Shown here one piece after another: positions 1 through 64,000 of a DNA stretch of 64,000 nt (the first letter of the stretch is position 1; every line of letters begins with the position of its first letter). The stretch is from Sterolibacterium sp. (GTDB lineage: Bacteria > Pseudomonadota > Gammaproteobacteria > Burkholderiales > Rhodocyclaceae). The DNA is taken from the NCBI GenBank assembly GCA_019105045.1, contig JAHRWT010000091.1, positions 1-64,000 of the forward strand. Reading direction: 5' to 3'. The notes beneath the pieces were generated by a model that saw only the letters and a program-made list of their open reading frames with translations, had not been told where the DNA came from and did no database searches. The position numbers and the translations under genes were made by a program.

Positions 1-234
1 GGCGCAACCTGGACCCACAGTACCATCAATGCGGGCACGCATTTCCGGGGGCTGACCTATGGCCGCCGCTTCATTGCCGTGGGCCCCTTCGGCGCCATCT
101 ATACCAGTCTGGATGGCAGCAACTGGACTCGCCAGGAATCAGGCACCGTCGCCACGCTCAATGCTGTGGCTTACAGCGAAAGCGGCAACATCGCCATTGC
201 TGGCGACAATGGCAGCGTACTGACCGCACAATAA
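1..234 (+). CDS. C-terminal fragment of a BNR/YCF48-like repeat protein
   Basis: Frame 1 is open from the first base of the window to a TAA stop and encodes the last 77 residues of a protein whose start lies outside. The fragment has the rhythm of repeated propeller blades: a W-T pair, then LTYGRRFIAVG, then IYTSLDGSNWTRQ, ending in GDNGSVLT. Motifs of the type 'G..G.I.TS.DG..WT' are typical of BNR/sialidase-like and YCF48-type beta-propeller proteins, many of them exported. A strong hairpin follows the stop, so this is probably the last gene of its transcript. Function cannot be given from the fragment. Confidence 0.6.
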   Translation, partial: GATWTHSTINAGTHFRGLTYGRRFIAVGPFGAIYTSLDGSNWTRQESGTVATLNAVAYSESGNIAIAGDNGSVLTAQ

Positions 235-290
235 CCGCACAGTCGCCGCACAACCAGCCGCAACACGCGCAATCAGCCACATCAAACAAA

Positions 291-330
291 ATGGGTTACC
301 GGCCGCAACCGATAACCCATTGTTTTTATT
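291..330. terminator. Bidirectional intrinsic terminator between the left-edge gene and tRNA-Thr
   Basis: ATGGGTTA and TAACCCAT form an 8-bp stem around a GC-rich loop. On the plus strand the stem is followed by TTGTTTTTATT, ending the left-edge gene. On the minus strand it is followed by TTTTGTTT, ending the tRNA transcript. The symmetric T-rich flanks make it a credible shared terminator. Confidence 0.7.
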
Positions 331-405
331 GGTGCCGGTGAAGAGAGTCGAACTCCCGACCTTCGCATTACGAATGCGCTGCTCTACCAACTGAGCTACA
401 CCGGC
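330..405 (-). tRNA. tRNA-Thr, anticodon CGT
   Basis: The reverse complement gives a 76-nt cloverleaf starting GCCGGTGTAGCTCAGTTGG and ending CACCGGCACCA, with the acceptor stem pairing and the 3' CCA encoded. The anticodon loop is TTCGTAA, so the anticodon is CGT (bases 370-372) and it reads ACG threonine codons. The D-arm (AGCTCAGTTGGTAGAGC) and the T-arm (GTTCGACTC) are standard. It closely resembles the E. coli tRNA-Thr(CGU) sequence as I remember it. It stands alone, with its own promoter and terminator. Confidence 0.95.
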
Positions 406-423
406 CTGCTGCAAAGGATGCGG

Positions 424-452
424 ATTATAACGACTTGCCGCGAGGCCGGCAA
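424..452 (-). promoter_or_regulatory. Sigma-70 promoter of tRNA-Thr
   Basis: Read on the minus strand there is TTGCCG (-35), exactly 17 bp, then a perfect TATAAT (-10), about 19 bp upstream of the mature tRNA 5' end. Spacing and -10 match are ideal for a housekeeping promoter. Confidence 0.75.
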
Positions 453-491
453 TCATATCGAAGGCAACGCCGCCCGCACAAAGCAGGGCCG

Positions 492-1118
492 CTATTCAAA
501 CAGGCGATGCTCGACGGCATAGCGGATCAGCTCGACGTTGTTCGTTACCCCCAGTTTTTCCATCAGATTCGTCTTGTGCGTGGTGATGGTCTTGGGACTC
601 AGGTTGAGGCGCTCGGCGATCTGGTTGAGCTGGTAACCGGCAGCGATCAGGCGCAACACTTCCCACTCGCGCGGGCTCAGGCTCTCGTGCGCAGCAGCAG
701 CGGGCGTGACCGCATCAAAGACCAGGGACTCGGCCAGCGCCGGCGGAATGTAGCGTTCCCCGGCGGCAACCCGCGTCACGGCGGTCAGCAACATCTGCGG
801 GCTGACTTCCTTAGTCAAATAGCCCCGCGCGCCGGCTTGCAGGGCACGGCGCACCGTGGCCGGCTCATCGTGCATACTAAGAACCAGAATCGGCAACGCC
901 GGTCGGGCCTGCGCGACTTCTTCGATCAAACGCGTGCCCGTCACACCCGGCATGGTCAGATCAAGCACAGCCAGATCAACGGCGAGTGTTCCGATCTGCG
1001 CCATGGTTTCTGCGGCATTGGTCGCCTCGGCAACCACTTCAAAATCACCGAGCGACTCCAGCATCTGCCGCAGGCCAGCGCGAAACAGGGTGTGATCATC
1101 CGCCAAAAAAATACGCAT
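492..1118 (-). CDS. NarL/LuxR-family response regulator
   Basis: The product is 208 residues. An N-terminal receiver (about 1-120) has the acidic pair D7-D8, the phospho-acceptor D53 in AVLDLTMPG and K103 in YLTKE. A LuxR-type helix-turn-helix follows at about 143-205 (LSPREWEVLRL, then LSPKTITTHKTNLMEKL). It should be a DNA-binding regulator activated by phosphorylation. The tracked ORF begins further upstream (GTG at 1145, overlapping the kinase stop), but ATG 1118 starts directly at the conserved MRIFLADDH and has GAGGTGCAGG just upstream, so I chose it. The sensor kinase gene lies immediately upstream and co-transcription is nearly certain. Targets are unknown. Confidence 0.9.
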   Translation of the reverse strand: MRIFLADDHTLFRAGLRQMLESLGDFEVVAEATNAAETMAQIGTLAVDLAVLDLTMPGVTGTRLIEEVAQARPALPILVLSMHDEPATVRRALQAGARGYLTKEVSPQMLLTAVTRVAAGERYIPPALAESLVFDAVTPAAAAHESLSPREWEVLRLIAAGYQLNQIAERLNLSPKTITTHKTNLMEKLGVTNNVELIRYAVEHRLFE

Positions 1119-1141
1119 CCTGCACCTCATGCAATCTCGTG

Positions 1142-2410
1142 TCACACGGGATTATCCGGCAACCACACGCTGATCCGCGTACCCGCACCGGGGGCGGCAT
1201 TGATGTCCAGCCGCCCGGCCAGCGCGGCCACCCGCTCGCGCATGCCCAGCAGGCCAAAATGCGCGTCATTCGCCGTATGAGCCTCCAGCTGCGCCAGATC
1301 AAAACCCTGGCCATCATCGGCGATCAGCACGCGCAAACCCGCGCCCTCTGCGTCATGCGCCTGGGTACGGGCCAGCACGATGCGCACGTTGCGAGCGGCC
1401 GCGTGGCGCACGATGTTGGTCAAGGCCTCCTGCAGAATGCGGAATGCCGCAAGCGCCAGCTCGCCTGGCAACTGATCCAAGGCACCATCCTGCGGAAAGA
1501 GCACATCACAGCGCACACCTGTCGGCAGCAACATGCGCTCAACCAGCCACTCAATAGCCGCCGGCAGCCCCAGATTCAAGGCCGGTGGACGCAGATCGGC
1601 GGCAATCGCCTTGATGCTGCGGTAAGCCTCGGCGAGAAGCTCATCAATGGCCTGCGTACTGGCTGCCAACTGCGCCTGGGTGAGTTGCAAAGGCTGGTCT
1701 GCTTGACCTGCTTGGCTTGGTTGAGCTGACGGCGACTGCCGGCCCAGCAACTGCAAGCGCATACGCGCCGTGGTCAGCAATTGCCCCAGTTCATCATGAA
1801 ATTCCCGCGCCAGCCGTTGATACTCACCTTCCATCTGTTGTTCGCGATGCGCCCCCAGCCGCCGCAATTCGGCGCGCGACTGCTCCAGCGCCTGCTGACT
1901 GGCCTTGAGCGGCGTGATGTCCTGCACCACCATGCCCAACCCCAGCGGATTGCGGCCAAACGGCGTGGGAACGGGAAACAAGGAAACCAGCCAGTTGCTG
2001 GCCGTCCTGGCCGACGGCGCCGTCTCATCCGCAGACAGACTGATTTCCAGCTGCTCCAGCGGCTGATTGCTCATCAGCACTTCCGTCATGTGTGGCAACA
2101 GACGACTGGCCAGCCCGGCCGGCAGCGTGCGCAAAACGACGCCATTTGCACTCAAAGTCTCGGCTGTCGGCAGTTGCAGCAAGCCCATCAAGGTCGAGTT
2201 GATGCGCGCCACATTCAGTTCGCGATCGAGAATCGCCATGCCTGCCGGCGCCGCGTTGAAAAAAGCGTCGAACAGCGCCTCGTTGCGCTCGACCTCGCGC
2301 GCCATGCGCTGCCTGCGGCGGTGCGCCCAGATCCAGGCAAACAGCACCAGCAACAAAAACCCCAGCCCCAGGGCCACCACCGTGATGAAATATTCCCGAC
2401 TGTCAATCAT
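1142..2410 (-). CDS. PAS-containing HPK7-type sensor histidine kinase (NarX/UhpB class)
   Basis: About 422 residues. One N-terminal membrane helix (about 8-30) is followed by an RRRQR stop-transfer stretch, a PAS domain (about 42-170), a HisKA_3 dimerisation region with the phospho-acceptor H205 in LAREFHDELGQ, and a HATPase domain with ADDGQGFD and a final LLGMRERV...GTRISVWLP. HisKA_3 kinases pair with NarL-type regulators, and one lies directly downstream. With almost no periplasmic part, sensing is probably by the PAS domain in the cytoplasm or at the membrane. Start ATG 2410 has AGGA at good spacing; the ORF track starts nine codons earlier. The PAS ligand is not evident. Confidence 0.88.
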   Translation of the reverse strand: MIDSREYFITVVALGLGFLLLVLFAWIWAHRRRQRMAREVERNEALFDAFFNAAPAGMAILDRELNVARINSTLMGLLQLPTAETLSANGVVLRTLPAGLASRLLPHMTEVLMSNQPLEQLEISLSADETAPSARTASNWLVSLFPVPTPFGRNPLGLGMVVQDITPLKASQQALEQSRAELRRLGAHREQQMEGEYQRLAREFHDELGQLLTTARMRLQLLGRQSPSAQPSQAGQADQPLQLTQAQLAASTQAIDELLAEAYRSIKAIAADLRPPALNLGLPAAIEWLVERMLLPTGVRCDVLFPQDGALDQLPGELALAAFRILQEALTNIVRHAAARNVRIVLARTQAHDAEGAGLRVLIADDGQGFDLAQLEAHTANDAHFGLLGMRERVAALAGRLDINAAPGAGTRISVWLPDNPV

Positions 2411-2555
2411 GCAAAGTCCTGAATACCCTTCCCGCATCGATGCGGTATAAATTCACGGTCATGAGTAGCGACTGAGGTTTACCTGATGCAAAATCCGCCA
2501 ACACTGATTGTTTTCATCCTGCGATCCACTAGCATGAGCATCAAGGATCACCGCA

Positions 2556-2590
2556 TCAATCGTCAATCGTCAATCATCAATCGTCAATCA
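2556..2590. repeat. Intergenic 7-bp tandem repeat (TCAATCG/A), five units
   Basis: Five contiguous heptamers read TCAATCG, TCAATCG, TCAATCA, TCAATCG, TCAATCA. They lie 40 bp upstream of the chosen fimT start, in the spacer between the divergent kinase and pilus operons. They fall in the 5' extension of the tracked ORF, which I regard as leader rather than protein. Confidence 0.85.
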
Positions 2591-2629
2591 ACCACCGATC
2601 CCGCCCTCACATTCCCGGCCAACAAGACC

Positions 2630-3154
2630 ATGACATCCAAGCACCCGCCTTCACTCCCCAGCACAGCGCAGCGCGGATTCTCGCTGATCGAGCTGATGGT
2701 GGCCATCGTCATCCTGGCCATCCTGGCCAGCATTGCCGTGCCCTCGATGCAAAGCATGATAGTGCAGAACCGGCTGGCCGCGCGCACCAACGAACTGATC
2801 GGCGCCCTGCAACTGGCGCGCACCGAAGCCATCAAACGCAACCAGTCGGTGCGGCTGTGCCGGGTAGCCAGCGCCACAGCGACAAGCTGCTCGGCAGGCA
2901 ACTGGCAGCACTGGGTCGTCCTCAATGCCGCCGGCAACCCGCTGCAGCGCGGCATGATCGATGGCAGCCTGACACTCAGCAGCAGTTTTGAGAACAACAC
3001 CATCACTTTCCTGCCTTCCGGCCTCAACAACATCACCGACAACAAGAACACCCTGACGCTCTGCTCCAGCATGGGCAGCGGCAACATCGCCCGCCGCATT
3101 GAAATCGGCCTTTCCGGCAGAACCACCATCACCAAACTGACGGCCTGTCCATAA
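2630..3154 (+). CDS. fimT: Type IV pilus minor pilin, FimT/GspH family
   Basis: 174 residues. The class III signal is clear: AQRG cleaved before FSLIELMVAIVILAILASIAVPS, with Glu at mature position 5 and a long hydrophobic helix. The region NELIGALQLARTEAIKRNQ is the GspH/FimT hallmark. FimT-type minor pilins belong to the priming and tip complex of type IVa pili, and in some species bind DNA during natural transformation. ATG 2630 is preferred because the 48 codons before it are repeat-rich and leader-like. It is the first gene of the minor-pilin operon and shares a base with pilV at TAATG. Confidence 0.88.
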   Translation: MTSKHPPSLPSTAQRGFSLIELMVAIVILAILASIAVPSMQSMIVQNRLAARTNELIGALQLARTEAIKRNQSVRLCRVASATATSCSAGNWQHWVVLNAAGNPLQRGMIDGSLTLSSSFENNTITFLPSGLNNITDNKNTLTLCSSMGSGNIARRIEIGLSGRTTITKLTACP

Positions 3155-3603
3155 TGAAAACCCCCACCTCCCTGCGCAATCAACGCGGCGTCAGCCTGCT
3201 CGAAGTACTGATCGCCATGCTGATCCTCGCTTTCGGCCTGCTCGGCCTGATCGCCCTGCAAATGGCCACCCTGCGCAACAACCAGAGCGCATTCGACCGC
3301 AGCCGGGCCGTCATGGCTGCCTACAGCGTGGCCGATATCAAGCGTGCCGAATATCTCGCCACGGGCGCACTCAGCAGCCCCAACAGTTTTCCCGAAGACC
3401 TCCAGAACAACCTCAAGGAACACCTGGGCGAAAGCGCCGAAGGTGAGATCGAATGCGAAGAAACCACACTGACTCCAGCCATGGGCGACGGCATCTCACG
3501 CTATACCTGCACCATAACCATCACCTGGGATGACTCACTCGGCCTGCAGGACAAGGGCAACGAAGACAACGCTGGCCGCTTGACCACACAGGTGCAGCTA
3601 TGA
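3154..3603 (+). CDS. pilV: Type IV pilus minor pilin PilV
   Basis: 149 residues with the prepilin motif QRG / VSLLEVLIAMLILAFGLLGLIALQ: Gly at -1, Glu at +5, then a hydrophobic N-terminal helix. The AFGLLGLIALQMATLRNNQSAFDRSRA stretch is typical of PilV. It would be inserted in the inner membrane, cleaved by PilD and assembled with PilW, PilX and PilY1 in the tip complex. The start codon overlaps the fimT stop by one base and the stop overlaps the pilW start (ATGA), so translation is probably coupled. Confidence 0.88.
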   Translation: MKTPTSLRNQRGVSLLEVLIAMLILAFGLLGLIALQMATLRNNQSAFDRSRAVMAAYSVADIKRAEYLATGALSSPNSFPEDLQNNLKEHLGESAEGEIECEETTLTPAMGDGISRYTCTITITWDDSLGLQDKGNEDNAGRLTTQVQL

Positions 3604-4664
3604 ACACATCCATCACCGCCGTCGCACCATCCAGCCGGTCGCGCATGGCTGCGCAGCCTCATCCTGCACACATGCAGGGATTTTCTCTGGTTGAAGTCAT
3701 GGTGGCGCTGACCATCGGCCTGATCCTGACACTGGGCATGGTCGGCCTGATGGGCGGCAACGCGCAGAACCTGCGCCTGACCGAAAGCCTTTCCGAATCC
3801 CAGGAAAACGCCCGCATGGCTTTTGAGCTGATTGCCCGCGATGTACGCCAGGCGCGCGACACCAGTTGCGGCCCGCTGGACAGCAGCAGCGTGAGAAAAC
3901 TTGATCCTGCCGACGCCAATCCGGACTGGTGGGAAGAATGGTGGCCGCTGCGCGGTTTTGCCGGCGATGAGGACAGTAACGCCGCTGACTTCGGTACCGC
4001 CAGGGGCGAGCGGGTTGACGGCACCGAGGCCCTGCAACTCCAGGAAACCGAAGCAATTGCCCTGATCAGCAAATTCAACTCGGCCACCAGTGTGCTGCTG
4101 ACCAGCAACAGCCCCAGCTTCACGGCCAATGAAGCCGTCATCGTCTGCGATCTGGACAACGCCAGCCTGCACACCATCGCTGCCGTCGCCGGCAGCACAC
4201 TCACCCTTGCACCGGCGGTCTCCATCACCGATCCGGACAACCCGCAATTCCAGGTTGCCCGCTACCTGGCCACCACCTGGTACATCGGCAGCAATGGCCG
4301 TGCCGACGAAGGTGGCCGCTCGCTCTATCGCGCCCGGCTGGCACCGGACGGCACAATCGTGCGCGAAGAAATCCTTCCCGGCATCGTGGACATGCAGGTT
4401 CGCTACCACAACCGGAGCGACGCCATCGATAACTTCATGGACGTCGATGACGCCCGCCTGAACGATCCGGGCAACCTCACCAGAACCAAAAACAACTGGG
4501 ACCAGATCAATGCCATCGAACTGACCCTGGTGAGCGAAAGCACACAAAAGAACGTGGCCACCAGCGACGCTGCCGCCAACAACGACAAAGGTCTGGTCAG
4601 CCAGCAAGACCGTCGCCTGCGGCGCACGCTCACCCATATCATTGCCCTGAGAAACACCCACTGA
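3600..4664 (+). CDS. pilW: Type IV pilus minor pilin PilW
   Basis: 354 residues. After a 26-residue leader comes MQG / FSLVEVMVALTIGLILTLGMVGLM, a class III pilin signal with Glu at +5. The following ESQENARMAFELIARDVRQA is characteristic of PilW/GspJ-like proteins. The length fits PilW, and C66 lies in the RDTSCGPL segment. It acts with PilV, PilX and PilY1 to prime pilus assembly. Position and order within the operon are canonical. Confidence 0.9.
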   Translation: MNTSITAVAPSSRSRMAAQPHPAHMQGFSLVEVMVALTIGLILTLGMVGLMGGNAQNLRLTESLSESQENARMAFELIARDVRQARDTSCGPLDSSSVRKLDPADANPDWWEEWWPLRGFAGDEDSNAADFGTARGERVDGTEALQLQETEAIALISKFNSATSVLLTSNSPSFTANEAVIVCDLDNASLHTIAAVAGSTLTLAPAVSITDPDNPQFQVARYLATTWYIGSNGRADEGGRSLYRARLAPDGTIVREEILPGIVDMQVRYHNRSDAIDNFMDVDDARLNDPGNLTRTKNNWDQINAIELTLVSESTQKNVATSDAAANNDKGLVSQQDRRLRRTLTHIIALRNTH

Positions 4665-4665
4665 C

Positions 4666-5271
4666 ATGAAAACCACGAGCCTTCCCATTGCCATCGACGC
4701 AACCCGACAGCGCGGCGTCGCCCTGATCATGGCGCTCATCATGCTGATCGTGGTCACCCTGGTTGCGCTGTCGGGCATGCGCAACACCTCACTACAGGAA
4801 AAACTCGCCGGCAACCTCTACGACCGCGCCATTGCCCTGCAAACCGCCGACGCCGCCCTGGCCGCCGCAGAAACCTGGATACTCGAAAACGAACGCAGCA
4901 CCCTGCTCAGCAGCGGCAAGATCGAGGACTGCACCCTTTCTTCGGCCAATTGCCTGACCATCCCGGCCAATACCTTCCAGGCCAACGGCAATGGCTGGAC
5001 CAGCGTAACACTGGAGAACTTCAATGATGGCGTCAAAGCCGACTCCAGCCCCCAGTACTACATCCAGTTTCTCGGCCTGAAAAACAGTGAAGCCAACACC
5101 AGCACCAAGAGCAGCAGCCTGAGCCTGCAGTACGGCGCCACAGGCGGTGGCAGCGACATCGGCAACAACCCGCAGAACGCCACCTATCGGGTCATTGCCC
5201 GCAGCAGCCAACCCACCACCAACAACGACCGCGCCGTTGCCGTGGTCAGCAGTCTGGTCAAAGGCAGTTGA
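4666..5271 (+). CDS. pilX: Type IV pilus minor pilin PilX
   Basis: 201 residues. The N-terminus is RQRG / VALIMALIMLIVVTLVALSGMRNTSLQEKLAGN, followed by RAIALQTADAALAAAETWI, the PilX signature. Mature residue 5 is Met, not Glu, as in several PilX/GspK-like subunits, which fits a special place in the complex rather than bulk polymerisation. It starts 2 bp after the pilW stop. The rest is a soluble head ending in VAVVSSLVKG. Confidence 0.88.
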   Translation: MKTTSLPIAIDATRQRGVALIMALIMLIVVTLVALSGMRNTSLQEKLAGNLYDRAIALQTADAALAAAETWILENERSTLLSSGKIEDCTLSSANCLTIPANTFQANGNGWTSVTLENFNDGVKADSSPQYYIQFLGLKNSEANTSTKSSSLSLQYGATGGGSDIGNNPQNATYRVIARSSQPTTNNDRAVAVVSSLVKGS

Positions 5272-5314
5272 TTGCCATCCGTCCTCACCCACTCATGCTT
5301 GACAGGTGACCGCC

Positions 5315-8300
5315 ATGAAAAACCTCTTTCACCGTACTCGCTCCCAGCACCTGCTTTTTGCCGGTCTGCTGGCCCTGTTGACCGGCACCCCGGCAGGCGC
5401 CGGTGTCGAACTCGCCCAGCAACCGCTGACGGTCGCCACGGCGGTCGAGCCCAACATCATGTTCATCCTCGACGACTCGGGCTCCATGGGCTGGGAACAC
5501 ATGCCCGGCACCACTGCCTACTGGTACAACGCTCCCGTAGGCGGTCTGCCGCAAACCGTGAGCGTGAACGACATCCGCCTGCGCGCCTCCAACATCAATA
5601 CCATGTGGTACAACCCGCTCATCAGCTACGATCCCTGGCTCAAGCACGACGGCAGCTCCTACGGCAACGTTGATTACAACAGCGCGATGAGTGTAGATCC
5701 CTCTGGCAGTGCAGCCAGTGGCAGCATCAACTTCAAAACCAAGTTCACCAGTTGGCCTTCGATAGCAACGGGATCTGGCACCTCCGGGATCGACAATACA
5801 GAAGCTATTGCATCAAGTACCAGCGACACCTCAAGTGGCAGAACAACGGGTTTGGTCAGAAGCAATTATCAATGGCGCTACAGCGGTTTCTATTACCTCA
5901 CCGGCGCCAGCGCAAGCAACGTTCAACACTACACGCGTTATGACTTCATCTACGGTTGTTCTACGGGTACTACCTGCAACGCCAGCCAGAAACAATGGCG
6001 TGCCCGCCAGTTCAAGATCACCAGTAACAACGGCGTGAATGGCACGGCAACCGAAATCACCCAGTTTGACTGGACAGGTTACGGCGGCGTCAAACGCAGC
6101 GTCGAAGAGGAACTGCAGAACTACGCCAACTGGTTTGTCTACTATCGCTTGCGCATCAACATGGCCAAGGCAGCCGCCAGCCGCGCTTTTGCCAAGCTGG
6201 GCAGTGGCTTTCGTGTGGGCTTTGATACCCTGCAATACAACAGCCAATCAAAAACCCCCATTTTCTCCATTCCGGTCGATACCAATGACGGACGTTTTGC
6301 CGGTAACAACAAGAAAACCTGGTTTGACAAGTTGCTTGCCGCCAACGCCTATAACGGTACCTCGCTGCGCGAAGCCTTGAGTCGCTCTGGTGAATATTAT
6401 TCGGACACGGTCACCAACCTGACCGGCAAGAATGGCCCCTATGGCCCGGAGACCGGCGCCAATCAGCTCTCCTGTCGGTCCAACTTCGCCATTCTGACCA
6501 CAGACGGCTATTGGAACGGCAATGCCGCCTTGAGCAGTGACACAAGACAAGACAATGACAGCATGGCAGGCGTCAAAATTACCGGACCCAATGGCAAGGA
6601 ATATCAATACCTGCCTACCCCGCCCTATGCGGACAATCAGACCACCACCGCCACCACCACTCGCAGCTATAGGAGTGGCGATGTCGCTGGCACGGTAATA
6701 AATGGGAATGTCACAACCATAACCACAATAACAGGCTCTAGTTTTAATAGAAAAACCACTATAGAAACAATTACAACAGGCGTGGGCATTTCAAATACAT
6801 TGGCCGATGTCGCCATGTATTACTGGAAAACCGACCTGATGCCAAGCAGCAACATGAAGAACGACGTCCCCACCACGGCGAAGAATCCGGCCTTCTGGCA
6901 GCACATGCGCACCTATGGTATTTCCATCGGTGAAAAAGGCACGTTGGATCCAAAAACCGACTTGCCCGCGCTGACCAACGGCAGCAAATCCTGGCCAGAG
7001 CCTGGCGATAACAAACAGGAAAACATCGACGACCTCTGGCACGCTGCTGTCAACTCGCGCGGCGACTTCATCGTCGCTGCCGATCCGGAAGAGTTCACCC
7101 GGGCGCTGACCAACACCCTGAACGAGATCGGCAATGAAACCAAACATGCGGCCAGCGGTGGCGCCAGCTCGGCCAAGCTGGAAGCGGGCAGCCGGGTGTA
7201 TTTCAGCCAATACACTTCCGGCTCGTGGAATGGCCGGGTGTATTCACAGGAACTGGATGAAACGACTGGCCTGCCCAAAACCAATGGCAGTAACTGGGAT
7301 TCGGAAACCATGCTGCCCGCGTGGGGCCAGCGCAAGATGCTGGTCAATGCGGGCGGTACGCTGAAGTCATTTGAATTCGACAATCTGACGGCAACCCAGA
7401 AAGCCTTCCTGACCTCGGCCGACATGGTCAATTACCTGCGCGGCGATACCAGCAAGGAAAAGCCGGCAGGCCCCTTCCGCGAGCGCGACGGCCTGCTGCC
7501 GGCCTTCATCAACGCACAACTGGTCTATGTCGGCCCACCAACACATGCCGACTACTACACCATGCAAAGCTTTGCCGGTGCCAGCGCTTATGCGGGCTAT
7601 GCCAGCGGCAGCGCAAAAACCCGCACGCCGGTGCTGTATCTCTCTGGCAGCGATGGCATGTTGCACGGCTTCAATGGCCAGACCGGCGTGGAAACCCTGG
7701 CTTTTCTGCCCAGTTCTTCCATCAACACCAAGCTGAAAAACTATACCGACCCGAAATATGGCGTCAATGATGTCAGCGATCCCGATTGGGAAAACTTCCG
7801 TCATCACTACATTCTGGATGGCGAACTGACAGTCGCCGATGCCTATGTCGGCAGCAGCTGGAAAACCATTCTGGTCGGTACCCAGGGCCGTGGCGGGACG
7901 GGCGTATTCGCGCTGGATGTCACCAAACCGGACGACATCAAACTGCTTTGGGAAAAATCAGCCACGGACAACGCTGCGCTGGGCAACAGCCTGAGCAAGC
8001 CGATCATTGCCCAGGTGGCGAACGGCGACTGGCGCGTGCTGTTCAGCAACGGGCCCAACAGCAGCAATGACCGCGCGCAGCTGATCATGATTTCGCTGGG
8101 CAACGGCACCATCACTGCGGTGAATACCCATGCCGGAAACAACAATGGCCTGTCCGGCGTGAATGTCATCGACAGCGATGGCGACGGTTTTTTCGATACC
8201 GCCTATGCGGGTGACCTCAAAGGCAACGTCTGGCGCTTCACCGATTTGGGCGGCAACCCCAGCGCCAGCAAACTGTTCACCACGGCCAACAACCGTCCGA

Positions 8301-8962
8301 TCACCAGTACGCCGCTGGTGGTCCGCAACGAAAAGAACCGGCAAAGCTGGGTATTTGTTGGTACCGGCCAGTTTCTCAACGAAGCCGACATGAGCAATAC
8401 AGACCAGCAAACCTGGTACGGGCTGATTGATGACGGCACGGAAATCGACTCGCGCGCCAGGCTGAAGGAAAGAAAAATCCTGACCACCGGCAGCGTCAGC
8501 GGCACGCCGGTCAGAACCTTGGAATCCGGCACTGCCGCCGAAATCATCAGCGCGGGCCTGCGTGGCTGGTATATCGACTTCAACTACTCGGGAGAACGAA
8601 TGATTTCTCCCAACACACTGCTCTCGGGCGCCTTGTTTGGCATCACCTACATCCCGGACGGCACCAACCGCTGCCAGCCGGACGGCAAGAGTTCGGTCTG
8701 GGCGATCAACCCTTTCTCCGGCGCCCGCCTGAGCCAGGGGATTTTTGACCTTACCGGCGATCGCAAGGTAGACGCCAACGACAAACTGGGCGGCATCTTC
8801 CCTTCCTCCCTGGGTGGTCTGGAAGCCATCATGAGCGGTCAGCCACCGATCATCCGCAAGGACAACACCGCCACCATGCACCTGCCCGGCAAAACCGTCT
8901 TTCTGCAACTGCCCACCGGCCAGGTCGGCCGCCAGGCCTGGCGTGAAATCATCGCCAGATAA
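5315..8962 (+). CDS. pilY1: Type IV pilus tip adhesin/mechanosensor PilY1
   Basis: About 1215 residues with a signal peptide (LLFAGLLALLTGTPAGA). An N-terminal von Willebrand A-like domain has the MIDAS motif D53-D-S-G-S and later FAILTTDGYWNG. The C-terminal half is the PilY1 beta-propeller (LYLSGSDGMLHGFNGQTG, TVADAYVGSSWKTILVGTQGRGG), with a calcium-type loop DSDGDGFFD at about 953-961 followed by YAGDLKGNVWRF. PilY1 sits at the pilus tip and tunes retraction, adhesion and surface sensing. ATG 5315 has AGGTG upstream; the track starts three codons earlier at GTG. An AT-rich, Thr-rich stretch at 6660-6800 differs in composition from the rest of the gene. Confidence 0.93.
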   Translation: MKNLFHRTRSQHLLFAGLLALLTGTPAGAGVELAQQPLTVATAVEPNIMFILDDSGSMGWEHMPGTTAYWYNAPVGGLPQTVSVNDIRLRASNINTMWYNPLISYDPWLKHDGSSYGNVDYNSAMSVDPSGSAASGSINFKTKFTSWPSIATGSGTSGIDNTEAIASSTSDTSSGRTTGLVRSNYQWRYSGFYYLTGASASNVQHYTRYDFIYGCSTGTTCNASQKQWRARQFKITSNNGVNGTATEITQFDWTGYGGVKRSVEEELQNYANWFVYYRLRINMAKAAASRAFAKLGSGFRVGFDTLQYNSQSKTPIFSIPVDTNDGRFAGNNKKTWFDKLLAANAYNGTSLREALSRSGEYYSDTVTNLTGKNGPYGPETGANQLSCRSNFAILTTDGYWNGNAALSSDTRQDNDSMAGVKITGPNGKEYQYLPTPPYADNQTTTATTTRSYRSGDVAGTVINGNVTTITTITGSSFNRKTTIETITTGVGISNTLADVAMYYWKTDLMPSSNMKNDVPTTAKNPAFWQHMRTYGISIGEKGTLDPKTDLPALTNGSKSWPEPGDNKQENIDDLWHAAVNSRGDFIVAADPEEFTRALTNTLNEIGNETKHAASGGASSAKLEAGSRVYFSQYTSGSWNGRVYSQELDETTGLPKTNGSNWDSETMLPAWGQRKMLVNAGGTLKSFEFDNLTATQKAFLTSADMVNYLRGDTSKEKPAGPFRERDGLLPAFINAQLVYVGPPTHADYYTMQSFAGASAYAGYASGSAKTRTPVLYLSGSDGMLHGFNGQTGVETLAFLPSSSINTKLKNYTDPKYGVNDVSDPDWENFRHHYILDGELTVADAYVGSSWKTILVGTQGRGGTGVFALDVTKPDDIKLLWEKSATDNAALGNSLSKPIIAQVANGDWRVLFSNGPNSSNDRAQLIMISLGNGTITAVNTHAGNNNGLSGVNVIDSDGDGFFDTAYAGDLKGNVWRFTDLGGNPSASKLFTTANNRPITSTPLVVRNEKNRQSWVFVGTGQFLNEADMSNTDQQTWYGLIDDGTEIDSRARLKERKILTTGSVSGTPVRTLESGTAAEIISAGLRGWYIDFNYSGERMISPNTLLSGALFGITYIPDGTNRCQPDGKSSVWAINPFSGARLSQGIFDLTGDRKVDANDKLGGIFPSSLGGLEAIMSGQPPIIRKDNTATMHLPGKTVFLQLPTGQVGRQAWREIIAR

Positions 8963-8983
8963 CTTTCAGACAGGATCACACTC

Positions 8984-9481
8984 ATGAATACCGCACTTTG
9001 CAATCTGCCCGCCGCCACACCCATGACACCGTGGAGGCCCGCCGGCGCGGGGATGGCGGATGCCGGCAAGCAGCGACCGCATCAGACAAAATCGGGGGGT
9101 TTTACCCTGATCGAACTGATGATCGTCGTCGCCGTCATCGGTATCCTCGCCAGTATCGCCCTGCCTTCCTATCAGGAGTACGTTCGCCGCAGCGCGCGCA
9201 CGCAGGCGCAATCCTGCATGACGCAAATCGCTCACGCCCTGGAGCGCCGCCGCGCCACCAATCTCAGCTATGCAGGCAATGCCCCGAATCTGGGCTGCAC
9301 CACGGAATCAAACCTCGACAAGCGCTATACCTTCAACACCGACGTGGCTGACACCACCTACACCATCACCGCCACCCCGAAAGCGATCCAGACAAAAGAA
9401 AAATGCGGCACCCTGACGATCAATCAGATCGGCGAGAAAACCGCGAAAAAAGGCGGTAGCGCCGTCACTGGCTGCTGGTAA
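8984..9481 (+). CDS. pilE: Type IV pilin, PilE-like, with a long leader
   Basis: 165 residues. The prepilin site is KSGG / [36 protein letters not shown], the standard PilE N-terminus. C-terminal cysteines (ESCM-like region, GCTT, KCGTL, GCW) could form the disulfide loop of the head. ATG 8984 has AGGA at good spacing, giving an unusually long leader of about 38 residues. Internal ATGs at 9023 and 9053 would shorten it to about 25 or 16. Last gene of the minor-pilin operon; in related operons this position is taken by a minor PilE, not the major pilin. Confidence 0.87.
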
Positions 9482-9486
9482 GCATT

Positions 9487-9509
9487 CCGGGGCAGCTTTC
9501 CTGCCCCGG
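9487..9509. terminator. Hairpin at the 3' end of the pilus operon, possible terminator
   Basis: CCGGGGCAG and CTGCCCCGG form a perfect 9-bp GC stem with a 5-nt loop, 6 bp past the pilE stop, in the spacer shared with convergent htpG. No T-run follows, so it may be an mRNA end-protecting structure or a Rho-assisted site rather than a classical intrinsic terminator. Confidence 0.45.
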
Positions 9510-9618
9510 GCCAGCCGGCAGACACAGCGCAGGATCCCGCTCAGCGCGGCGAGCAGCGCAAGGCCACGCAACGTAACGCTATCCGCGCGCCTTGCCATAA
9601 CTTGCCATGAGGATTGTG

Positions 9619-11550
9619 TCAGCCCTGCAGCTCCAGCATCAGCTGGTTGATGCGGCGCACGAAGCCGGCCGGGTCATCGAGCTGGCCGCCTTCGGCGAGC
9701 AAGGCCTGATCAAACAGCACCGACGCCCAGTCATCGAAACGGGCCTCTTCATTTTTCAGTTTCAAGACCACGGCGTGCTGCGGGTTGAGCTCCAGAATGG
9801 GCTTGGTCTCCGGCGCCTGCTGGCCGGCGGCTTTGAGCATCCGCGCCAGATTGCCGCCGATATCGTGAGCATCGGCCACCAGGCAGGCCGGACTGTCGGT
9901 CAGGCGATGGCTGATACGCACTTCCTTGACGCGGCCCTCCAGTGACTTGGCAAGCTTTTCGGTGAATTCCTTGAACTCATCGGCTTGCTGCTCCTGGGCT
10001 TTCTTTTCTGCCTCGTCTTCCATCGCGCCCAGATCGAGGCCGCCACGGGCCACCGAGACCAGTTGCTTGCCGTCAAACTCGGGCAGATTGCCGACCACCC
10101 ATTCGTCAACTCGTTCGGAGAGCAGCAGCACCTCGATGCCTTTCTTGCGGAAAACTTCCAGATGCGGGCTGTTTTTTGCGGCATTGAACGTCTCGGCGGT
10201 GACGTAGTAGATCTTGTCCTGACCATCCTTCATGCGACCGATGTAGCCCTTGAGGCTGACCACTTCTTCGGCCGTATCCGCCTGGGTGCTGGCAAAGCGC
10301 AGCAGACCGGCGATGCGTTCCCTGTTGGCGAAATCCTCGCCGACGCCTTCTTTCAGCACACGGCCGAATTCGCGCCAGAATGTGGTGAATTTTTCCGGAT
10401 GATTCTCAGCCAGGTCTTCGAGCATCGCCAAGATCCGCTTGGTGCTGCCCGAACGGATCGCCTCGATATCCTTGCTCTCTTGCAGGATTTCACGCGAGAC
10501 ATTGAGCGGCAGATCGTTGCTGTCGATGATGCCGCGCACGAAACGCAGATAGACCGGCAGCAACTGCTCGGCGTCATCCATGATGAAGACGCGCTTCACG
10601 TAGAGCTTCACGCCGTGGCGTGAGTTGCGGTCGAACAGATCAAACGGCGCGTGCGTGGGAATGTAGAGCAGCTGGGTGTATTCGGAACGTCCCTCGACCC
10701 GCGCATGGCCCCAGGTCAGCGGTTCAGCGTAATCATGACTGACATGCTTGTAGAACTCGATGTATTCCGATTCGGTGATCGAGCTTTTGGAACGCGCCCA
10801 CAGCGCGCTGGCCTGATTCACCGTTTCCCACTCGTCGCTGATTTTCTGCGTCTTGGCTTCTTCGTCCCAGATTTCTTTCTGCATCTGGATGGGCTGCAGG
10901 ATGTGGTCGGAATACTTGCGGATCAGCTCGCGCAGCCTGTAACCAGAGAGCAGATTGTCCGGTCCTTCAAGCGTATCAGCGCGCAGATGCAGGGTGATTT
11001 CGGTACCGCGCGTGGCTTTATCCACTCCAGCCACGGTAAATTGGCCACTGGCCTCATCTTGCATGTCGCAGGTCCACAGCACGCCCTGATCGGCTTTTTC
11101 ACCAGCGCGGCGGCTATACACCGTAACCTTGTCGGCAACGATGAAGGATGAATAGAAACCCACGCCAAACTGGCCGATCAGATTGGCATCCTGCTGCTGG
11201 TCGCCCGAAAGCCTGGAGAAAAACTCGCGTGTGCCGGATTTGGCGATGGTGCCCAGATTCTGGATCGCATCGTCGCGATTCATGCCGATGCCGTTGTCGG
11301 CGATGGTCAGCGTCTTTGCTTCGGCATCGAAGGAAATGCGGATTTTCAGCTCGCTGTCATCTTCAAACAGCGCCGCATTGTGGAGCGACTCAAAACGCAG
11401 TTTGTCGCAGGCATCCGAAGCATTCGAAATCAGCTCGCGCAAGAAGATTTCGCGATTGCTGTACAGCGAATGAATCATCAATTGCAGCAGTTGTTTGACT
11501 TCGGTCTGGAAACCCAGTGTTTCGCTGTTGTTTGCGGCTTGAGCGGGCAT
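9619..11550 (-). CDS. htpG: Hsp90 chaperone HtpG
   Basis: 643 residues, normal length for bacterial Hsp90. The N-terminal GHKL ATPase has the expected motifs: [30 protein letters not shown] and [10 protein letters not shown]. The middle-domain hallmark [10 protein letters not shown] is also present, followed by the dimerisation domain. It is an ATP-driven cytosolic chaperone for late folding of client proteins under stress. The start is secure, with a strong AGGAGGA Shine-Dalgarno. A near-perfect RpoH promoter lies just upstream. It converges on the pilus operon. Confidence 0.97.
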
Positions 11551-11581
11551 ACGTTCCTCCTGAAAAAAATGATAGCGAGGG

Positions 11582-11609
11582 AAATGGGGATAACCGGAAA
11601 AATTTCAAG
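11582..11609 (-). promoter_or_regulatory. RpoH (sigma-32) heat-shock promoter of htpG
   Basis: On the minus strand: CTTGAAA, 13 bp, CCCCATTT. This fits the sigma-32 consensus (CTTGAA, 11-16 bp, CCCCAT-T) almost perfectly and lies 32 bp upstream of the htpG ATG. It indicates direct heat-shock control. Confidence 0.85.
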
Positions 11610-11676
11610 AGCCGCACGAGCGATGGTTTTCCATCGTCCCCAAGCCGGCCGCCGGTGAGCCGCTGGCCAGCGCCTT

Positions 11677-12237
11677 TCACTCGTAGCGAATCGCGACCAC
11701 TTCCAGTTCGCGCAGGCCGGCCGGGCTTTGAAAGCGTATGACATCCGCTTCCCTGGCTTTCATCAGCGCCCGCGCCAGGGGCGAAAGCCAGCTGATCCGT
11801 CCGGCACTGGCGTCGGCCTCATCGACGCCGACAATTTGATAGCATTCTTCCGTCCCGGCAACGTCTTGCAAATCGACAAAACTGACGGTGGCGCCAAAAA
11901 ATACCTGCGTCAGATTTTCCTGCTCGGCCGGATCGACCACCACGGCATTTTCCAACCGCTTGCCCAGATAGCGGATGCGCCGATCGATTTCGCGCAGCCG
12001 CTTCTTGCCGTAGATGTAATCGCCATTTTCCGAGCGATCACCATTGCCGGCCGCCCAGGAAACCACCTGCACCAGGGCCGGACGTTCAACTTTCACCAGT
12101 TGCTCGAATTCCTCACGCAACTGGTGCTGGCCACGCAATGTCATGTAATTGGGGGTGCCCACCGGCAGGCTGGGCTGGCCAGGCAGCGCGTCGTCCTCAT
12201 CGGCTGCATCGTTTTCCCTGACAAAAGCCTTGTTCAT
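11677..12237 (-). CDS. greB: Transcript cleavage factor GreB
   Basis: 186 residues from ATG 12237, which starts at MNKAFVRE. A short acidic N-terminal extension (DAADEDD) precedes the Gre coiled coil. The coiled-coil tip carries the catalytic acidic region GDRSENGDYIYGKKRLREIDRR, very close to E. coli GreB. A C-terminal FKBP-like domain follows (ATVSFVDLQD to the end). GreB enters the RNA polymerase secondary channel and stimulates cleavage of backtracked RNA. The ORF track adds 34 upstream codons lacking conservation; AGGTG lies shortly before the chosen ATG. It ends about 67 bp upstream of the htpG promoter, so htpG is probably controlled separately. Confidence 0.93.
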   Translation of the reverse strand: MNKAFVRENDAADEDDALPGQPSLPVGTPNYMTLRGQHQLREEFEQLVKVERPALVQVVSWAAGNGDRSENGDYIYGKKRLREIDRRIRYLGKRLENAVVVDPAEQENLTQVFFGATVSFVDLQDVAGTEECYQIVGVDEADASAGRISWLSPLARALMKAREADVIRFQSPAGLRELEVVAIRYE

Positions 12238-12546
12238 TGACACACCTGCCTTCCTTCTTTCCTTCTCCCGGCGCCAGATCGCGGCACGCCATGGACTTGA
12301 CGCAACTTGCTGACCGCCTGCCCCCGGCCTGGTTCGCAAAAAACATCAAACCAAGCATTTTTTGCACCATGACGCGGCTTTGGCAGCGGCATGAAAAACA
12401 AAATGACCCCACACGGCAGCTCGTGGAAAATCCATCCTGCTGTTTTTTGTATTTTGTATTATGCTCAATCAGCTCGAAACATGTTGATCCGTGCAAACCA
12501 CACCCCATTTCGCCAACTGCCATCGCCGACATCGCCGCCATCCACC
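12238..12546. other. Divergent intergenic spacer between greB and the GGDEF-EAL gene
   Basis: About 309 bp with no supported gene. The part at 12391-12480 is open in the downstream frame but uses low-GC codons and has no ribosome site, so I read it as untranslated. An AT-rich segment with TATTAT at 12457-12462 could be a -10 element for the plus-strand gene, but its -35 is poor. No terminator or strong repeat is visible. Confidence 0.5.
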
Positions 12547-15171
12547 ATGGTAGATCACTTGCCGACCCGGACCGCCACCACGTCGCCAGCTGGCAATACG
12601 ACTGATGACAACACCCGTCGACTCAAGCTGCTCATTGCCACGGCTTCTGCCGAAGCGACCCGGCAATTGCTGATCCATCTGCAGCAAAACGGTTTTGTTC
12701 CCGAAACCACACACCTGCACACGCTGGAAGACCTGAAGAATCATCTCCCCAGCCAGCGCTGGGATCTGATGCTGCTTGACCCGCAACTGGCCAAACTGGA
12801 TCTTTTGGCCGCCCTGACGATACGCCAGGCGCAGGCTTCCGACCTTCCCTGCCTGATCATTGCCGAGCAGATCGAAGAAACGCTGGCGCTGGCAGCCATG
12901 CAGGCCGGCGCCAGCGACTTCATCGAAACCCGCCACGATCTGAAACGCCTCATTCCCGCCATCCAGCGTGAACTGCAAGCTGCCGAAGCGCGCCAGCAGC
13001 GCCAGCAGGCCCGGGACGCGGCCCGTCAGGCAATGGAAGCCCAGCTCGTTGCCGTCTCCCGCTTCCGCCGCCTGACCGAAGCCATCCCTGAATGCGTCTG
13101 GATTTTCGATCTCGACACCCGCCGCATGAGTTTCGTCAGTTCGGCTTACGAGCGCATCTGGGGACGTCACATCCAGGATTTACTGGATGATCGCAAGGAT
13201 TGGCTGCGTCACATTCATCCCGATGACCAATTGCGTCTGAAACAAGCACGCAATGCGGCCAAGCTGGGCGGCCTTGATGAGGAATTCCGCGTCATTCGTC
13301 CCAATGGCGAAATCCGCTGGCTGCGGCTGATCACTTTTCCGATCCGCGACCTCATTGACCGGGTACAAAGCATAGGCGGCGTAGCCACCGACATCACCAA
13401 TTTCATCAAGCAACGCGACCAGCTGAGTGTCGCCCTGGCCGAGCAGCATCACCGGGCTGAAATACAGAAGCTGATTCTTGATGCGCTGCCAGCAGACATC
13501 GCCCTGCTCGACAGCAACGGCTACATCATCGAAACCAACGCCTCCTGGGAACAATCCACCGTCCAGAAAGGCATGTTGCAATACGCGACGGGCGCCAATT
13601 ATCTACAGGTCTGCGAAGAACTGGCGCGGCAGCAGAAAGAGGATCTCCGTCGCAGTTTCGAAGACATGCTTGCCGCCGTGCGCGGTATTCTGGCGGGCGG
13701 TTATGAAACGGCCAGCCGCATCTATCCGAGCACGATCGACGATCAGAAACGCTGGTTCCGCAATACCGTCGCCCCCCTGCACACCCAGGAAAAACGCGGG
13801 GCCGTGGTCATGCATGTCGAAATCACCGAAAGTATGCTGGCCGAGCAGCGGCTGCTGGAACTTTCCCATTACGACAGCCTGACCATGCTGCCCAACCGCC
13901 TGCTCTTCCGCGACCGTCTGACCACTGCCTTGACCATGGCCCGGCGCAATCGCAGCAATCTGGCGGTCTGTTTCATCGACCTCGACCGTTTCAAGAGCAT
14001 CAACGAATCCCTGGGCCACACGATCGGCGATCTGCTGCTGCTCGAAGTTGCCCGCCGCCTCCAGGACTGCGTGCGTGACAGCGACACCGTCTGCCGCCTG
14101 GGTGGCGACGAATTTGCCCTGCTGCTGCCTGAAATGGCCGACCAGCAGGACAGCATCATCGTCGCCGAACGGATCATCGAATCGCTGGGAGCTCCCTGCC
14201 TGATCGAAGGCCACGAACTGTTCGTGACCGCCAGCATCGGCATCACGCTTTATCCAAATGACGCCGACGACCCCGATGTGCTGCTGCGCAATGCCGATGC
14301 GGCGATGTATCGCGCCAAGGAAGAAGGCCGCAACAATTACCAGTTCTTCACCATCGAAATGAACGCCAATGCGGTGGAAAAGATGAAGCTGGAACGCGAT
14401 CTGCGTTACGCCCTCGATAACGAGGAATTCGTGCTGCACTACCAGCCCAAGGTCAGTTGCCAGACCGGGCGCATCGTTGGCTTTGAAGCCTTGCTGCGCT
14501 GGCAGCATCCACAACGCGGCATGGTATCGCCTTTCGAATTCATCCCCTTGCTCGAAGAAACCGGGCTGATCGTCGCAGTCGGCGCCTGGGTGCTGCAAAC
14601 AGCCTGTCATCAGGCGCAGACCTGGCGCCAGGCCGGCCTGGGAGCGCTGAACATGGCGGTCAATGTTTCCGGCAAACAGGTCAATCCGTTGCTACATGAC
14701 ACCGTGCTCGAAGCATTGACCGCCAGCGCCCTGCCCGCCGACCAGCTGGAACTGGAACTGACCGAAAGCCAGCTGATGAAGGATGCCGAAGGCATCATCA
14801 CCACCTTGCAGCAACTCAAGGACACCGGGTTGCATATTTCGGTTGATGATTTCGGCACGGGCTATTCCAGCCTGGCCTATCTCAAGCGTTTCCCGATCGA
14901 CACCCTGAAGATCGACCGCGCCTTCGTCCGCGACCTGGCCGACGATGCCAATGATGTCTCGATTGCCAAGGCGATCATCACCCTGGCCCACAGCTTCAAT
15001 CTCAAAGTGGTTGCCGAAGGTGTGGAAACCGAAGACCAGCTGGCCTTGCTGGCCGCCAACCACTGCGACATTATCCAGGGGTTTTATTTCAGTCGCCCGC
15101 TGCCGGCCAGTGAGGCCACGGCCATGTTGCAACAGAACCGTTGTCTGCCCGGGCATCTGCTCGGCCACTGA
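12547..15171 (+). CDS. Pseudo-receiver-PAS-PAS-GGDEF-EAL cyclic-di-GMP protein
   Basis: About 874 residues, cytoplasmic. Order: receiver-like domain (RLKLLIATASAE to about 150), PAS (RFRRLTEAIPECVWIF), second PAS, GGDEF, EAL. The cyclase motif GGDEF (about 519-523) is intact and has an RxxD inhibitory site (RDSD) five residues before it. The phosphodiesterase motifs are intact: E647 in FEALLRW, then DDFGTGYSSL, KIDRAF, AEGVET and QGFYFSRP. Both synthesis and degradation of c-di-GMP are possible. The receiver-like part lacks the acidic pair. Start is uncertain: ATG 12547, 12481 and 12391 are in frame and none has a good Shine-Dalgarno; the earliest lies in non-coding-like DNA. Confidence 0.88.
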   Translation: MVDHLPTRTATTSPAGNTTDDNTRRLKLLIATASAEATRQLLIHLQQNGFVPETTHLHTLEDLKNHLPSQRWDLMLLDPQLAKLDLLAALTIRQAQASDLPCLIIAEQIEETLALAAMQAGASDFIETRHDLKRLIPAIQRELQAAEARQQRQQARDAARQAMEAQLVAVSRFRRLTEAIPECVWIFDLDTRRMSFVSSAYERIWGRHIQDLLDDRKDWLRHIHPDDQLRLKQARNAAKLGGLDEEFRVIRPNGEIRWLRLITFPIRDLIDRVQSIGGVATDITNFIKQRDQLSVALAEQHHRAEIQKLILDALPADIALLDSNGYIIETNASWEQSTVQKGMLQYATGANYLQVCEELARQQKEDLRRSFEDMLAAVRGILAGGYETASRIYPSTIDDQKRWFRNTVAPLHTQEKRGAVVMHVEITESMLAEQRLLELSHYDSLTMLPNRLLFRDRLTTALTMARRNRSNLAVCFIDLDRFKSINESLGHTIGDLLLLEVARRLQDCVRDSDTVCRLGGDEFALLLPEMADQQDSIIVAERIIESLGAPCLIEGHELFVTASIGITLYPNDADDPDVLLRNADAAMYRAKEEGRNNYQFFTIEMNANAVEKMKLERDLRYALDNEEFVLHYQPKVSCQTGRIVGFEALLRWQHPQRGMVSPFEFIPLLEETGLIVAVGAWVLQTACHQAQTWRQAGLGALNMAVNVSGKQVNPLLHDTVLEALTASALPADQLELELTESQLMKDAEGIITTLQQLKDTGLHISVDDFGTGYSSLAYLKRFPIDTLKIDRAFVRDLADDANDVSIAKAIITLAHSFNLKVVAEGVETEDQLALLAANHCDIIQGFYFSRPLPASEATAMLQQNRCLPGHLLGH

Positions 15172-15180
15172 ATCCACCAC

Positions 15181-15208
15181 CGTTCGCCGTTCGCCGTTCA
15201 CCGTTCAC
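15181..15208. repeat. Intergenic 7-bp tandem repeat (CGTTCGC/CGTTCAC), four units
   Basis: Two copies of CGTTCGC are followed by two of CGTTCAC, without gaps, between the GGDEF-EAL stop and the DUF465 start. No coding role. Confidence 0.8.
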
Positions 15209-15231
15209 CCTCCGCCCTCGCCATTTCCGCC

Positions 15232-15441
15232 ATGCTGACCCATCAGGATCCCGAATACCTGCGCACCCGCCTGCAAGTGCTGATCGTCGAACATCGTGAT
15301 CTTGACGACGCCATCAACCGGCTGGCAGAAAATTCGCTCAAGGACGACATGCTCATGCAGCGCATGAAAAAACGCAAACTGCAGCTCAAGGATCGCATCG
15401 CTTTGCTTGAACGCCTGCTCGAACCCAACGAGCCGGCCTGA
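15232..15441 (+). CDS. DUF465 (YdcH-like) small helical protein
   Basis: 69 residues: MLTHQDPEYLRTRLQVLIVEHRDLDDAINRLAEN, then a basic helix RMKKRKLQLKDRIALLERLL. The 'L..EH..LD..I..L' followed by 'LK..KL.LKD.I' is the DUF465 pattern of small coiled-coil proteins, common in proteobacteria and without a settled function. It lies between two signalling genes in the same orientation and may be co-transcribed with the kinase downstream. No strong ribosome site is visible, but the family match starts at this Met. Confidence 0.75.
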   Translation: MLTHQDPEYLRTRLQVLIVEHRDLDDAINRLAENSLKDDMLMQRMKKRKLQLKDRIALLERLLEPNEPA

Positions 15442-15474
15442 TGCAACCCTTCCGTTCGTTGTTGCCGACTCGCC

Positions 15475-17613
15475 ATGCCGCACAATCTTTTTCTTGTTCC
15501 GGCGCCGCTTGACTGGCGGGCCTATCTCTCTGCGGTACTGCTGCCCTGTCTGATCATCACGCTGGCCATGATCGGACTGGGCGTTTATGGCTATGGTCTG
15601 ACGTATCAGACACTCAAAAACAACTTGGCCAGCGAGTTGCGCGCCATTGCCCAGCTCAAGGTCAGCCAGATCGAACACTGGCAGGCCGACCAAAAAGAGC
15701 TCGCCCGTATCCTGGCCAGCCCGGATTTCTTGCAGGACCTGCAAATCTGGCTGGCCAGCGAACAGCAAGATGCCCACCGTGCGCAAAAACTGCTCGGCCG
15801 CCTGCGCATCAGCGCAGAACTCAACGCGACACACCACTTCAGCCTGCGTGATACCCAGGGCCGCCGACTGCTTGCGCCCAATGGCAGCACAGGCCAGCAA
15901 CAGCCAACAGGAGGCACTGAAAAAACCAGCACGGAAAACGCCGTCGAACAACTGGCGCGCCAGGCTGTTCAGACTGGCCAGACAGTCTTCGGGCCACTGC
16001 ATTTCACCGCCAACCCACCGCGCAGCGCAGCCAATCAGACCACACGCGGCAAGGAAATCCGCTATTTCTTCCCGCTGCGTGCCGGCAGTCAGGCGTCACC
16101 GCTCGCCGTGCTCGATGTGCAGACCAGCCCGGAACACTCACTTTATCCGCTCTTGAAAATCTGGCCAGGCAACAGCCCTTCCGCTGAAACCATGCTGTTT
16201 CAACGCATGAACGACCAGATTCTCTACCTCAACGATCTGCGTCACCTGCCCGACTCGGCCCTGCTGGAGCGCCGCACGCTGGCAGACCATCAACTGATCG
16301 GCAGCCAGGCGCTGACACAGGGCAAAGGTTTTATCGAAGGCACGGATTATCGCGGCATCGCCAGCCTGGCTTATGCGCTGCCGGTGGCCAACACGCCCTG
16401 GGTGCTGGCGGCAAAAATCGATCGCGACGAGGTTTTTCACAGTCTGCGCCTGATGGTTGCCGGCATGACCACGCTGTGCAGCCTGCTGCTGGTGGCCCTG
16501 GCTTACTGGCTATATCGCCGCAAGCAGCGTGAATACACACTGAACCGCCTGCTGGCCGAATACGACGATCTTTATCAATACGCCCCTTGCGGCTACCACT
16601 CGCTGGACAGGGATGGCGTCATCCAGCGCATCAACCAGACCGAACTGGACATGCTCGGCTACCGACGCGAAGAAGTCGTCGGCAAGATCAACGTGCGCCA
16701 ATTGCTGACACCCGACGGCCTGCGCATCTTTCAGAAAAACTTCGCCAAACAACTGACCGGCGCAGACGTCCTCAATGTTGAATTCGAAATGATCCGCAAG
16801 GACGGCAGCACGCTGCCGGTACTGGTCAAATCGACCTCGCTGCGCGATCACAAGGACAACTACCTGTTGAGCCGCACGGTCATCGTCGATCTGACCGAGC
16901 AAAAGCGCGCCGAAACCCTGCTGCGCGAATCACGCGAGCAATTGCGCGAACTGACGCGGCACAATGACAGCATCCGGGAAATCGAACGCAAGCATCTGGC
17001 ACGCGAACTGCATGATGAATTCGGCCAGATGCTGACCCTGCTGAAAATGCACATCTCGCTGTTGCAGACACAATTCGACACCCTGCCCGAGCTGGTGGAC
17101 AAAACCGAAGAAATGCGCATTCTGGTCGAGCGCATCATCGGCATGATCCGCAACATCGCCAGCGCGCTGCGGCCAGCCTCACTCGATCTGGGCCTCTCCG
17201 GCGCCCTCGAATGGCTGGCTGCCGACTTCGCCCGCAACACCGGGCTGACCTGCAATTACAGCGGCCCCGAGCAAGAACCCCAGCTCGACGAAACCACGGC
17301 CACGGCGATTTTCCGCATCGTTCAGGAATCACTGACCAATGTCGCCCGCCACGCCGAAGCCAGCCGGGTCAATATCCGGCTCTATCAAGACCGTGACACC
17401 TTGCATCTGCATATCAGCGACAATGGCCGAGGTTTCGATGTCGGCCAGGTCACTGCCGAGCGCAAGAACTTTGGCCTGATCGGTATGCTGGGCCTGCTCG
17501 GCATGCAGGAACGCATCAACATGCTGCAAGGCCACTTCCAGGTGAGCAGCACGCCCGGTCACGGCACCCACATCCATATTGAACTTCCCCTGAAGCCCGT
17601 GGTACACCCATGA
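15475..17613 (+). CDS. Membrane HPK7-type histidine kinase with a periplasmic sensor and PAS domain
   Basis: 712 residues. A first membrane helix (about 18-42) and a second (about 327-347) enclose a 280-residue periplasmic region resembling a Cache-type sensor (ELRAIAQLKVSQIEHWQADQ, then FSLRDTQGRRLL). A cytoplasmic PAS domain follows (about 360-480), then HisKA_3 with the phospho-acceptor H513 in LARELHDEFGQ, and a HATPase domain (SDNGRGFD, LLGMQERINML, GTHIHIELPL). It overlaps the downstream response-regulator gene by 4 bp, a classic two-component pair. The signal is unknown; the large periplasmic region suggests a small extracellular ligand. Confidence 0.9.
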   Translation: MPHNLFLVPAPLDWRAYLSAVLLPCLIITLAMIGLGVYGYGLTYQTLKNNLASELRAIAQLKVSQIEHWQADQKELARILASPDFLQDLQIWLASEQQDAHRAQKLLGRLRISAELNATHHFSLRDTQGRRLLAPNGSTGQQQPTGGTEKTSTENAVEQLARQAVQTGQTVFGPLHFTANPPRSAANQTTRGKEIRYFFPLRAGSQASPLAVLDVQTSPEHSLYPLLKIWPGNSPSAETMLFQRMNDQILYLNDLRHLPDSALLERRTLADHQLIGSQALTQGKGFIEGTDYRGIASLAYALPVANTPWVLAAKIDRDEVFHSLRLMVAGMTTLCSLLLVALAYWLYRRKQREYTLNRLLAEYDDLYQYAPCGYHSLDRDGVIQRINQTELDMLGYRREEVVGKINVRQLLTPDGLRIFQKNFAKQLTGADVLNVEFEMIRKDGSTLPVLVKSTSLRDHKDNYLLSRTVIVDLTEQKRAETLLRESREQLRELTRHNDSIREIERKHLARELHDEFGQMLTLLKMHISLLQTQFDTLPELVDKTEEMRILVERIIGMIRNIASALRPASLDLGLSGALEWLAADFARNTGLTCNYSGPEQEPQLDETTATAIFRIVQESLTNVARHAEASRVNIRLYQDRDTLHLHISDNGRGFDVGQVTAERKNFGLIGMLGLLGMQERINMLQGHFQVSSTPGHGTHIHIELPLKPVVHP

Positions 17614-18299
17614 CGATACGCATCCTGATTGCCGACGATCATGCCCTCCTGCGTGGCGGCATCAAACAGATCATCGCCGCCACCCGTGATCTGACGGTCG
17701 TTGCCGAAGCCGCCAGCGGCACCCAGGTGCTCGCCTTGTGCAACGCGCAAGGCAGCAAGGCCCCGCCCGACATCGACCTGCTGCTGCTCGATCTGACCAT
17801 GCCCGGCATGAACGGTATCGAATTGCTGCAACGCCTGCGCCATGACCATCCTGACCTGCCCGTCCTGATCCTTTCGATGAGCAATGAAAAACAGATCGTC
17901 CGCCAGGCGATTCGGGCAGGTGCTGCGGGTTATCTCACCAAGGACGTGCATCCCGACGTGCTGCTGACCGCTATCCGCAAGGTCGCCAGCGGTGGTCGCT
18001 TCGTTGATCCAGCCCTGGTTGAAGTGATGATGTTTCCGGCAGCTGAACACATCGAAGTGCCGCCTCACGAACTACTTTCGGAACGCGAATTCCAGATATT
18101 CAAGATGCTGATCGCCGGCCACAAGATCAACAGCATCGCCACTGAACTGAACCTCAGCCCGAAAACAGTCAGCACCTACAAGGTGCGGCTGATGGAAAAA
18201 CTGGACATAGACAACAATGCCGACCTGATTCGTTACGCCGTACAGAAAAACATCCTGCCCGACACCCGGGAACAGGGGAGTTTCGATCCAGGGCTCTAG
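17610..18299 (+). CDS. NarL/LuxR-family response regulator, partner of the upstream kinase
   Basis: 229 residues. The receiver has D9-D10, phospho-acceptor D61 in LLLLDLTMPGMNG, and YLTKDV. The C-terminal LuxR helix-turn-helix is LSEREFQIFKML...LSPKTVSTYKVRLMEKL. It closely resembles the regulator at 492-1118, so the window holds two paralogous NarX/NarL-type systems. Its start overlaps the kinase stop (ATGA). Downstream, a perfect 7-2-7 inverted repeat precedes the membrane GGDEF-EAL gene and could be a target of this or another regulator. Confidence 0.92.
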   Translation: MTIRILIADDHALLRGGIKQIIAATRDLTVVAEAASGTQVLALCNAQGSKAPPDIDLLLLDLTMPGMNGIELLQRLRHDHPDLPVLILSMSNEKQIVRQAIRAGAAGYLTKDVHPDVLLTAIRKVASGGRFVDPALVEVMMFPAAEHIEVPPHELLSEREFQIFKMLIAGHKINSIATELNLSPKTVSTYKVRLMEKLDIDNNADLIRYAVQKNILPDTREQGSFDPGL

Positions 18300-18461
18300 G
18301 GAAGCGCTGCACGCAGCCCCCTCACCCTGGATGCCGATCGGCCCTGCGGGCTGCGTGACAGCCTGCCAGCGCACCTACCAGCGCAAAACTGTACAGCCCC
18401 GCTGAATTTCGCTAGACTTTCTTCAAGCTTCAAATAATTCATCGCAGGACAATGCATTGCC

Positions 18462-18477
18462 GTAGGGACTTCCCTAC
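18462..18477. promoter_or_regulatory. Perfect palindrome GTAGGGACTTCCCTAC, candidate operator
   Basis: Two 7-bp arms (GTAGGGA and TCCCTAC) flank a 2-bp centre. It lies about 110 bp upstream of the membrane GGDEF-EAL gene and directly abuts a C13 run. The 7-2-7 geometry is one used by NarL-type regulators, although the half-site does not match the E. coli NarL heptamer. A GATAAT at 18539-18544 could be the associated -10 element. Confidence 0.4.
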
Positions 18478-18489
18478 CCCCCCCCCCCC
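18477..18489. repeat. Homopolymeric C13 tract
   Basis: Thirteen consecutive C residues on the plus strand in the spacer upstream of the membrane GGDEF-EAL gene. Tracts of this length are prone to slippage. The exact length could also be affected by sequencing error. Confidence 0.85.
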
Positions 18490-18585
18490 ACCCTGACACC
18501 ACTTTCAGTACTCGCCGACTGACAGCGCCGCTTCTTTGGATAATCATTGGTCATCCCTTGACTTGGCTGTCACGCAATTCCGGCA

Positions 18586-21486
18586 ATGTCAATCCGAAAC
18601 AATGCAGCCCTTTTTGGCACAGGATCCGCAGTGTATTCCTTGAGCAAACCCGCCCCCGGCTGGCTGATTCAACTGGTCGAAAGACTGCCCCATCACAAGA
18701 CCACGCCATCGGCGCTGATGTGGCGCTACGGCTTTGCCTTGTTCACCATCAGCCTGGCCTGGCTCAGCCGCGAGATCATCGGCGCACCCGATACGGGCCT
18801 GCCATTGCTGACCTTCTTCAGCGCCGCCGCCTTGACCCTGATCCTCACCGGCATCGGTCCGGGCATAGTGGCTGCCGTACTGGGCATGTTTCTGGGCGCC
18901 TGGCTGTACATGCCGCCGTATGGCATGTTCAGTTTCGAATTCCAGCACAGCAATGTCCTGTCGAATCTGGCTTTCGCCTTCAACTTCACCCTGCTGGCCC
19001 TGATCGTCAAAGCCGGACAGGTCTACCTCGACAAATACCTGGCCAATCGCCGGCTGCTCGCGGCCATCGTCGAAGGCAGCAAGGACGCCATCTATGTCAA
19101 GGATCTGCAGGGCTGCTACCGTTTCATGAACACGGCCGGCACACGCCATCTGGGCCAGTCCTTCGATATCGACAACATTCTTGGCCAGCAGGATCAGCAA
19201 CTGTTCTCGGCCTCGTTCCTCGACATGATCCGCGCCCAGGACCAACAGGTTCTGTCACAAAAACGCATCATCGAGTTTGAAACGCCGCTGGAAACTGCAC
19301 CGGGTGAAATTCACCACTTCCACAGTACCAAGGGACCGCTGCTCGATCACACAGGGCGCACCATCGGTCTGTTCGGTATTGAACACGACATCACCCACAT
19401 CAAGTCGATCGAAGCCGCTCTGCAGGAAAAACTCAGCATCCAGGAACAATTCTTCAACCTGGCCACCCTGGTGCCCGGTGTCATCTGCACCTATCGACGC
19501 AATGACAATGGCCAGCCCTGTTTCCCCTATGCCAGCGCCGGCCTGAAGGAAATCTTCGGCCTGAATCCTGAAGACGTGCGCGAGGACGGCAGCGCGGCCT
19601 TTGCCTTGATACACCCCGAAGATCAGCCACAGGTACTGGACACCACCAAACAGGCCATGCGCTATGGCAGCATGTGGAATACGGCCTTCCGGGTCAGCCA
19701 TCCGCGCAAGGGCGAGATCTGGGTCGAAGGCTTTCTGCGCCCCATCCTGCAAGCCGACGGCAGCACGCTATGGCATGGCTATCTGCAGGACATCACCGCC
19801 AGACGCCACGCTGAAGAACAGATGCGGCTGTCCGCCAGCGTCTTCGACACCATCGCCGAAGGCATCGTGGTCACCAGCCCGGACAACCGCATCCTGACCG
19901 TCAATGAAGCCTTCATTGAAATGACCGGCTACAGCCGTGCAGAGCTGCAAAACAAAGCGCCTCGCCTGATGCACGCCGAACGGCATGACGAGGCCTTTTT
20001 CAAGAACATGTACCAGGAATTGCTGGCCAATGACCGCTGGGAAGGCGAAGTCTGGAATCGCCGCAAGAACGGCGAGCTGTACCTGAAATGGCTGTCCGTG
20101 CGGGTCATCCGCGACAATGCAGAAAATGTCATCAGCTATATCAGCATTTTCCGTGACATCAGCCTGGTCAAGAACTCCGAGGACCGGGTGGAGTTCCTCG
20201 GCACCCACGACGAACTGACCCAACTGCCCAACCGTACCCTGCTCAACGACCGTCTGCAGCAAGCCGTCAGCCGGGCCGAACGCAGCAATCATCATCTGGC
20301 GCTGATGTTCGTCGATATCGACAACTTCAAGCTGGTCAACGAAACCTACGGCCATACCCTGGGCGACAATCTGCTGCTGCAAACAGCCGATCGCCTCAAG
20401 GACTGCGTGCGTGCTGAAGACACCGTGGCACGCATGGGCGGTGACGAATTCGTCATGATCCTCGAAGACTGCGACCGCGATGCCGTCATGCACACCGCCG
20501 AACGCATCCTGGCGCGACTCTCCGAAACCTACCGGGTAGGCGATCAGGAATGCTATACCGCAGCCAGCATCGGCATCAGCTTCTATCCTGACGATGCCAC
20601 TGAGCCCAGTGATTTGCTGCGCTACGCCGACAACGCCATGTATCGCGCCAAGGAAAAAGGCAAGAACAACATCCAGTTGTTCAGCGAAGACATGGCCGAA
20701 CGCTCACGCAAGCGCCTCAACATCGAACGCGACCTGCGCAACGCCTTCCAGAAGAATGAGTTCTTCCTCGAATATCAGCCCCAGGTCGACCTGTCCTCAC
20801 ACAGCCTGATTGGCGTCGAAGCGCTGATCCGCTGGCGGCATGGCGGCAAGACCGTGCCGCCGCTGGACTTCATCCCGATAGCCGAAGAATCCCGCCTGAT
20901 CATACTCATCGGCGAATGGGTGGTGCAGGAAGCCTGCCGCCAGATCAAGCAATGGGACCGCATCGGTCTGCCGCCGTTCACCGTCAGCGTCAATATCTCC
21001 GCCCGCCATTTTCTTGACCCGAACATGGTCCTGCGCCTGCACAGCATCGTTGAGCAGGCTGAGGTCGCCCCGCAGCGGCTGTGCCTGGAAGTCACCGAAG
21101 GCGCCATGGCCGACATCAACAACACCATGACCATGCTGCGCGAACTGGAAGAACTCGGTTATCGCACCAGCATCGATGATTTCGGTACCGGCTTCTCCTC
21201 ACTGTCGCATTTGAAGCGCTTCCCCCTGCACGAACTGAAAATCGACCGCAGCTTTGTGGACGGCATCATCGACGATCAGGACGACCGCGCCATCACCTCA
21301 ACCATCATTTCCATGGCCGGCAACCTGGAACTGAGCGTGGTTGCCGAAGGCATCGAAACCAGCGAGCAGCTCTCCGAACTGCATGAGATGGGCTGCCAGA
21401 TCGGCCAGGGTTATTACTTTTCCAAGCCGCTCACGGCAGACCGTTTCAACGAATGGCTGCGCAACAAGACCGCCGCAAATTCTTGA
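18586..21486 (+). CDS. Membrane PAS-GGDEF-EAL cyclic-di-GMP protein
   Basis: 966 residues. The N-terminus has several membrane helices (about 45-145: YGFALFTISLAWL, LTFFSAAALTLILTGIG, GIVAAVLGMFLGAWLYM, LAFAFNFTLLALIVKAG), resembling the DUF4118/MASE-like sensor region. Three PAS domains follow (about 155-275, 280-410, 415-530). GGDEF is intact (about 618-622), with an RxxD site (RAED) five residues upstream. EAL is intact: E745 in VEALIRW, DDFGTGFSSLSHLKRFP, KIDRSFVDGI, QGYYFSKP. Either enzymatic activity is possible. ATG 18586 lacks a clear Shine-Dalgarno but gives the full membrane region. Upstream lie a palindrome and a C13 tract. Confidence 0.9.
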   Translation: MSIRNNAALFGTGSAVYSLSKPAPGWLIQLVERLPHHKTTPSALMWRYGFALFTISLAWLSREIIGAPDTGLPLLTFFSAAALTLILTGIGPGIVAAVLGMFLGAWLYMPPYGMFSFEFQHSNVLSNLAFAFNFTLLALIVKAGQVYLDKYLANRRLLAAIVEGSKDAIYVKDLQGCYRFMNTAGTRHLGQSFDIDNILGQQDQQLFSASFLDMIRAQDQQVLSQKRIIEFETPLETAPGEIHHFHSTKGPLLDHTGRTIGLFGIEHDITHIKSIEAALQEKLSIQEQFFNLATLVPGVICTYRRNDNGQPCFPYASAGLKEIFGLNPEDVREDGSAAFALIHPEDQPQVLDTTKQAMRYGSMWNTAFRVSHPRKGEIWVEGFLRPILQADGSTLWHGYLQDITARRHAEEQMRLSASVFDTIAEGIVVTSPDNRILTVNEAFIEMTGYSRAELQNKAPRLMHAERHDEAFFKNMYQELLANDRWEGEVWNRRKNGELYLKWLSVRVIRDNAENVISYISIFRDISLVKNSEDRVEFLGTHDELTQLPNRTLLNDRLQQAVSRAERSNHHLALMFVDIDNFKLVNETYGHTLGDNLLLQTADRLKDCVRAEDTVARMGGDEFVMILEDCDRDAVMHTAERILARLSETYRVGDQECYTAASIGISFYPDDATEPSDLLRYADNAMYRAKEKGKNNIQLFSEDMAERSRKRLNIERDLRNAFQKNEFFLEYQPQVDLSSHSLIGVEALIRWRHGGKTVPPLDFIPIAEESRLIILIGEWVVQEACRQIKQWDRIGLPPFTVSVNISARHFLDPNMVLRLHSIVEQAEVAPQRLCLEVTEGAMADINNTMTMLRELEELGYRTSIDDFGTGFSSLSHLKRFPLHELKIDRSFVDGIIDDQDDRAITSTIISMAGNLELSVVAEGIETSEQLSELHEMGCQIGQGYYFSKPLTADRFNEWLRNKTAANS

Positions 21487-21591
21487 TTCAGCTTCACGCC
21501 ACCTGACATATATACGGCGGATCGTGATCACCATTGCACCATCGAACACACACAATTCGCCATTTCCTCCCCCCGTTCCAAGGAGCCTGCA

Positions 21592-21957
21592 GTGAAAACC
21601 ATATTGCTGGTAGATGATTCAGCCACCATTCTCATGTCGATCTCCAGCATACTCGGCAAGGCAGGCTATGCCGTGGAAAAAGCCGGCAATGCCGCCGATG
21701 GCCTGAAAGTATTCGCTGCTGGCAAGAAAATCGACCTGCTCATCACCGACCTCAACATGCCCGGCATGAACGGCATCGACTTCATCAAGGAAGTGCGCAA
21801 GCTGCCGAATTACAAATTCATGCCCATACTTTTTCTCACCACCGAATCCCAGCAGGACAAGCGCATGGAGGCCAAGGCCGCCGGCGCCTCGGGCTGGCTG
21901 GTCAAGCCCGCCACCGCAGACGAACTGCTCAACACCATCAAACTGGTCATCCGCTGA
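21592..21957 (+). CDS. Single-domain CheY-like response regulator
   Basis: 121 residues from a GTG start with AGGAG seven bases upstream. The receiver fold is complete: VDDSATILMSI at the N-terminus, phospho-acceptor in DLLITDLNMPGMNGIDF, conserved Thr in ILFLTTES, and Lys in GWLVKPATADEL. There is no output domain. Similar stand-alone receivers near cheA are usually CheY homologues that take phosphate from CheA and bind the flagellar motor, a pilus motor or a phosphatase. The receptor-like gene with a CheZ-like motif follows 233 bp downstream. Confidence 0.9.
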   Translation: MKTILLVDDSATILMSISSILGKAGYAVEKAGNAADGLKVFAAGKKIDLLITDLNMPGMNGIDFIKEVRKLPNYKFMPILFLTTESQQDKRMEAKAAGASGWLVKPATADELLNTIKLVIR

Positions 21958-22029
21958 AGTGACAGGCCCGCAACCCGCCGGTTGCGGCAACCCACCCACA
22001 CACGTTGTTCCCGGCGTGCGATGCGCCCG

Positions 22030-22104
22030 CCACCGCCTCATCCACCGCCTCCACCGCCTCCACCGCCTTCACCGCCTTCACCGCCTCCACCGCCTCCACC
22101 GCCT
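22030..22104. repeat. 9-bp tandem repeat array (CCACCGCCT / TCACCGCCT)
   Basis: Seven contiguous 9-bp units cover 22042-22104 (three CCACCGCCT, two TCACCGCCT, two CCACCGCCT), plus one further copy at 22030 separated by three bases. The array fills much of the spacer between the CheY-like gene and the MCP-like gene. Because the unit is a multiple of three it gives artificial poly-proline or Val-Glu-Ala ORFs, which I do not regard as genes. Confidence 0.9.
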
Positions 22105-22190
22105 GCCAGTCTCGTGAATCTCCCTCACCAGGAAAATGACGAGATGCGCAATCTACGTGCAATTGCTTCTCGATCTTTCGTCAAATACCT

Positions 22191-23474
22191 ATGTCGAACA
22201 GAACACTGATCCGTAATCTGTTTGCGGTCTATCTGACCGTTGCCACGGGCTGCGCCATCGTCGTGTATTTTTTCAATGACTGGTTTCACAACGACCTTAC
22301 CGCGTTCTTCGGGATTTCCTCACCGCTGGCTGACGTGATCGGCAGCGTGCTGATGATTACCATGGCCTTTGCCGCCCAGCGCCTGATTGCCCATCTGTAT
22401 TACGGCGACCAGATGTTCGGCATGCAGCGCCAAATGGAAGACTGCAGGCTGCGCGAAAACAGCCGGACAGCCGCCATCAGCAAGATCAGCGGCGAACTGC
22501 GCCAGATCGGCGATTTCAACCAGGTCTTGCGCAGTCAGCTGGAACTGGTCGTCGGCGAAACCGAAAAAGCCGCCTATGACATTGCCGACCGCCTGCAAAG
22601 CATCGATGGCGTGGTCAACAACCTGAATACTTTTGTTTCGACCACGGCCAATGTCTCGCTCAGCCTGCAGGAAAATTCCGAAGTCTGCGTGGACAGCAAC
22701 AAGGACATGCTGGCCACCATCGACAACTACATCAAACAGCGGCTGGAAAGCACGGAATCCGAACGGCAGCGCATACAGCAGGTAGTTGAGGAAATCCAGT
22801 CTCTCGACAGCCTGGTACAACTGGTGCGCAACATCTCCGGCCAGACCAACCTGCTGGCGCTCAACGCGGCCATCGAAGCGGCCCGCGCCGGTGAAGTCGG
22901 CCGTGGCTTTGCCGTCGTGGCCGACGAAGTGCGCAAGCTATCCACCGCCACCGACGACGCGGTGTCGAAAATCAGCCTGGGCATCGACAGCGTCAAACAC
23001 TCCACTTACGCCCATTTCAAGGACAAGCTGTCCAACGAACAGCTGGATGCCGAAAGAAACACCTTGCTGGGCTTTGTCAGCCAGCTCGATCAGCTGGGCA
23101 CCAATTACCAGGAATTGAGAGATCACAGCGGCAACGCCATGGCGCAGATTTCCGCCAGCAGCCACCAGCTGACCGACATGTTCATGCAGGCGCTGGCCAG
23201 TGTGCAGTTTCAGGATACGGTGCGTCAGCAGATCGAGCAGATCATCACTGCCCTGAAACAATTCGATACGCACGCCGCCATGCTGGCCGAGCAGCTGGAA
23301 AGCAACCGCGACACCCCCGCTGATTTCAAACCGCTGACCGAGCAGCTGGAACAGATTTTCAGCCGCTACGTCATGAATTCCCAACGAAAATCACACCAGG
23401 CCGCGCTGGGTATGGATGACCAGGGCCATGCCCAGGAAAACGCCAACGAGCCGCCCAAGATCGAATTGTTCTGA
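22191..23474 (+). CDS. Membrane MCP-like protein with a CheZ-like FQDxxxQ motif
   Basis: 427 residues. Two membrane helices (about 8-28 and 45-68) with almost no periplasmic part are followed by a coiled-coil region and the highly conserved MCP tip ([37 protein letters not shown], about 213-250). There is no HAMP domain. Further on, F340-Q-D342-T-V-R-Q346 matches the catalytic helix pattern of the phosphatase CheZ (FQDLTGQ in E. coli). A flexible polar stretch then leads to a terminal KIELF. It may combine CheA/CheW contact with CheY-P dephosphorylation; that is inference. No clear Shine-Dalgarno supports ATG 22191. Confidence 0.8.
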
Positions 23475-23642
23475 ATTTCATCCTGCCGGCCGAAGCAAGG
23501 CAGGCGGCTGATCCCCCTCCCTGATCCGCCCCTGTGAAACCCAGGGTTTGACGAGGTTGCATGAAGTGACATGACGCGGACGACTCGCCTGGCACCACAC
23601 ACCAGGAGCCAGTTATCCGCTCAAATGAAAGGAGGTTGCGAC

Positions 23643-23966
23643 ATGAACACAGCGACAGGCAGCAACGGCGCTGAACGCATCTGCATCAACGAAGACATGA
23701 CGATCTACCATGCCGAAACGCTCAAGAAAGTGCTGATGCAGGCCATTCAGCGCAGCCAGCGGCTGGAACTGGACCTCTCCCAGGTCGCCGAGATCGACAC
23801 CTCGGGCATCCAGCTGCTGATGCTGGCCAAGCGTGAAAGCCAGACACGCGGCCAATCGCTCGACATCATTGCCCACAGCCCGGCGGTGCATGAACTGATC
23901 GACTTCTTCAACATTGCCGGCTACCTGGGTGACCCGCTGGTCATCCCGGCCCGTCCGGCCAACTGA
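23643..23966 (+). CDS. STAS-domain protein (anti-sigma antagonist-like)
   Basis: 107 residues from ATG 23643, which has a strong AAGGAGG upstream; the ORF track begins 24 codons earlier without support. The fold pattern is STAS: ITIYHAETLKK-like N-terminus, ELDLSQVAEIDTSGIQLLMLAKRES containing the conserved DTSG phospho-site region, and DIIAHSPAVHELIDFFNIAGYLG. STAS proteins switch partners by serine phosphorylation or bind membrane complexes. Directly upstream of cheA, this type is common in beta- and gammaproteobacterial chemosensory clusters, where its role is not settled. The gap to cheA is 16 bp. Confidence 0.85.
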   Translation: MNTATGSNGAERICINEDMTIYHAETLKKVLMQAIQRSQRLELDLSQVAEIDTSGIQLLMLAKRESQTRGQSLDIIAHSPAVHELIDFFNIAGYLGDPLVIPARPAN

Positions 23967-23982
23967 ACGAGGCAGCGTGGCC

Positions 23983-26244
23983 ATGGAAGAAATTCTCAGC
24001 GTCTTCATCCAGGAATCCCGCGAGCAGATTGCCGCCATGGAAGCCGAACTGCTCGGTCTGGAGCAAGGCAGCAATGCCAACGATGCGGAAGTGCTCAACG
24101 CCATTTTTCGTGCCGCCCACACCATCAAGGGAGGGGCTGGCGTGGTCGAGCTGGGCATGGTGGAAAGTTTCACCCACGTGCTTGAAAACACGCTCGACAA
24201 ACTGCGCAACAACGAAATCCAGGTCAATGATTCCTTGATCAGCATCCTGCTCAACTGCTGTGATCACATCGGCGCCCTGCTCGATCACGTCGAATCCAGC
24301 GCAAGTGATGAAGATGCCGCATTGCAACAGGATGGCGCGGCCATTGCCGAAAAACTGCGTGCCTGCGTCGCTGCACAGGGCGTCTGCGAAACCGGCGGCA
24401 GCGGGCTGGCAACCACGTCCCAGGCCGCCAGCCCCAGCGAGCACAACAGCGAACTGGAAAGCGAAGGCAGCGGCAAATCCATCAATGATTGCTGGCACAT
24501 CTCGGTGCGCTTCGGCGAAAACGTGCTGCGCAACGGCATGGACCCGGCCGCCATCCTGCGCTATCTGCTGACATTGGGCGAAATCGTGCATATCGCCACG
24601 CTGGTCGATGGCATGCCGGCGGCCGAAGACATGGATCCGGAATCCTGCTGGCTGGGCTGCGAAATCAGTTTCCGCAGTACGGCCGACAAGGCCGCCATCG
24701 AACGCGCCTTCAGTTTCGTCCAGGACGACTGCGAATTGCGCATCCTGCCGCCCGACAGCAAGGTGGCCGACTACCTGCAACTGATCAGTGAATTACCTGA
24801 AGAACCGATGCGTCTGGGCGAAATCCTGGTCAAGAGTGGCGCCCTGACCCACTCCGAGTTGATGAGCGGTCTGGCGCAGCAGCAGGCCCAGGCGACCAGC
24901 GAGGCATGCCGCGCAGAAACGCCCTCGCCACTTGGCGACATATTGATCGAGCAAAAAGTGGTGCAGCCGGAAATCGTCGAAGCGGCCGCCACCCGGCAAA
25001 AACAGGTCAACGACAAGAAAGCCGAGGAATCCCGCCTGATTCGCGTCCATGCCGGCAAGCTCGATCATCTCATCGATCTGGTTGGCGAACTGGTGATCGC
25101 CGGCGCCAGCGCCAATCTGCTGGCACAGAACAGCCACCTGCCGCAACTGGTCGAAGCCACCTCCCTGCTCAGTCGGCTGGTCGAGGACATCCGCGATTCC
25201 GCCCTGCAGCTGCGCATGGTGCAGATTGGTGAAACCTTCAACCGTTTCCACCGTGTGGTCCGTGATACCGCCAAGGAACTGGGCAAGGAAATCGAGCTGG
25301 TGATTCACGGCGCGGACACCGAGCTGGACAAGTCCGTGGTGGAAAAAATCGGTGACCCGCTGATGCACCTGGTGCGCAACGCCATGGATCACGGTCTGGA
25401 AACGCCCGAGGTGCGCATCGCCCGGGGCAAGCCGCCATGCGGCCGTCTGGAACTGAACGCCCATCATGACTCGGGCAATATCGTCATCGAGATCACCGAC
25501 GATGGTGCGGGCCTCAACCGTGCCAAGATCCTCGCCAAAGCCATCGAGCGCGGTCTGGTCAATCAAGGGCAGACGCTGAGCGATGAGGAAATCTACAACC
25601 TGATTTTTGAAGCGGGCTTTTCCACTGCCGACAAGGTAACCAATCTTTCCGGACGCGGCGTGGGCACGGATGTGGTCAAACGCAATATCCAGGCCCTGCG
25701 CGGCAGTGTCGAGGTCAGCTCCAGCGAAGGGGCCGGCTCGCGCTTCACCATTCGTCTGCCGCTGACCCTGGCCATCATCGACGGTTTCCTGGTGGAAGTC
25801 GGCAAGTCCTCCTTCGTCGTGCCGCTCGACATGGTGCTGGAGTGCCTGGAACTGTCCGAAGCCGACAAGCAGGCCAGCGCCACGCGCAGCTATCTCAACC
25901 TGCGCGGCGAAGCCTTGCCGTTCATCCGTCTGCGCGACCTGCTGGCGATCGAGGGCCAGCCACCACGGCGCGAAAACGTCGTCGTCGTGGCTTTTGGCAG
26001 CCAGAAAGCCGGACTGGTGGTCGATCAACTCCTGGGTGAATTCCAGACGGTGATCAAACCGTTGGGAGAGATTTTCCGCCACCTGCACGGCATCTCGGGA
26101 TCAACCATCCTGGGCGGCGGCGAAGTGGCCTTGATTCTTGACATACCGGCACTCGTACAGCAGGCGGCGAGCCGGGAAAACGAACAAACCGCCAGCGTCA
26201 CGCACTCAACCCGGCCGGGAATGGCCACAACGGAAATTCTGTGA
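23983..26244 (+). CDS. cheA: Chemotaxis histidine kinase CheA with MshEN-like repeats
   Basis: About 753 residues. An N-terminal Hpt domain has the phospho-acceptor H46 in RAAHTIKGGAG. A P2-like region follows (about 165-265). Then come two repeats of MshEN pattern, RLGEILVKSGALTHSEL at about 277-300 and PLGDILIEQKVVQPEIV at about 316-339. The core is complete: P3 dimerisation (about 345-430), HATPase (NAMDHGLE, DDGAGLN, GRGVGTDVVKRNI) and a CheW-like P5 domain at the end. It phosphorylates CheY and CheB in response to receptors. ATG 23983 and GTG 23977 are both possible starts; the tracked ORF is longer. Short gaps on both sides point to one operon. Confidence 0.94.
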   Translation: MEEILSVFIQESREQIAAMEAELLGLEQGSNANDAEVLNAIFRAAHTIKGGAGVVELGMVESFTHVLENTLDKLRNNEIQVNDSLISILLNCCDHIGALLDHVESSASDEDAALQQDGAAIAEKLRACVAAQGVCETGGSGLATTSQAASPSEHNSELESEGSGKSINDCWHISVRFGENVLRNGMDPAAILRYLLTLGEIVHIATLVDGMPAAEDMDPESCWLGCEISFRSTADKAAIERAFSFVQDDCELRILPPDSKVADYLQLISELPEEPMRLGEILVKSGALTHSELMSGLAQQQAQATSEACRAETPSPLGDILIEQKVVQPEIVEAAATRQKQVNDKKAEESRLIRVHAGKLDHLIDLVGELVIAGASANLLAQNSHLPQLVEATSLLSRLVEDIRDSALQLRMVQIGETFNRFHRVVRDTAKELGKEIELVIHGADTELDKSVVEKIGDPLMHLVRNAMDHGLETPEVRIARGKPPCGRLELNAHHDSGNIVIEITDDGAGLNRAKILAKAIERGLVNQGQTLSDEEIYNLIFEAGFSTADKVTNLSGRGVGTDVVKRNIQALRGSVEVSSSEGAGSRFTIRLPLTLAIIDGFLVEVGKSSFVVPLDMVLECLELSEADKQASATRSYLNLRGEALPFIRLRDLLAIEGQPPRRENVVVVAFGSQKAGLVVDQLLGEFQTVIKPLGEIFRHLHGISGSTILGGGEVALILDIPALVQQAASRENEQTASVTHSTRPGMATTEIL

Positions 26245-26256
26245 GGAGATAACAAT

Positions 26257-27882
26257 ATGTTCAAAAACCTGAGGATCGGTACGCGTCTAGGGATCGCCTT
26301 TGCCTTCGTGCTCGTCATGATGTCGATCATCGCCGCCCTTGGCATCGTGCGCATGAGCAGCCTCAATGACGACATCCACCTGATCGTCAACGACCGCGCG
26401 GTGAAGGTGAAGCAGGCCAACGACGTGATCGACGCGCTCAACATCATTGCCCGACGCATGCGCAACAGCCTGCTGGAGAAGGAAGCCGACAACATCCGAC
26501 GCGAGCTCGACGACATCCCCGCGCAGCGCAAGATCGTCGGCGACATTCTGGAGGTGCTGCACACTTCGATCACGCTCGACAAGGGCAAGGAAATCCTCAA
26601 GCAGATCGACGACAATCGGGCCATCTATATACCGCTGCAGAACAAGTTCATCGACCTGGTCAACGCCGGCAAGCGGGAGGAAGCGACCGAATTCATGCTA
26701 GGCACGATCAACCAGACGCAGGGCGCCTACCTGAAGAGCGTCAACGACCTTATCATCTTCCAGACCGAGCTGATGCAAGAGGCCGGCAGGAATGCCACCA
26801 ATGCCTATGAGCAGGGGCGCATGGTGATGTTCACCGTTTCGTTGATCGCGCTGATTGTCTCGATCCTGTTCGGTTTCTGGATCACGCGCAGCATCACCCG
26901 GCCGGTGGCCCAGGCCGCCCATGCCGCCAATGAGCTGGCCGAGGGCAACCTGATGGTCCGCGTGGAGTCCAGCAGCCGCGATGAAATCGGCCAGATGATG
27001 GCTTCCATCCAGAGCATGATCACCAAGCTGACGAGCATCATCAGTGAAGTCAATGTGTCTGCCGATACGCTCAACACGGCGGCTGGTCAGGTTTCCGTCA
27101 CCGCCCAGACATTGAGCGAAGGCGCCTCCGAGCAGGCCGCTTCAGTGGAAGAAACCACGGCTTCGGTTGAACAGATGACGGCCTCGATCACGCAGAACAC
27201 CGAAAATGCCACGGTCACCGACAGCATGGCGACCTCTGCCGCGAAGCAGGCTGAAGAAGGCGGTATTGCCGTCAAGGAAACGGTTGAAGCCATGAAGCAG
27301 ATCGCCGGCCGGATCGGCATCATCGACGACATTGCCTACCAGACCAATCTGCTGGCCCTGAATGCGGCCATCGAAGCGGCGCGGGCGGGTGAGCACGGCA
27401 AGGGCTTTGCCGTGGTCGCCGCTGAAGTGCGCAAGCTGGCCGAGCGTTCTCAAGTCGCCGCCCAGGAAATCGGCGAGCTGGCCGGTTCCTCGGTCACCAT
27501 GGCAGAAAAAGCCGGCAAACTGCTTGACGAAATGGTGCCCTCGATTCGCAAGACCTCCGATCTGGTGCAGGAAATCGCCGCAGCCTCGCAGGAGCAATCG
27601 TCCAGCGTCGGCCAGATCAACATGGCCATGGGGCAGCTCAATCAGGCCACCCAGCAAAATGCTTCCGCTTCGGAAGAACTGGCCGCCACCGCCGAAGAAA
27701 TGGGTGGCCAGGCCGGTCAACTACAGCAACTGATGGCCTTTTTCCGGCTGGAGGACACTGCCCAGACGGCCAAGCAGCGTCCGCACGCCGCCGCAGCGAC
27801 CGACAAAGCCGGCCAGCGGACACAGGCCAAAACCAAAGCCGCTGCCGCAACCAACAGCGAGCATGGTTTTGAACGCTTCTGA
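26257..27882 (+). CDS. Methyl-accepting chemotaxis protein with four-helix-bundle sensor
   Basis: 541 residues. TM1 (about 11-32) and TM2 (about 188-208) enclose a roughly 150-residue all-helical periplasmic domain of the 4HB_MCP type. A HAMP domain follows (about 208-262), then a full signalling domain with the tip [44 protein letters not shown]. An Ala/Lys/Gln-rich tail ends in GFERF, which fits the pattern of CheR/CheB tethering pentapeptides (x-aromatic-x-x-aromatic). The start is secure, with GAGGAGAT upstream. It lies 12 bp after cheA and 11 bp before cheW. Confidence 0.94.
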
Positions 27883-27893
27883 ACGGGGGTGTC

Positions 27894-28460
27894 ATGGTAA
27901 CCACAACCCACAATCCAGGCGCCGGCCTGCCTGCGACGAATCAGGCGGCCAAACTGCTGGCCTCGGCCGGTGAAGCCAATCAATACCTGACTTTCAATCT
28001 GGGCGGCGAGATGTACGCCCTGGGCATACTCAACATCAAGGAGATCATTGAATTCGGCCAGCTCACCGAAGTTCCGATGATGCCCAGCTTCATGCGCGGC
28101 GTCATCAACCTGCGTGGCGCCGTGGTGCCGGTGATCGACCTGGCCGCCCGCTTCAGCAACACGCCTTCGACCATACAGCGGCGCACCTGCATCGTCATCG
28201 TCGAGATCCCGCAGGATGACGGCCATCAGGACATCGGCATCCTGGTTGACGCGGTTTCCGAAGTACTGGAAATTCCCGCCAGCGAGATCGAACCGGCCCC
28301 CACCTTCGGGGCCAGGATACGCAGCGACTTCATCGCCGGCATGGGCAAGATCGATGGCCGTTTCGTCATCATCCTCGAAATTCGCCGCGTACTCTCCATC
28401 GACGATCTGGCTTCGCTGGCCGACATTGGCCAGACCCGGGCCAGCGAGCACAACGACTGA
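27894..28460 (+). CDS. cheW: Chemotaxis coupling protein CheW
   Basis: 188 residues: a 30-residue variable N-terminus, then the CheW beta-barrel (QYLTFNLGGEMYALGILNIKEIIEFGQLTEVPMMPSFMRGVINLRGAVVPVIDLAARF). It bridges CheA and receptors in the array. Somewhat longer than E. coli CheW because of both tails. It follows the MCP by 11 bp and is followed by a strong terminator, so it likely ends the STAS-cheA-mcp-cheW transcript. Confidence 0.95.
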   Translation: MVTTTHNPGAGLPATNQAAKLLASAGEANQYLTFNLGGEMYALGILNIKEIIEFGQLTEVPMMPSFMRGVINLRGAVVPVIDLAARFSNTPSTIQRRTCIVIVEIPQDDGHQDIGILVDAVSEVLEIPASEIEPAPTFGARIRSDFIAGMGKIDGRFVIILEIRRVLSIDDLASLADIGQTRASEHND

Positions 28461-28501
28461 CTGCCGTTGCCGGATCCTGCCGCGCATTTGCAGCCCATCC
28501 C

Positions 28502-28547
28502 CAACCCCGGACGCACAGCACTCTCCTGTGCGCCCGGGGTTGTTTGC
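28502..28547 (+). terminator. Strong intrinsic terminator after cheW
   Basis: A 17-bp stem with one mismatch (CAACCCCGGACGCACAG against CTGTGCGCCCGGGGTTG), a 7-nt loop and a short TTTGCTT tail. It separates the cheA-cheW transcript from cheR-cheD-cheB-cheD. Confidence 0.8.
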
Positions 28548-28671
28548 TTACCCTCGCGGTGATCCGTCAAGTATCATTCCGTAAACCTTCCGGCAGCGTT
28601 CTTCTTTGCTTGCACACCCTGCCTTGTCGGGTGCCACGCCGTCCTCCTGATGGACCCGAAACACCAAGATC

Positions 28672-29484
28672 ATGATGACTCCAACCAAAATCACGCCAGC
28701 CGAGTTTGCGCAGTTTCAGGCGCTGATCTACAAGATTGCCGGCATCAACCTTTCAGAAGCCAAACAGGTGCTGCTGGTGGGCCGCCTCGGCCGCCGACTG
28801 AAACATCATGGCCTGACGAGCTACGGTGAATATTACAAGCTGGTGAATTCGCCACAGCACGCCGATGAGCTGCAGCTGATGGTGGATCTGCTGACCACCA
28901 ACGAAACCTATTTCTTCCGCGAACCCAAGCATTTCGAATATTTCAGCCAGCACATCCTGCCCAAGCGGGCGGTCGGGCGCTCATTCGATGTCTGGAGCGC
29001 AGCCAGTTCGACCGGTGAGGAAATCTACACCATCGCCATGGTGCTGGCCGACACCCTGGGAATCAAGGGACAATGGACGGTCACCGGCTCGGACATCAGC
29101 CAGTCCGTGCTGGCCACCGCCCGCCGTGGCCAGTATCAACTGGATCGAACCCGTGGCCTGCCGCCCGAGTATCTGCGCAAATACTGTCTCAAAGGCGTGG
29201 GCGAAAACGAAGGCAGTTTTCTCATCATGCCTGAACTGCGCCAGCACACGCGCTTTCTGCAAGTCAATCTGAACAAGCCTTTTCCCAACCTGGGCAAGTT
29301 CCATGTGATCTTCCTGCGCAATGTCATGATCTACTTTGACAACAACACCAAGCGTCAGGTGGTCGAGCGACTGGTTCAGCAGTTGCATCCCGGCGGCCAT
29401 CTGATCATCGGCCATTCGGAAAGCCTCAACGGCATCACCGACTGCGTCAAGGCCATCAAGCCCACCATTTATCAGGCGACCTGA
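28672..29484 (+). CDS. cheR: Chemotaxis protein methyltransferase CheR
   Basis: 270 residues. The N-terminal helical domain (FQALIYKIAGINLSEAKQVLLVGRLGRRL) precedes a SAM-dependent methyltransferase core (FDVWSAASSTGEEIYTIAMVL, then VIFLRNVMIYFD and GGHLIIGHSESL). The beta-subdomain KYCLKGVGENEGSF resembles the pentapeptide-binding RYFMRGTG region of E. coli CheR. It methylates glutamates on receptors. Two adjacent ATG codons occur at 28672 and 28675; the first is used. First gene of cheR-cheD-cheB-cheD. Confidence 0.95.
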   Translation: MMTPTKITPAEFAQFQALIYKIAGINLSEAKQVLLVGRLGRRLKHHGLTSYGEYYKLVNSPQHADELQLMVDLLTTNETYFFREPKHFEYFSQHILPKRAVGRSFDVWSAASSTGEEIYTIAMVLADTLGIKGQWTVTGSDISQSVLATARRGQYQLDRTRGLPPEYLRKYCLKGVGENEGSFLIMPELRQHTRFLQVNLNKPFPNLGKFHVIFLRNVMIYFDNNTKRQVVERLVQQLHPGGHLIIGHSESLNGITDCVKAIKPTIYQAT

Positions 29485-29505
29485 ACCTGCACGGATGACG
29501 GACTC

Positions 29506-30039
29506 ATGACAACTCATCGGGTTGCCACAGCTGCGCCACACATCGTACTTGCGCCAGGCGAATTCCACTTCGCTGCCGCACCCGGACTGATCAGCACGCT
29601 GCTGGGCTCCTGTGTCGCGATCACGCTCTGGCATCCATTGCGCCGCCTGGGCGGCATGTGCCATATCCTGCTGCCCGGCCGGCTGCCTCACGCTGGCGCA
29701 GCAGCCGCCTCGCCATCACAACCGATGACTCTGGCCGGGCGCTATGCTGAAGAAGCGTTCATGCTGTTCGATACGGCCATCGCCCGATATGGCTGCCAGG
29801 CCCATGAGTATCAGGCCAGGCTGTTCGGCGGTGGCAACATGTTTCCCGGCATGAAAACCTTCAACCCGATCGGCGAGCAGAATATCGAAGCCGCCCACCG
29901 CTTCATCACCCAGCGCGGTATGCCCCTGCTCGAAGAGCACACCGGCGGCACGGGCCGTCGCAAACTGTTGTTTGATCTGGAAAGCGGCGCGGTCAGGCTG
30001 CAATATATTGATCCCCATGCCGTACAGGAGCAGAAATGA
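29506..30039 (+). CDS. cheD: Chemoreceptor glutamine deamidase CheD, copy 1
   Basis: 177 residues. The catalytic Cys C36 in [13 protein letters not shown] and His H53 in [10 protein letters not shown] are 17 residues apart, as in characterised CheD. Further family blocks are [24 protein letters not shown] and [13 protein letters not shown]. It deamidates receptor glutamines and in some species partners with CheC-type phosphatases. The gene overlaps cheB by 4 bp (ATGA). A second, divergent cheD follows cheB. Confidence 0.92.
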
Positions 30040-31112
30040 GCAAGATCCGTGTGATGATTGTCGATGACTCCGCCGTGGTGCGACAGACCATCCGCGAAAA
30101 TCTCGAACGCGAGCCGGATATCGAAGTCATCGGCGCGGCAGCGGATCCGCTGTTTGCACTCGACAAGATGAAGAACGACTGGCCGGATGTCATTACGCTG
30201 GACATCGAAATGCCGCGCATGGATGGCCTGACCTTTCTGCGCAAGATCATGGCCGAACATCCAACGCCGGTCATCATCTGCTCCTCGCTGGCTGAAAAAG
30301 GCGCGGAAACCACCATGGAGGCATTGGCCGCCGGCGCCGTCAGCGTCATCACCAAACCCAAGATCGGCGTCAAACAGTTTCTTCACGATGCCTCGAACGA
30401 TCTGGTCAGCGCCGTGCGCGCCGCTGCGCACAGCAACAAGCGAGCGCTGGGGCGCGCTCTGCACAGTGCAATGACGCCGCCGCCCAAGCTCACCGCCGAT
30501 GCCATGCTCGCTGCACAGGCGGCCTCATCGACAGCCATGGCCAAGACCACCGAGGGCATCGTCGCCATCGGCACCTCGACGGGTGGCACGCAGGCACTGG
30601 AGGTCGTTCTGAAAGCGCTGCCCGCCGTCTGCCCGGGCATCGTCATCGTCCAACACATGCCGGAAAAATTCACCGGCATGTTCGCCGCCCGCCTCGATTC
30701 GATCTGCCAGCTGGAAGTGCGCGAAGCCCAGAACGGTGACCGGGTGATCCCCGGCCGCGCGCTGATCGCTCCCGGCGGCCGCCACATGATGCTGCGCCGC
30801 AGCGGCGCCCAGTACATCGTTGAAGTGGCCGACGGACCACTGGTCAATCGCCACAAGCCCTCCGTCGATGTGCTGTTTCGCTCGGTGGCGCAAACGGCGG
30901 GACGCAATGCGCTGGGCATCATCATGACCGGCATGGGCGATGATGGCGCGCGCGGCCTCAACGAAATGCACCAGGCCGGCGCACGTACCGTTGCCCAGGA
31001 TGAAGCCAGCTGCGTGGTTTATGGTATGCCCAAGGAAGCCGTGCGGCTGGGCGGCGTCGACAAGAGCGTGCCACTCGACCTGATCGCCCGCGAGATCATG
31101 GCTTTCAAATAA
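30036..31112 (+). CDS. cheB: Chemotaxis methylesterase/deamidase CheB
   Basis: 358 residues. Receiver domain with D56 in [14 protein letters not shown] and a linker with HSNKRALG. The C-terminal esterase domain has the triad S181 (GTSTGGTQ), H207 (VQHMPEKF) and Asp at about 303 ([12 protein letters not shown]). Phosphorylated by CheA, it removes methyl groups from receptors and provides adaptation. It sits between two cheD genes, overlapping the first by 4 bp and preceding the second by 18 bp. Confidence 0.96.
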
Positions 31113-31130
31113 ATCACTTCAGGCAGCACC

Positions 31131-31715
31131 ATGAATACCCGCAAGGAACCCACCAGTCAGGAACTTGAACGTACCGCACAAACGATCCATCCGGGTGAAT
31201 GGCGGGTCGATCAACTGCGGCCAATCGCCACCCTGCTGGGTTCCTGCATCGCTGTCTGTCTGTACGATCCCAAGCTGAAGTTTGGCGGCATGAACCACTT
31301 CCTGCTGCCCAACAGCGACCCGAACAAGGCACAGGATGACCTGTTGCGCGGCGACTATTCCATGGAAGTCCTGGTCAATGCCATGATGGCCAAGGGCGCA
31401 CAGAAAAAACGATTGCGGGCCAAGGTATTTGGCGGCGGCAATCCGGTATCGGCCATCAGCCTGTCGATTGGCGAGCGCAATGCGCAATTCGCCAGCGAAT
31501 GGCTGGCCCGCGAAGGCATCGCAGTGGATGCCAGCGATGTCGGCGGCCCCTGGTCGCGCAAGCTGCTGTTCGATCCCCACAGCGGTATCGCCTGGTGCAA
31601 ACGCATCCTCGGCCACCTGGCCATTTCAGGCGATGTGGCGCGCAAGGAAGCCGAATACGCCCGCAGTCTGAACAAGCCGGCACCAAGCGCAGAAAAGAAG
31701 ATCGAACTGTTCTGA
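31131..31715 (+). CDS. cheD: Chemoreceptor glutamine deamidase CheD, copy 2, with a KIELF tail
   Basis: 194 residues. Catalytic C39 in ATLLGSCIAVCLYD and H56 in FGGMNHFLLP are 17 residues apart. Other CheD blocks are AKVFGGGNPV, IGERNAQFASEWL and RKLLFDPHSGIAW. This copy is of the longer betaproteobacterial type, with 'GMNHF' and a C-terminal linker ending KKIELF, identical in its last five residues to the MCP-like protein at 22191-23474. Two CheD in one operon may act on different receptors or bind different partners. Confidence 0.93.
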   Translation: MNTRKEPTSQELERTAQTIHPGEWRVDQLRPIATLLGSCIAVCLYDPKLKFGGMNHFLLPNSDPNKAQDDLLRGDYSMEVLVNAMMAKGAQKKRLRAKVFGGGNPVSAISLSIGERNAQFASEWLAREGIAVDASDVGGPWSRKLLFDPHSGIAWCKRILGHLAISGDVARKEAEYARSLNKPAPSAEKKIELF

Positions 31716-31718
31716 GTT

Positions 31719-31759
31719 CAGAAAGTCATTCAGAAAGTCATTCAGAAAATTATTCTGAA
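31719..31759. repeat. 12-bp tandem repeat with a terminal inverted repeat
   Basis: CAGAAAGTCATT occurs twice in tandem, followed by a diverged third unit CAGAAAATTATT. The end also forms TTCAGAA-AATTA-TTCTGAA, a 7-bp stem. It begins 4 bp past the cheD stop, in the spacer shared with the convergent TonB receptor gene, and could act as a weak terminator. Confidence 0.75.
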
Positions 31760-31827
31760 AGGTGCCGACGCATCAGAACACGGCTCGCAAGCCGGCAGAC
31801 GGCGCGACCAATGCCGGCAGCGACGGT

Positions 31828-34029
31828 TCAATATTCGAAAATCGCATCCACCCCGATGCTGCGCGGCGCACCGTACATGGCCGTCATCCCCCCCAAATTG
31901 GTATTGGTCAGGCGGTATTCGCGATCCGTCAGGTTCTTTCCCCAGATGGCCACGCGCAACTGGCCTTGCGGCAAGCGAATCTGGCTCAACTGCGCCCGGA
32001 CGTTCCAGAGACCATAGCCATTGGTGCGGGTTTCCGGATTGGGATTGGAATAGAACGTGCTTTGCCAGTTGTAAGCGATGTTCAGTTCCGGCTTGCCGAA
32101 GCGACCACGCTCGCCACCATACAGCAGACTGAGTCCGCCTTGCCGCTCGGGGGCATTGGGCATGTGCTTGGTCGCAGCCAGATCGACACCATTATCAACG
32201 TAGGCGCCATAACGAGCCTTCATCCAGGTGTGGTAAAAATTGGCACTCCAGCCGCCACCCAGCAGCGCCCGCGCTTCGACTTCCAGGCCATCCACCTGTG
32301 CCGCGCCGGCATTCAGCGTATCGGTAAAGAACGCGGGCACACGCACCTGATCGACCTGCAGATCAGTATATTTGCTGTTGAACAGTGCCAGATTGAGGCG
32401 GAGGCGCCGCACCAGCCATTGACTTTTCAGACCGATTTCACTGGAGCGCACATTTTCCTGGTTGAAGCCATCACCAAAACTTGCATGAGGCGTGCGCGCA
32501 TTGAAGCCACCAGCGCGATAGCCATACGCCAGGCGGGCATAGCCACTCAGCTGATCGTTGAAGGTGTAATCCACCGTCCAGCTGGGTGTCAGCTTGTGGA
32601 AGCGCTTGTGACCATCCACAACCACGCCATCCGAAGACGGAGCGAAATCACTGCGCATGAAAAACTTGCGTGCCGAACGGTGGTCATGGGTATCCCGCAA
32701 GCCAACAGTGAGCCGCAAACGATCATCCAGCACCGGCGGCCGCCAGCTCAACTGGCCATACACGGCGGTTGATTGCGACTCAGCCGAAATCCGCCAGGTA
32801 TCCTCTTTTGACGGCACCGACGGCAGCAAGGTCGTCAGTTGCTCCTCGCCATTTTCTCTGGAATAAAACAGACCCAGCACATATTCGATCCGCTTGTCCA
32901 GCGCCGAGCCCACCAGCTGGAATTCCTGTGTCAGCTGATCCTGCTGCTGGTCGCCTGACTGGGTAAAGACATCGGCATAGTTTTGCCACATCCGGTTTTC
33001 CATGCGCCGCCAGGCGGTGATCGACTTCAACACGGCCTCATCCAGCTGCCAGCTCAGGGTAAGCTGATGCCCGGCCACGACAAGCCGGCTAGGACGCAAG
33101 CCCAGGACGGGATTGGCCGAGGTCTGCCGACCCGGCACAGCCGTGGGGCCGGCAACACGCTGGAAGAACACATTGCCATAGACCATCTTCGAGTGATCCA
33201 GGCTCAGATCCGCCGTCAGTCGATCATTGACCAGGAGCCGGGTAGTCCAGCGCACGGCTTCCTTGTCGTCCTCGTTGAAATTGATCTGGTCCGGCTGTGG
33301 ATGACTGTTTTTTACCCAGCCATCCGTTTTGGCGCGGGTATAGGCGAGACGGGTATACAGGTTTTCGGTCAATGGCAGATTCAGCCGCGTCTTACTGCTC
33401 CAGAGGCCATCATTTGCCAGCGTCAGCCCTTGTGAGAAGGACAGTGCCTTGTCCGGCCTGACAGTGATGAAGTTGATTGCACCACCTGTGGTATTGCGGC
33501 CATACAGCGTGCCCTGCGGCCCGCGCAGCAACTCGATCCGTTCCAGATCACAGATGTCCGCCGCCAGCCCGACCATGCGACCGACCGGCACACCATCGAT
33601 GTAGATGCCATTGGCGCCATCCTTGGTGATCTGTGAATCGATATTGCCCATGCCGCGTATGGTCATGTTGGGCGCGGCGCGATTGCCGGTAAACGGCACC
33701 ATCACCAGCGAAGGCAGGACATTGCCAAGATTCATCAGGTGGTCGATACGCTGCACTTCCAGATCGCGTTCAGTCAGCGCGCTCACCGCCAGCGGCGCCT
33801 GCTGCAACGACTCCTGACGCTTCTGTGCAGTGATGATGACTTCTTCCAGCTGCTTGTTCTGCTTGCTTGCCGTGGCCGCAGGCTGATCTGCCTGCCTGTC
33901 GATTGCGGAATCAACTTCGCTGGCGGCCCGGGCGACAGGCAGGGTTCCCAGGCACGCCAGCACGGCCACCGCCAGCAGGCTTTGCCGGCAGCCGGGCGAA
34001 GGCACGGCAAGACGCAGACTGTCCGTCAT
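31828..34029 (-). CDS. TonB-dependent outer-membrane receptor
   Basis: 733 residues. Signal peptide (SLLAVAVLACLGTLPVARA), TonB box-like EEVIITAQKRQES, and a plug domain with NMTIRGMG, GIYIDGVPVGR and LERIELLRGPQGTLYGRNTTGGAINFIT. A 22-strand barrel follows, with RAGGFNART late in it and a terminal VGVDAIFEY ending in an aromatic residue. It imports a scarce ligand using TonB energy. 'EEVIVTAQKR...SLQ..P.AVSA' receptors are often annotated for siderophores or organic substrates such as sterols or aromatics; the substrate cannot be fixed here. ATG 34029 has AGGCGGA upstream. A sodium:solute symporter gene lies upstream on the same strand. Confidence 0.92.
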   Translation of the reverse strand: MTDSLRLAVPSPGCRQSLLAVAVLACLGTLPVARAASEVDSAIDRQADQPAATASKQNKQLEEVIITAQKRQESLQQAPLAVSALTERDLEVQRIDHLMNLGNVLPSLVMVPFTGNRAAPNMTIRGMGNIDSQITKDGANGIYIDGVPVGRMVGLAADICDLERIELLRGPQGTLYGRNTTGGAINFITVRPDKALSFSQGLTLANDGLWSSKTRLNLPLTENLYTRLAYTRAKTDGWVKNSHPQPDQINFNEDDKEAVRWTTRLLVNDRLTADLSLDHSKMVYGNVFFQRVAGPTAVPGRQTSANPVLGLRPSRLVVAGHQLTLSWQLDEAVLKSITAWRRMENRMWQNYADVFTQSGDQQQDQLTQEFQLVGSALDKRIEYVLGLFYSRENGEEQLTTLLPSVPSKEDTWRISAESQSTAVYGQLSWRPPVLDDRLRLTVGLRDTHDHRSARKFFMRSDFAPSSDGVVVDGHKRFHKLTPSWTVDYTFNDQLSGYARLAYGYRAGGFNARTPHASFGDGFNQENVRSSEIGLKSQWLVRRLRLNLALFNSKYTDLQVDQVRVPAFFTDTLNAGAAQVDGLEVEARALLGGGWSANFYHTWMKARYGAYVDNGVDLAATKHMPNAPERQGGLSLLYGGERGRFGKPELNIAYNWQSTFYSNPNPETRTNGYGLWNVRAQLSQIRLPQGQLRVAIWGKNLTDREYRLTNTNLGGMTAMYGAPRSIGVDAIFEY

Positions 34030-34364
34030 GGCTTCCGCCTGCAGACAGCAAGCTCTATCGCCCTACCCATGCAAGACTGACTGAATCGCATGACCCTGTT
34101 GATCCGTTCCCACGCGCAATGCGTGCACCATGTCCCCAGTCCGGGCCCGACAGACTCATCCGCTGATCGCATCGCCGACCAGCATCACTAACGCACACTG
34201 TCTGTCAGTACGGTCATCCCGCCCGCGCCCAAACTCTTACTCAAGGGCTATATCCTAGTACATAGGATAGACAAACAAAAGTCGGCTTTTCCTTACAGAT
34301 GACATACTGACAGCAGTCGCCTCGCCTCGCACGTCTCATCTGGTTATATGCGCTGCTTTCGCTT
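34030..34364. other. Leader and promoter region of the TonB receptor gene
   Basis: About 335 bp without a supported gene. The distal part (34240-34330) is AT-richer than its surroundings and holds a promoter-like element with a perfect palindrome, listed separately. The proximal 200 bp would be a long untranslated leader; I see no recognisable riboswitch or Fur-box in it. The track ORFs here are overlaps of shadows. Confidence 0.5.
34249..34278 (-). promoter_or_regulatory. Promoter with palindromic operator TATCCTA-N5-TAGGATA in its spacer
   Basis: On the minus strand TTGTTT (-35), 18 bp, GATATA (-10). The perfect 7-bp inverted repeat at 34251-34269 lies inside and over the -10 edge, where a repressor or a MerR-like activator would bind. 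The start of transcription would be about 210 bp before the TonB receptor ATG. Confidence 0.45.
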
Positions 34365-35912
34365 TCAATGCGGATGATGGTGATGGCGAGAACTCACGTG
34401 GTGGGTCTGGCTGGCCGCATGGTGCCGCAGTTCGTGCAACGGACGGCCCGGCACCTTGTGACCGATTTTCTGCGGCAGCAGCGAACCCAGCACCATGCCC
34501 AGCGCCGAGACGCAGACGCCGATCAGTTGCGGCGGCACGGCGTCATCACCGATCAGGGCATAGGCATAGATGCCGGCGCTGGCACCGCTGCCGTCGGCAA
34601 TCAGCAACTCGATCATCAGCCAGGACAGCAGCCCACCGATGATGGCGGCCAGCGCTCCCTGCGTGGTGGCGCGCTTCCAGAGAATGCCGGCGATCAAGGG
34701 CACGAAGGCGCCGGCCAGCGTCACCTTGTAAGCACTTTCCACCATGTGAAAAATCGACGCATTGGTATTCAGCGCAAACACCAGCACCAGCAGGGTGAAG
34801 CCGACCACGGTCAGGCGCATCACCCAAAGGAATTCCCGGTCCTTCATGCCGGGCCTGAAACCACGGATCACGTTTTCGGCAAAAGTCACCGAAGGTGCCA
34901 GCAGGGTGGCCGAAGAACAGCTCATGATGGCCGAAAGCACCGCACCGAAGAACAATACCTGCGCCACCAGCGGCGTGTATTGCAGCACCAGGGTGGGCAG
35001 CATCAACTGGCTGTCGGCATCCAGCAGCGGATTGAAGACCGCCGGGTCGATGAGAATGGCCGAATAGGCGATAAACATCGGCACGAAAGTAAAGCAGAAA
35101 TAGATCGAGGCGCCGAAGATGGAACCGGACAGCGCGACTTTTTCACTCTTGGCCGAGGTGATGCGCTGGAAGACGTCCTGTTGCGGAATGGAGCCGAGCA
35201 TCATGGTCATTCCCGTGCCGATGAAAGCCACCCACTTCAGCAGGTCCGGTTCGGGAAAGAAATCCAGTTTGCCGGCCAGGCGGGCGTGATCGATGATGGC
35301 CGGCGCACCGCCATCCACCTTGCCGCTGACCGTCCAGGCGATGAACAGCAGACCGCCCATGGACACGGCCATTTGCACGAAGTCGAGAAAAGCCACCGAA
35401 AACATGCCGCCGAAAGTGGTGTAGGTGAGCACGATCAGCGAACCGAGGATCATGCCCATCTGCTGGCTGATTGCACCGTCGGTGAGCACGAAGAAGATCA
35501 GCCCCAGCGCCTTGATCTGCGCGGCCACCCAGCCCAGATAGGAAGCCACGATGCAGATCGTCGTCAGCAGTTCGACGCTGCGGCTGTAGCGCATACGATA
35601 GAAATCGCCCAGGGTGATGATGTTGAGCTTGTAGAGATAGCGCGAGAACAGGATGCCGGCAAAGACCAGGCACAGCGACGAGCCAAAAGGATCGGCGACC
35701 ACGCCGGTCAGGCCCTCGGTGACAAACGTCGAGGACACGCCGAACACCGCCTCGGCGCCGAACCAGGTGGCAAACACGGTGGCGGTGACGACCGGCAGGG
35801 GCAGACTGCGGCCAGCGACAGCAAAATCCTTTGCGCTGTGCACACGGGTCGCCGCCAGCAAGCCGATGCCAACCGAAATCATCAGGTAGAGGATGACGAA
35901 CCACAGCAACAT
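34365..35912 (-). CDS. Sodium:solute symporter family (SSS) transporter
   Basis: About 515 residues with 12-13 membrane helices. SSS signatures: the first helix MLLWFVILYLMISVGIGLLA, then RVHSAKDFAVAGRSLP, FATWFGAEAVFGVSS, LGDFYRMRYSRSVE and YTTFGGMFSVAFLDFVQM. It should couple Na+ entry to uptake of an organic solute across the inner membrane; the substrate is unclear. ATG 35912 starts at the first helix. A longer form from ATG 36008, touching the ubiB stop, would add 32 residues with basic and hydrophobic parts and remains possible. The cytoplasmic C-terminus is His-rich (10 His in the last 23 residues). Confidence 0.88.
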   Translation of the reverse strand: MLLWFVILYLMISVGIGLLAATRVHSAKDFAVAGRSLPLPVVTATVFATWFGAEAVFGVSSTFVTEGLTGVVADPFGSSLCLVFAGILFSRYLYKLNIITLGDFYRMRYSRSVELLTTICIVASYLGWVAAQIKALGLIFFVLTDGAISQQMGMILGSLIVLTYTTFGGMFSVAFLDFVQMAVSMGGLLFIAWTVSGKVDGGAPAIIDHARLAGKLDFFPEPDLLKWVAFIGTGMTMMLGSIPQQDVFQRITSAKSEKVALSGSIFGASIYFCFTFVPMFIAYSAILIDPAVFNPLLDADSQLMLPTLVLQYTPLVAQVLFFGAVLSAIMSCSSATLLAPSVTFAENVIRGFRPGMKDREFLWVMRLTVVGFTLLVLVFALNTNASIFHMVESAYKVTLAGAFVPLIAGILWKRATTQGALAAIIGGLLSWLMIELLIADGSGASAGIYAYALIGDDAVPPQLIGVCVSALGMVLGSLLPQKIGHKVPGRPLHELRHHAASQTHHVSSRHHHHPH

Positions 35913-36008
35913 AGGCGTATGAAGTAAGAAGGTGGAAAGTGAGAACTGGAAAACCAGCGGGATGAGGCAAGGCGAAAGGCGGGAGCGCAGGCGGCGGGCC
36001 GACCGCAT

Positions 36009-37556
36009 TCACAGCAGCAGGAAGAGAACCATCACCAGCACGCTGAGTGCAGCAGTGACCCAGGCCCAGCGCCTGCTGCGGCGGACCGCCGCCAATGAGC
36101 GTTGCAGGGCAAGCAGTTCATCCATCCGTTGCTCGCGCTTCTCGACGGCGACCAGCGTCTGTTGCAGCAGACGCGGCAGGGCGGGCAGCAGTTTGGCCCA
36201 CTGCGGCGCCTCTTGTCTGAGATTGGCGGCCAGCCCGCGCCAGCCCATCTGCTCGCTCATCCAGCGTTCGAGAAACGGCTTGGCCGTGGTCCACAGATCG
36301 AGTTCGGGATCGAGCTGGCGGCCCAGTCCCTCGATGTTGAGCAGGGTTTTCTGCAGCAGCACCAGTTGCGGCTGCACTTCGATGTTGAAGCGCCGCGAAG
36401 TCTGGAACAGGCGCAACAGTACGCGGCCAAAGGAAATCTCGCTCAGTGGCCGGTCGAAGAAAGGCTCGCAGACCGCGCGCACAGCGGCCGCCAGCTCATC
36501 GACCCGGGTGCCCGGCGGCGCCCAGCCAGATTCGATATGCGCTTCGGCCACGCGCTTGTAATCGCGCTGAAAGAAAGCCAGCAGATTCTGCGCCAGATAA
36601 TTCTTGTCGATATCCGACAGCGTGCCGACGATGCCGAAATCCAGCGCCACATATTTGCCCCCCGGCGCAACGAAAATATTGCCCGGATGCATGTCAGCAT
36701 GAAAGAAACCATCGCGGAAGACCTGGGTGAAGAAAATCTCCACGCCATTCTTCGAGAGCTGCTTGAGATCAATGCCCTGCTCGCGCAGACTGTCGATCTG
36801 ACTGATCGGTGTGCCCTGCATACGCTGCATGACCATCACCGTTTCATGGCAGAAATCCCAATACACCTCGGGCACCTGCAGAATCCGCGAATCCTTGAAA
36901 TTGCGCCGCAACAAGGAGCAATTGGCGGCTTCGCGCATCAGATCGAGTTCGTCGTAGAGATATTTCTCGAATTCGGCCACCACTTCGCGCGGCTTCAGAC
37001 GGCGGCCATCGGCCCAGACCTTTTCCAGCAGCAGGGCACCGGCCTGCAGCAATTCGATGTCATGCCGGATGGTGGCGCGGATGTCTGGCCGCAGAATCTT
37101 GACGGCCACCTGATGACCGCCGTCTGCTTCGTGCAAGGTGGCGAAATGCACCTGGGCCACCGAGGCCGAAGCCACCGGCACGCGCTCGAAATGCGCAAAG
37201 ACCTCATCCACTGGCCGGCCATAGGCTTTTTCCAGCACGGCCACAGCCTCGTCCGTCGGAAAAGGGGGCACCTGATCCTGCAATCTGGCCAGTTCCTCGG
37301 CGATGTCCGGCGCCAACAGATCGCGCCGCGTCGACAGAATCTGGCCAAACTTGACGAAAATCGGCCCCAGCGCCTCCAGTGCCAGACGCAGGCGCACGGC
37401 ACGCGGCAAGGCCAGCTGGGCACTGCCACGCCGCCAGAACTGACCAGCATTGGCCAGCTTGAGCAGGCGTCCGTTGGGCGCGTGTTCGAGCAGCATCTGG
37501 TCAAGACCATGACGACTGGCGATGCGAACGATTTTCAGCAGACGCAACAAAGGCAT
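36009..37556 (-). CDS. ubiB: Ubiquinone biosynthesis ATPase/kinase-like protein UbiB
   Basis: About 515 residues from [16 protein letters not shown]1/UbiB motifs are present: [15 protein letters not shown] (KxGQ), [11 protein letters not shown] (A-rich loop), [10 protein letters not shown] (Lys), [12 protein letters not shown] and [13 protein letters not shown] (catalytic Asp pair). The C-terminus ends in membrane helices ([19 protein letters not shown]). UbiB is an atypical kinase-fold ATPase needed for aerobic coenzyme Q production, acting at the inner membrane. The tracked ORF adds 51 upstream codons with no similarity. Its stop touches the possible long start of the symporter gene, so co-transcription is likely. 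Confidence 0.92.
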
Positions 37557-37740
37557 GGCAGGTGGTGGCGATGAAAATCGCGCATTTTCCCACAGCCCCC
37601 AAAAAGCGGGAAGCACCCCGCCGGCTGGCGCGGCAAAGCGTGCGCGGCGCACCGCCCGCAGAAAGCCAGAGAAACACCATCGGCCGGGGTCGGCAGACGG
37701 CTCAATCAAGGAAGCCCAGCACGAAGATTTTTCTCGCCCT

Positions 37741-37757
37741 TGTCTGGACGCCAGACA
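37741..37757. promoter_or_regulatory. Inverted repeat TGTCTGG-ACG-CCAGACA in the ubiB divergent spacer
   Basis: Perfect 7-bp arms with a 3-bp centre, directly followed by GATAAAAT, a possible -10 element for the plus-strand gene. It lies within the 293-bp spacer between divergent ubiB and the Gcr-family gene. Candidate operator or hairpin. Confidence 0.35.
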
Positions 37758-37849
37758 GATAAAATGGCCGGCCCATTCGAATTTATGCCATCACCCGTAT
37801 TTTCTGCCTGGCGCTTGCAAGAACGTCACGCCGGTCGGGTGAGCCTGCC

Positions 37850-39979
37850 ATGAAACGCCTATTCAATTTTTTCCGCCGCCTGCTGTCCCGGCCGCCCAAG
37901 GGTACCGATCCACTGCACGATGCACTGGAAAGTTTCCGCCAACCCGAAGCCAACACGCTGGAGTTGCTGCGTCGTCTGGTGGGTGTGCTGCGCCCCGGAA
38001 ATCGCCGCGACGACTTCATCCTGCGTTACCGGCGGATGCTCGACCGGCTGGATGCCGATCCCGAGTTGCGCGCTGCCTTCCGCCGCCATGTCATCCACTT
38101 CGTCGCCGAACGGCGGCTGATCACTTTCTTCACCGACAGCGGCATCCTGCCGGGCACGGGTTTCTTTTCCGAATGGGGACGCATACTCGGCAGCCGGCTG
38201 TTGCCGGAAGTCAGCGATGAGCGCCGCCTGAAGGACTGCCTGCAACTGATTTACGACCGGCCCAATGACTGGCTATGGCTGGAACAGATTCCTGAAGATT
38301 GCTCGCAGCGTTTCTGGCGTCTGATCACCACGGCCAGCGAACTGCACGATGTTGGCTGGCGTCCAATACAGGAACAGATGCTCGATGCCGTGCTGCTGCT
38401 GGCCCACCGCATCAGCGGTCTGGGTGTGGATAGTGAATTGATGCGGGCCTCCACCAATTTCGACGACAATCTGCCGCGCTTCGTGGCGCTCTCGGCCGAA
38501 GCGCTGGATTTCGTCAATGCCTATCGCAAGTCGCTGGATGATGCCAGCGTCTCGGCGGATGATGGCAAGCAATTGATGGTCATCACCGATCAGTGCATGG
38601 AAACCCTGCAGCGCATCCGCAAGCGCGCCCGCAGCATCGGTACCAGCCTGCATCTGTCCTATCTGCTGGTGCGCAGCCAGCAAAGCCTGGAACGTCTGCA
38701 AGAACTGGTGACCATCCTCACCGCCAGCCAGCAGGCCGCCTTCGGCCCCGAAGCGCTGAATGCCTGGGGAGAGTTCGCCCGCACGGCCTTTCTGGCGCAG
38801 ACCCGGCGCAACAGTCTGGGCTTCTATCTAAGCCAGCTCTCCAGCCTGCTGGCCGTGCGCGTCACCGAAAACGCCGCCAGCTCGGGCGAGCATTACATCT
38901 GCGAAACCGCCAGCGATTACCGCCACATGTGGTGGTCCGCCGGTGGTGCGGGGGTTTTCATCGCCATCATGGCCTTGCTGAAAATCATGGCCGGCCCGCT
39001 CGATCTGTCGCTGTTCAATCGCGCCTTCATCTACAGCATGATCTATGGCCTGGGTTTCGTCATCATCTACCTGCTGGGCATGACCGTGGCGACCAAGCAG
39101 CCGGCCATGACGGCGCAGACGCTGGCCGGCCTGCTCGGCGACCTGAAGCTCAACCGCAATGCGGACATGGAACGTCTGGTCGATGTGATTGCCGCAGTCT
39201 GCCGCAGCCAGATGGCCGCCATTGCCGGCAACGTCATGGTTGCCGTGCCGGTGGCCATTGCCTTGAGCTACGGCCTGGGCAACTGGCTGGGCAGCCCGTT
39301 GATCAGCCGCGACCAGGGCGCGCATTTGTTGAACGACCTGGATATTTTTTCCTGGGCGGTACCCCATGCGGCCATCGCTGGCTTCTATCTGTACCTGTCC
39401 GGCCTGATCAGCGGTTATTTCGACAACCGCGCGGCCTACGCCAACATCGGCTTGCGCGTGGCCCGCCTGCGCTGGCTGAAAAAACTGCTGGGCAGCAACC
39501 CGGCGCACGCGCAAAAAGTCGGCACCTATCTGGAAAACCACCTCGGCGGCATCATGGGAAATTTTCTTTTCGGCTGCATGTTGGGCTCGACCGGCGTAAT
39601 CGGCATCATCCTCGGTCTGCCGATCGACATTCGCCATATCGCGTTTTCCTCGGCCAACTTCGGCTACACCCTGGTCGGTTATGGCTTTGATCTGTCGCCC
39701 GCGCTGATTGCCTGGGGCATCCTCGGTTTTCTGACTTTCGGCTGCACCAACCTGCTGGTGAGTTTCACCCTGGCCCTGCGCACCGCCATGCGCGCCCGCG
39801 ACATCCATTTCGACCACAGCGGCCCGCTGGCCGATGCCCTCTGGCAACGCCTGCGCAAAAATCCGCGCTGCTTCGTGCTGCCACCACGCGCACAGACTGC
39901 CGCCGAGCCGCCTGCACCAACACCATCGGCGCCGGCCACGCCGTCCGCCGCCTCGCCGACACCGCCGGCCAGCAGCTAG
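37850..39979 (+). CDS. Multi-pass membrane protein of the Gcr / 'site-specific recombinase' family
   Basis: 709 residues. The N-terminal 350 residues are soluble and helical (LLRRLVGVLRPGNRRDDFILRYRRML, HFVAERRLITFFTDSGILPGTGFFSEWGRILGSRLLP). The second half has about 7 membrane helices (MWWSAGGAGVFIAIMALLKIMAG, FIYSMIYGLGFVIIYLLGM, GGIMGNFLFGCMLGSTGVIGIILGLPIDIRHIAFSSANFGY). This is the family databases label 'site-specific recombinase Gcr', but I see no serine or tyrosine recombinase motif and the topology argues against it. A Pro/Ala-rich tail ends the protein. It precedes tamA by 21 bp, so an envelope role is plausible. Confidence 0.8.
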   Translation: MKRLFNFFRRLLSRPPKGTDPLHDALESFRQPEANTLELLRRLVGVLRPGNRRDDFILRYRRMLDRLDADPELRAAFRRHVIHFVAERRLITFFTDSGILPGTGFFSEWGRILGSRLLPEVSDERRLKDCLQLIYDRPNDWLWLEQIPEDCSQRFWRLITTASELHDVGWRPIQEQMLDAVLLLAHRISGLGVDSELMRASTNFDDNLPRFVALSAEALDFVNAYRKSLDDASVSADDGKQLMVITDQCMETLQRIRKRARSIGTSLHLSYLLVRSQQSLERLQELVTILTASQQAAFGPEALNAWGEFARTAFLAQTRRNSLGFYLSQLSSLLAVRVTENAASSGEHYICETASDYRHMWWSAGGAGVFIAIMALLKIMAGPLDLSLFNRAFIYSMIYGLGFVIIYLLGMTVATKQPAMTAQTLAGLLGDLKLNRNADMERLVDVIAAVCRSQMAAIAGNVMVAVPVAIALSYGLGNWLGSPLISRDQGAHLLNDLDIFSWAVPHAAIAGFYLYLSGLISGYFDNRAAYANIGLRVARLRWLKKLLGSNPAHAQKVGTYLENHLGGIMGNFLFGCMLGSTGVIGIILGLPIDIRHIAFSSANFGYTLVGYGFDLSPALIAWGILGFLTFGCTNLLVSFTLALRTAMRARDIHFDHSGPLADALWQRLRKNPRCFVLPPRAQTAAEPPAPTPSAPATPSAASPTPPASS

Positions 39980-40000
39980 TGACCGAAAAGTGCGGCCATC

Positions 40001-41836
40001 ATGCGCATCGGCTCGTCTTCATTCCAATGGACCCTGCGGACACTCCGGCGCGGACTGCCCTGGCTGATCGTACTGCTGGCCCTGCCCGCCCCCGCGCTGG
40101 CCAGAATCGAACTGGATGCCGCACCGGAAATCGTCCAGCTGATTGCGCCGCATCTACCCGAAGAAACCATGAGCACGCGCCGGCTGCGCAACCTGGTTGA
40201 AGAAATTCTCGCCACCGAAGGCTATTTCAATGCCCAGTTGAATTTCACCCGACCGGCTGACGACGAACGCGGCGGGCCGCCCCTGCGACTGACCATCGAG
40301 ACGGGGCCGCGCACCCGGATCAGCCATGTCGCTATCCGCATCGACGGCCCGCTTGCCGCCGTCCGCCGCGAAAAACTGCTGGCCGACTGGCGCCTGCCGG
40401 TGGGCCAGCCTTTCCGCCAGGCGACCTGGAACGATGCCAAGCAAGCCCTGCTGGCGCAACTGCTGGCGGAGGACCATCCCGCAGGCCGTCTGCTCGACAG
40501 CCAGGCGCAGATTGATGCCGACACACAAACCGCGACACTGACCCTGCATTACGACAGCGGGCCGCGCTATCTCTACGCGCAGTCACCACTCGTCATCAGC
40601 GGTCTGACCCGTTACCCGCCTTCGCTGATCGCGCACTACAACCGCAACATCCAGCCAGGCGCGCGCTATCGCGCTGCCGATCTTGACCAATTGCAGGCCG
40701 CCCTGCAGGCCAGCCCCTACTTCAGCCGCGCCGAAGTCAGGCTGCAACGCGACCACACGCCGGCAGACGATGCTGGCGATGCGGCATCTGCCGACGCATC
40801 CGTGGATACGGTGAGGGCTGCCGTGGCCGATGCCGCAACGGGCAGCGCGCCGGAGCCGGATAGCCTGCCCGCCATCGTCAGCGTGAGCCTGCATGAAAAA
40901 CCAGCGCATCGCATCAGTCTGGGCGCTGGCGCAAGTTCCAACACCGGTCTGCGCGGCGAGTTCGCCTATGCCACACCAAATTTCGCCAACCAGGCCTGGG
41001 ATCTGCAAAGCGGTCTGCGTCTGGAGCAAAAACGCCAGCTGCTCTACGCCGACATCTTCCTGCCCCCCGATGCCCACAACCGCCGCCTCAGCCTGGGCGT
41101 GCTGCATGAAATCAGCGATATTCAGGGATTGCGCACCGTGCGCCAGGCCATCGGCGCGCAGGCACAGCAGCGGCGCGGCAGCATCGAACAACTGTTCTCG
41201 CTCAACTGGCAACAGGAACGCCGCGCCCCGGAAGGTGCTGCCGCGCGCACCAACCATGCCCTCATCCCCAACCTGATGTGGACCTGGCGCCGACTCGACA
41301 GCCTCATCGAACCGCGCGCGGGCACCGTGATCCAGGCCCAGGCCGGCGGCGCCTTGCGTGGTCTGCTCTCTGATACCAATTTCCTGCGTCTTGCCGCCCG
41401 CATCCAGCACTATCTGCCCATCGGACAGCGCGACCAGCTGCTGCTGCGCGGCGAACTCGGCCACACCCGGGCGGGCGCCAGCCAGCGCATACCGCAGGAC
41501 TACCTGTTCCGCACCGGCGGTGCGGGCACGCTGCGCGGTTATGCCTATCAAAGTCTGGGCATCAAAGAAGGCTCGGCCACCGTGGGCGGCCGTTATCTGG
41601 GTCTGCTCAGTGTCGAATACACTCACTGGCTGGCCGATGAATGGCGCGACTGGGGCATTGCCGGTTTCGTCGATGCCGGCAATGTCAGCAATTCATGGAG
41701 CGATTTTCGTTATGCAGTGGGCTATGGTCTGGGTGCGCGCTGGCGCAGTCCGGCCGGGCCGATCGGCGCCGATCTTGCCTATGGTCAGCGCAACCATAGT
41801 CTGCAGCTGCACTTTTCCCTGGCCATCCCTTTCTGA
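40001..41836 (+). CDS. tamA: Outer-membrane translocation/assembly protein TamA
   Basis: 611 residues. Signal peptide (LPWLIVLLALPAPALA), POTRA-type repeats in the N-terminal half (RIELDAAPEIVQLIAPHLP, GPRTRISHVAIRIDGPLA, DLDQLQAALQASPYFSRAEVRL) and an Omp85 barrel with YLFRTGGAGTLRGYAYQSLGI (the conserved RG-Y block) and a terminal HSLQLHFSLAIPF. TamA and TamB form an envelope-spanning complex that helps insert autotransporters and moves phospholipids to the outer membrane. The stop overlaps the tamB start by one base. Confidence 0.93.
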   Translation: MRIGSSSFQWTLRTLRRGLPWLIVLLALPAPALARIELDAAPEIVQLIAPHLPEETMSTRRLRNLVEEILATEGYFNAQLNFTRPADDERGGPPLRLTIETGPRTRISHVAIRIDGPLAAVRREKLLADWRLPVGQPFRQATWNDAKQALLAQLLAEDHPAGRLLDSQAQIDADTQTATLTLHYDSGPRYLYAQSPLVISGLTRYPPSLIAHYNRNIQPGARYRAADLDQLQAALQASPYFSRAEVRLQRDHTPADDAGDAASADASVDTVRAAVADAATGSAPEPDSLPAIVSVSLHEKPAHRISLGAGASSNTGLRGEFAYATPNFANQAWDLQSGLRLEQKRQLLYADIFLPPDAHNRRLSLGVLHEISDIQGLRTVRQAIGAQAQQRRGSIEQLFSLNWQQERRAPEGAAARTNHALIPNLMWTWRRLDSLIEPRAGTVIQAQAGGALRGLLSDTNFLRLAARIQHYLPIGQRDQLLLRGELGHTRAGASQRIPQDYLFRTGGAGTLRGYAYQSLGIKEGSATVGGRYLGLLSVEYTHWLADEWRDWGIAGFVDAGNVSNSWSDFRYAVGYGLGARWRSPAGPIGADLAYGQRNHSLQLHFSLAIPF

Positions 41837-44800
41837 TGCCCGCCCTCATGCGCCGCCTTGCCGGTCTTGTGCTCATCCTCGCGCTGCTGACCAGCGCTCT
41901 GGCCGCCTGGCTGCTGGCCAGCGAAGCCGGTCTGCAGACCGCACTCCGCGTGGCGCAGCAGTTTGTGCCAAGCTTGCAGGCCACCGGCGCACGCGGCAGG
42001 CTGCTTGGGCCGATCCATATCGAACACCTGCGCTGGCAAGCCGCAGATAACGGCTGGCAACTGGCCATCGACGAGCTCCAGCTGGACTGGTCGCCCGGCG
42101 CCCTGCTGCGCGCCACGCCCCGCCTGGCCATCCGCAAACTGCTGGCGTCACGACTCACAGTCCATCTGGCGAATGACGACACGCCGGCCAGCCTGCCCGA
42201 AGATTTGCGGCCGCCCCTGCCCATACAGATCGAACAACTCAAACTGGCCGCGCTGTATCTGGATGAGCATCTGCTGGCGAGGACAATCGAGATGCGCCTG
42301 CACAGCGATGCCGCGCAGCACCGTATCGATCGGCTGTCATTCAGCCATGACACACTGGCGGTCAGCCTCGACAAAGCCTTGCAACTGGCCAGCCGGCCAC
42401 CTTTTGCCCTCCGTGGTGCAATCCTGCTCCAGGGACAGCTGGAGGCCCACCCGCTGACATTGGCCATCGCCGCCAGCGGCACGCTCGAACGCATCGACCT
42501 CAAACTGCTGGCCGATGCCAGCGCCCAATCCGGCACGGCGACCGGCCACCCGCCCGCCCAGCCACTGCACGGTCAAGGACAACTGCTGCTGACACCGTTT
42601 GCCGCGCAACCATTTGCCCGCGCGCAACTGCATTTCACGCAGCTCAATCCCGCCGCCTGGCAGGTCGACGCCCCGCAGGCGCTGCTCGCGCTGCAGCTCG
42701 AACTGGCCCCGCAAGACGCGGCCATTGCCGGCAGTTTCAGACTCGACAATAGCCAGCCCGGCCCGCTCGATAGCCAGCATATTCCCCTGCACAGCCTCAG
42801 CGGCCAACTGCACTGGCAAGCCGAACGGCTCCACTTCAGCGAGCTGCTGGCCAGGCTGCCGGACAGTGGCGAACTGACAGGACAGGCCGACTGGCAGACA
42901 GACAGGCAACAATTGCAACTTGACCTGCGCGCCCGCCAGCTGAATGCCCAGAAAATTCTCGGTATGCTGCAGCCCAGCCGGCTGAACGGCATCCTCCAGG
43001 CCACACTCGCCCGCCAGCAGCAAAGCCTGCATCTCGATCTGCGCGATGCGCACATGCAACTGCTGGCCGACGCCCGACGCGACGAACAGCAACTCGACAT
43101 CCGCCAGCTGCACCTGCAGGCCGGCCGCGCCGCACTGCAATTGCACGGTGCGCTGGGGCTGGCCACACCACGCCGATTTTCGCTGGCTGGCGAACTTCGA
43201 CAATTCGATCCGGCCGCTTTCGTCACACTTGCCGGCTGGCCGGCCATTCACCTCAATGCCCGACTGCAGGCCAGCGGCCAACTGCAACCCCAACCCCGGA
43301 TCAACGCGCAACTTGCCTTGCACGACAGCCAGTTCGCCAATCAAGCCCTGGCAGGTCAGGCCCGTCTCGATCTGGCCTGGCCAATCATTGCCGATGCAGC
43401 GATCGACCTGAGCGCCGGCAGCAACCGACTGCGCGTACGCGGCAACTACGGCACGGCCGACAGTCATCTGCAACTATCGTTGCAGGCACCGCAACTGGCC
43501 GCTTACGGCATCGAAGGTGGTCTGCACGGACAGGCCGAGGTGCGCGGCAGCCCGCAGCAGGCGACGCTGAACCTGCAATTGCACAGCGAACGTCTGGGCT
43601 GGCCGGAAAAATTCCAGCTGGCCGGACTGGCGCTGCAATTGCAGGCGGGACGACAGAGCGATGCGCCGCTGGCGCTCGAATTCACCCTGGACCGGCTCGA
43701 CCTGCCCGAGCGGGCCGCCTTGTTGCGGCAACTGCAACTACACGCCAGCGGCAATCCTGGCGCGCATCAACTGCGGATCAGCGGCAACCTGGCCGACGGC
43801 AACCATCTGCAACTGCGCGCCCATGGCGGTTGGTCGGCCAGACAGCAGACCTGGCAGGGCGAACTGCAGGAAGCCCGCCTGCAGGGCAAGGAGCGCAGCC
43901 GCAATTTTCGTCTGCTGCAGGCCGCACCGCTGCAGCTGGCCTTGCAAAAAAACAGCTGGCAACTGGGCCCACTGCAACTGGCAGGTGAAACCCTCGACTG
44001 GCAAGCCAGCCTGCACGCCGAGAACACCGGTCGCCAGCTTCACGCCACGCTGCAAGCCACAGGCAGCCGCCTGGGACAGCTCGACGGCCAGCTGCAGGCC
44101 CGTATGCAGGATCTCTGGCATATCGCCGGCAAGGAACCCTGGCAGGCCCGGCTGCGCAGCGACATCAGCGATCTGAGCTGGCTGGCGGAACTGATCGGCG
44201 AAGGCTGGCAGAGCGCAGGCCGCCTGCACGGCGAACTGCAGCTGGGCGGCACCCCACAGCAGCCCAGCGGCAGCGGACAGATTCGTGGCGAACAACTGGC
44301 CTTGCAACTGCCCGAGCAAGGTCTGCAACTCGCACGCGGCGAGTTGCTGGCCGAACTGCAGGACAATTTGCTGCGCATCCGCCGCTTCGCTTTCGACAGC
44401 CCCTTGCAACCGGCTCCACGCACTCTGCTGCGTGGCAGCAGCAAGGCTGCCATCGAAGCACTGACCAGCCGCCCCGGCCGGCTGGAAATCAGCGGCGAAA
44501 TACCACTGGCTTCACTGGCCCCCGCACCCGCATCACCCCGCCTGGCGGCAGCCCAGCAAAAGAGCTGGCTGGATGTCCGACTCGAACGACTGGGAGCCTG
44601 GCAGCGCAGCGACCAGTGGCTATTGCTTTCCGGCAATGGCCGCCTGTCATGGCAGGCCGGCACACTGGGCGCACGGGGACAACTGCGGGCCGATGCCGGC
44701 TACTGGCAGCTGGCAGGCGCCGGCACGCCGCGTCTGTCGGACGATGTCACGATCACGCGCCCCGGCGACCCTGCAGCCACGCCGCCTTTCCGGCCACGCC

Positions 44801-45588
44801 TGGATGTCGATATCCAGGCCGATCTGGGCCCGCATTTCCTGTTCAACGGGGCCGGTTTGAGCAGTCACCTGGCCGGCACGCTGCGCCTCAGTGCCACAGG
44901 CCGCGACATGCCCCGCGCCAGCGGCAGCATCCATACCCGGGAAGGCCGTTTTACGGCCTACGGTCAAACGCTGGCGCTCGACCGAGGCATTCTTCGCTTT
45001 GATGGCCTGCTCGACAATCCCGGCCTCGACATACGCGCCACGCGCAAGGAGCTGAGCGTGGATGCCGGCGTACAGGTCAGCGGCACGGCGCAAAAACCAC
45101 TGGTTCGCCTGATTTCCGACCCCGAGCTGCCAGAAACCGAAAAACTCGCCTGGCTGGTACTTGGCCACGGCTCGGAACAAATGAGCATGAGCGATGCCAC
45201 CACCTTGCTGGCCGCCGCCGGTGATCTGCTGGGCAATGATGCCGGCAATCTCATGCAGCAGATACGCCACCGCTTTGGCGTGGATGAACTCGGCATCCGC
45301 CAGGGCAGCCTCGATGGGCAGCGCCAGGCCACCAGCCGCCTCACCGGCAATGGCAACACGCCAGCCGCAACCGATCAGCAGATTTTCACTGTCGGCAAAC
45401 GCCTGTCCTCGCATGTCCTGCTGTCTTATGAACAGGTTCTCGGCAAGGCCGAAAGCATCGTCAAGCTGACCGTCAGCCTCGGCCGCCACCTCGCTCTCAT
45501 CGGCCGGGCCGGCAGCGACAACGCGCTCGACATTTTCTATACCCTGAGCTTTGGCCAACCGGCCAGGCCCGCAGACGACAACCGCTAG
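41836..45588 (+). CDS. tamB: Inner-membrane-anchored TamB (AsmA-like, DUF490)
   Basis: 1250 residues. An N-terminal membrane anchor (LAGLVLILALLTSALAAWLLA) and the family block SLQATGARGRLLGPIHIEHLRWQ precede a very long beta-helical repeat region rich in Gln, Leu and His. The conserved C-terminal TamB domain follows: SGSIHTREGRFTAYGQTLALDRGILRFDG, NPGLDIRAT, ELPETEKLAWLVLGHGSEQ, LSSHVLLSYEQVLG and FYTLSFGQP. It forms a groove for lipids across the periplasm and contacts TamA. Coupled to tamA by TGATG. Confidence 0.94.
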   Translation: MPALMRRLAGLVLILALLTSALAAWLLASEAGLQTALRVAQQFVPSLQATGARGRLLGPIHIEHLRWQAADNGWQLAIDELQLDWSPGALLRATPRLAIRKLLASRLTVHLANDDTPASLPEDLRPPLPIQIEQLKLAALYLDEHLLARTIEMRLHSDAAQHRIDRLSFSHDTLAVSLDKALQLASRPPFALRGAILLQGQLEAHPLTLAIAASGTLERIDLKLLADASAQSGTATGHPPAQPLHGQGQLLLTPFAAQPFARAQLHFTQLNPAAWQVDAPQALLALQLELAPQDAAIAGSFRLDNSQPGPLDSQHIPLHSLSGQLHWQAERLHFSELLARLPDSGELTGQADWQTDRQQLQLDLRARQLNAQKILGMLQPSRLNGILQATLARQQQSLHLDLRDAHMQLLADARRDEQQLDIRQLHLQAGRAALQLHGALGLATPRRFSLAGELRQFDPAAFVTLAGWPAIHLNARLQASGQLQPQPRINAQLALHDSQFANQALAGQARLDLAWPIIADAAIDLSAGSNRLRVRGNYGTADSHLQLSLQAPQLAAYGIEGGLHGQAEVRGSPQQATLNLQLHSERLGWPEKFQLAGLALQLQAGRQSDAPLALEFTLDRLDLPERAALLRQLQLHASGNPGAHQLRISGNLADGNHLQLRAHGGWSARQQTWQGELQEARLQGKERSRNFRLLQAAPLQLALQKNSWQLGPLQLAGETLDWQASLHAENTGRQLHATLQATGSRLGQLDGQLQARMQDLWHIAGKEPWQARLRSDISDLSWLAELIGEGWQSAGRLHGELQLGGTPQQPSGSGQIRGEQLALQLPEQGLQLARGELLAELQDNLLRIRRFAFDSPLQPAPRTLLRGSSKAAIEALTSRPGRLEISGEIPLASLAPAPASPRLAAAQQKSWLDVRLERLGAWQRSDQWLLLSGNGRLSWQAGTLGARGQLRADAGYWQLAGAGTPRLSDDVTITRPGDPAATPPFRPRLDVDIQADLGPHFLFNGAGLSSHLAGTLRLSATGRDMPRASGSIHTREGRFTAYGQTLALDRGILRFDGLLDNPGLDIRATRKELSVDAGVQVSGTAQKPLVRLISDPELPETEKLAWLVLGHGSEQMSMSDATTLLAAAGDLLGNDAGNLMQQIRHRFGVDELGIRQGSLDGQRQATSRLTGNGNTPAATDQQIFTVGKRLSSHVLLSYEQVLGKAESIVKLTVSLGRHLALIGRAGSDNALDIFYTLSFGQPARPADDNR

Positions 45589-45622
45589 CGGCCACTCGGG
45601 CAGCACAGCGGGACCTGCCGTT

Positions 45623-45644
45623 CAGGCGATCAATTGATCGCCTG
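45623..45644. repeat. Perfect 22-bp palindrome downstream of tamB
   Basis: Nine-base arms (CAGGCGATC and its complement) around AATT, 35 bp past the tamB stop. No T-run follows, so it is more likely an mRNA 3' structure or a protein site than a classical terminator. Confidence 0.5.
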
Positions 45645-45717
45645 GACACCGTGCGGCAAATCGTCCGCTGCCTTTTACCCCCGGAAACTTCACGCATACC
45701 GTCTTGCCCCTCATCAT

Positions 45718-45746
45718 TTGACGCATTCCGGTGGCTTCGCTAAGAT
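45718..45746 (+). promoter_or_regulatory. Sigma-70 promoter of mltD
   Basis: TTGACG, exactly 17 bp, TAAGAT, with the -10 ending 40 bp before the mltD ATG. Both hexamers and the spacing are close to consensus. Confidence 0.7.
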
Positions 45747-45785
45747 TCGCCGCTTTCCTGACTGGCTGACGCTGCCCTCTGGGCC

Positions 45786-47378
45786 ATGACTTTTCCGCCC
45801 ATCAAGCGCCTGACTCCCCGCTCGCTGTTTCGCTGCCTGGTTTTCTGCCTGCTGTCCGGCGCACTGTGCGCACAGGCCGAAACCCCGCTGCCCAATGCGC
45901 AGCCGGCAAGCAACAAGGCCCCCATCACAACGGCCAGGCGACTGCCGGTTCAACCGCTTGCCCCCGAACTGCAACTGGATAACGAACTGGAACTGTCGGC
46001 GCCGGCCACGCCGTCCTTCCTGACGCCCGCCCCACCCCACAGCCTGAATCTTCCGCTGCAGCAACCGGCCGTACAGCCGGCAACCAATCTGCGGGCCATC
46101 AACAATCCACCGCTGGAAATGCACAATGCCCTGCCGCATCTGGAAACCATCGACCTGACTGCGCATCAGGCCGATCTCTGGCAGCGCGTGCGCAACGGTT
46201 TTTCCATGGCGGACCTGGACAGCCCGCTGGTTGCCGAACGCCAGGCCTGGTATCTGAACCGCCCGGAAATGCTCAAGGAACTCCTGCGACGCAGCCGGCC
46301 TTATCTCTACTTCATCGTCGGCGAACTGGAAAAACGCGGTATGCCGACCGAACTGGCCCTGCTGCCCATGGTGGAAAGCGCCTACAACCCGATGGCCTAT
46401 TCATCCGCCCGGGCCGCCGGGCTGTGGCAGTTCATTCCATCGACCGGCAAGAATTACAGCCTGCGCCAGGACTGGTGGCATGACCAGCGCCGCGACATCA
46501 TTGCCTCCACCGGTGCTGCGCTCGATTATCTGCAGAACATTTACGAAATGCACGGCGACTGGCATCTGGCCCTGGCTTCCTACAACTGGGGTGAATTTGC
46601 CGTGGCGCGTGCCATCAGCCGCAATCTGGCCCAGGGACTGCCAGCTGATTACGCCAGTCTGCGAATGCCCGATGAAACACGCTATTACGTGCCCAAACTA
46701 CAGGCGCTGAAAAACATCATCGCCGATCCAACCCTGTTCGGCATGACAATCGAGCCGATTCCCAACCAGCCCTACTTCGACACGGTGGACAAGCCGGCCA
46801 GCATGGACATCAGCCTGGCCGCCAAGCTGGCAGAAATGCCACTCAGCGAATTCATTGCCCTGAATCCGGCCTACAACCGGCCAGTCATGCCGGAAAACAC
46901 CGACACGCCCATCGTCCTGCCCACCGAAAAAGTCGCCACATTCCTGCTCAATCTCGAACGTCACGAAGCCAGCGAAAAACCATTGAGCAACTGGACCACC
47001 CATGTGCTGAAAAAAGGTGAATCGCTCGACCGCATCGCTGCGCGCTTTCACATCAGCACCGCGCGGCTTCGCCAGATCAACGGCATTGGCGGGCGTACCC
47101 GCGTGCATCCGGGCACCCGGCTGCTGGTGCCCGGCGCAGGCGCCCAGCTGACCCAGGAAGTGCTGAATGACTTCAAGGCACCGGCCGAACCCACCCGCGC
47201 GGCGCGCGGCAAATCAACTGCCACCGGCAAGGCCAAGGCCAAGGCCAGAAGCAAGCAGGCACGAACCAGACAACCCAAGGCAAACAAATCCGCCAAGTCA
47301 GGCAACAAATCAGTCAGCAAGGCGAGAAGCAAAAAATCTCCCAAACGTGCGGCCAGCAAAACGCGCAAAAAACGCTGA
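45786..47378 (+). CDS. mltD: Membrane-bound lytic murein transglycosylase D
   Basis: 530 residues with an export signal (LFRCLVFCLLSGALCAQA). The family-1D SLT domain has the catalytic E197 in LALLPMVESAYNPMAYSSARAAGLWQF and the NYNWGE-like ALASYNWGE block. One LysM domain starts at about 404 (THVLKKGESLDRIAARFHIST). It cleaves peptidoglycan glycans to 1,6-anhydro ends in the periplasm. The last 80 residues form a very basic Lys/Ala/Ser tail (KAKAKARSKQ, KARSKKSPKRAASK), which could bind anionic polymers. A cysteine occurs in the signal region, but a lipobox is not clear. Confidence 0.92.
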   Translation: MTFPPIKRLTPRSLFRCLVFCLLSGALCAQAETPLPNAQPASNKAPITTARRLPVQPLAPELQLDNELELSAPATPSFLTPAPPHSLNLPLQQPAVQPATNLRAINNPPLEMHNALPHLETIDLTAHQADLWQRVRNGFSMADLDSPLVAERQAWYLNRPEMLKELLRRSRPYLYFIVGELEKRGMPTELALLPMVESAYNPMAYSSARAAGLWQFIPSTGKNYSLRQDWWHDQRRDIIASTGAALDYLQNIYEMHGDWHLALASYNWGEFAVARAISRNLAQGLPADYASLRMPDETRYYVPKLQALKNIIADPTLFGMTIEPIPNQPYFDTVDKPASMDISLAAKLAEMPLSEFIALNPAYNRPVMPENTDTPIVLPTEKVATFLLNLERHEASEKPLSNWTTHVLKKGESLDRIAARFHISTARLRQINGIGGRTRVHPGTRLLVPGAGAQLTQEVLNDFKAPAEPTRAARGKSTATGKAKAKARSKQARTRQPKANKSAKSGNKSVSKARSKKSPKRAASKTRKKR

Positions 47379-47442
47379 ACCCTTACGGCTTCGGCTGCCA
47401 CGTCCAGGCAGTTTCAACAGCACTCATGACGAGGAGCACGCG

Positions 47443-49317
47443 GTGAGTCATTCCACTTTCTGCCGGCAACCTGCCTGTCTGCCGAACGCGACGCTGACTT
47501 TGCGGGCATGGTGCGGCCTGCATGGCATACGCAAGACCCTTTTGACGCTGGTGATGGCCTTGCTGACAGGCGCGCTCTGCGGCATATCGACAACCGCGCT
47601 TGCTGTCGGCGCCGACCCCGCCAAGGTGCTGCGCCTGTATTTTCCGGCGGCAGAAGACGGTTTCGATCCGGCCGCCTTTGCCAGCCTGTATTCCAACATC
47701 GTCAGCGAAGCGATTTTCGAGCGGCTGCTGACTTACGATTACCTCGCCCGTCCGGCCAGACTGGCCCCCATGGCAGCGCAGGAATTGCCGACAATCAGCG
47801 CCGATGGCCTGACTTACACTTTTCAGCTGCGGCGCGGCATATATTTCACGCCCGACCCGGCTTTTCGCGGCCAGCCGCGCGAACTGGTAGCCGAAGATTT
47901 CATCTACAGCTTCAAGCGTTTCATGGACCCGGCGCTGCGCTCGCCCTGGCAGTTCATACTCGAAGACAAGATTGTCGGACTGGACGAGCTGGCTGCCGCA
48001 GCCCGGCAAAGCGGGCGCTTCGACTACGACCGGCCCATTGCCGGCCTGAGCGCGCCGGATCGCTACACGCTGCGCATCCAGCTCAAGACGGCCGACCCCA
48101 ATTTCAGCTACATCATGGCGCACACGCCGTTTGGCGCCCTGGCGCGGGAAGTGGTCGAAACCTATGGCAAGGAAATCATTGCGCATCCGGTCGGCACCGG
48201 CGCCTATCAGCTCAAGGAATGGAAGCGCCGCAACCGCATCGTGCTCACCGCCAATCCCGGCTATCGCGGCTTCATCTGGCAATTTCAGCCGTCTGCCGAT
48301 GAATACGCCAAGGATCAGGCACTCATCCAGCACATGCAGGGCAAGTCCATGCCGCAAATCGGCCGCGTCGAAATCAGCATCATCGAAGAGCCGCAATCCG
48401 TCTGGCTGGCCTTCAAGAGCGGCCAGCTCGATGTGGTCAATGTGCCCCAGCAATTCATCGGCGAAGCGCTGCAGAACAACCAGCTCAGTCCGGCCTTCCG
48501 CCAGCAGGGCGTGCAGCTGCAACGCGCCACCGACCCGGAAATCACCTATACCTTCTTCAACATGCAAGACCCGGTGGTGGGTGGTTTCAGCAAGGAAAAA
48601 ATCGCCCTGCGCCGCGCCATTGCCATGGCTTATGACCTCAACGAAGAAATCCGCGTGATCCGCCAGGGCCAGGCCGTGCGCGCGCAAATGCCTATTCCGG
48701 CCGGCGTGGTGGGCCACGATCCCACCTATCGTTCCAGCCTGCCCTTCGATCCGGCGCTGGCCAATGCCCTGCTCGACCGCTATGGCTACAGACGGGGCGC
48801 GGATGGCTGGCGCAGCCTGCCCGATGGCAGCGCGCTCAGCCTGCACCTCCAGGGCGTTGCCAGCGGTGCGGCCCGGCCTTTTGACGAGCTGTGGAAAAAA
48901 TCCCTGGACCGCATCGGCATCCGCGCCGAGTTTCCCAAGAGCAATTTCGCCGACAATCTGAAAGCCGCCAAATCCTGCAAGATACAGATGATGGGCTCGG
49001 CCTGGACAGCCGATTATCCAGATGGCGACAACTTCATGCAGAATTTCTACGGCCCCAACCTCGGCCAGAGCAACAACGGCTGTTATCAATCGCCGGCATT
49101 CGATGCACTCTATCAAGCCGCGCAAAAACTTCCCGATGGCGAGCCGCGCAACGAGCTTTTCCGGCATATGAGCCGCCAACTGGAAGCCGACACGGCCATC
49201 ATTCTCCACCTCACCCGCCAGCGTACCCAGCTGATCCGCCCCTGGCTGCTTGGCTATAAAAAACACCCCATCCTGCACGCGGAATGGATGTATCTGGATA
49301 TTGAGGCCCAGCCTTGA
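47443..49317 (+). CDS. Peptide ABC transporter substrate-binding protein 1
   Basis: 624 residues from GTG 47443, supported by GAGGAG six bases upstream; the tracked ORF extends 92 codons into mltD and is not credible. Signal peptide TLLTLVMALLTGALCGISTTALA. Family 5 solute-binding features: FDPAAFASLYSNIVSEAIFERLLTYDYLARPARLAPMAAQELP, then DGLTYTFQLRRGIYFTPDP and ELVAEDFIYSFKRFMDP. It belongs to the OppA/DppA/YejA group and should bind peptides or similar solutes in the periplasm. The next gene is a paralogue starting 2 bp after the stop. Confidence 0.9.
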   Translation: MSHSTFCRQPACLPNATLTLRAWCGLHGIRKTLLTLVMALLTGALCGISTTALAVGADPAKVLRLYFPAAEDGFDPAAFASLYSNIVSEAIFERLLTYDYLARPARLAPMAAQELPTISADGLTYTFQLRRGIYFTPDPAFRGQPRELVAEDFIYSFKRFMDPALRSPWQFILEDKIVGLDELAAAARQSGRFDYDRPIAGLSAPDRYTLRIQLKTADPNFSYIMAHTPFGALAREVVETYGKEIIAHPVGTGAYQLKEWKRRNRIVLTANPGYRGFIWQFQPSADEYAKDQALIQHMQGKSMPQIGRVEISIIEEPQSVWLAFKSGQLDVVNVPQQFIGEALQNNQLSPAFRQQGVQLQRATDPEITYTFFNMQDPVVGGFSKEKIALRRAIAMAYDLNEEIRVIRQGQAVRAQMPIPAGVVGHDPTYRSSLPFDPALANALLDRYGYRRGADGWRSLPDGSALSLHLQGVASGAARPFDELWKKSLDRIGIRAEFPKSNFADNLKAAKSCKIQMMGSAWTADYPDGDNFMQNFYGPNLGQSNNGCYQSPAFDALYQAAQKLPDGEPRNELFRHMSRQLEADTAIILHLTRQRTQLIRPWLLGYKKHPILHAEWMYLDIEAQP

Positions 49318-49318
49318 G

Positions 49319-51145
49319 ATGAAACCTCTGGTTCGCTCTTTCCGCCTGCTGTTCTGCCTGCTGTTCTGCCTGCTGGCCGGCCTTGGCACCTCGGCCAACG
49401 CCAAGGAAAAGCAGCAGGCACCGGCCCAGGAAACGCCGAAGACCTTGCGCTGGATGTTTTCGGCGGCGGCAACGGGCTTCGATCCGGCCGGGGTGCATGA
49501 TTACTACTCGGGCACGATACTCGAAGCGGTCTTTGAAACCCTGCTCACCTATGACTATCTGGCCAATCCGCCACGACTGGTGCCGCAAATCGCGGCGGCC
49601 ATGCCCCAGGTCAGCGCGGACGGTCTGACTTACACCATCGCCATCAAGCCAGGCATCCATTTCGCGCCCGATCCGGTATTTGCCGGAGCCAAGCGCGAAT
49701 TGACGGCGGCCGATGTGGTCTATTCCTGGCAGCGTTTGCTCGACCCCAAAGTACGCTCGCCTTACAGTTTTCTGGTGGAAAACCGTTTTGTCGGACTGGA
49801 TGCGCTGGCACTTGAGGCCCAGCGCACAGGGCATTTCGATTACGACCGCACGGTGCCCGGCCTGCGTGCGCTGGATCGCTATACCCTGCAGCTGCAGCTG
49901 TTGCAGCCCGATCCCAATCTGCTGCATGTGCTGGCGTTTTCGCGGATGAGCGTGCTGGCACGTGAAGTGGTCGAACGCTACGGGGATCTCAGTCAGCGGG
50001 TGATGGATCATCCGGTCGGCAGCGGGCCATTTCGTCTCAAGCAATGGCAGCGCGGCGCCAAAATCGTGCTGGAGCGCAATCCCAACTACCACGGCCTGAC
50101 CTGGGATTTTGCCGCCAGCGCGGCAGCCGATGATGCCGCAGCCCAGCGCATCGTGCGCCAGATGCAGGGCAAGGCGCTACCCGCCATCGAGCGCATCGTC
50201 ATCAGCATCATGGAAGAAGACCAGGCCCGCTGGCTGGCTTTTCAGAATGATGAACTGGACGTGATGAACATGGACGGCCCACTGGCGCCGCGCGCGCTCG
50301 ACGGCAGCCAGCTCAAGCCGGCCCTGGCTGCCCGTGGCATCCAGCTTTCACGGGTGCCGGACATGGAAGTCATGTATCACTACTGGCAATGGAATGACCC
50401 GGTGGTGGGTGGTATGGGCAAACCGCAGATCGCCTTGCGACGGGCGCTGGCCATGGCTTATGACGTGGCCGAAGAAATCCGCGTGGTGCGCAACGGCCAG
50501 GCCATTGCCCTGGATTACCCGATTCCGCCCGGCGTGGCCGGCCATGCTGCGGACTGGCACAGCAGCGTGACACACGATGTCGCCACCGCCAATGCCCTGC
50601 TCGACCGCTACGGCTATGCCAAGGGCGCGGATGGCTGGCGTCGTCAGCCCAATGGTCAGCCGCTGTCCATCCGCTATGCCAGCCGGCCGGATTCCATGGG
50701 TCGGCAGCAGGAAGAAATGTGGCAAAAAGCCTTTCATGCGCTGTCCATCCGCATGGAATCGCAGAAAATGCCTTTTCCCGAACTGATCAAACTGGAAAAA
50801 CAATGCCGGCTGCAGATGCGCAGTGCGGGCTGGATCGGCGATTATCCGGATGGTGATAACTTCATGCAGCTGCTCTACGGCCCGCGCAGCGGCCAGAGCA
50901 ATGCGGGCTGCATCAAGATACCGGAATATGATCGCCTGTATGCCGCCAGCCAGCGCCTGCCCGACGGCCCCGAGCGCAATCAGCTCTATCACCAGATGGC
51001 GCGCCTGATCGAATACTATGCCCCCTGGCGACTGGGCCTGGCGCGGGTGCGCAACATGCTCTTGCAGCCGCGCGTCATCGGCTATCGCAAACATCCCATA
51101 CTGCACGCCGAATGGCTGTACATGGATCTGGACGAGACGAAATGA
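49319..51145 (+). CDS. Peptide ABC transporter substrate-binding protein 2
   Basis: 608 residues. The signal peptide (LLFCLLFCLLAGLGTSANA) is built from a 12-bp DNA repeat coding LLFC twice. The mature part parallels protein 1 block for block: FDPAGVHDYYSGTILEAVFETLLTYDYLANPPRLVPQIAAAMP, DGLTYTIAIKPGIHFAPDP, ELTAADVVYSWQRLLDP. It is therefore a tandem duplicate that has diverged, perhaps in ligand. The start codon lies 1 bp after the previous stop; the track's longer start overlaps that gene. The stop overlaps the peptidase ATG by 4 bp. Confidence 0.9.
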   Translation: MKPLVRSFRLLFCLLFCLLAGLGTSANAKEKQQAPAQETPKTLRWMFSAAATGFDPAGVHDYYSGTILEAVFETLLTYDYLANPPRLVPQIAAAMPQVSADGLTYTIAIKPGIHFAPDPVFAGAKRELTAADVVYSWQRLLDPKVRSPYSFLVENRFVGLDALALEAQRTGHFDYDRTVPGLRALDRYTLQLQLLQPDPNLLHVLAFSRMSVLAREVVERYGDLSQRVMDHPVGSGPFRLKQWQRGAKIVLERNPNYHGLTWDFAASAAADDAAAQRIVRQMQGKALPAIERIVISIMEEDQARWLAFQNDELDVMNMDGPLAPRALDGSQLKPALAARGIQLSRVPDMEVMYHYWQWNDPVVGGMGKPQIALRRALAMAYDVAEEIRVVRNGQAIALDYPIPPGVAGHAADWHSSVTHDVATANALLDRYGYAKGADGWRRQPNGQPLSIRYASRPDSMGRQQEEMWQKAFHALSIRMESQKMPFPELIKLEKQCRLQMRSAGWIGDYPDGDNFMQLLYGPRSGQSNAGCIKIPEYDRLYAASQRLPDGPERNQLYHQMARLIEYYAPWRLGLARVRNMLLQPRVIGYRKHPILHAEWLYMDLDETK

Positions 51146-53298
51146 AACAAGCAAGGCCACGGATATTCACACTGGCATCGGACACAGCGCTCCGGCACGC
51201 GCTGGCTCGCCTGGGCGCAGCCGCCCTGTTCTGCCTCCTGCCGCTCACGGCCGGGGCGACTGAAGTCACGGCAACCACGGCAGCTGAAGCCAAGCTCGCA
51301 GCCGCAGCCAAAATCGGCATCGCCCCCCGTCCCAACCTGCCCATCTGGGATGCCGCCACGCTGCCCCACGTCTGCCAGCAAGGTTTGCAGCAGTTGCAAC
51401 AGCAAGTCGCCGCGCTGGAAAAATTGCCGCTGGAAAATGCTGCTGCAACCACGGCTACAGCCACCGCCTCAGCCGCCTTCCTCGCCGCCTGGAACACGCT
51501 GCAGATATCCCAGGAAGACATCGAAAGCCCGGTCTATCTGCTCAACAATGTGGCGCCTGACTCCGCAGTGCGTGCGGCAGCGGATGACTGCCTGTTGGAA
51601 TACAACAAATTCGGCAGCGCCTTGCTGCAGAACAGCGCCATCTACCAGCGCCTGCGTGCCGTGCAGCCGGCGGATGCCGTGGATGCCCGGCTGCAAAAAG
51701 AGCTGCGGGAAGCCTTTGAGGATACCGGCGTGGCCCTGCCGGCAGAGAAAAAACAACGCATGACGCAAATCCTCGAACGACTGGAAGTGCTGCGCCAGGA
51801 ATTCGACCGCAATATCCGCGACAACCCGACGCGTCTGCGTTTCAGCGCTGCCGAAGTGCGCGGTTTGCCGGCAGGCTATCTGCAGCGCGCCCAGCGCGAT
51901 GAGGCCGGCAACTATCTGCTCGGTTTCGACTATCCCGACTACGTGCCCTTCATGGAAAACGCCGAAGATGCCGCCGCCCGTCAGCGTTATCAGTTTGCTT
52001 TCGTCAATCGCGGTGGTGAGCGCAATCTCGCAGTGCTGAATGAAATCATCGCGCTGCGCCAGGAAATGGCAGCACTGTTCGGCCTGCCCAGCTACGCCGA
52101 TTTCGTGTTGCGCCGACGCATGGCCGGCACAGCGGCTGCCGTGCATCGGTTTCTGGACGATGTCGCCAGCCAGGTGCGCGCCGTCGAACTGCGCGACCTG
52201 GAGGAATTGCGTCAGACCAAGGCCGAGCATCTGGGCCTGCCGCTGGCGCAAACCACGCTGCAGCGCTGGGATGTGAGCTATTACCAGGAACGCCTCAAGC
52301 GACAGCGCTACGCCATCGATCAGGAAGCCTTGCGCCAATACTTTCCCACAGCAGCCGCCCTGGCCTGGGCGCTGGATACGGCCAGCCAGCTTTACGGCAT
52401 CCGCTTCCAGGAAGCCACTGAGGAAGTCAGCCGCTGGCATCCCGAAGTGCGTTATTTCGACGTCAGCGATACTCAAAGCGGTGAGTTTCTCGGTGGAATC
52501 TATCTCGATCTTTACCCACGCGAAGGCAAATACAGCCATGCCGCCGCCTTTGCCGTGCGCGGCGCCAGCCGGCTGCAGAGCCAGCCTGCGCATCAACCAC
52601 GCACGCCGATTTCCGTGCTGGTCAGCAATTTCGATCGCCAGGGCCTGAACTTCAACGAGCTGGAAACCCTGATGCACGAGCTGGGCCACATCCTGCACGG
52701 AGTGCTCTCGCGCACCCGCTATCTCGACCACGCTGGCACCCGGGTCGAGCGTGATTTCGTCGAAGCGCCTTCGCAGATGTTTGAAGCCTGGGCGCAGCGG
52801 CTGGAAACCGTCAGCCGTCTGGCCGACTTCTGCCAACCGGCCTGCCCGCGCGTCGATGCCGAGATGATGCAACGCCTTGATGCCGCGCGCCGGTTTGGCC
52901 GGGGCATCCACTATGCCCGCCAACATCTCTACGCCAGCTACGACATGACGGTGTATGGCCCCCAGGCCGGCAATGCACTCGCCATCTGGCAAGAAATGGA
53001 AAGCGCCACGCCGCTGGGTCATACTCCCGGCACAGCATTCCCGGGGCAATTCAGCCACATCATTCGCGGCTATGGCGCCGGTTATTACGGCTACATGTGG
53101 TCGGAAGTGCTGGCGCTGGACATGCTCTCGCAGTTCGGTGAGCAGCTGCTGAATCCGGCCGTCGGCCAGCGCTTTCGCCATGAGATTCTGGAACGCGGTG
53201 GCGAGCGCAGCGGCGCCGAGATGGTGCGCGCCTTCCTGCAACGTGGTCCTTCCACGCGCGCCTTCTTCGCGGAAATCAGCGGCCAGCAGGCACCTTGA
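51142..53298 (+). CDS. Exported M3-family zinc oligopeptidase
   Basis: 718 residues. The M3 (thimet oligopeptidase/Dcp-like) active site is H512-E-L-G-H516 in LMHELGHILHG, with the downstream acidic ligand in DFVEAPSQMFEAW. The fold blocks EGKYSHAAAFAVRGASR and DMLSQFG are also present. Unlike the usual cytosolic M3 enzymes it has a signal-like N-terminus (LARLGAAALFCLLPLTAGATE), so it probably trims peptides in the periplasm. It sits in the middle of a peptide import operon, overlapping binding protein 2 by 4 bp and followed 21 bp later by a permease gene. Confidence 0.9.
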   Translation: MKQARPRIFTLASDTALRHALARLGAAALFCLLPLTAGATEVTATTAAEAKLAAAAKIGIAPRPNLPIWDAATLPHVCQQGLQQLQQQVAALEKLPLENAAATTATATASAAFLAAWNTLQISQEDIESPVYLLNNVAPDSAVRAAADDCLLEYNKFGSALLQNSAIYQRLRAVQPADAVDARLQKELREAFEDTGVALPAEKKQRMTQILERLEVLRQEFDRNIRDNPTRLRFSAAEVRGLPAGYLQRAQRDEAGNYLLGFDYPDYVPFMENAEDAAARQRYQFAFVNRGGERNLAVLNEIIALRQEMAALFGLPSYADFVLRRRMAGTAAAVHRFLDDVASQVRAVELRDLEELRQTKAEHLGLPLAQTTLQRWDVSYYQERLKRQRYAIDQEALRQYFPTAAALAWALDTASQLYGIRFQEATEEVSRWHPEVRYFDVSDTQSGEFLGGIYLDLYPREGKYSHAAAFAVRGASRLQSQPAHQPRTPISVLVSNFDRQGLNFNELETLMHELGHILHGVLSRTRYLDHAGTRVERDFVEAPSQMFEAWAQRLETVSRLADFCQPACPRVDAEMMQRLDAARRFGRGIHYARQHLYASYDMTVYGPQAGNALAIWQEMESATPLGHTPGTAFPGQFSHIIRGYGAGYYGYMWSEVLALDMLSQFGEQLLNPAVGQRFRHEILERGGERSGAEMVRAFLQRGPSTRAFFAEISGQQAP

Positions 53299-53319
53299 AA
53301 CCTTGAAGCAGACGTTGAC

Positions 53320-54258
53320 ATGACCGCCTTCATCCTCCGCCGCCTGTGGCAAATGCTGCCGACCCTGCTGGGCGTGGTGCTGCTGGTATTCTTTCTCTTC
53401 AACTGGGTCGGTGGCGACCCGGCCTATGTGCTGGCCGGCAAGATCACCAGCCCGGAACAGATTGCCAATATCCGCAAACAGCTGGGTATTGATGAACCCA
53501 TCTGGGTGCAGTTAGGGATCTTCATCCAACAAATTCTCACGGCTGATTTCGGTGTCAGCTGGAGCACGGGTGAATCTGTCGGCAGCATCCTCAGCAGCCG
53601 CATGGGGCCATCACTGACGGTGCTGATTCCGCTGCAGATACTTGAGGTGCTGATTTCGGTGGCGCTGGCCCTGGCGGTGGCCTATGTACGCGGCACACTG
53701 ACGGATCGACTGGTGATGATCAGCTGCACGGTCGGCATGTCGATCAGCATCCTGGTCTATATCATCGTCTTTCAATATTTCTTTGCCTATCAACTGGGCT
53801 GGTTTCCGGTGCAAGGCTGGGGCGAGCACTGGTTGCAGAACCTGGCCACTTACGCCGCCCTGCCCATCCTGATTGCCCTGACCGTCAGCATCGCGCCCAA
53901 CCTGCGCCTGTATCGCACCTTCATGCTCGATGAAATCTCCCAGGACTATGTGCGCACCGCGCGCGCCAAGGGCCTGAGCGAACACCGCATACTCTGGCTG
54001 CACGTGCTGCGCAATGCGGCCATCCCCATCATCACCCACGTCATGGCCAACCTGCCGGCCATGCTGATCGGCGCCTTTCTGATCGAGCGTTTTTTCTCGA
54101 TTCCCGGCATCGGCCGCGAAGTCATCATGGCCGTTGAACGTGCTGATTTCCCGGTCATCAAGGCCATCACGGTGTATGTCGCCTGCGCCACCATGGCCTT
54201 CAACCTGCTGGCCGACATCATGTACCGGCTGGTTGACCCACGGGTGCAACTGCAATGA
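53320..54258 (+). CDS. Peptide ABC transporter permease, OppB/DppB/YejB type
   Basis: 312 residues with six membrane helices. The N-terminus is typical (FILRRLWQMLPTLLGVVLLVFFLFNWVGGDPA). The ABC-contact loop is DEISQDYVRTARAKGLSEHRILWLHVLRNAAIPIITH, followed by FLIERFFSIPGIGREVIMAVERADFPVI. It pairs with the next permease. The stop overlaps the next start by 4 bp. Confidence 0.93.
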   Translation: MTAFILRRLWQMLPTLLGVVLLVFFLFNWVGGDPAYVLAGKITSPEQIANIRKQLGIDEPIWVQLGIFIQQILTADFGVSWSTGESVGSILSSRMGPSLTVLIPLQILEVLISVALALAVAYVRGTLTDRLVMISCTVGMSISILVYIIVFQYFFAYQLGWFPVQGWGEHWLQNLATYAALPILIALTVSIAPNLRLYRTFMLDEISQDYVRTARAKGLSEHRILWLHVLRNAAIPIITHVMANLPAMLIGAFLIERFFSIPGIGREVIMAVERADFPVIKAITVYVACATMAFNLLADIMYRLVDPRVQLQ

Positions 54259-55439
54259 CGCACGCCAGCCTTCATGCATCCGCCGGCCTTTGGATGCTGG
54301 CCTGGCGCCGTCTGCGCGCCGACCGGCTGGCCATGATCTGCCTGGGCATCGTCCTCGCTTTCCTGCTGCTGATGCTGGCTTCGGCCAGCGGATTGATTGC
54401 CGCTGACTGGTCGCGCGAAGTCGGCGTGAATTACGCGCCCCCCGGCTTCCTGCACGCGGAAACCACGGCGGTGACTATGGATGACACCAGCCAGACCACC
54501 CCGGCGGATGACAACGCCCCGATCGACAACCCGCGCGATCCATTGGCAGCCGATATCGCCGAACTGCGGCAACAATTGCAGCAACAGCAGCAATCACGCC
54601 ACGCACAACCCGCCACCATGACGCAGACCATTGACAGCTACGGCATCATGGATCCCTTGGCGGAGGATTTGCAAGCCATTCGCGCAGCCATGCAAGATTC
54701 GCCAGCGACGACAGACCCAATCACCAAAGGCAGCTCGCTGCCAGCCGAGGAACGCCGCCTCACCCTGCCTCTGGGTGCCGACAAATGGGGGCGGGATGTG
54801 CTGCAAAAAACCATCAAAGGTTCGGAAACCTCGATTCTCGTCGGCCTGATGGCGGCCCTGCTGGCCACCACGCTGGGTACGCTGCTGGGCGCCGTGGCCG
54901 GTTATTTCGGACGCTGGGTGGATGACCTGCTGAACTGGTTCTACAACATCTTCACCTCGATTCCCTATCTGCTGCTGATACTCGCCGTGGCCGCCGTGGT
55001 GCCGCGTGGCGTGGGCCTGATGAGCATCGTGCTGATCCTCGGCCTGACCGGCTGGACCGGCGTTTTCCGCCTGGTGCGGGCCGAATACATGAAGCACAAG
55101 ATCCGCGAATATGTGCAGGCCGCCGACGCCATGGGCGCATCCAATCTGCGCCGCATGTTCGTGCATATCTTTCCCAACATCAGCCATGTCGCGCTGGTGC
55201 AGCTATCAATCCTGGTGGTCGGCTTCATCAAGTCGGAAGTGATTCTTTCCTTCCTCGGCTTTGGTGTGCCGGTGGATGCCGTCTCCTGGGGCAGTATGCT
55301 CAACGAAGCGCAGAACGAACTGATCCTCGGCAAATGGTGGCAGCTGGCGGCGGCCACCAGCGCCATGGCCGTGCTGGTCACGGCGTTTTCCCTGCTGACC
55401 GATGCACTGCGCGATGCGCTTGATCCCAAGCTGAAATGA
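54255..55439 (+). CDS. Peptide ABC transporter permease, OppC/YejE type, with long periplasmic insert
   Basis: 394 residues, about 90-100 more than typical OppC. The first helix (MICLGIVLAFLLLMLASASG) is followed by a roughly 110-residue hydrophilic insert with a Gln-rich stretch (LRQQLQQQQQ) before the usual PLGADKWGRDVLQKTIKGSETS. The rest is standard: MAALLATTLGTLLGAVAGYFG, and the coupling loop EYMKHKIREYVQAADAMGASNLRRMFVHIFPN. YejE-like permeases also carry an enlarged first loop. The insert could contact the tandem binding proteins or the exported peptidase. Confidence 0.92.
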   Translation: MTHASLHASAGLWMLAWRRLRADRLAMICLGIVLAFLLLMLASASGLIAADWSREVGVNYAPPGFLHAETTAVTMDDTSQTTPADDNAPIDNPRDPLAADIAELRQQLQQQQQSRHAQPATMTQTIDSYGIMDPLAEDLQAIRAAMQDSPATTDPITKGSSLPAEERRLTLPLGADKWGRDVLQKTIKGSETSILVGLMAALLATTLGTLLGAVAGYFGRWVDDLLNWFYNIFTSIPYLLLILAVAAVVPRGVGLMSIVLILGLTGWTGVFRLVRAEYMKHKIREYVQAADAMGASNLRRMFVHIFPNISHVALVQLSILVVGFIKSEVILSFLGFGVPVDAVSWGSMLNEAQNELILGKWWQLAAATSAMAVLVTAFSLLTDALRDALDPKLK

Positions 55440-55447
55440 CATGAAAC

Positions 55448-57304
<1,857 letters not shown>

Positions 57305-57350
57305 CAACACAGTGGGCGATGACAGCCGCTGGCGGCAGGTTGTTCTGCCG

Positions 57351-57390
57351 CATTGCCGCATTGCCACATTGCCACATTGCCACATTGCCA
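57351..57390. repeat. 8-bp tandem repeat (CATTGCCA), five units
   Basis: One CATTGCCG is followed by four perfect CATTGCCA units, 46 bp after the double-ATPase stop, in the spacer with the convergent thioesterase gene. The ORFs through it are artefacts. Confidence 0.9.
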
Positions 57391-57454
57391 CGCTCCCGCG
57401 CGCGGATGCGCAGTTCATCGATGCATTCGATCCGATCCAGGCAATCCGCACGAC

Positions 57455-58279
57455 TCATGCAGTTCGCAATCCAGCATCGCAATCCAGCAACGTCTTTTTC
57501 AAACAGGCCAGCACTTGCTGGCGGGCTTTCTGGATGAAGAAGTGGCCGCCATCGAACCAATGTTCCTGGTAGCGGCCGTGGGTTGTTCGTTGCCACTCAC
57601 GCAGTCGTTCGACCGTGACATGCGGATCACTGCGGCCGGCCAGTACGCTCAATGGCATCGGCAAGGTGGGCCGCCGGACGTCATATCGACGTTGATAATC
57701 GGCCCCCAGAGCAAAATCGGCGCGGATGGTAGGCAGCAGCAGGGCCATCAACTCACGGTTGCCCAGTATTTCCTCAGGCGTGCCCTCATAGCTGCGCAGG
57801 CGCTGGATCAGTTCGTCATCCGGCAACTGGTGCAGGCAGGGCATCGGCGTTGGCAAAGGCGGCGGATTGCAGCCAGACAGCAGCAGTTGCCCGGGCAGGG
57901 GCAAACCGTGGGCGTGATGGTGACAGGCCAGCTCGAAAGCCATCAACGCCCCCAGGCTGTGACCATAGAAAGCAAACGGCAGCGGGGATTGCGCCTGGCA
58001 TTGCTGCACGACAGCGGTCAACGCAGCAATCAAATCATTGAACGCGGTGTACACCGGTTCGGCATAACGCGCGCCACGTCCTGGCAGCTGCACGGCGCAC
58101 AGTTCAATGGCGGGCGCCAGTTCGCGCTGCCAGGGCACGAAAGCCACGGCATTGCCGCCGGAATAGGGAAAGCAATACAGACGCAGGCGCGGCGGCGGAT
58201 GTGTGCCGCTCACCGCCGACGAGCGAATCAGCCATGCCTCAGCGCTCACCCCGGTTGCCGCACCAGCCCTCACGTCCAT
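57455..58279 (-). CDS. Type II thioesterase (GrsT/TesA-like alpha/beta hydrolase)
   Basis: 274 residues. The type II thioesterase start LYCFPYSGGNAVAFVPWQREL and VQLPGRGARYAEP are distinctive. The nucleophile is S108 in FYGHSLGALMAFELA, the acid probably lies in LAGRSDPHV, and the His is in WFDGGHFFI. Such enzymes remove wrong acyl groups from carrier proteins of polyketide or non-ribosomal peptide synthases, yet no such synthase lies in this window. It is last in a run with relA and a SRPBCC gene. Start is uncertain: the first 30 residues are variable. Confidence 0.85.
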   Translation of the reverse strand: MDVRAGAATGVSAEAWLIRSSAVSGTHPPPRLRLYCFPYSGGNAVAFVPWQRELAPAIELCAVQLPGRGARYAEPVYTAFNDLIAALTAVVQQCQAQSPLPFAFYGHSLGALMAFELACHHHAHGLPLPGQLLLSGCNPPPLPTPMPCLHQLPDDELIQRLRSYEGTPEEILGNRELMALLLPTIRADFALGADYQRRYDVRRPTLPMPLSVLAGRSDPHVTVERLREWQRTTHGRYQEHWFDGGHFFIQKARQQVLACLKKTLLDCDAGLRTA

Positions 58280-58339
58280 TCAGTTCCGCAGACCTTCACG
58301 CGCTTCCGCGCGCTTCTGCACACCGCCACGCAGTGCCGC

Positions 58340-58831
58340 TCATTTACGATATGCCGGGTTCGATGGCCTGCCGGTTTCGTAATATTGCTTGAGGCCCACA
58401 CCGACTTTCTTCATGTTGCTGCGAATGATGACATTGAGCAACAGCTTGTCGAGCAAGGCCCCCAGCGCACCCCATTTGATGGTGTAGGTCATGGTTGGCC
58501 GGAACAGGGTCTTGCCTTCACCGGCATCTTCCAGGATGTAATGAAAGCGGGCGGCGGCAAAGATCGGCGGTGGCGGTTTGCTACCGTCATGCAGCTTGAT
58601 GACAAAGCCCTGGCCCTCGTTCCACTCAACCACGGTTTCATCCATTTCCATGCCCGACGTGGTATAGACGCGGCGACTGGCCCCCACGCCCTCGCGTTGT
58701 TCGGTGGTCATCAGACAATCGCGCAGGCCGGGCACGTATTTGTGCGGGATGGTCAGATCACGCAAGCGTTGCCAGACCTCAGCACGTGGCAGATTGACGA
58801 TGACTTCGGCCGCTGCCGTACTTTTTTCCAT
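58340..58831 (-). CDS. SRPBCC (START-like) superfamily protein
   Basis: 163 residues. The N-terminus AAEVIVNLPRAEVWQRLRDLTIPHKYVPGLRDC is the opening strand and helices of polyketide cyclase/START-like folds. Later blocks are SRRVYTTSGMEMDETVVEWNEGQGFVIKLHDG and a long C-terminal helix LDKLLLNVIIRSNMKKVGVGLKQYYE. These proteins have a hydrophobic pocket for lipids or polyketides; some are enzymes. AAGGAAA precedes the ATG. Next to a type II thioesterase, a lipid or acyl role is possible but unproven. Confidence 0.8.
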   Translation of the reverse strand: MEKSTAAAEVIVNLPRAEVWQRLRDLTIPHKYVPGLRDCLMTTEQREGVGASRRVYTTSGMEMDETVVEWNEGQGFVIKLHDGSKPPPPIFAAARFHYILEDAGEGKTLFRPTMTYTIKWGALGALLDKLLLNVIIRSNMKKVGVGLKQYYETGRPSNPAYRK

Positions 58832-58853
58832 GTTTCGTTTCCTTTCCGTTTCA

Positions 58854-58885
58854 ATTCATTCGATTCATTCGATTCATTCGATTCG
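58854..58885. repeat. 9-bp tandem repeat (ATTCATTCG), 3.6 units
   Basis: Three perfect ATTCATTCG units and a partial fourth lie between the relA stop and the SRPBCC start, 22 bp upstream of that ATG on the minus strand. Expansion or contraction would change the leader of the SRPBCC gene. Confidence 0.85.
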
Positions 58886-58899
58886 GCAGGGCTTATCGA

Positions 58900-61203
58900 T
58901 CAGCCACGGCGGGCATCGATAACTCCCGGCACGTCATGCACCAGATTCAGCAGGCGCTGCAATTCCGCCGTGCCATGCAGCTCGATGGTGAATGACATGC
59001 GCGCCTGGGCATTGCGCGTCGATGTCTTGACCGCATTGACATTGACCCGTTCTCGCGAGAAGACTTCGGAGATGTCACGCAACAGCCCCTGACGATCGAG
59101 CGCATCAACCACGATCAGCACGCTGTAGAGGTTCTGCCCGCACACACTGTGCTGTCCCCAGGCGGTTTCGATGACACGTTCGGGATTGCGCCCGGCCAGA
59201 TGTTCAAAAGTCCGGCAATCCCGGCGATGAATGGATACGCCCTTGCCACGCGTGACGAAGCCGGCAATCTCATCCGGCGGCACCGGCCGGCAGCAGCGCG
59301 CAAGCTGGGTCAGCAGATTATCCACGCCCACCACCAGCACGCCGCTGGCTTGCTGTCGCCGGCTGTGGCGCAGTTGTATGGCCGGCGCCGCCTCTGCTTC
59401 ATGCGCCAGCTCATCGGCCTCGCCATGCAGGGCCCGATGCAGGTTGCGCAAGCCCAGTTCGCCCCGCCCGGCGGCACGATACAGTTCTTCTGTCGACTTG
59501 AAACGCAGACGGCTGGCCAAGGTATCGAGATTGAACTGACTCTGTCCTTCGCGCTGCAATTCGCGCGCAATCAGCGCCCGCCCCTGGCTTTGCAGGGCCT
59601 CATCCTCCTGCGCGGCAAACCATTGCCGCACTTTCTGCCGGGCACGCGATGTGGCGAGATAAGCCTGGGCCGGATTCAGCCAGTCGCGCGAGGGCGCCCC
59701 CTGCCTGGCCGTGATAATCTCGACCTGCTGGCCATTGTTGAGCGGCGTATTGAGCGCGACCAGCTGACCATCGACACGCGCGCCTCGGCAGCGGTGTCCC
59801 AGATCGGTATGCAGGCGATAGGCAAAATCCAGAGGCGTGGCGCCACGGGCCAGATCGAAGACACGACCCTGCGGTGTCAGCACATAAATCGTATCGTTGA
59901 GCTCCGCCTGCTTGAAATGCGCGATCCATTCACTGCTGTCGGCAATTTCATCGCGCCACGACAACAGCTGGCGCAGCCAGGAAATCTTGTCGTTGTAGGC
60001 ATGATCCGCCGCACTGGATTCTTCGGAATGACCACTTTCCTTGTAACGCCAGTGCGCCGCCACGCCCAGCTCGGAGTGGTAGTGCATTTCATACGTGCGG
60101 ATCTGCACTTCAAAAGGCCGGCCATCTTCGGCAATCACCGCCGTGTGCAGCGAACGATAGTTGTTGCCCTTGGGCTGGGCGATGTAATCGTCGAACTCTC
60201 CGGGCACGGGCTGCCAGCGCTGATGCACCACGCTCAAAGCGGTATAACAATCCTTGATTTCCGGCACCAGGATGCGCAGGGCGCGCACGTCATAGACTTC
60301 ATCGAACTCCAGCCGCTTGCTGCGCATCTTGTTCCAGATGCTGTAGATGTGCTTGGGCCGCCCCTGAACTTCTGCCTGGATACCCGCCACCGCCATTTCG
60401 GCCTTGAGGCGCACCATGGTGGTTTCGATGAACTGCTCGCGCTCGGTGCGGCGCTCATCCAGCATTTTGGCAATGCGCTTGTAGATATCCGGTTCAAGAA
60501 AGCGGAAGGAAAGGTCTTCGATTTCCCATTTCAACTGCCAGACACCCAGGCGATTGGCCAGCGGCGCGTAGATTTCCATGCTTTCGTGCGCCAACTGTTC
60601 GCGCACCGGACCGGGATGCCCGGTCATGAAACGCAGGGTCTGATTGCGGCTGGCCAGGCGCAGCAGCACGACACGGATATCCTCCACCATGGCCAGCAGC
60701 ATCTTGCGCAGGGTTTCGGCCTGCAGCCTGGCTTCGGGCGACGTACCACGCTGGTTGTGGGCCAGCGGCCGCAAGATGTTCAGGCGTTTCAGGCCATCGA
60801 TCAACTGCGCCACCGGTGCCCCGAAGCGGGTGATGATGTCTTCCTGCCAATCCTTTTTCGTCTGCAACTCGGCTTCGGCCAGACTGGCCACGCCAAACAG
60901 CAAGGCAGCCAGTCGCGCATCACGATCCAGATTCAGCACGGCGCAGGCACGCGCCATGCCCACGGCGTGGTCCAGATACAACTCGCCCGTGCCCAGTGTT
61001 GCCCCGGCATAGCATTCGCTGGCGAACTGCAAGGCGGTTTCGATCTCGGCCCGGCTGCCTTCCGGCAGACCGGCTGCCAGACTATCCACCAGCGCCAGCG
61101 TCAGCGCCTCTGCGCTCATGCCGGCATCGACAGGCACGGTTGCCGCAGCGGCATCGGCCGTCAGCATGGGCAGGGGCAAGGGTAAAGAATGCGCAACAGT
61201 CAT
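58900..61203 (-). CDS. relA: (p)ppGpp synthetase RelA
   Basis: About 767 residues. The N-terminal HD-like domain is degenerate: where hydrolases have an HD pair the sequence reads ALLFGVASL, so hydrolysis is unlikely. The synthetase domain is intact (IWNKMRSKRLEFDEVYDVRALRIL, GEFDDYIAQPKGNNYRSLHT, FEVQIRTYEMHYHSELGVAAHWRYKE). TGS (IYVLTPQGRVFDLARGATPLDFAY), zinc-finger-like (LARCCRPVPPDEIAGFVTRGKGVSIHRRDC) and ACT domains follow. It makes the alarmone on stalled ribosomes. ATG 61203 is chosen over the longer tracked ORF; a GATAAT lies only 7 bp upstream, so a later ATG is possible. Confidence 0.93.
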   Translation of the reverse strand: MTVAHSLPLPLPMLTADAAAATVPVDAGMSAEALTLALVDSLAAGLPEGSRAEIETALQFASECYAGATLGTGELYLDHAVGMARACAVLNLDRDARLAALLFGVASLAEAELQTKKDWQEDIITRFGAPVAQLIDGLKRLNILRPLAHNQRGTSPEARLQAETLRKMLLAMVEDIRVVLLRLASRNQTLRFMTGHPGPVREQLAHESMEIYAPLANRLGVWQLKWEIEDLSFRFLEPDIYKRIAKMLDERRTEREQFIETTMVRLKAEMAVAGIQAEVQGRPKHIYSIWNKMRSKRLEFDEVYDVRALRILVPEIKDCYTALSVVHQRWQPVPGEFDDYIAQPKGNNYRSLHTAVIAEDGRPFEVQIRTYEMHYHSELGVAAHWRYKESGHSEESSAADHAYNDKISWLRQLLSWRDEIADSSEWIAHFKQAELNDTIYVLTPQGRVFDLARGATPLDFAYRLHTDLGHRCRGARVDGQLVALNTPLNNGQQVEIITARQGAPSRDWLNPAQAYLATSRARQKVRQWFAAQEDEALQSQGRALIARELQREGQSQFNLDTLASRLRFKSTEELYRAAGRGELGLRNLHRALHGEADELAHEAEAAPAIQLRHSRRQQASGVLVVGVDNLLTQLARCCRPVPPDEIAGFVTRGKGVSIHRRDCRTFEHLAGRNPERVIETAWGQHSVCGQNLYSVLIVVDALDRQGLLRDISEVFSRERVNVNAVKTSTRNAQARMSFTIELHGTAELQRLLNLVHDVPGVIDARRG

Positions 61204-61290
61204 TCGCGAATTATCCCAGATTGGCAGCCTGCCTGATGTGCCTCGGTTTCCTCGACAACGGGCAGACCAGGCAAAATTGGTCTGTGCAGT

Positions 61291-61321
61291 TTGTTTCATC
61301 CTGGATTTTCATCGCTATAAT
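61291..61321 (+). promoter_or_regulatory. Probable promoter of fabI
   Basis: A perfect TATAAT at 61316-61321, 29 bp before the fabI ATG, with TTGTTT at 61291-61296 as a loose -35 (19 bp spacing). It lies in the divergent relA-fabI spacer. Confidence 0.55.
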
Positions 61322-61350
61322 TCCCGGGTTGAATTACTTGGGAACGCATC

Positions 61351-62148
61351 ATGGGTTTTCTCTCCGGCAAACGCATACTCATTACCGGCCTGCTTTCCAA
61401 CCGCTCGATTGCCTACGGCATTGCCCAGGCCATGCACCGTGAAGGCGCCGAACTGGCTTTCACCTATCAGAATGAACGCGTGCAGGATCGCGTTGCCAAA
61501 CTGGCGGCAGACTTCGGCAATGCCCCCTTGTTTGCCTGCGATGTCGCCGAAGACGCGCAGATCACCCAGCTTTTCGACAGCATCCGGGCGCAGTGGGGTT
61601 ATCTCGATGGCCTGGTGCATTCCATTGCCTTCGCGCCCAACGAAGCCCTGGAGGGTGATTTCCTGGACGGCCTCTCGCGCGAGGCCTTCCGCATTTCGCA
61701 AGAAGTTTCCTCCTACAGCTTCCCCGCACTGGCCAAAGGCGCGCGACCGTTGATGCAGGGCCGCAACGGCGCCTTGCTGACGCTCAGCTATCTGGGCGCA
61801 GTACGCACCATGCCCAACTACAACATCATGGGTCTGGCCAAGGCCAGCCTGGAAGCCTCGGTGCGTTACATGGCCGCCAGCCTCGGCCCGCAAGGCACAC
61901 GAGTGAACGCCATTTCCGCCGGCCCGATCAAGACACTGGCTGCATCGGGTATCGGCAGCTTCGGCAAGCTGCTGGCCTACAACTCGCATCATGCGCCCCT
62001 GCGTCGCAACGTCACCATCGAAGAAGTCGGCAATGCCGCCGCTTTCCTCTGTTCCGACCTGGCCAGCGGCATCACCGGCGAAATCATGTATGTGGACGGT
62101 GGCTTCAACACCACTGCCCTGGGTAACGCCGATCCCATGAGCAGCTAA
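61351..62148 (+). CDS. fabI: Enoyl-[acyl-carrier-protein] reductase (NADH) FabI
   Basis: 265 residues, standard FabI length. N-terminal [34 protein letters not shown] is the NAD-binding motif. The catalytic pair is Y157 in MPNYNIMG and K164 in LAKAS, spaced seven residues apart as in the Y-x6-K signature. [18 protein letters not shown] and [10 protein letters not shown] complete the family pattern. It carries out the last reduction in each cycle of fatty-acid elongation and is the triclosan-sensitive type. A strong terminator follows. Confidence 0.97.
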
Positions 62149-62186
62149 GAACGCTGACTGGCCGCCATCGAGGCTGAGCGCATAAC

Positions 62187-62228
62187 AAAAGGCCCGGTTC
62201 GCGATGCGTTCCGGGCCTTTTGTTTTGT
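62187..62228. terminator. Bidirectional intrinsic terminator between fabI and ppiD
   Basis: AAAAGGCCCGG and CCGGGCCTTTT form an 11-bp stem around a 13-nt loop, followed by GTTTTGT on the plus strand and GTTATG on the minus strand. It serves both convergent genes. Confidence 0.85.
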
Positions 62229-62294
62229 CTGTGTCGATGCGTCCGGCTTTCCGCAGCCAAGCACAACCGCCGCATCAACAGTATCAAGCCTGCA

Positions 62295-64000
62295 TCACTG
62301 CGTATCCTTGCGCTCCAGAACCGCTTTTTTGATCTCTACCGGATACTTCTGCCGCAGGCTTGCCAGCCAGGCCGAAAATTCTTCTTCGGCAACGATGCGC
62401 GCATATTCGCCTTGCAGATTTTTTGTCTGTGTCTCATCGGCATCTGCCCTGGGCAGCACCTGCCCAATACGATACAAAGCGTAGTCCCCCTCTCCCAGGG
62501 CAACCCCCGTATATACCGGCAGTTTCTGCGAGCCCCCCACGTTCAGCTTGAAAATGGCACGCAGGGCCGCTGCCGGTGGCAGGCCTTCGCCGCCCTTGCG
62601 TGAAACCTGCCGGGGCTCACCCCAGGCCAGCGTCACCCCCTCTCCCTTGTTCAGCCGGGACAGTTCGGCCTCACCCTGCTTCTGCGCCAGTTTGGCCGCT
62701 TCATCATGGATCAGGCGCTGTTCGATATCCGCCTTGACCTCATCGAATGGCAGCCGGGCAGCTGGCTTGTGTTCGATGATGCGGGCGGCCAGCAGCGTAT
62801 TTGGCGCGACTTCGATCGCTTCGGTATTGTGTTTTTCCTTGACGACATCATCACTGAACAAGGCAGCAAGCAGGCGAGGGTTGTTGAGCAGACCCGCCGC
62901 CTGGTCACGCGCCAGCCAATCACTTTGCTGCACGGTCAGCTTGAACTTTTCCGCTGTCGGCTGGAGAGTGTCGGCCTGTTCATAGACCATGTTGCCGAAT
63001 GCCTCGGCCTGCTCGGCGTACTGTTGGGCACCTGTCTTGTGCTTGATGGCTTCGACGATTTCATCGCGCACTTCGGCCAGCGGACGCTGCTGTTCACTTT
63101 TGACGTCCTGCAGCTTGATGATGTGAAAGCCAAAATCGGTCTGCACCAGATCACTGATTTCACCGGGCTTGAGTGCAAACACCGCCTCCTCGAAAGGCTT
63201 GACCATGGCACCCCGGGCAAACCAGCCCAGCTCGCCCCCTTGCTGGGCAGAGCCCGGATCCTGCGAATTCTCACGGGCAAGCCTTGCGAAATCCTCCGGC
63301 TTCTGCCGCAGCTCAGCCAGGATTTTCTCGGCCCGGGCCTGTGCGGCCTTGAGGGTGGCGGCATCGGCATCCCGACCGGCAGCCATCAGGATATGACTGG
63401 CATGACGTTCTTCCGGCTGCCTGTATTGATCGGCATGTGTCTGATACCAGCTGGCGACCTCCTGCTCGCTGAACGTCGCCTGTGCTATCAGCGCATCCTG
63501 GCTCAGTACCAGATATTCGGCACGCAGTTGCTCGGGCACTTCAAACAGTTTGCCATTCGCATCGTAGTACTTCCTGGCAGCATCCGCCGCCAGGTTGATC
63601 TCTGCAAAAAACTGGGCCGGCTTGAAACGGACTTCCTCGACACTGCGCACCTCCTGCATGGCCGCCGTCCAGCGCTGTGCCGCAGCCGGGATCGGCGCCG
63701 CGCTTTCCCGCACCGCCCCCAGCAACTGCTGTTGCTGTATTTCCTGACGCAAACGCTGCTCAAACGCTTCCGGACTCATGCCCTGCCCGGCCAGCAGACT
63801 GTCATAGCGCTGGCGGGAAAAGCCCTGTTCATCGTGAAAGGCCGGCACTTCCTGGATGGCCGCGCTCAACTGTGTATCACCGACCAGCAGACGCGACTGG
63901 GCAATCTCCTGCACCAGTATCCGTTGGGTAATCAGGTTATCAAGCACGGCGCGACGCATCTCCGGCGAATCCAGCATTTCTTGCGGCAACTCGCGGCCAA
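62295..64000 (-). CDS. ppiD: Periplasmic folding factor PpiD (peptidyl-prolyl isomerase), N-terminus cut by the window
   Basis: At least 567 residues, open to the window edge, so the start and the N-terminal membrane anchor are missing. The SurA/PpiD-type chaperone part ([61 protein letters not shown]) precedes a parvulin domain ([56 protein letters not shown]) and a second helical region. Anchored in the inner membrane, PpiD helps newly exported proteins leave SecYEG. The tracked start at 63989 is a TTG inside the gene and is not the true start. Confidence 0.9.

Follow-up and report, generated by a model that had tools for sequence, protein, structure and literature searches.

An [IV]ELF ending on unrelated chemotaxis proteins of Sterolibacterium sp. 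and its relatives as a probable docking peptide

One ending on two folds

Why should two unrelated proteins from a single chemosensory cluster end in the same five residues? The question is raised by 64,000 nucleotides from a contig of Sterolibacterium sp. (the window, meaning that whole stretch), in which CheD2, the second of two CheD proteins, and an MCP-like protein, MCPz, both carry KIELF directly before the stop codon. A preliminary description had proposed that this peptide docks both proteins to one common partner. Its observations hold up on translation: the two endings are exact, coordinates and stop codons included, and the folds are indeed unrelated, CheD2 matching Pfam CheD (PF03975) at 92 bits against a cut-off of 25 and MCPz matching MCPsignal (PF00015) at 88 bits against a cut-off of 34.6. 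CheD2 ends in NKPAPSAEKKIELF and then the stop, and it retains the GSC cysteine and the histidine when aligned to T. maritima CheD (2f9z_C). MCPz consists of a hydrophobic N-terminus, an MCP hairpin, a CheZ-like helix, a linker and the tail (alignment A1). The features concerned are as follows.

21592..21957, + strand: CheY, directly upstream of MCPz, candidate partner (Pfam Response_reg, 8.9e-27)
22191..23474, + strand: MCPz, MCP-like protein, McpA-like candidate (Pfam MCPsignal, 7.4e-25; alignment A1)
22848..22907, + strand: hairpin tip of MCPz, near invariant (invariant columns of alignment A1)
23205..23231, + strand: QFQDTVRQQ of MCPz, CheZ-type FQ-DxxxQ motif, D342 and Q346 (alignment A1)
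23457..23471, + strand: KIELF C-terminal tail of MCPz (translation; orthologue conservation)
26257..27882, + strand: second MCP of the cluster, ending GFERF, for contrast (Pfam MCPsignal, HAMP, 4HB)
29506..30039, + strand: CheD1, without the tail, for contrast (Pfam CheD, 4.3e-21)
31131..31715, + strand: CheD2, receptor glutamine deamidase family, with C-terminal tail (Pfam CheD, 2.9e-26)
31656..31697, + strand: linker between CheD domain and tail of CheD2, about ARSLNKPAPSAEK (translation; varies among orthologues)
31698..31712, + strand: KIELF C-terminal tail of CheD2 (translation; orthologue conservation)

The genes lie in the order CheY, MCPz, STAS, CheA, MCP, CheW, CheR, CheD1, CheB, CheD2, with no CheC seen among them. 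CheD1 ends PHAVQEQK and so lacks KIELF, as had been said of it. The second MCP ends in GFERF, the consensus form of the classical CheR-tether pentapeptide, and two different C-terminal docking peptides thus occur within one cluster. The gene order from 21592 to 31715 recalls F7 chemosensory clusters (mcpA-like, STAS, pentapeptide MCP), yet two CheDs are present, and CheD2 is nearer to flagellar-type CheD than to CheD1. A PAS-GGDEF-EAL protein (18586-21486) is encoded directly 5' of the cluster.

A search of the 2.36-Mb genome for DNA encoding [ILVF]-E-[LF]-F-stop gave five places. CheD2 and MCPz were the sole genuine [IV]ELF-stop genes found, though the genome is ~85% complete and further ones may be missing; one place beyond the two tails reads IEFF. 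From the amino-acid composition of the window, ~0.06 genes ending [IV]ELF are expected per 2300 genes, and the earlier judgement that coincidence is unlikely is upheld by these figures.

Conservation and spread of the tail

In a search of 100 relatives, all 26 MCPz orthologues (26/26, the window included) end in [IV]ELF, as do 25/25 intact copies of CheD2. The linker varies among the CheD2 orthologues, and in MCPz it is hypervariable, to the point that linkers cannot be aligned across orthologues (alignment A1). The tail consensus is [KDG]-[IV]-[ED]-L-F, with D[IV]TFF as variants. A short ending that stays invariant behind a flexible linker is what characterises a docking peptide, and on this comparison of sequences KIELF is highly likely to be a copy of one, conserved at the C-terminus. 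All 20 flagellar-type CheDs that were compared (about 33-41% identical to CheD2) have [IV][ED][LI]F among their final five residues. The motif stands at the very end in 11/20 and is followed by one extra residue in 9/20, so a free terminal phenylalanine is not required there.

The two carriers also travel together. Among 61 genomes of the family, 22 have both the CheD2 and the MCPz clade, 4 and 3 have one alone, and 32 have neither; the p-value of 1e-9 is nominal, since the family genomes are related. In nearly all loci, and in two separate clades, cheY is the direct neighbour of the MCPz gene. It lies upstream in the clade of the window, where the two genes often overlap or are separated by 2-13 bases, and downstream in the other clade, which is found beside flagellar cheY-cheA genes.

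Carriers were also sought by homology-free pattern searches in 26 relatives and in 185 genomes sampled evenly across the class. In the relatives, [IV]ELF frames belong to CheD, several MCP-like clades, GGDEF proteins, proteins of 190-200 residues with an FQFYD motif, and one REC protein, the clear exceptions being a Rieske-like protein and a regulator ending VEFF. Class-wide, 30 of the 38 places matching [DG][IV]ELF-stop were read, and 17 of these had a credible frame: five MCP-like genes, five FQFYD, three GGDEF, three CheD and one transporter. A CheA-type dimerisation domain is present in 15/15 genomes with chemosensory carriers versus 115/185 overall (Fisher 6e-4), and CheZ in 14/15 versus 76/185 (Fisher 2e-5). 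Neither of the two outcomes that the preliminary description had named as refuting is therefore borne out: the tail is conserved in the orthologues of both genes, and across the class it shows strong enrichment in proteins of chemosensory or c-di-GMP function.

The FQFYD family (L094, L101, L234, L248, L255, L087) comprises proteins of ~190 residues with FQF[YF]DxxxQ and an [DE]IELF tail. Neither Pfam nor NCBIfam gives a name to the three members that were scanned, and a profile search of the PDB gave nothing credible. By hhalign the family aligns to MCPz over 155 columns, the tail included, and is related to the C-terminal half of MCPz; the same method finds no relation to CheZ. The GGDEF carriers (L074, L090, L226, L245, L252) form one diguanylate cyclase family whose N-terminus has no assigned domain, and the tail on this family suggests a tie between c-di-GMP synthesis and chemotaxis. 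Neighbourhoods of the GGDEF and FQFYD carriers contain no constant chemotaxis partner; a CheV-like gene is found close to one of the FQFYD genes. The REC-domain protein (L099, 891-2048) ends GVVELF and has a middle part without an assigned domain.

A CheZ-like motif and the partner of the tail

The descending helix of MCPz carries a further conserved element, QFQD-x-x-RQQ, invariant apart from its variable positions (alignment A1). CheZ proteins share the phosphatase motif DxxxQ, with AxxFQ just ahead of it (PMC7750401). The NCBIfam CheZ model NF041271 matches residues 314-361 of MCPz (E 5.9e-4) at 19.4 bits against a cut-off of 350. Pfam CheZ (PF04344) does not match MCPz itself and matches two orthologues weakly, below its cut-off (E 6e-4 and 9e-4), and hhalign sets FQDxTxQ of MCPz on FQDLTGQ of CheZ with a probability of only 12 (E 0.0025). 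Low as these scores are, the CheZ models match MCPz exactly at QFxDxxxQ, and the AlphaFold2 model is helical there. We also tallied motif and tail over 114 MCPs from named genomes, which were not chosen for the tail and in which TFF, DLF, DFF and TFL were allowed as tail variants. QFxDxxxQ and the tail occur together in 10/10 MCPs, and the other 104 have neither; the p-value of 1.5e-14 is nominal, because some of the MCPs were found through their similarity to MCPz and some come from related species. The complete lack of mismatches is striking. In the same genomes the ending of genuine CheZ is QVDDLLESLGF and not ELF. Two genomes (G009 and G168) have chemosensory genes and MCPz-type proteins and no detected CheZ, and in these an MCPz-type protein is a possible natural replacement for CheZ.

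These observations make it reasonably probable, as far as sequence can tell, that MCPz combines CheZ-like CheY-P phosphatase chemistry with a receptor scaffold. The preliminary description had likened the tail to that of CheZ, and this analogy is strengthened by the motif and by the adjacent cheY. The [I/V]-E-L-F ending found on unrelated chemotaxis proteins very probably plugs all of them into one partner, a single surface on one kind of molecule that would capture the carriers through their flexible linkers. In MCPz, as in CheZ, a helical bundle bearing FQ-DxxxQ, here on a receptor hairpin, would be followed by a linker and a docking peptide; the tail would capture CheY-P and MCPz would dephosphorylate it. 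Bearing this peptide too, CheD would be recruited to the partner that MCPz binds. CheY-P controls CheD of B. subtilis by way of CheC, whose affinity for CheD it raises about seven-fold (PMC3513319). By analogy, a CheY-binding tail on CheD could give control by CheY-P without CheC, a CheC-free form of the B. subtilis feedback from CheY-P to CheD.

For the identity of the partner, a CheY-type receiver is a candidate that we would put short of probable. Two natural read-through fusions were modelled with AlphaFold2 and read by confidence along the chain. In a fusion of CheY to MCPz (L018, 49 sequences) confidence is high for CheY and for the helices but drops to pLDDT 60 and 50 in the last two blocks, and the tail does not dock; a fusion of the tail of MCPz2 with CheY (L103) likewise shows no docking, its tail having a pLDDT of about 35. 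Because CheY was modelled in its unphosphorylated form, short motifs are difficult targets, the alignments had little depth and the tail end in L103 is not free, the models only weaken the case for CheY, and they carry no information on other partners. Foldseek matches listed for the L018 model (50) are mostly CheY or other receiver domains and chemoreceptor folds. A counterpoint is that the GGDEF and REC carriers are not obviously in need of CheY. Docking to one common partner, as originally proposed, thus stands as the best inference, now drawn from many more than two proteins, and its CheY form found no counterpart in the fusion models. Taken as a whole, a shared docking tail, a CheZ-like phosphatase in MCPz and a CheY-type receiver as partner make up an explanation that falls just a little below an even chance. 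More tentative again is its extension to a chemotaxis-wide docking code in Gammaproteobacteria (GTDB sense), in which one receiver or hub surface would recruit a CheZ-like phosphatase of receptor build, along with CheD, a diguanylate cyclase and a small helical protein.

The main alternative to CheY docking is that the tail binds a component of the flagellar (F6) array or of the pole (CheA, CheW, CheV, or of the ParP/HubP type) and would concentrate CheD, MCPz, the diguanylate cyclase and the small helical protein there. P. aeruginosa McpA has been reported to cluster with the F6 system (PMC7534058; PMC7184735), CheZ, an F6 marker, is present in 14/15 of the class genomes with verified carriers, and activities as varied as those of the GGDEF and REC carriers are easier to reconcile with one shared location than with one shared substrate. 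We nevertheless consider such targeting rather unlikely: it leaves unexplained both the strict tie between DxxxQ and the tail in MCPs and the adjacency of cheY, and a conserved hairpin tip of the array type is present in MCPz already. Were the tail to bind an array or polar hub, a targeting signal could be read from genome sequence.

Short hydrophobic C-termini can act as degrons, and a signal for proteolysis or processing, or binding to some other partner, is to be considered alongside the readings above. Degrons would span the proteome, whereas the tail is nearly confined to chemosensory and c-di-GMP proteins of CheA-positive genomes, and we judge this possibility improbable.

The preliminary description had also likened KIELF to the receptor pentapeptides, and a variant of these (NWETF, GWEEF) would recruit the methylation enzymes CheR or CheB. 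Position, length, the central glutamate and the final phenylalanine are alike, and tails of the form E-[W/V]-E-X-F in V. cholerae system III have been suggested to bind CheR3 (PMC11940527). Position 2 is, however, isoleucine or valine in all carriers tallied and never aromatic, so the tail departs from the consensus -x-[HFYW]-x(2)-[HFYW] (PMC7184735), and McpA of P. aeruginosa, with valine at this position, is reported to bind none of four CheR homologues (0/4; PMC7184735). This departure from the consensus and the reported behaviour of McpA remove the CheR tether as the most likely reading, and with it that analogy. The other MCP of the cluster already has a consensus tether in GFERF, and neither the GGDEF nor the CheD carriers are substrates of methylation; a tethering role is accordingly a decidedly slim prospect.

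Chance, to which an original sample of two from one cluster lent some colour, is ruled out as a coincidence by the genome search, the conservation in orthologues and the expectation of 0.06 per genome, and together with inheritance of a common C-terminal domain it has next to no probability, as the carrier folds are unrelated, the tails align and the linkers do not, and the tail is conserved class-wide in at least four families. The beta-clamp-binding motif, QL[SD]LF, has similar letters. It was rejected as a reading of the tail: position 1 is K, D, G or others, not Q, and the carriers are chemosensory.

If the tail does bind CheY-P, this would explain how CheD could be tied to pathway output in Proteobacteria without CheC, and why McpA-like 'receptors' are encoded beside cheY yet are dispensable for the F7 array. 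A docking code, if true, would imply CheC-free feedback from CheY-P to CheD and the wiring of c-di-GMP synthesis into the chemotaxis pathway. One peptide would in either case bear on several uncharacterised families together.

Relation to known systems

The closest counterparts of MCPz in the literature are the McpA-like receptors of F7 systems (24H; CttP/PA0180, VCA1088), whose C-terminus is highly conserved and of unclear role (PMC7184735). MCPz is likewise receptor-like with a membrane region, and its gene is likewise a neighbour of an F7-type cluster that includes cheY and an anti-sigma antagonist (PMC7184735, PMC7534058). In the McpA-like receptors, valine takes the place of the aromatic residue of the CheR tether, and the C-terminus of MCPz is similarly aliphatic at position 2. 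Named Pseudomonas homologues of MCPz end SDITFF or DDVTFF, and the order MCPz-CheY-STAS recurs in two Pseudomonas species; these tails and this gene order suggest that MCPz is a candidate member of the McpA-like group. The published accounts consulted name no partner for the McpA tail. The literature searched, which excluded subscription papers, contains no description of DxxxQ in McpA-like proteins or of the same tail on CheD, GGDEF and small proteins. With the carriers described here, the conserved McpA-like C-terminus (PMC7184735) becomes a testable rule that spans CheD, receptor-like proteins with a CheZ motif, one diguanylate cyclase family and a small family.

CheZ and MCPz are alike in having a bundle-forming helical hairpin, FQ-DxxxQ, a flexible linker, a C-terminal peptide ending in phenylalanine and a gene beside cheY. 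They differ in that MCPz has a receptor hairpin and a hydrophobic N-terminus rather than the N-terminus of CheZ, in that the CheY-binding helix of CheZ ends LLxSLGF and MCPz ends [IV]ELF, and in the CheZ-family scores of MCPz, which are under the cut-off. The CheR-tether pentapeptides (NWETF, GWEEF) resemble the tail as short, conserved, phenylalanine-ending peptides on a flexible linker; unlike them, the tail has no aromatic residue at position 2 and is also found on proteins that are not receptors. In the CheC-CheD-CheY-P system of B. subtilis, the activity of CheD is tied to CheY-P and to a CheY phosphatase (PMC3513319), whereas here the proposed link, by analogy, would be the tail on CheD itself.
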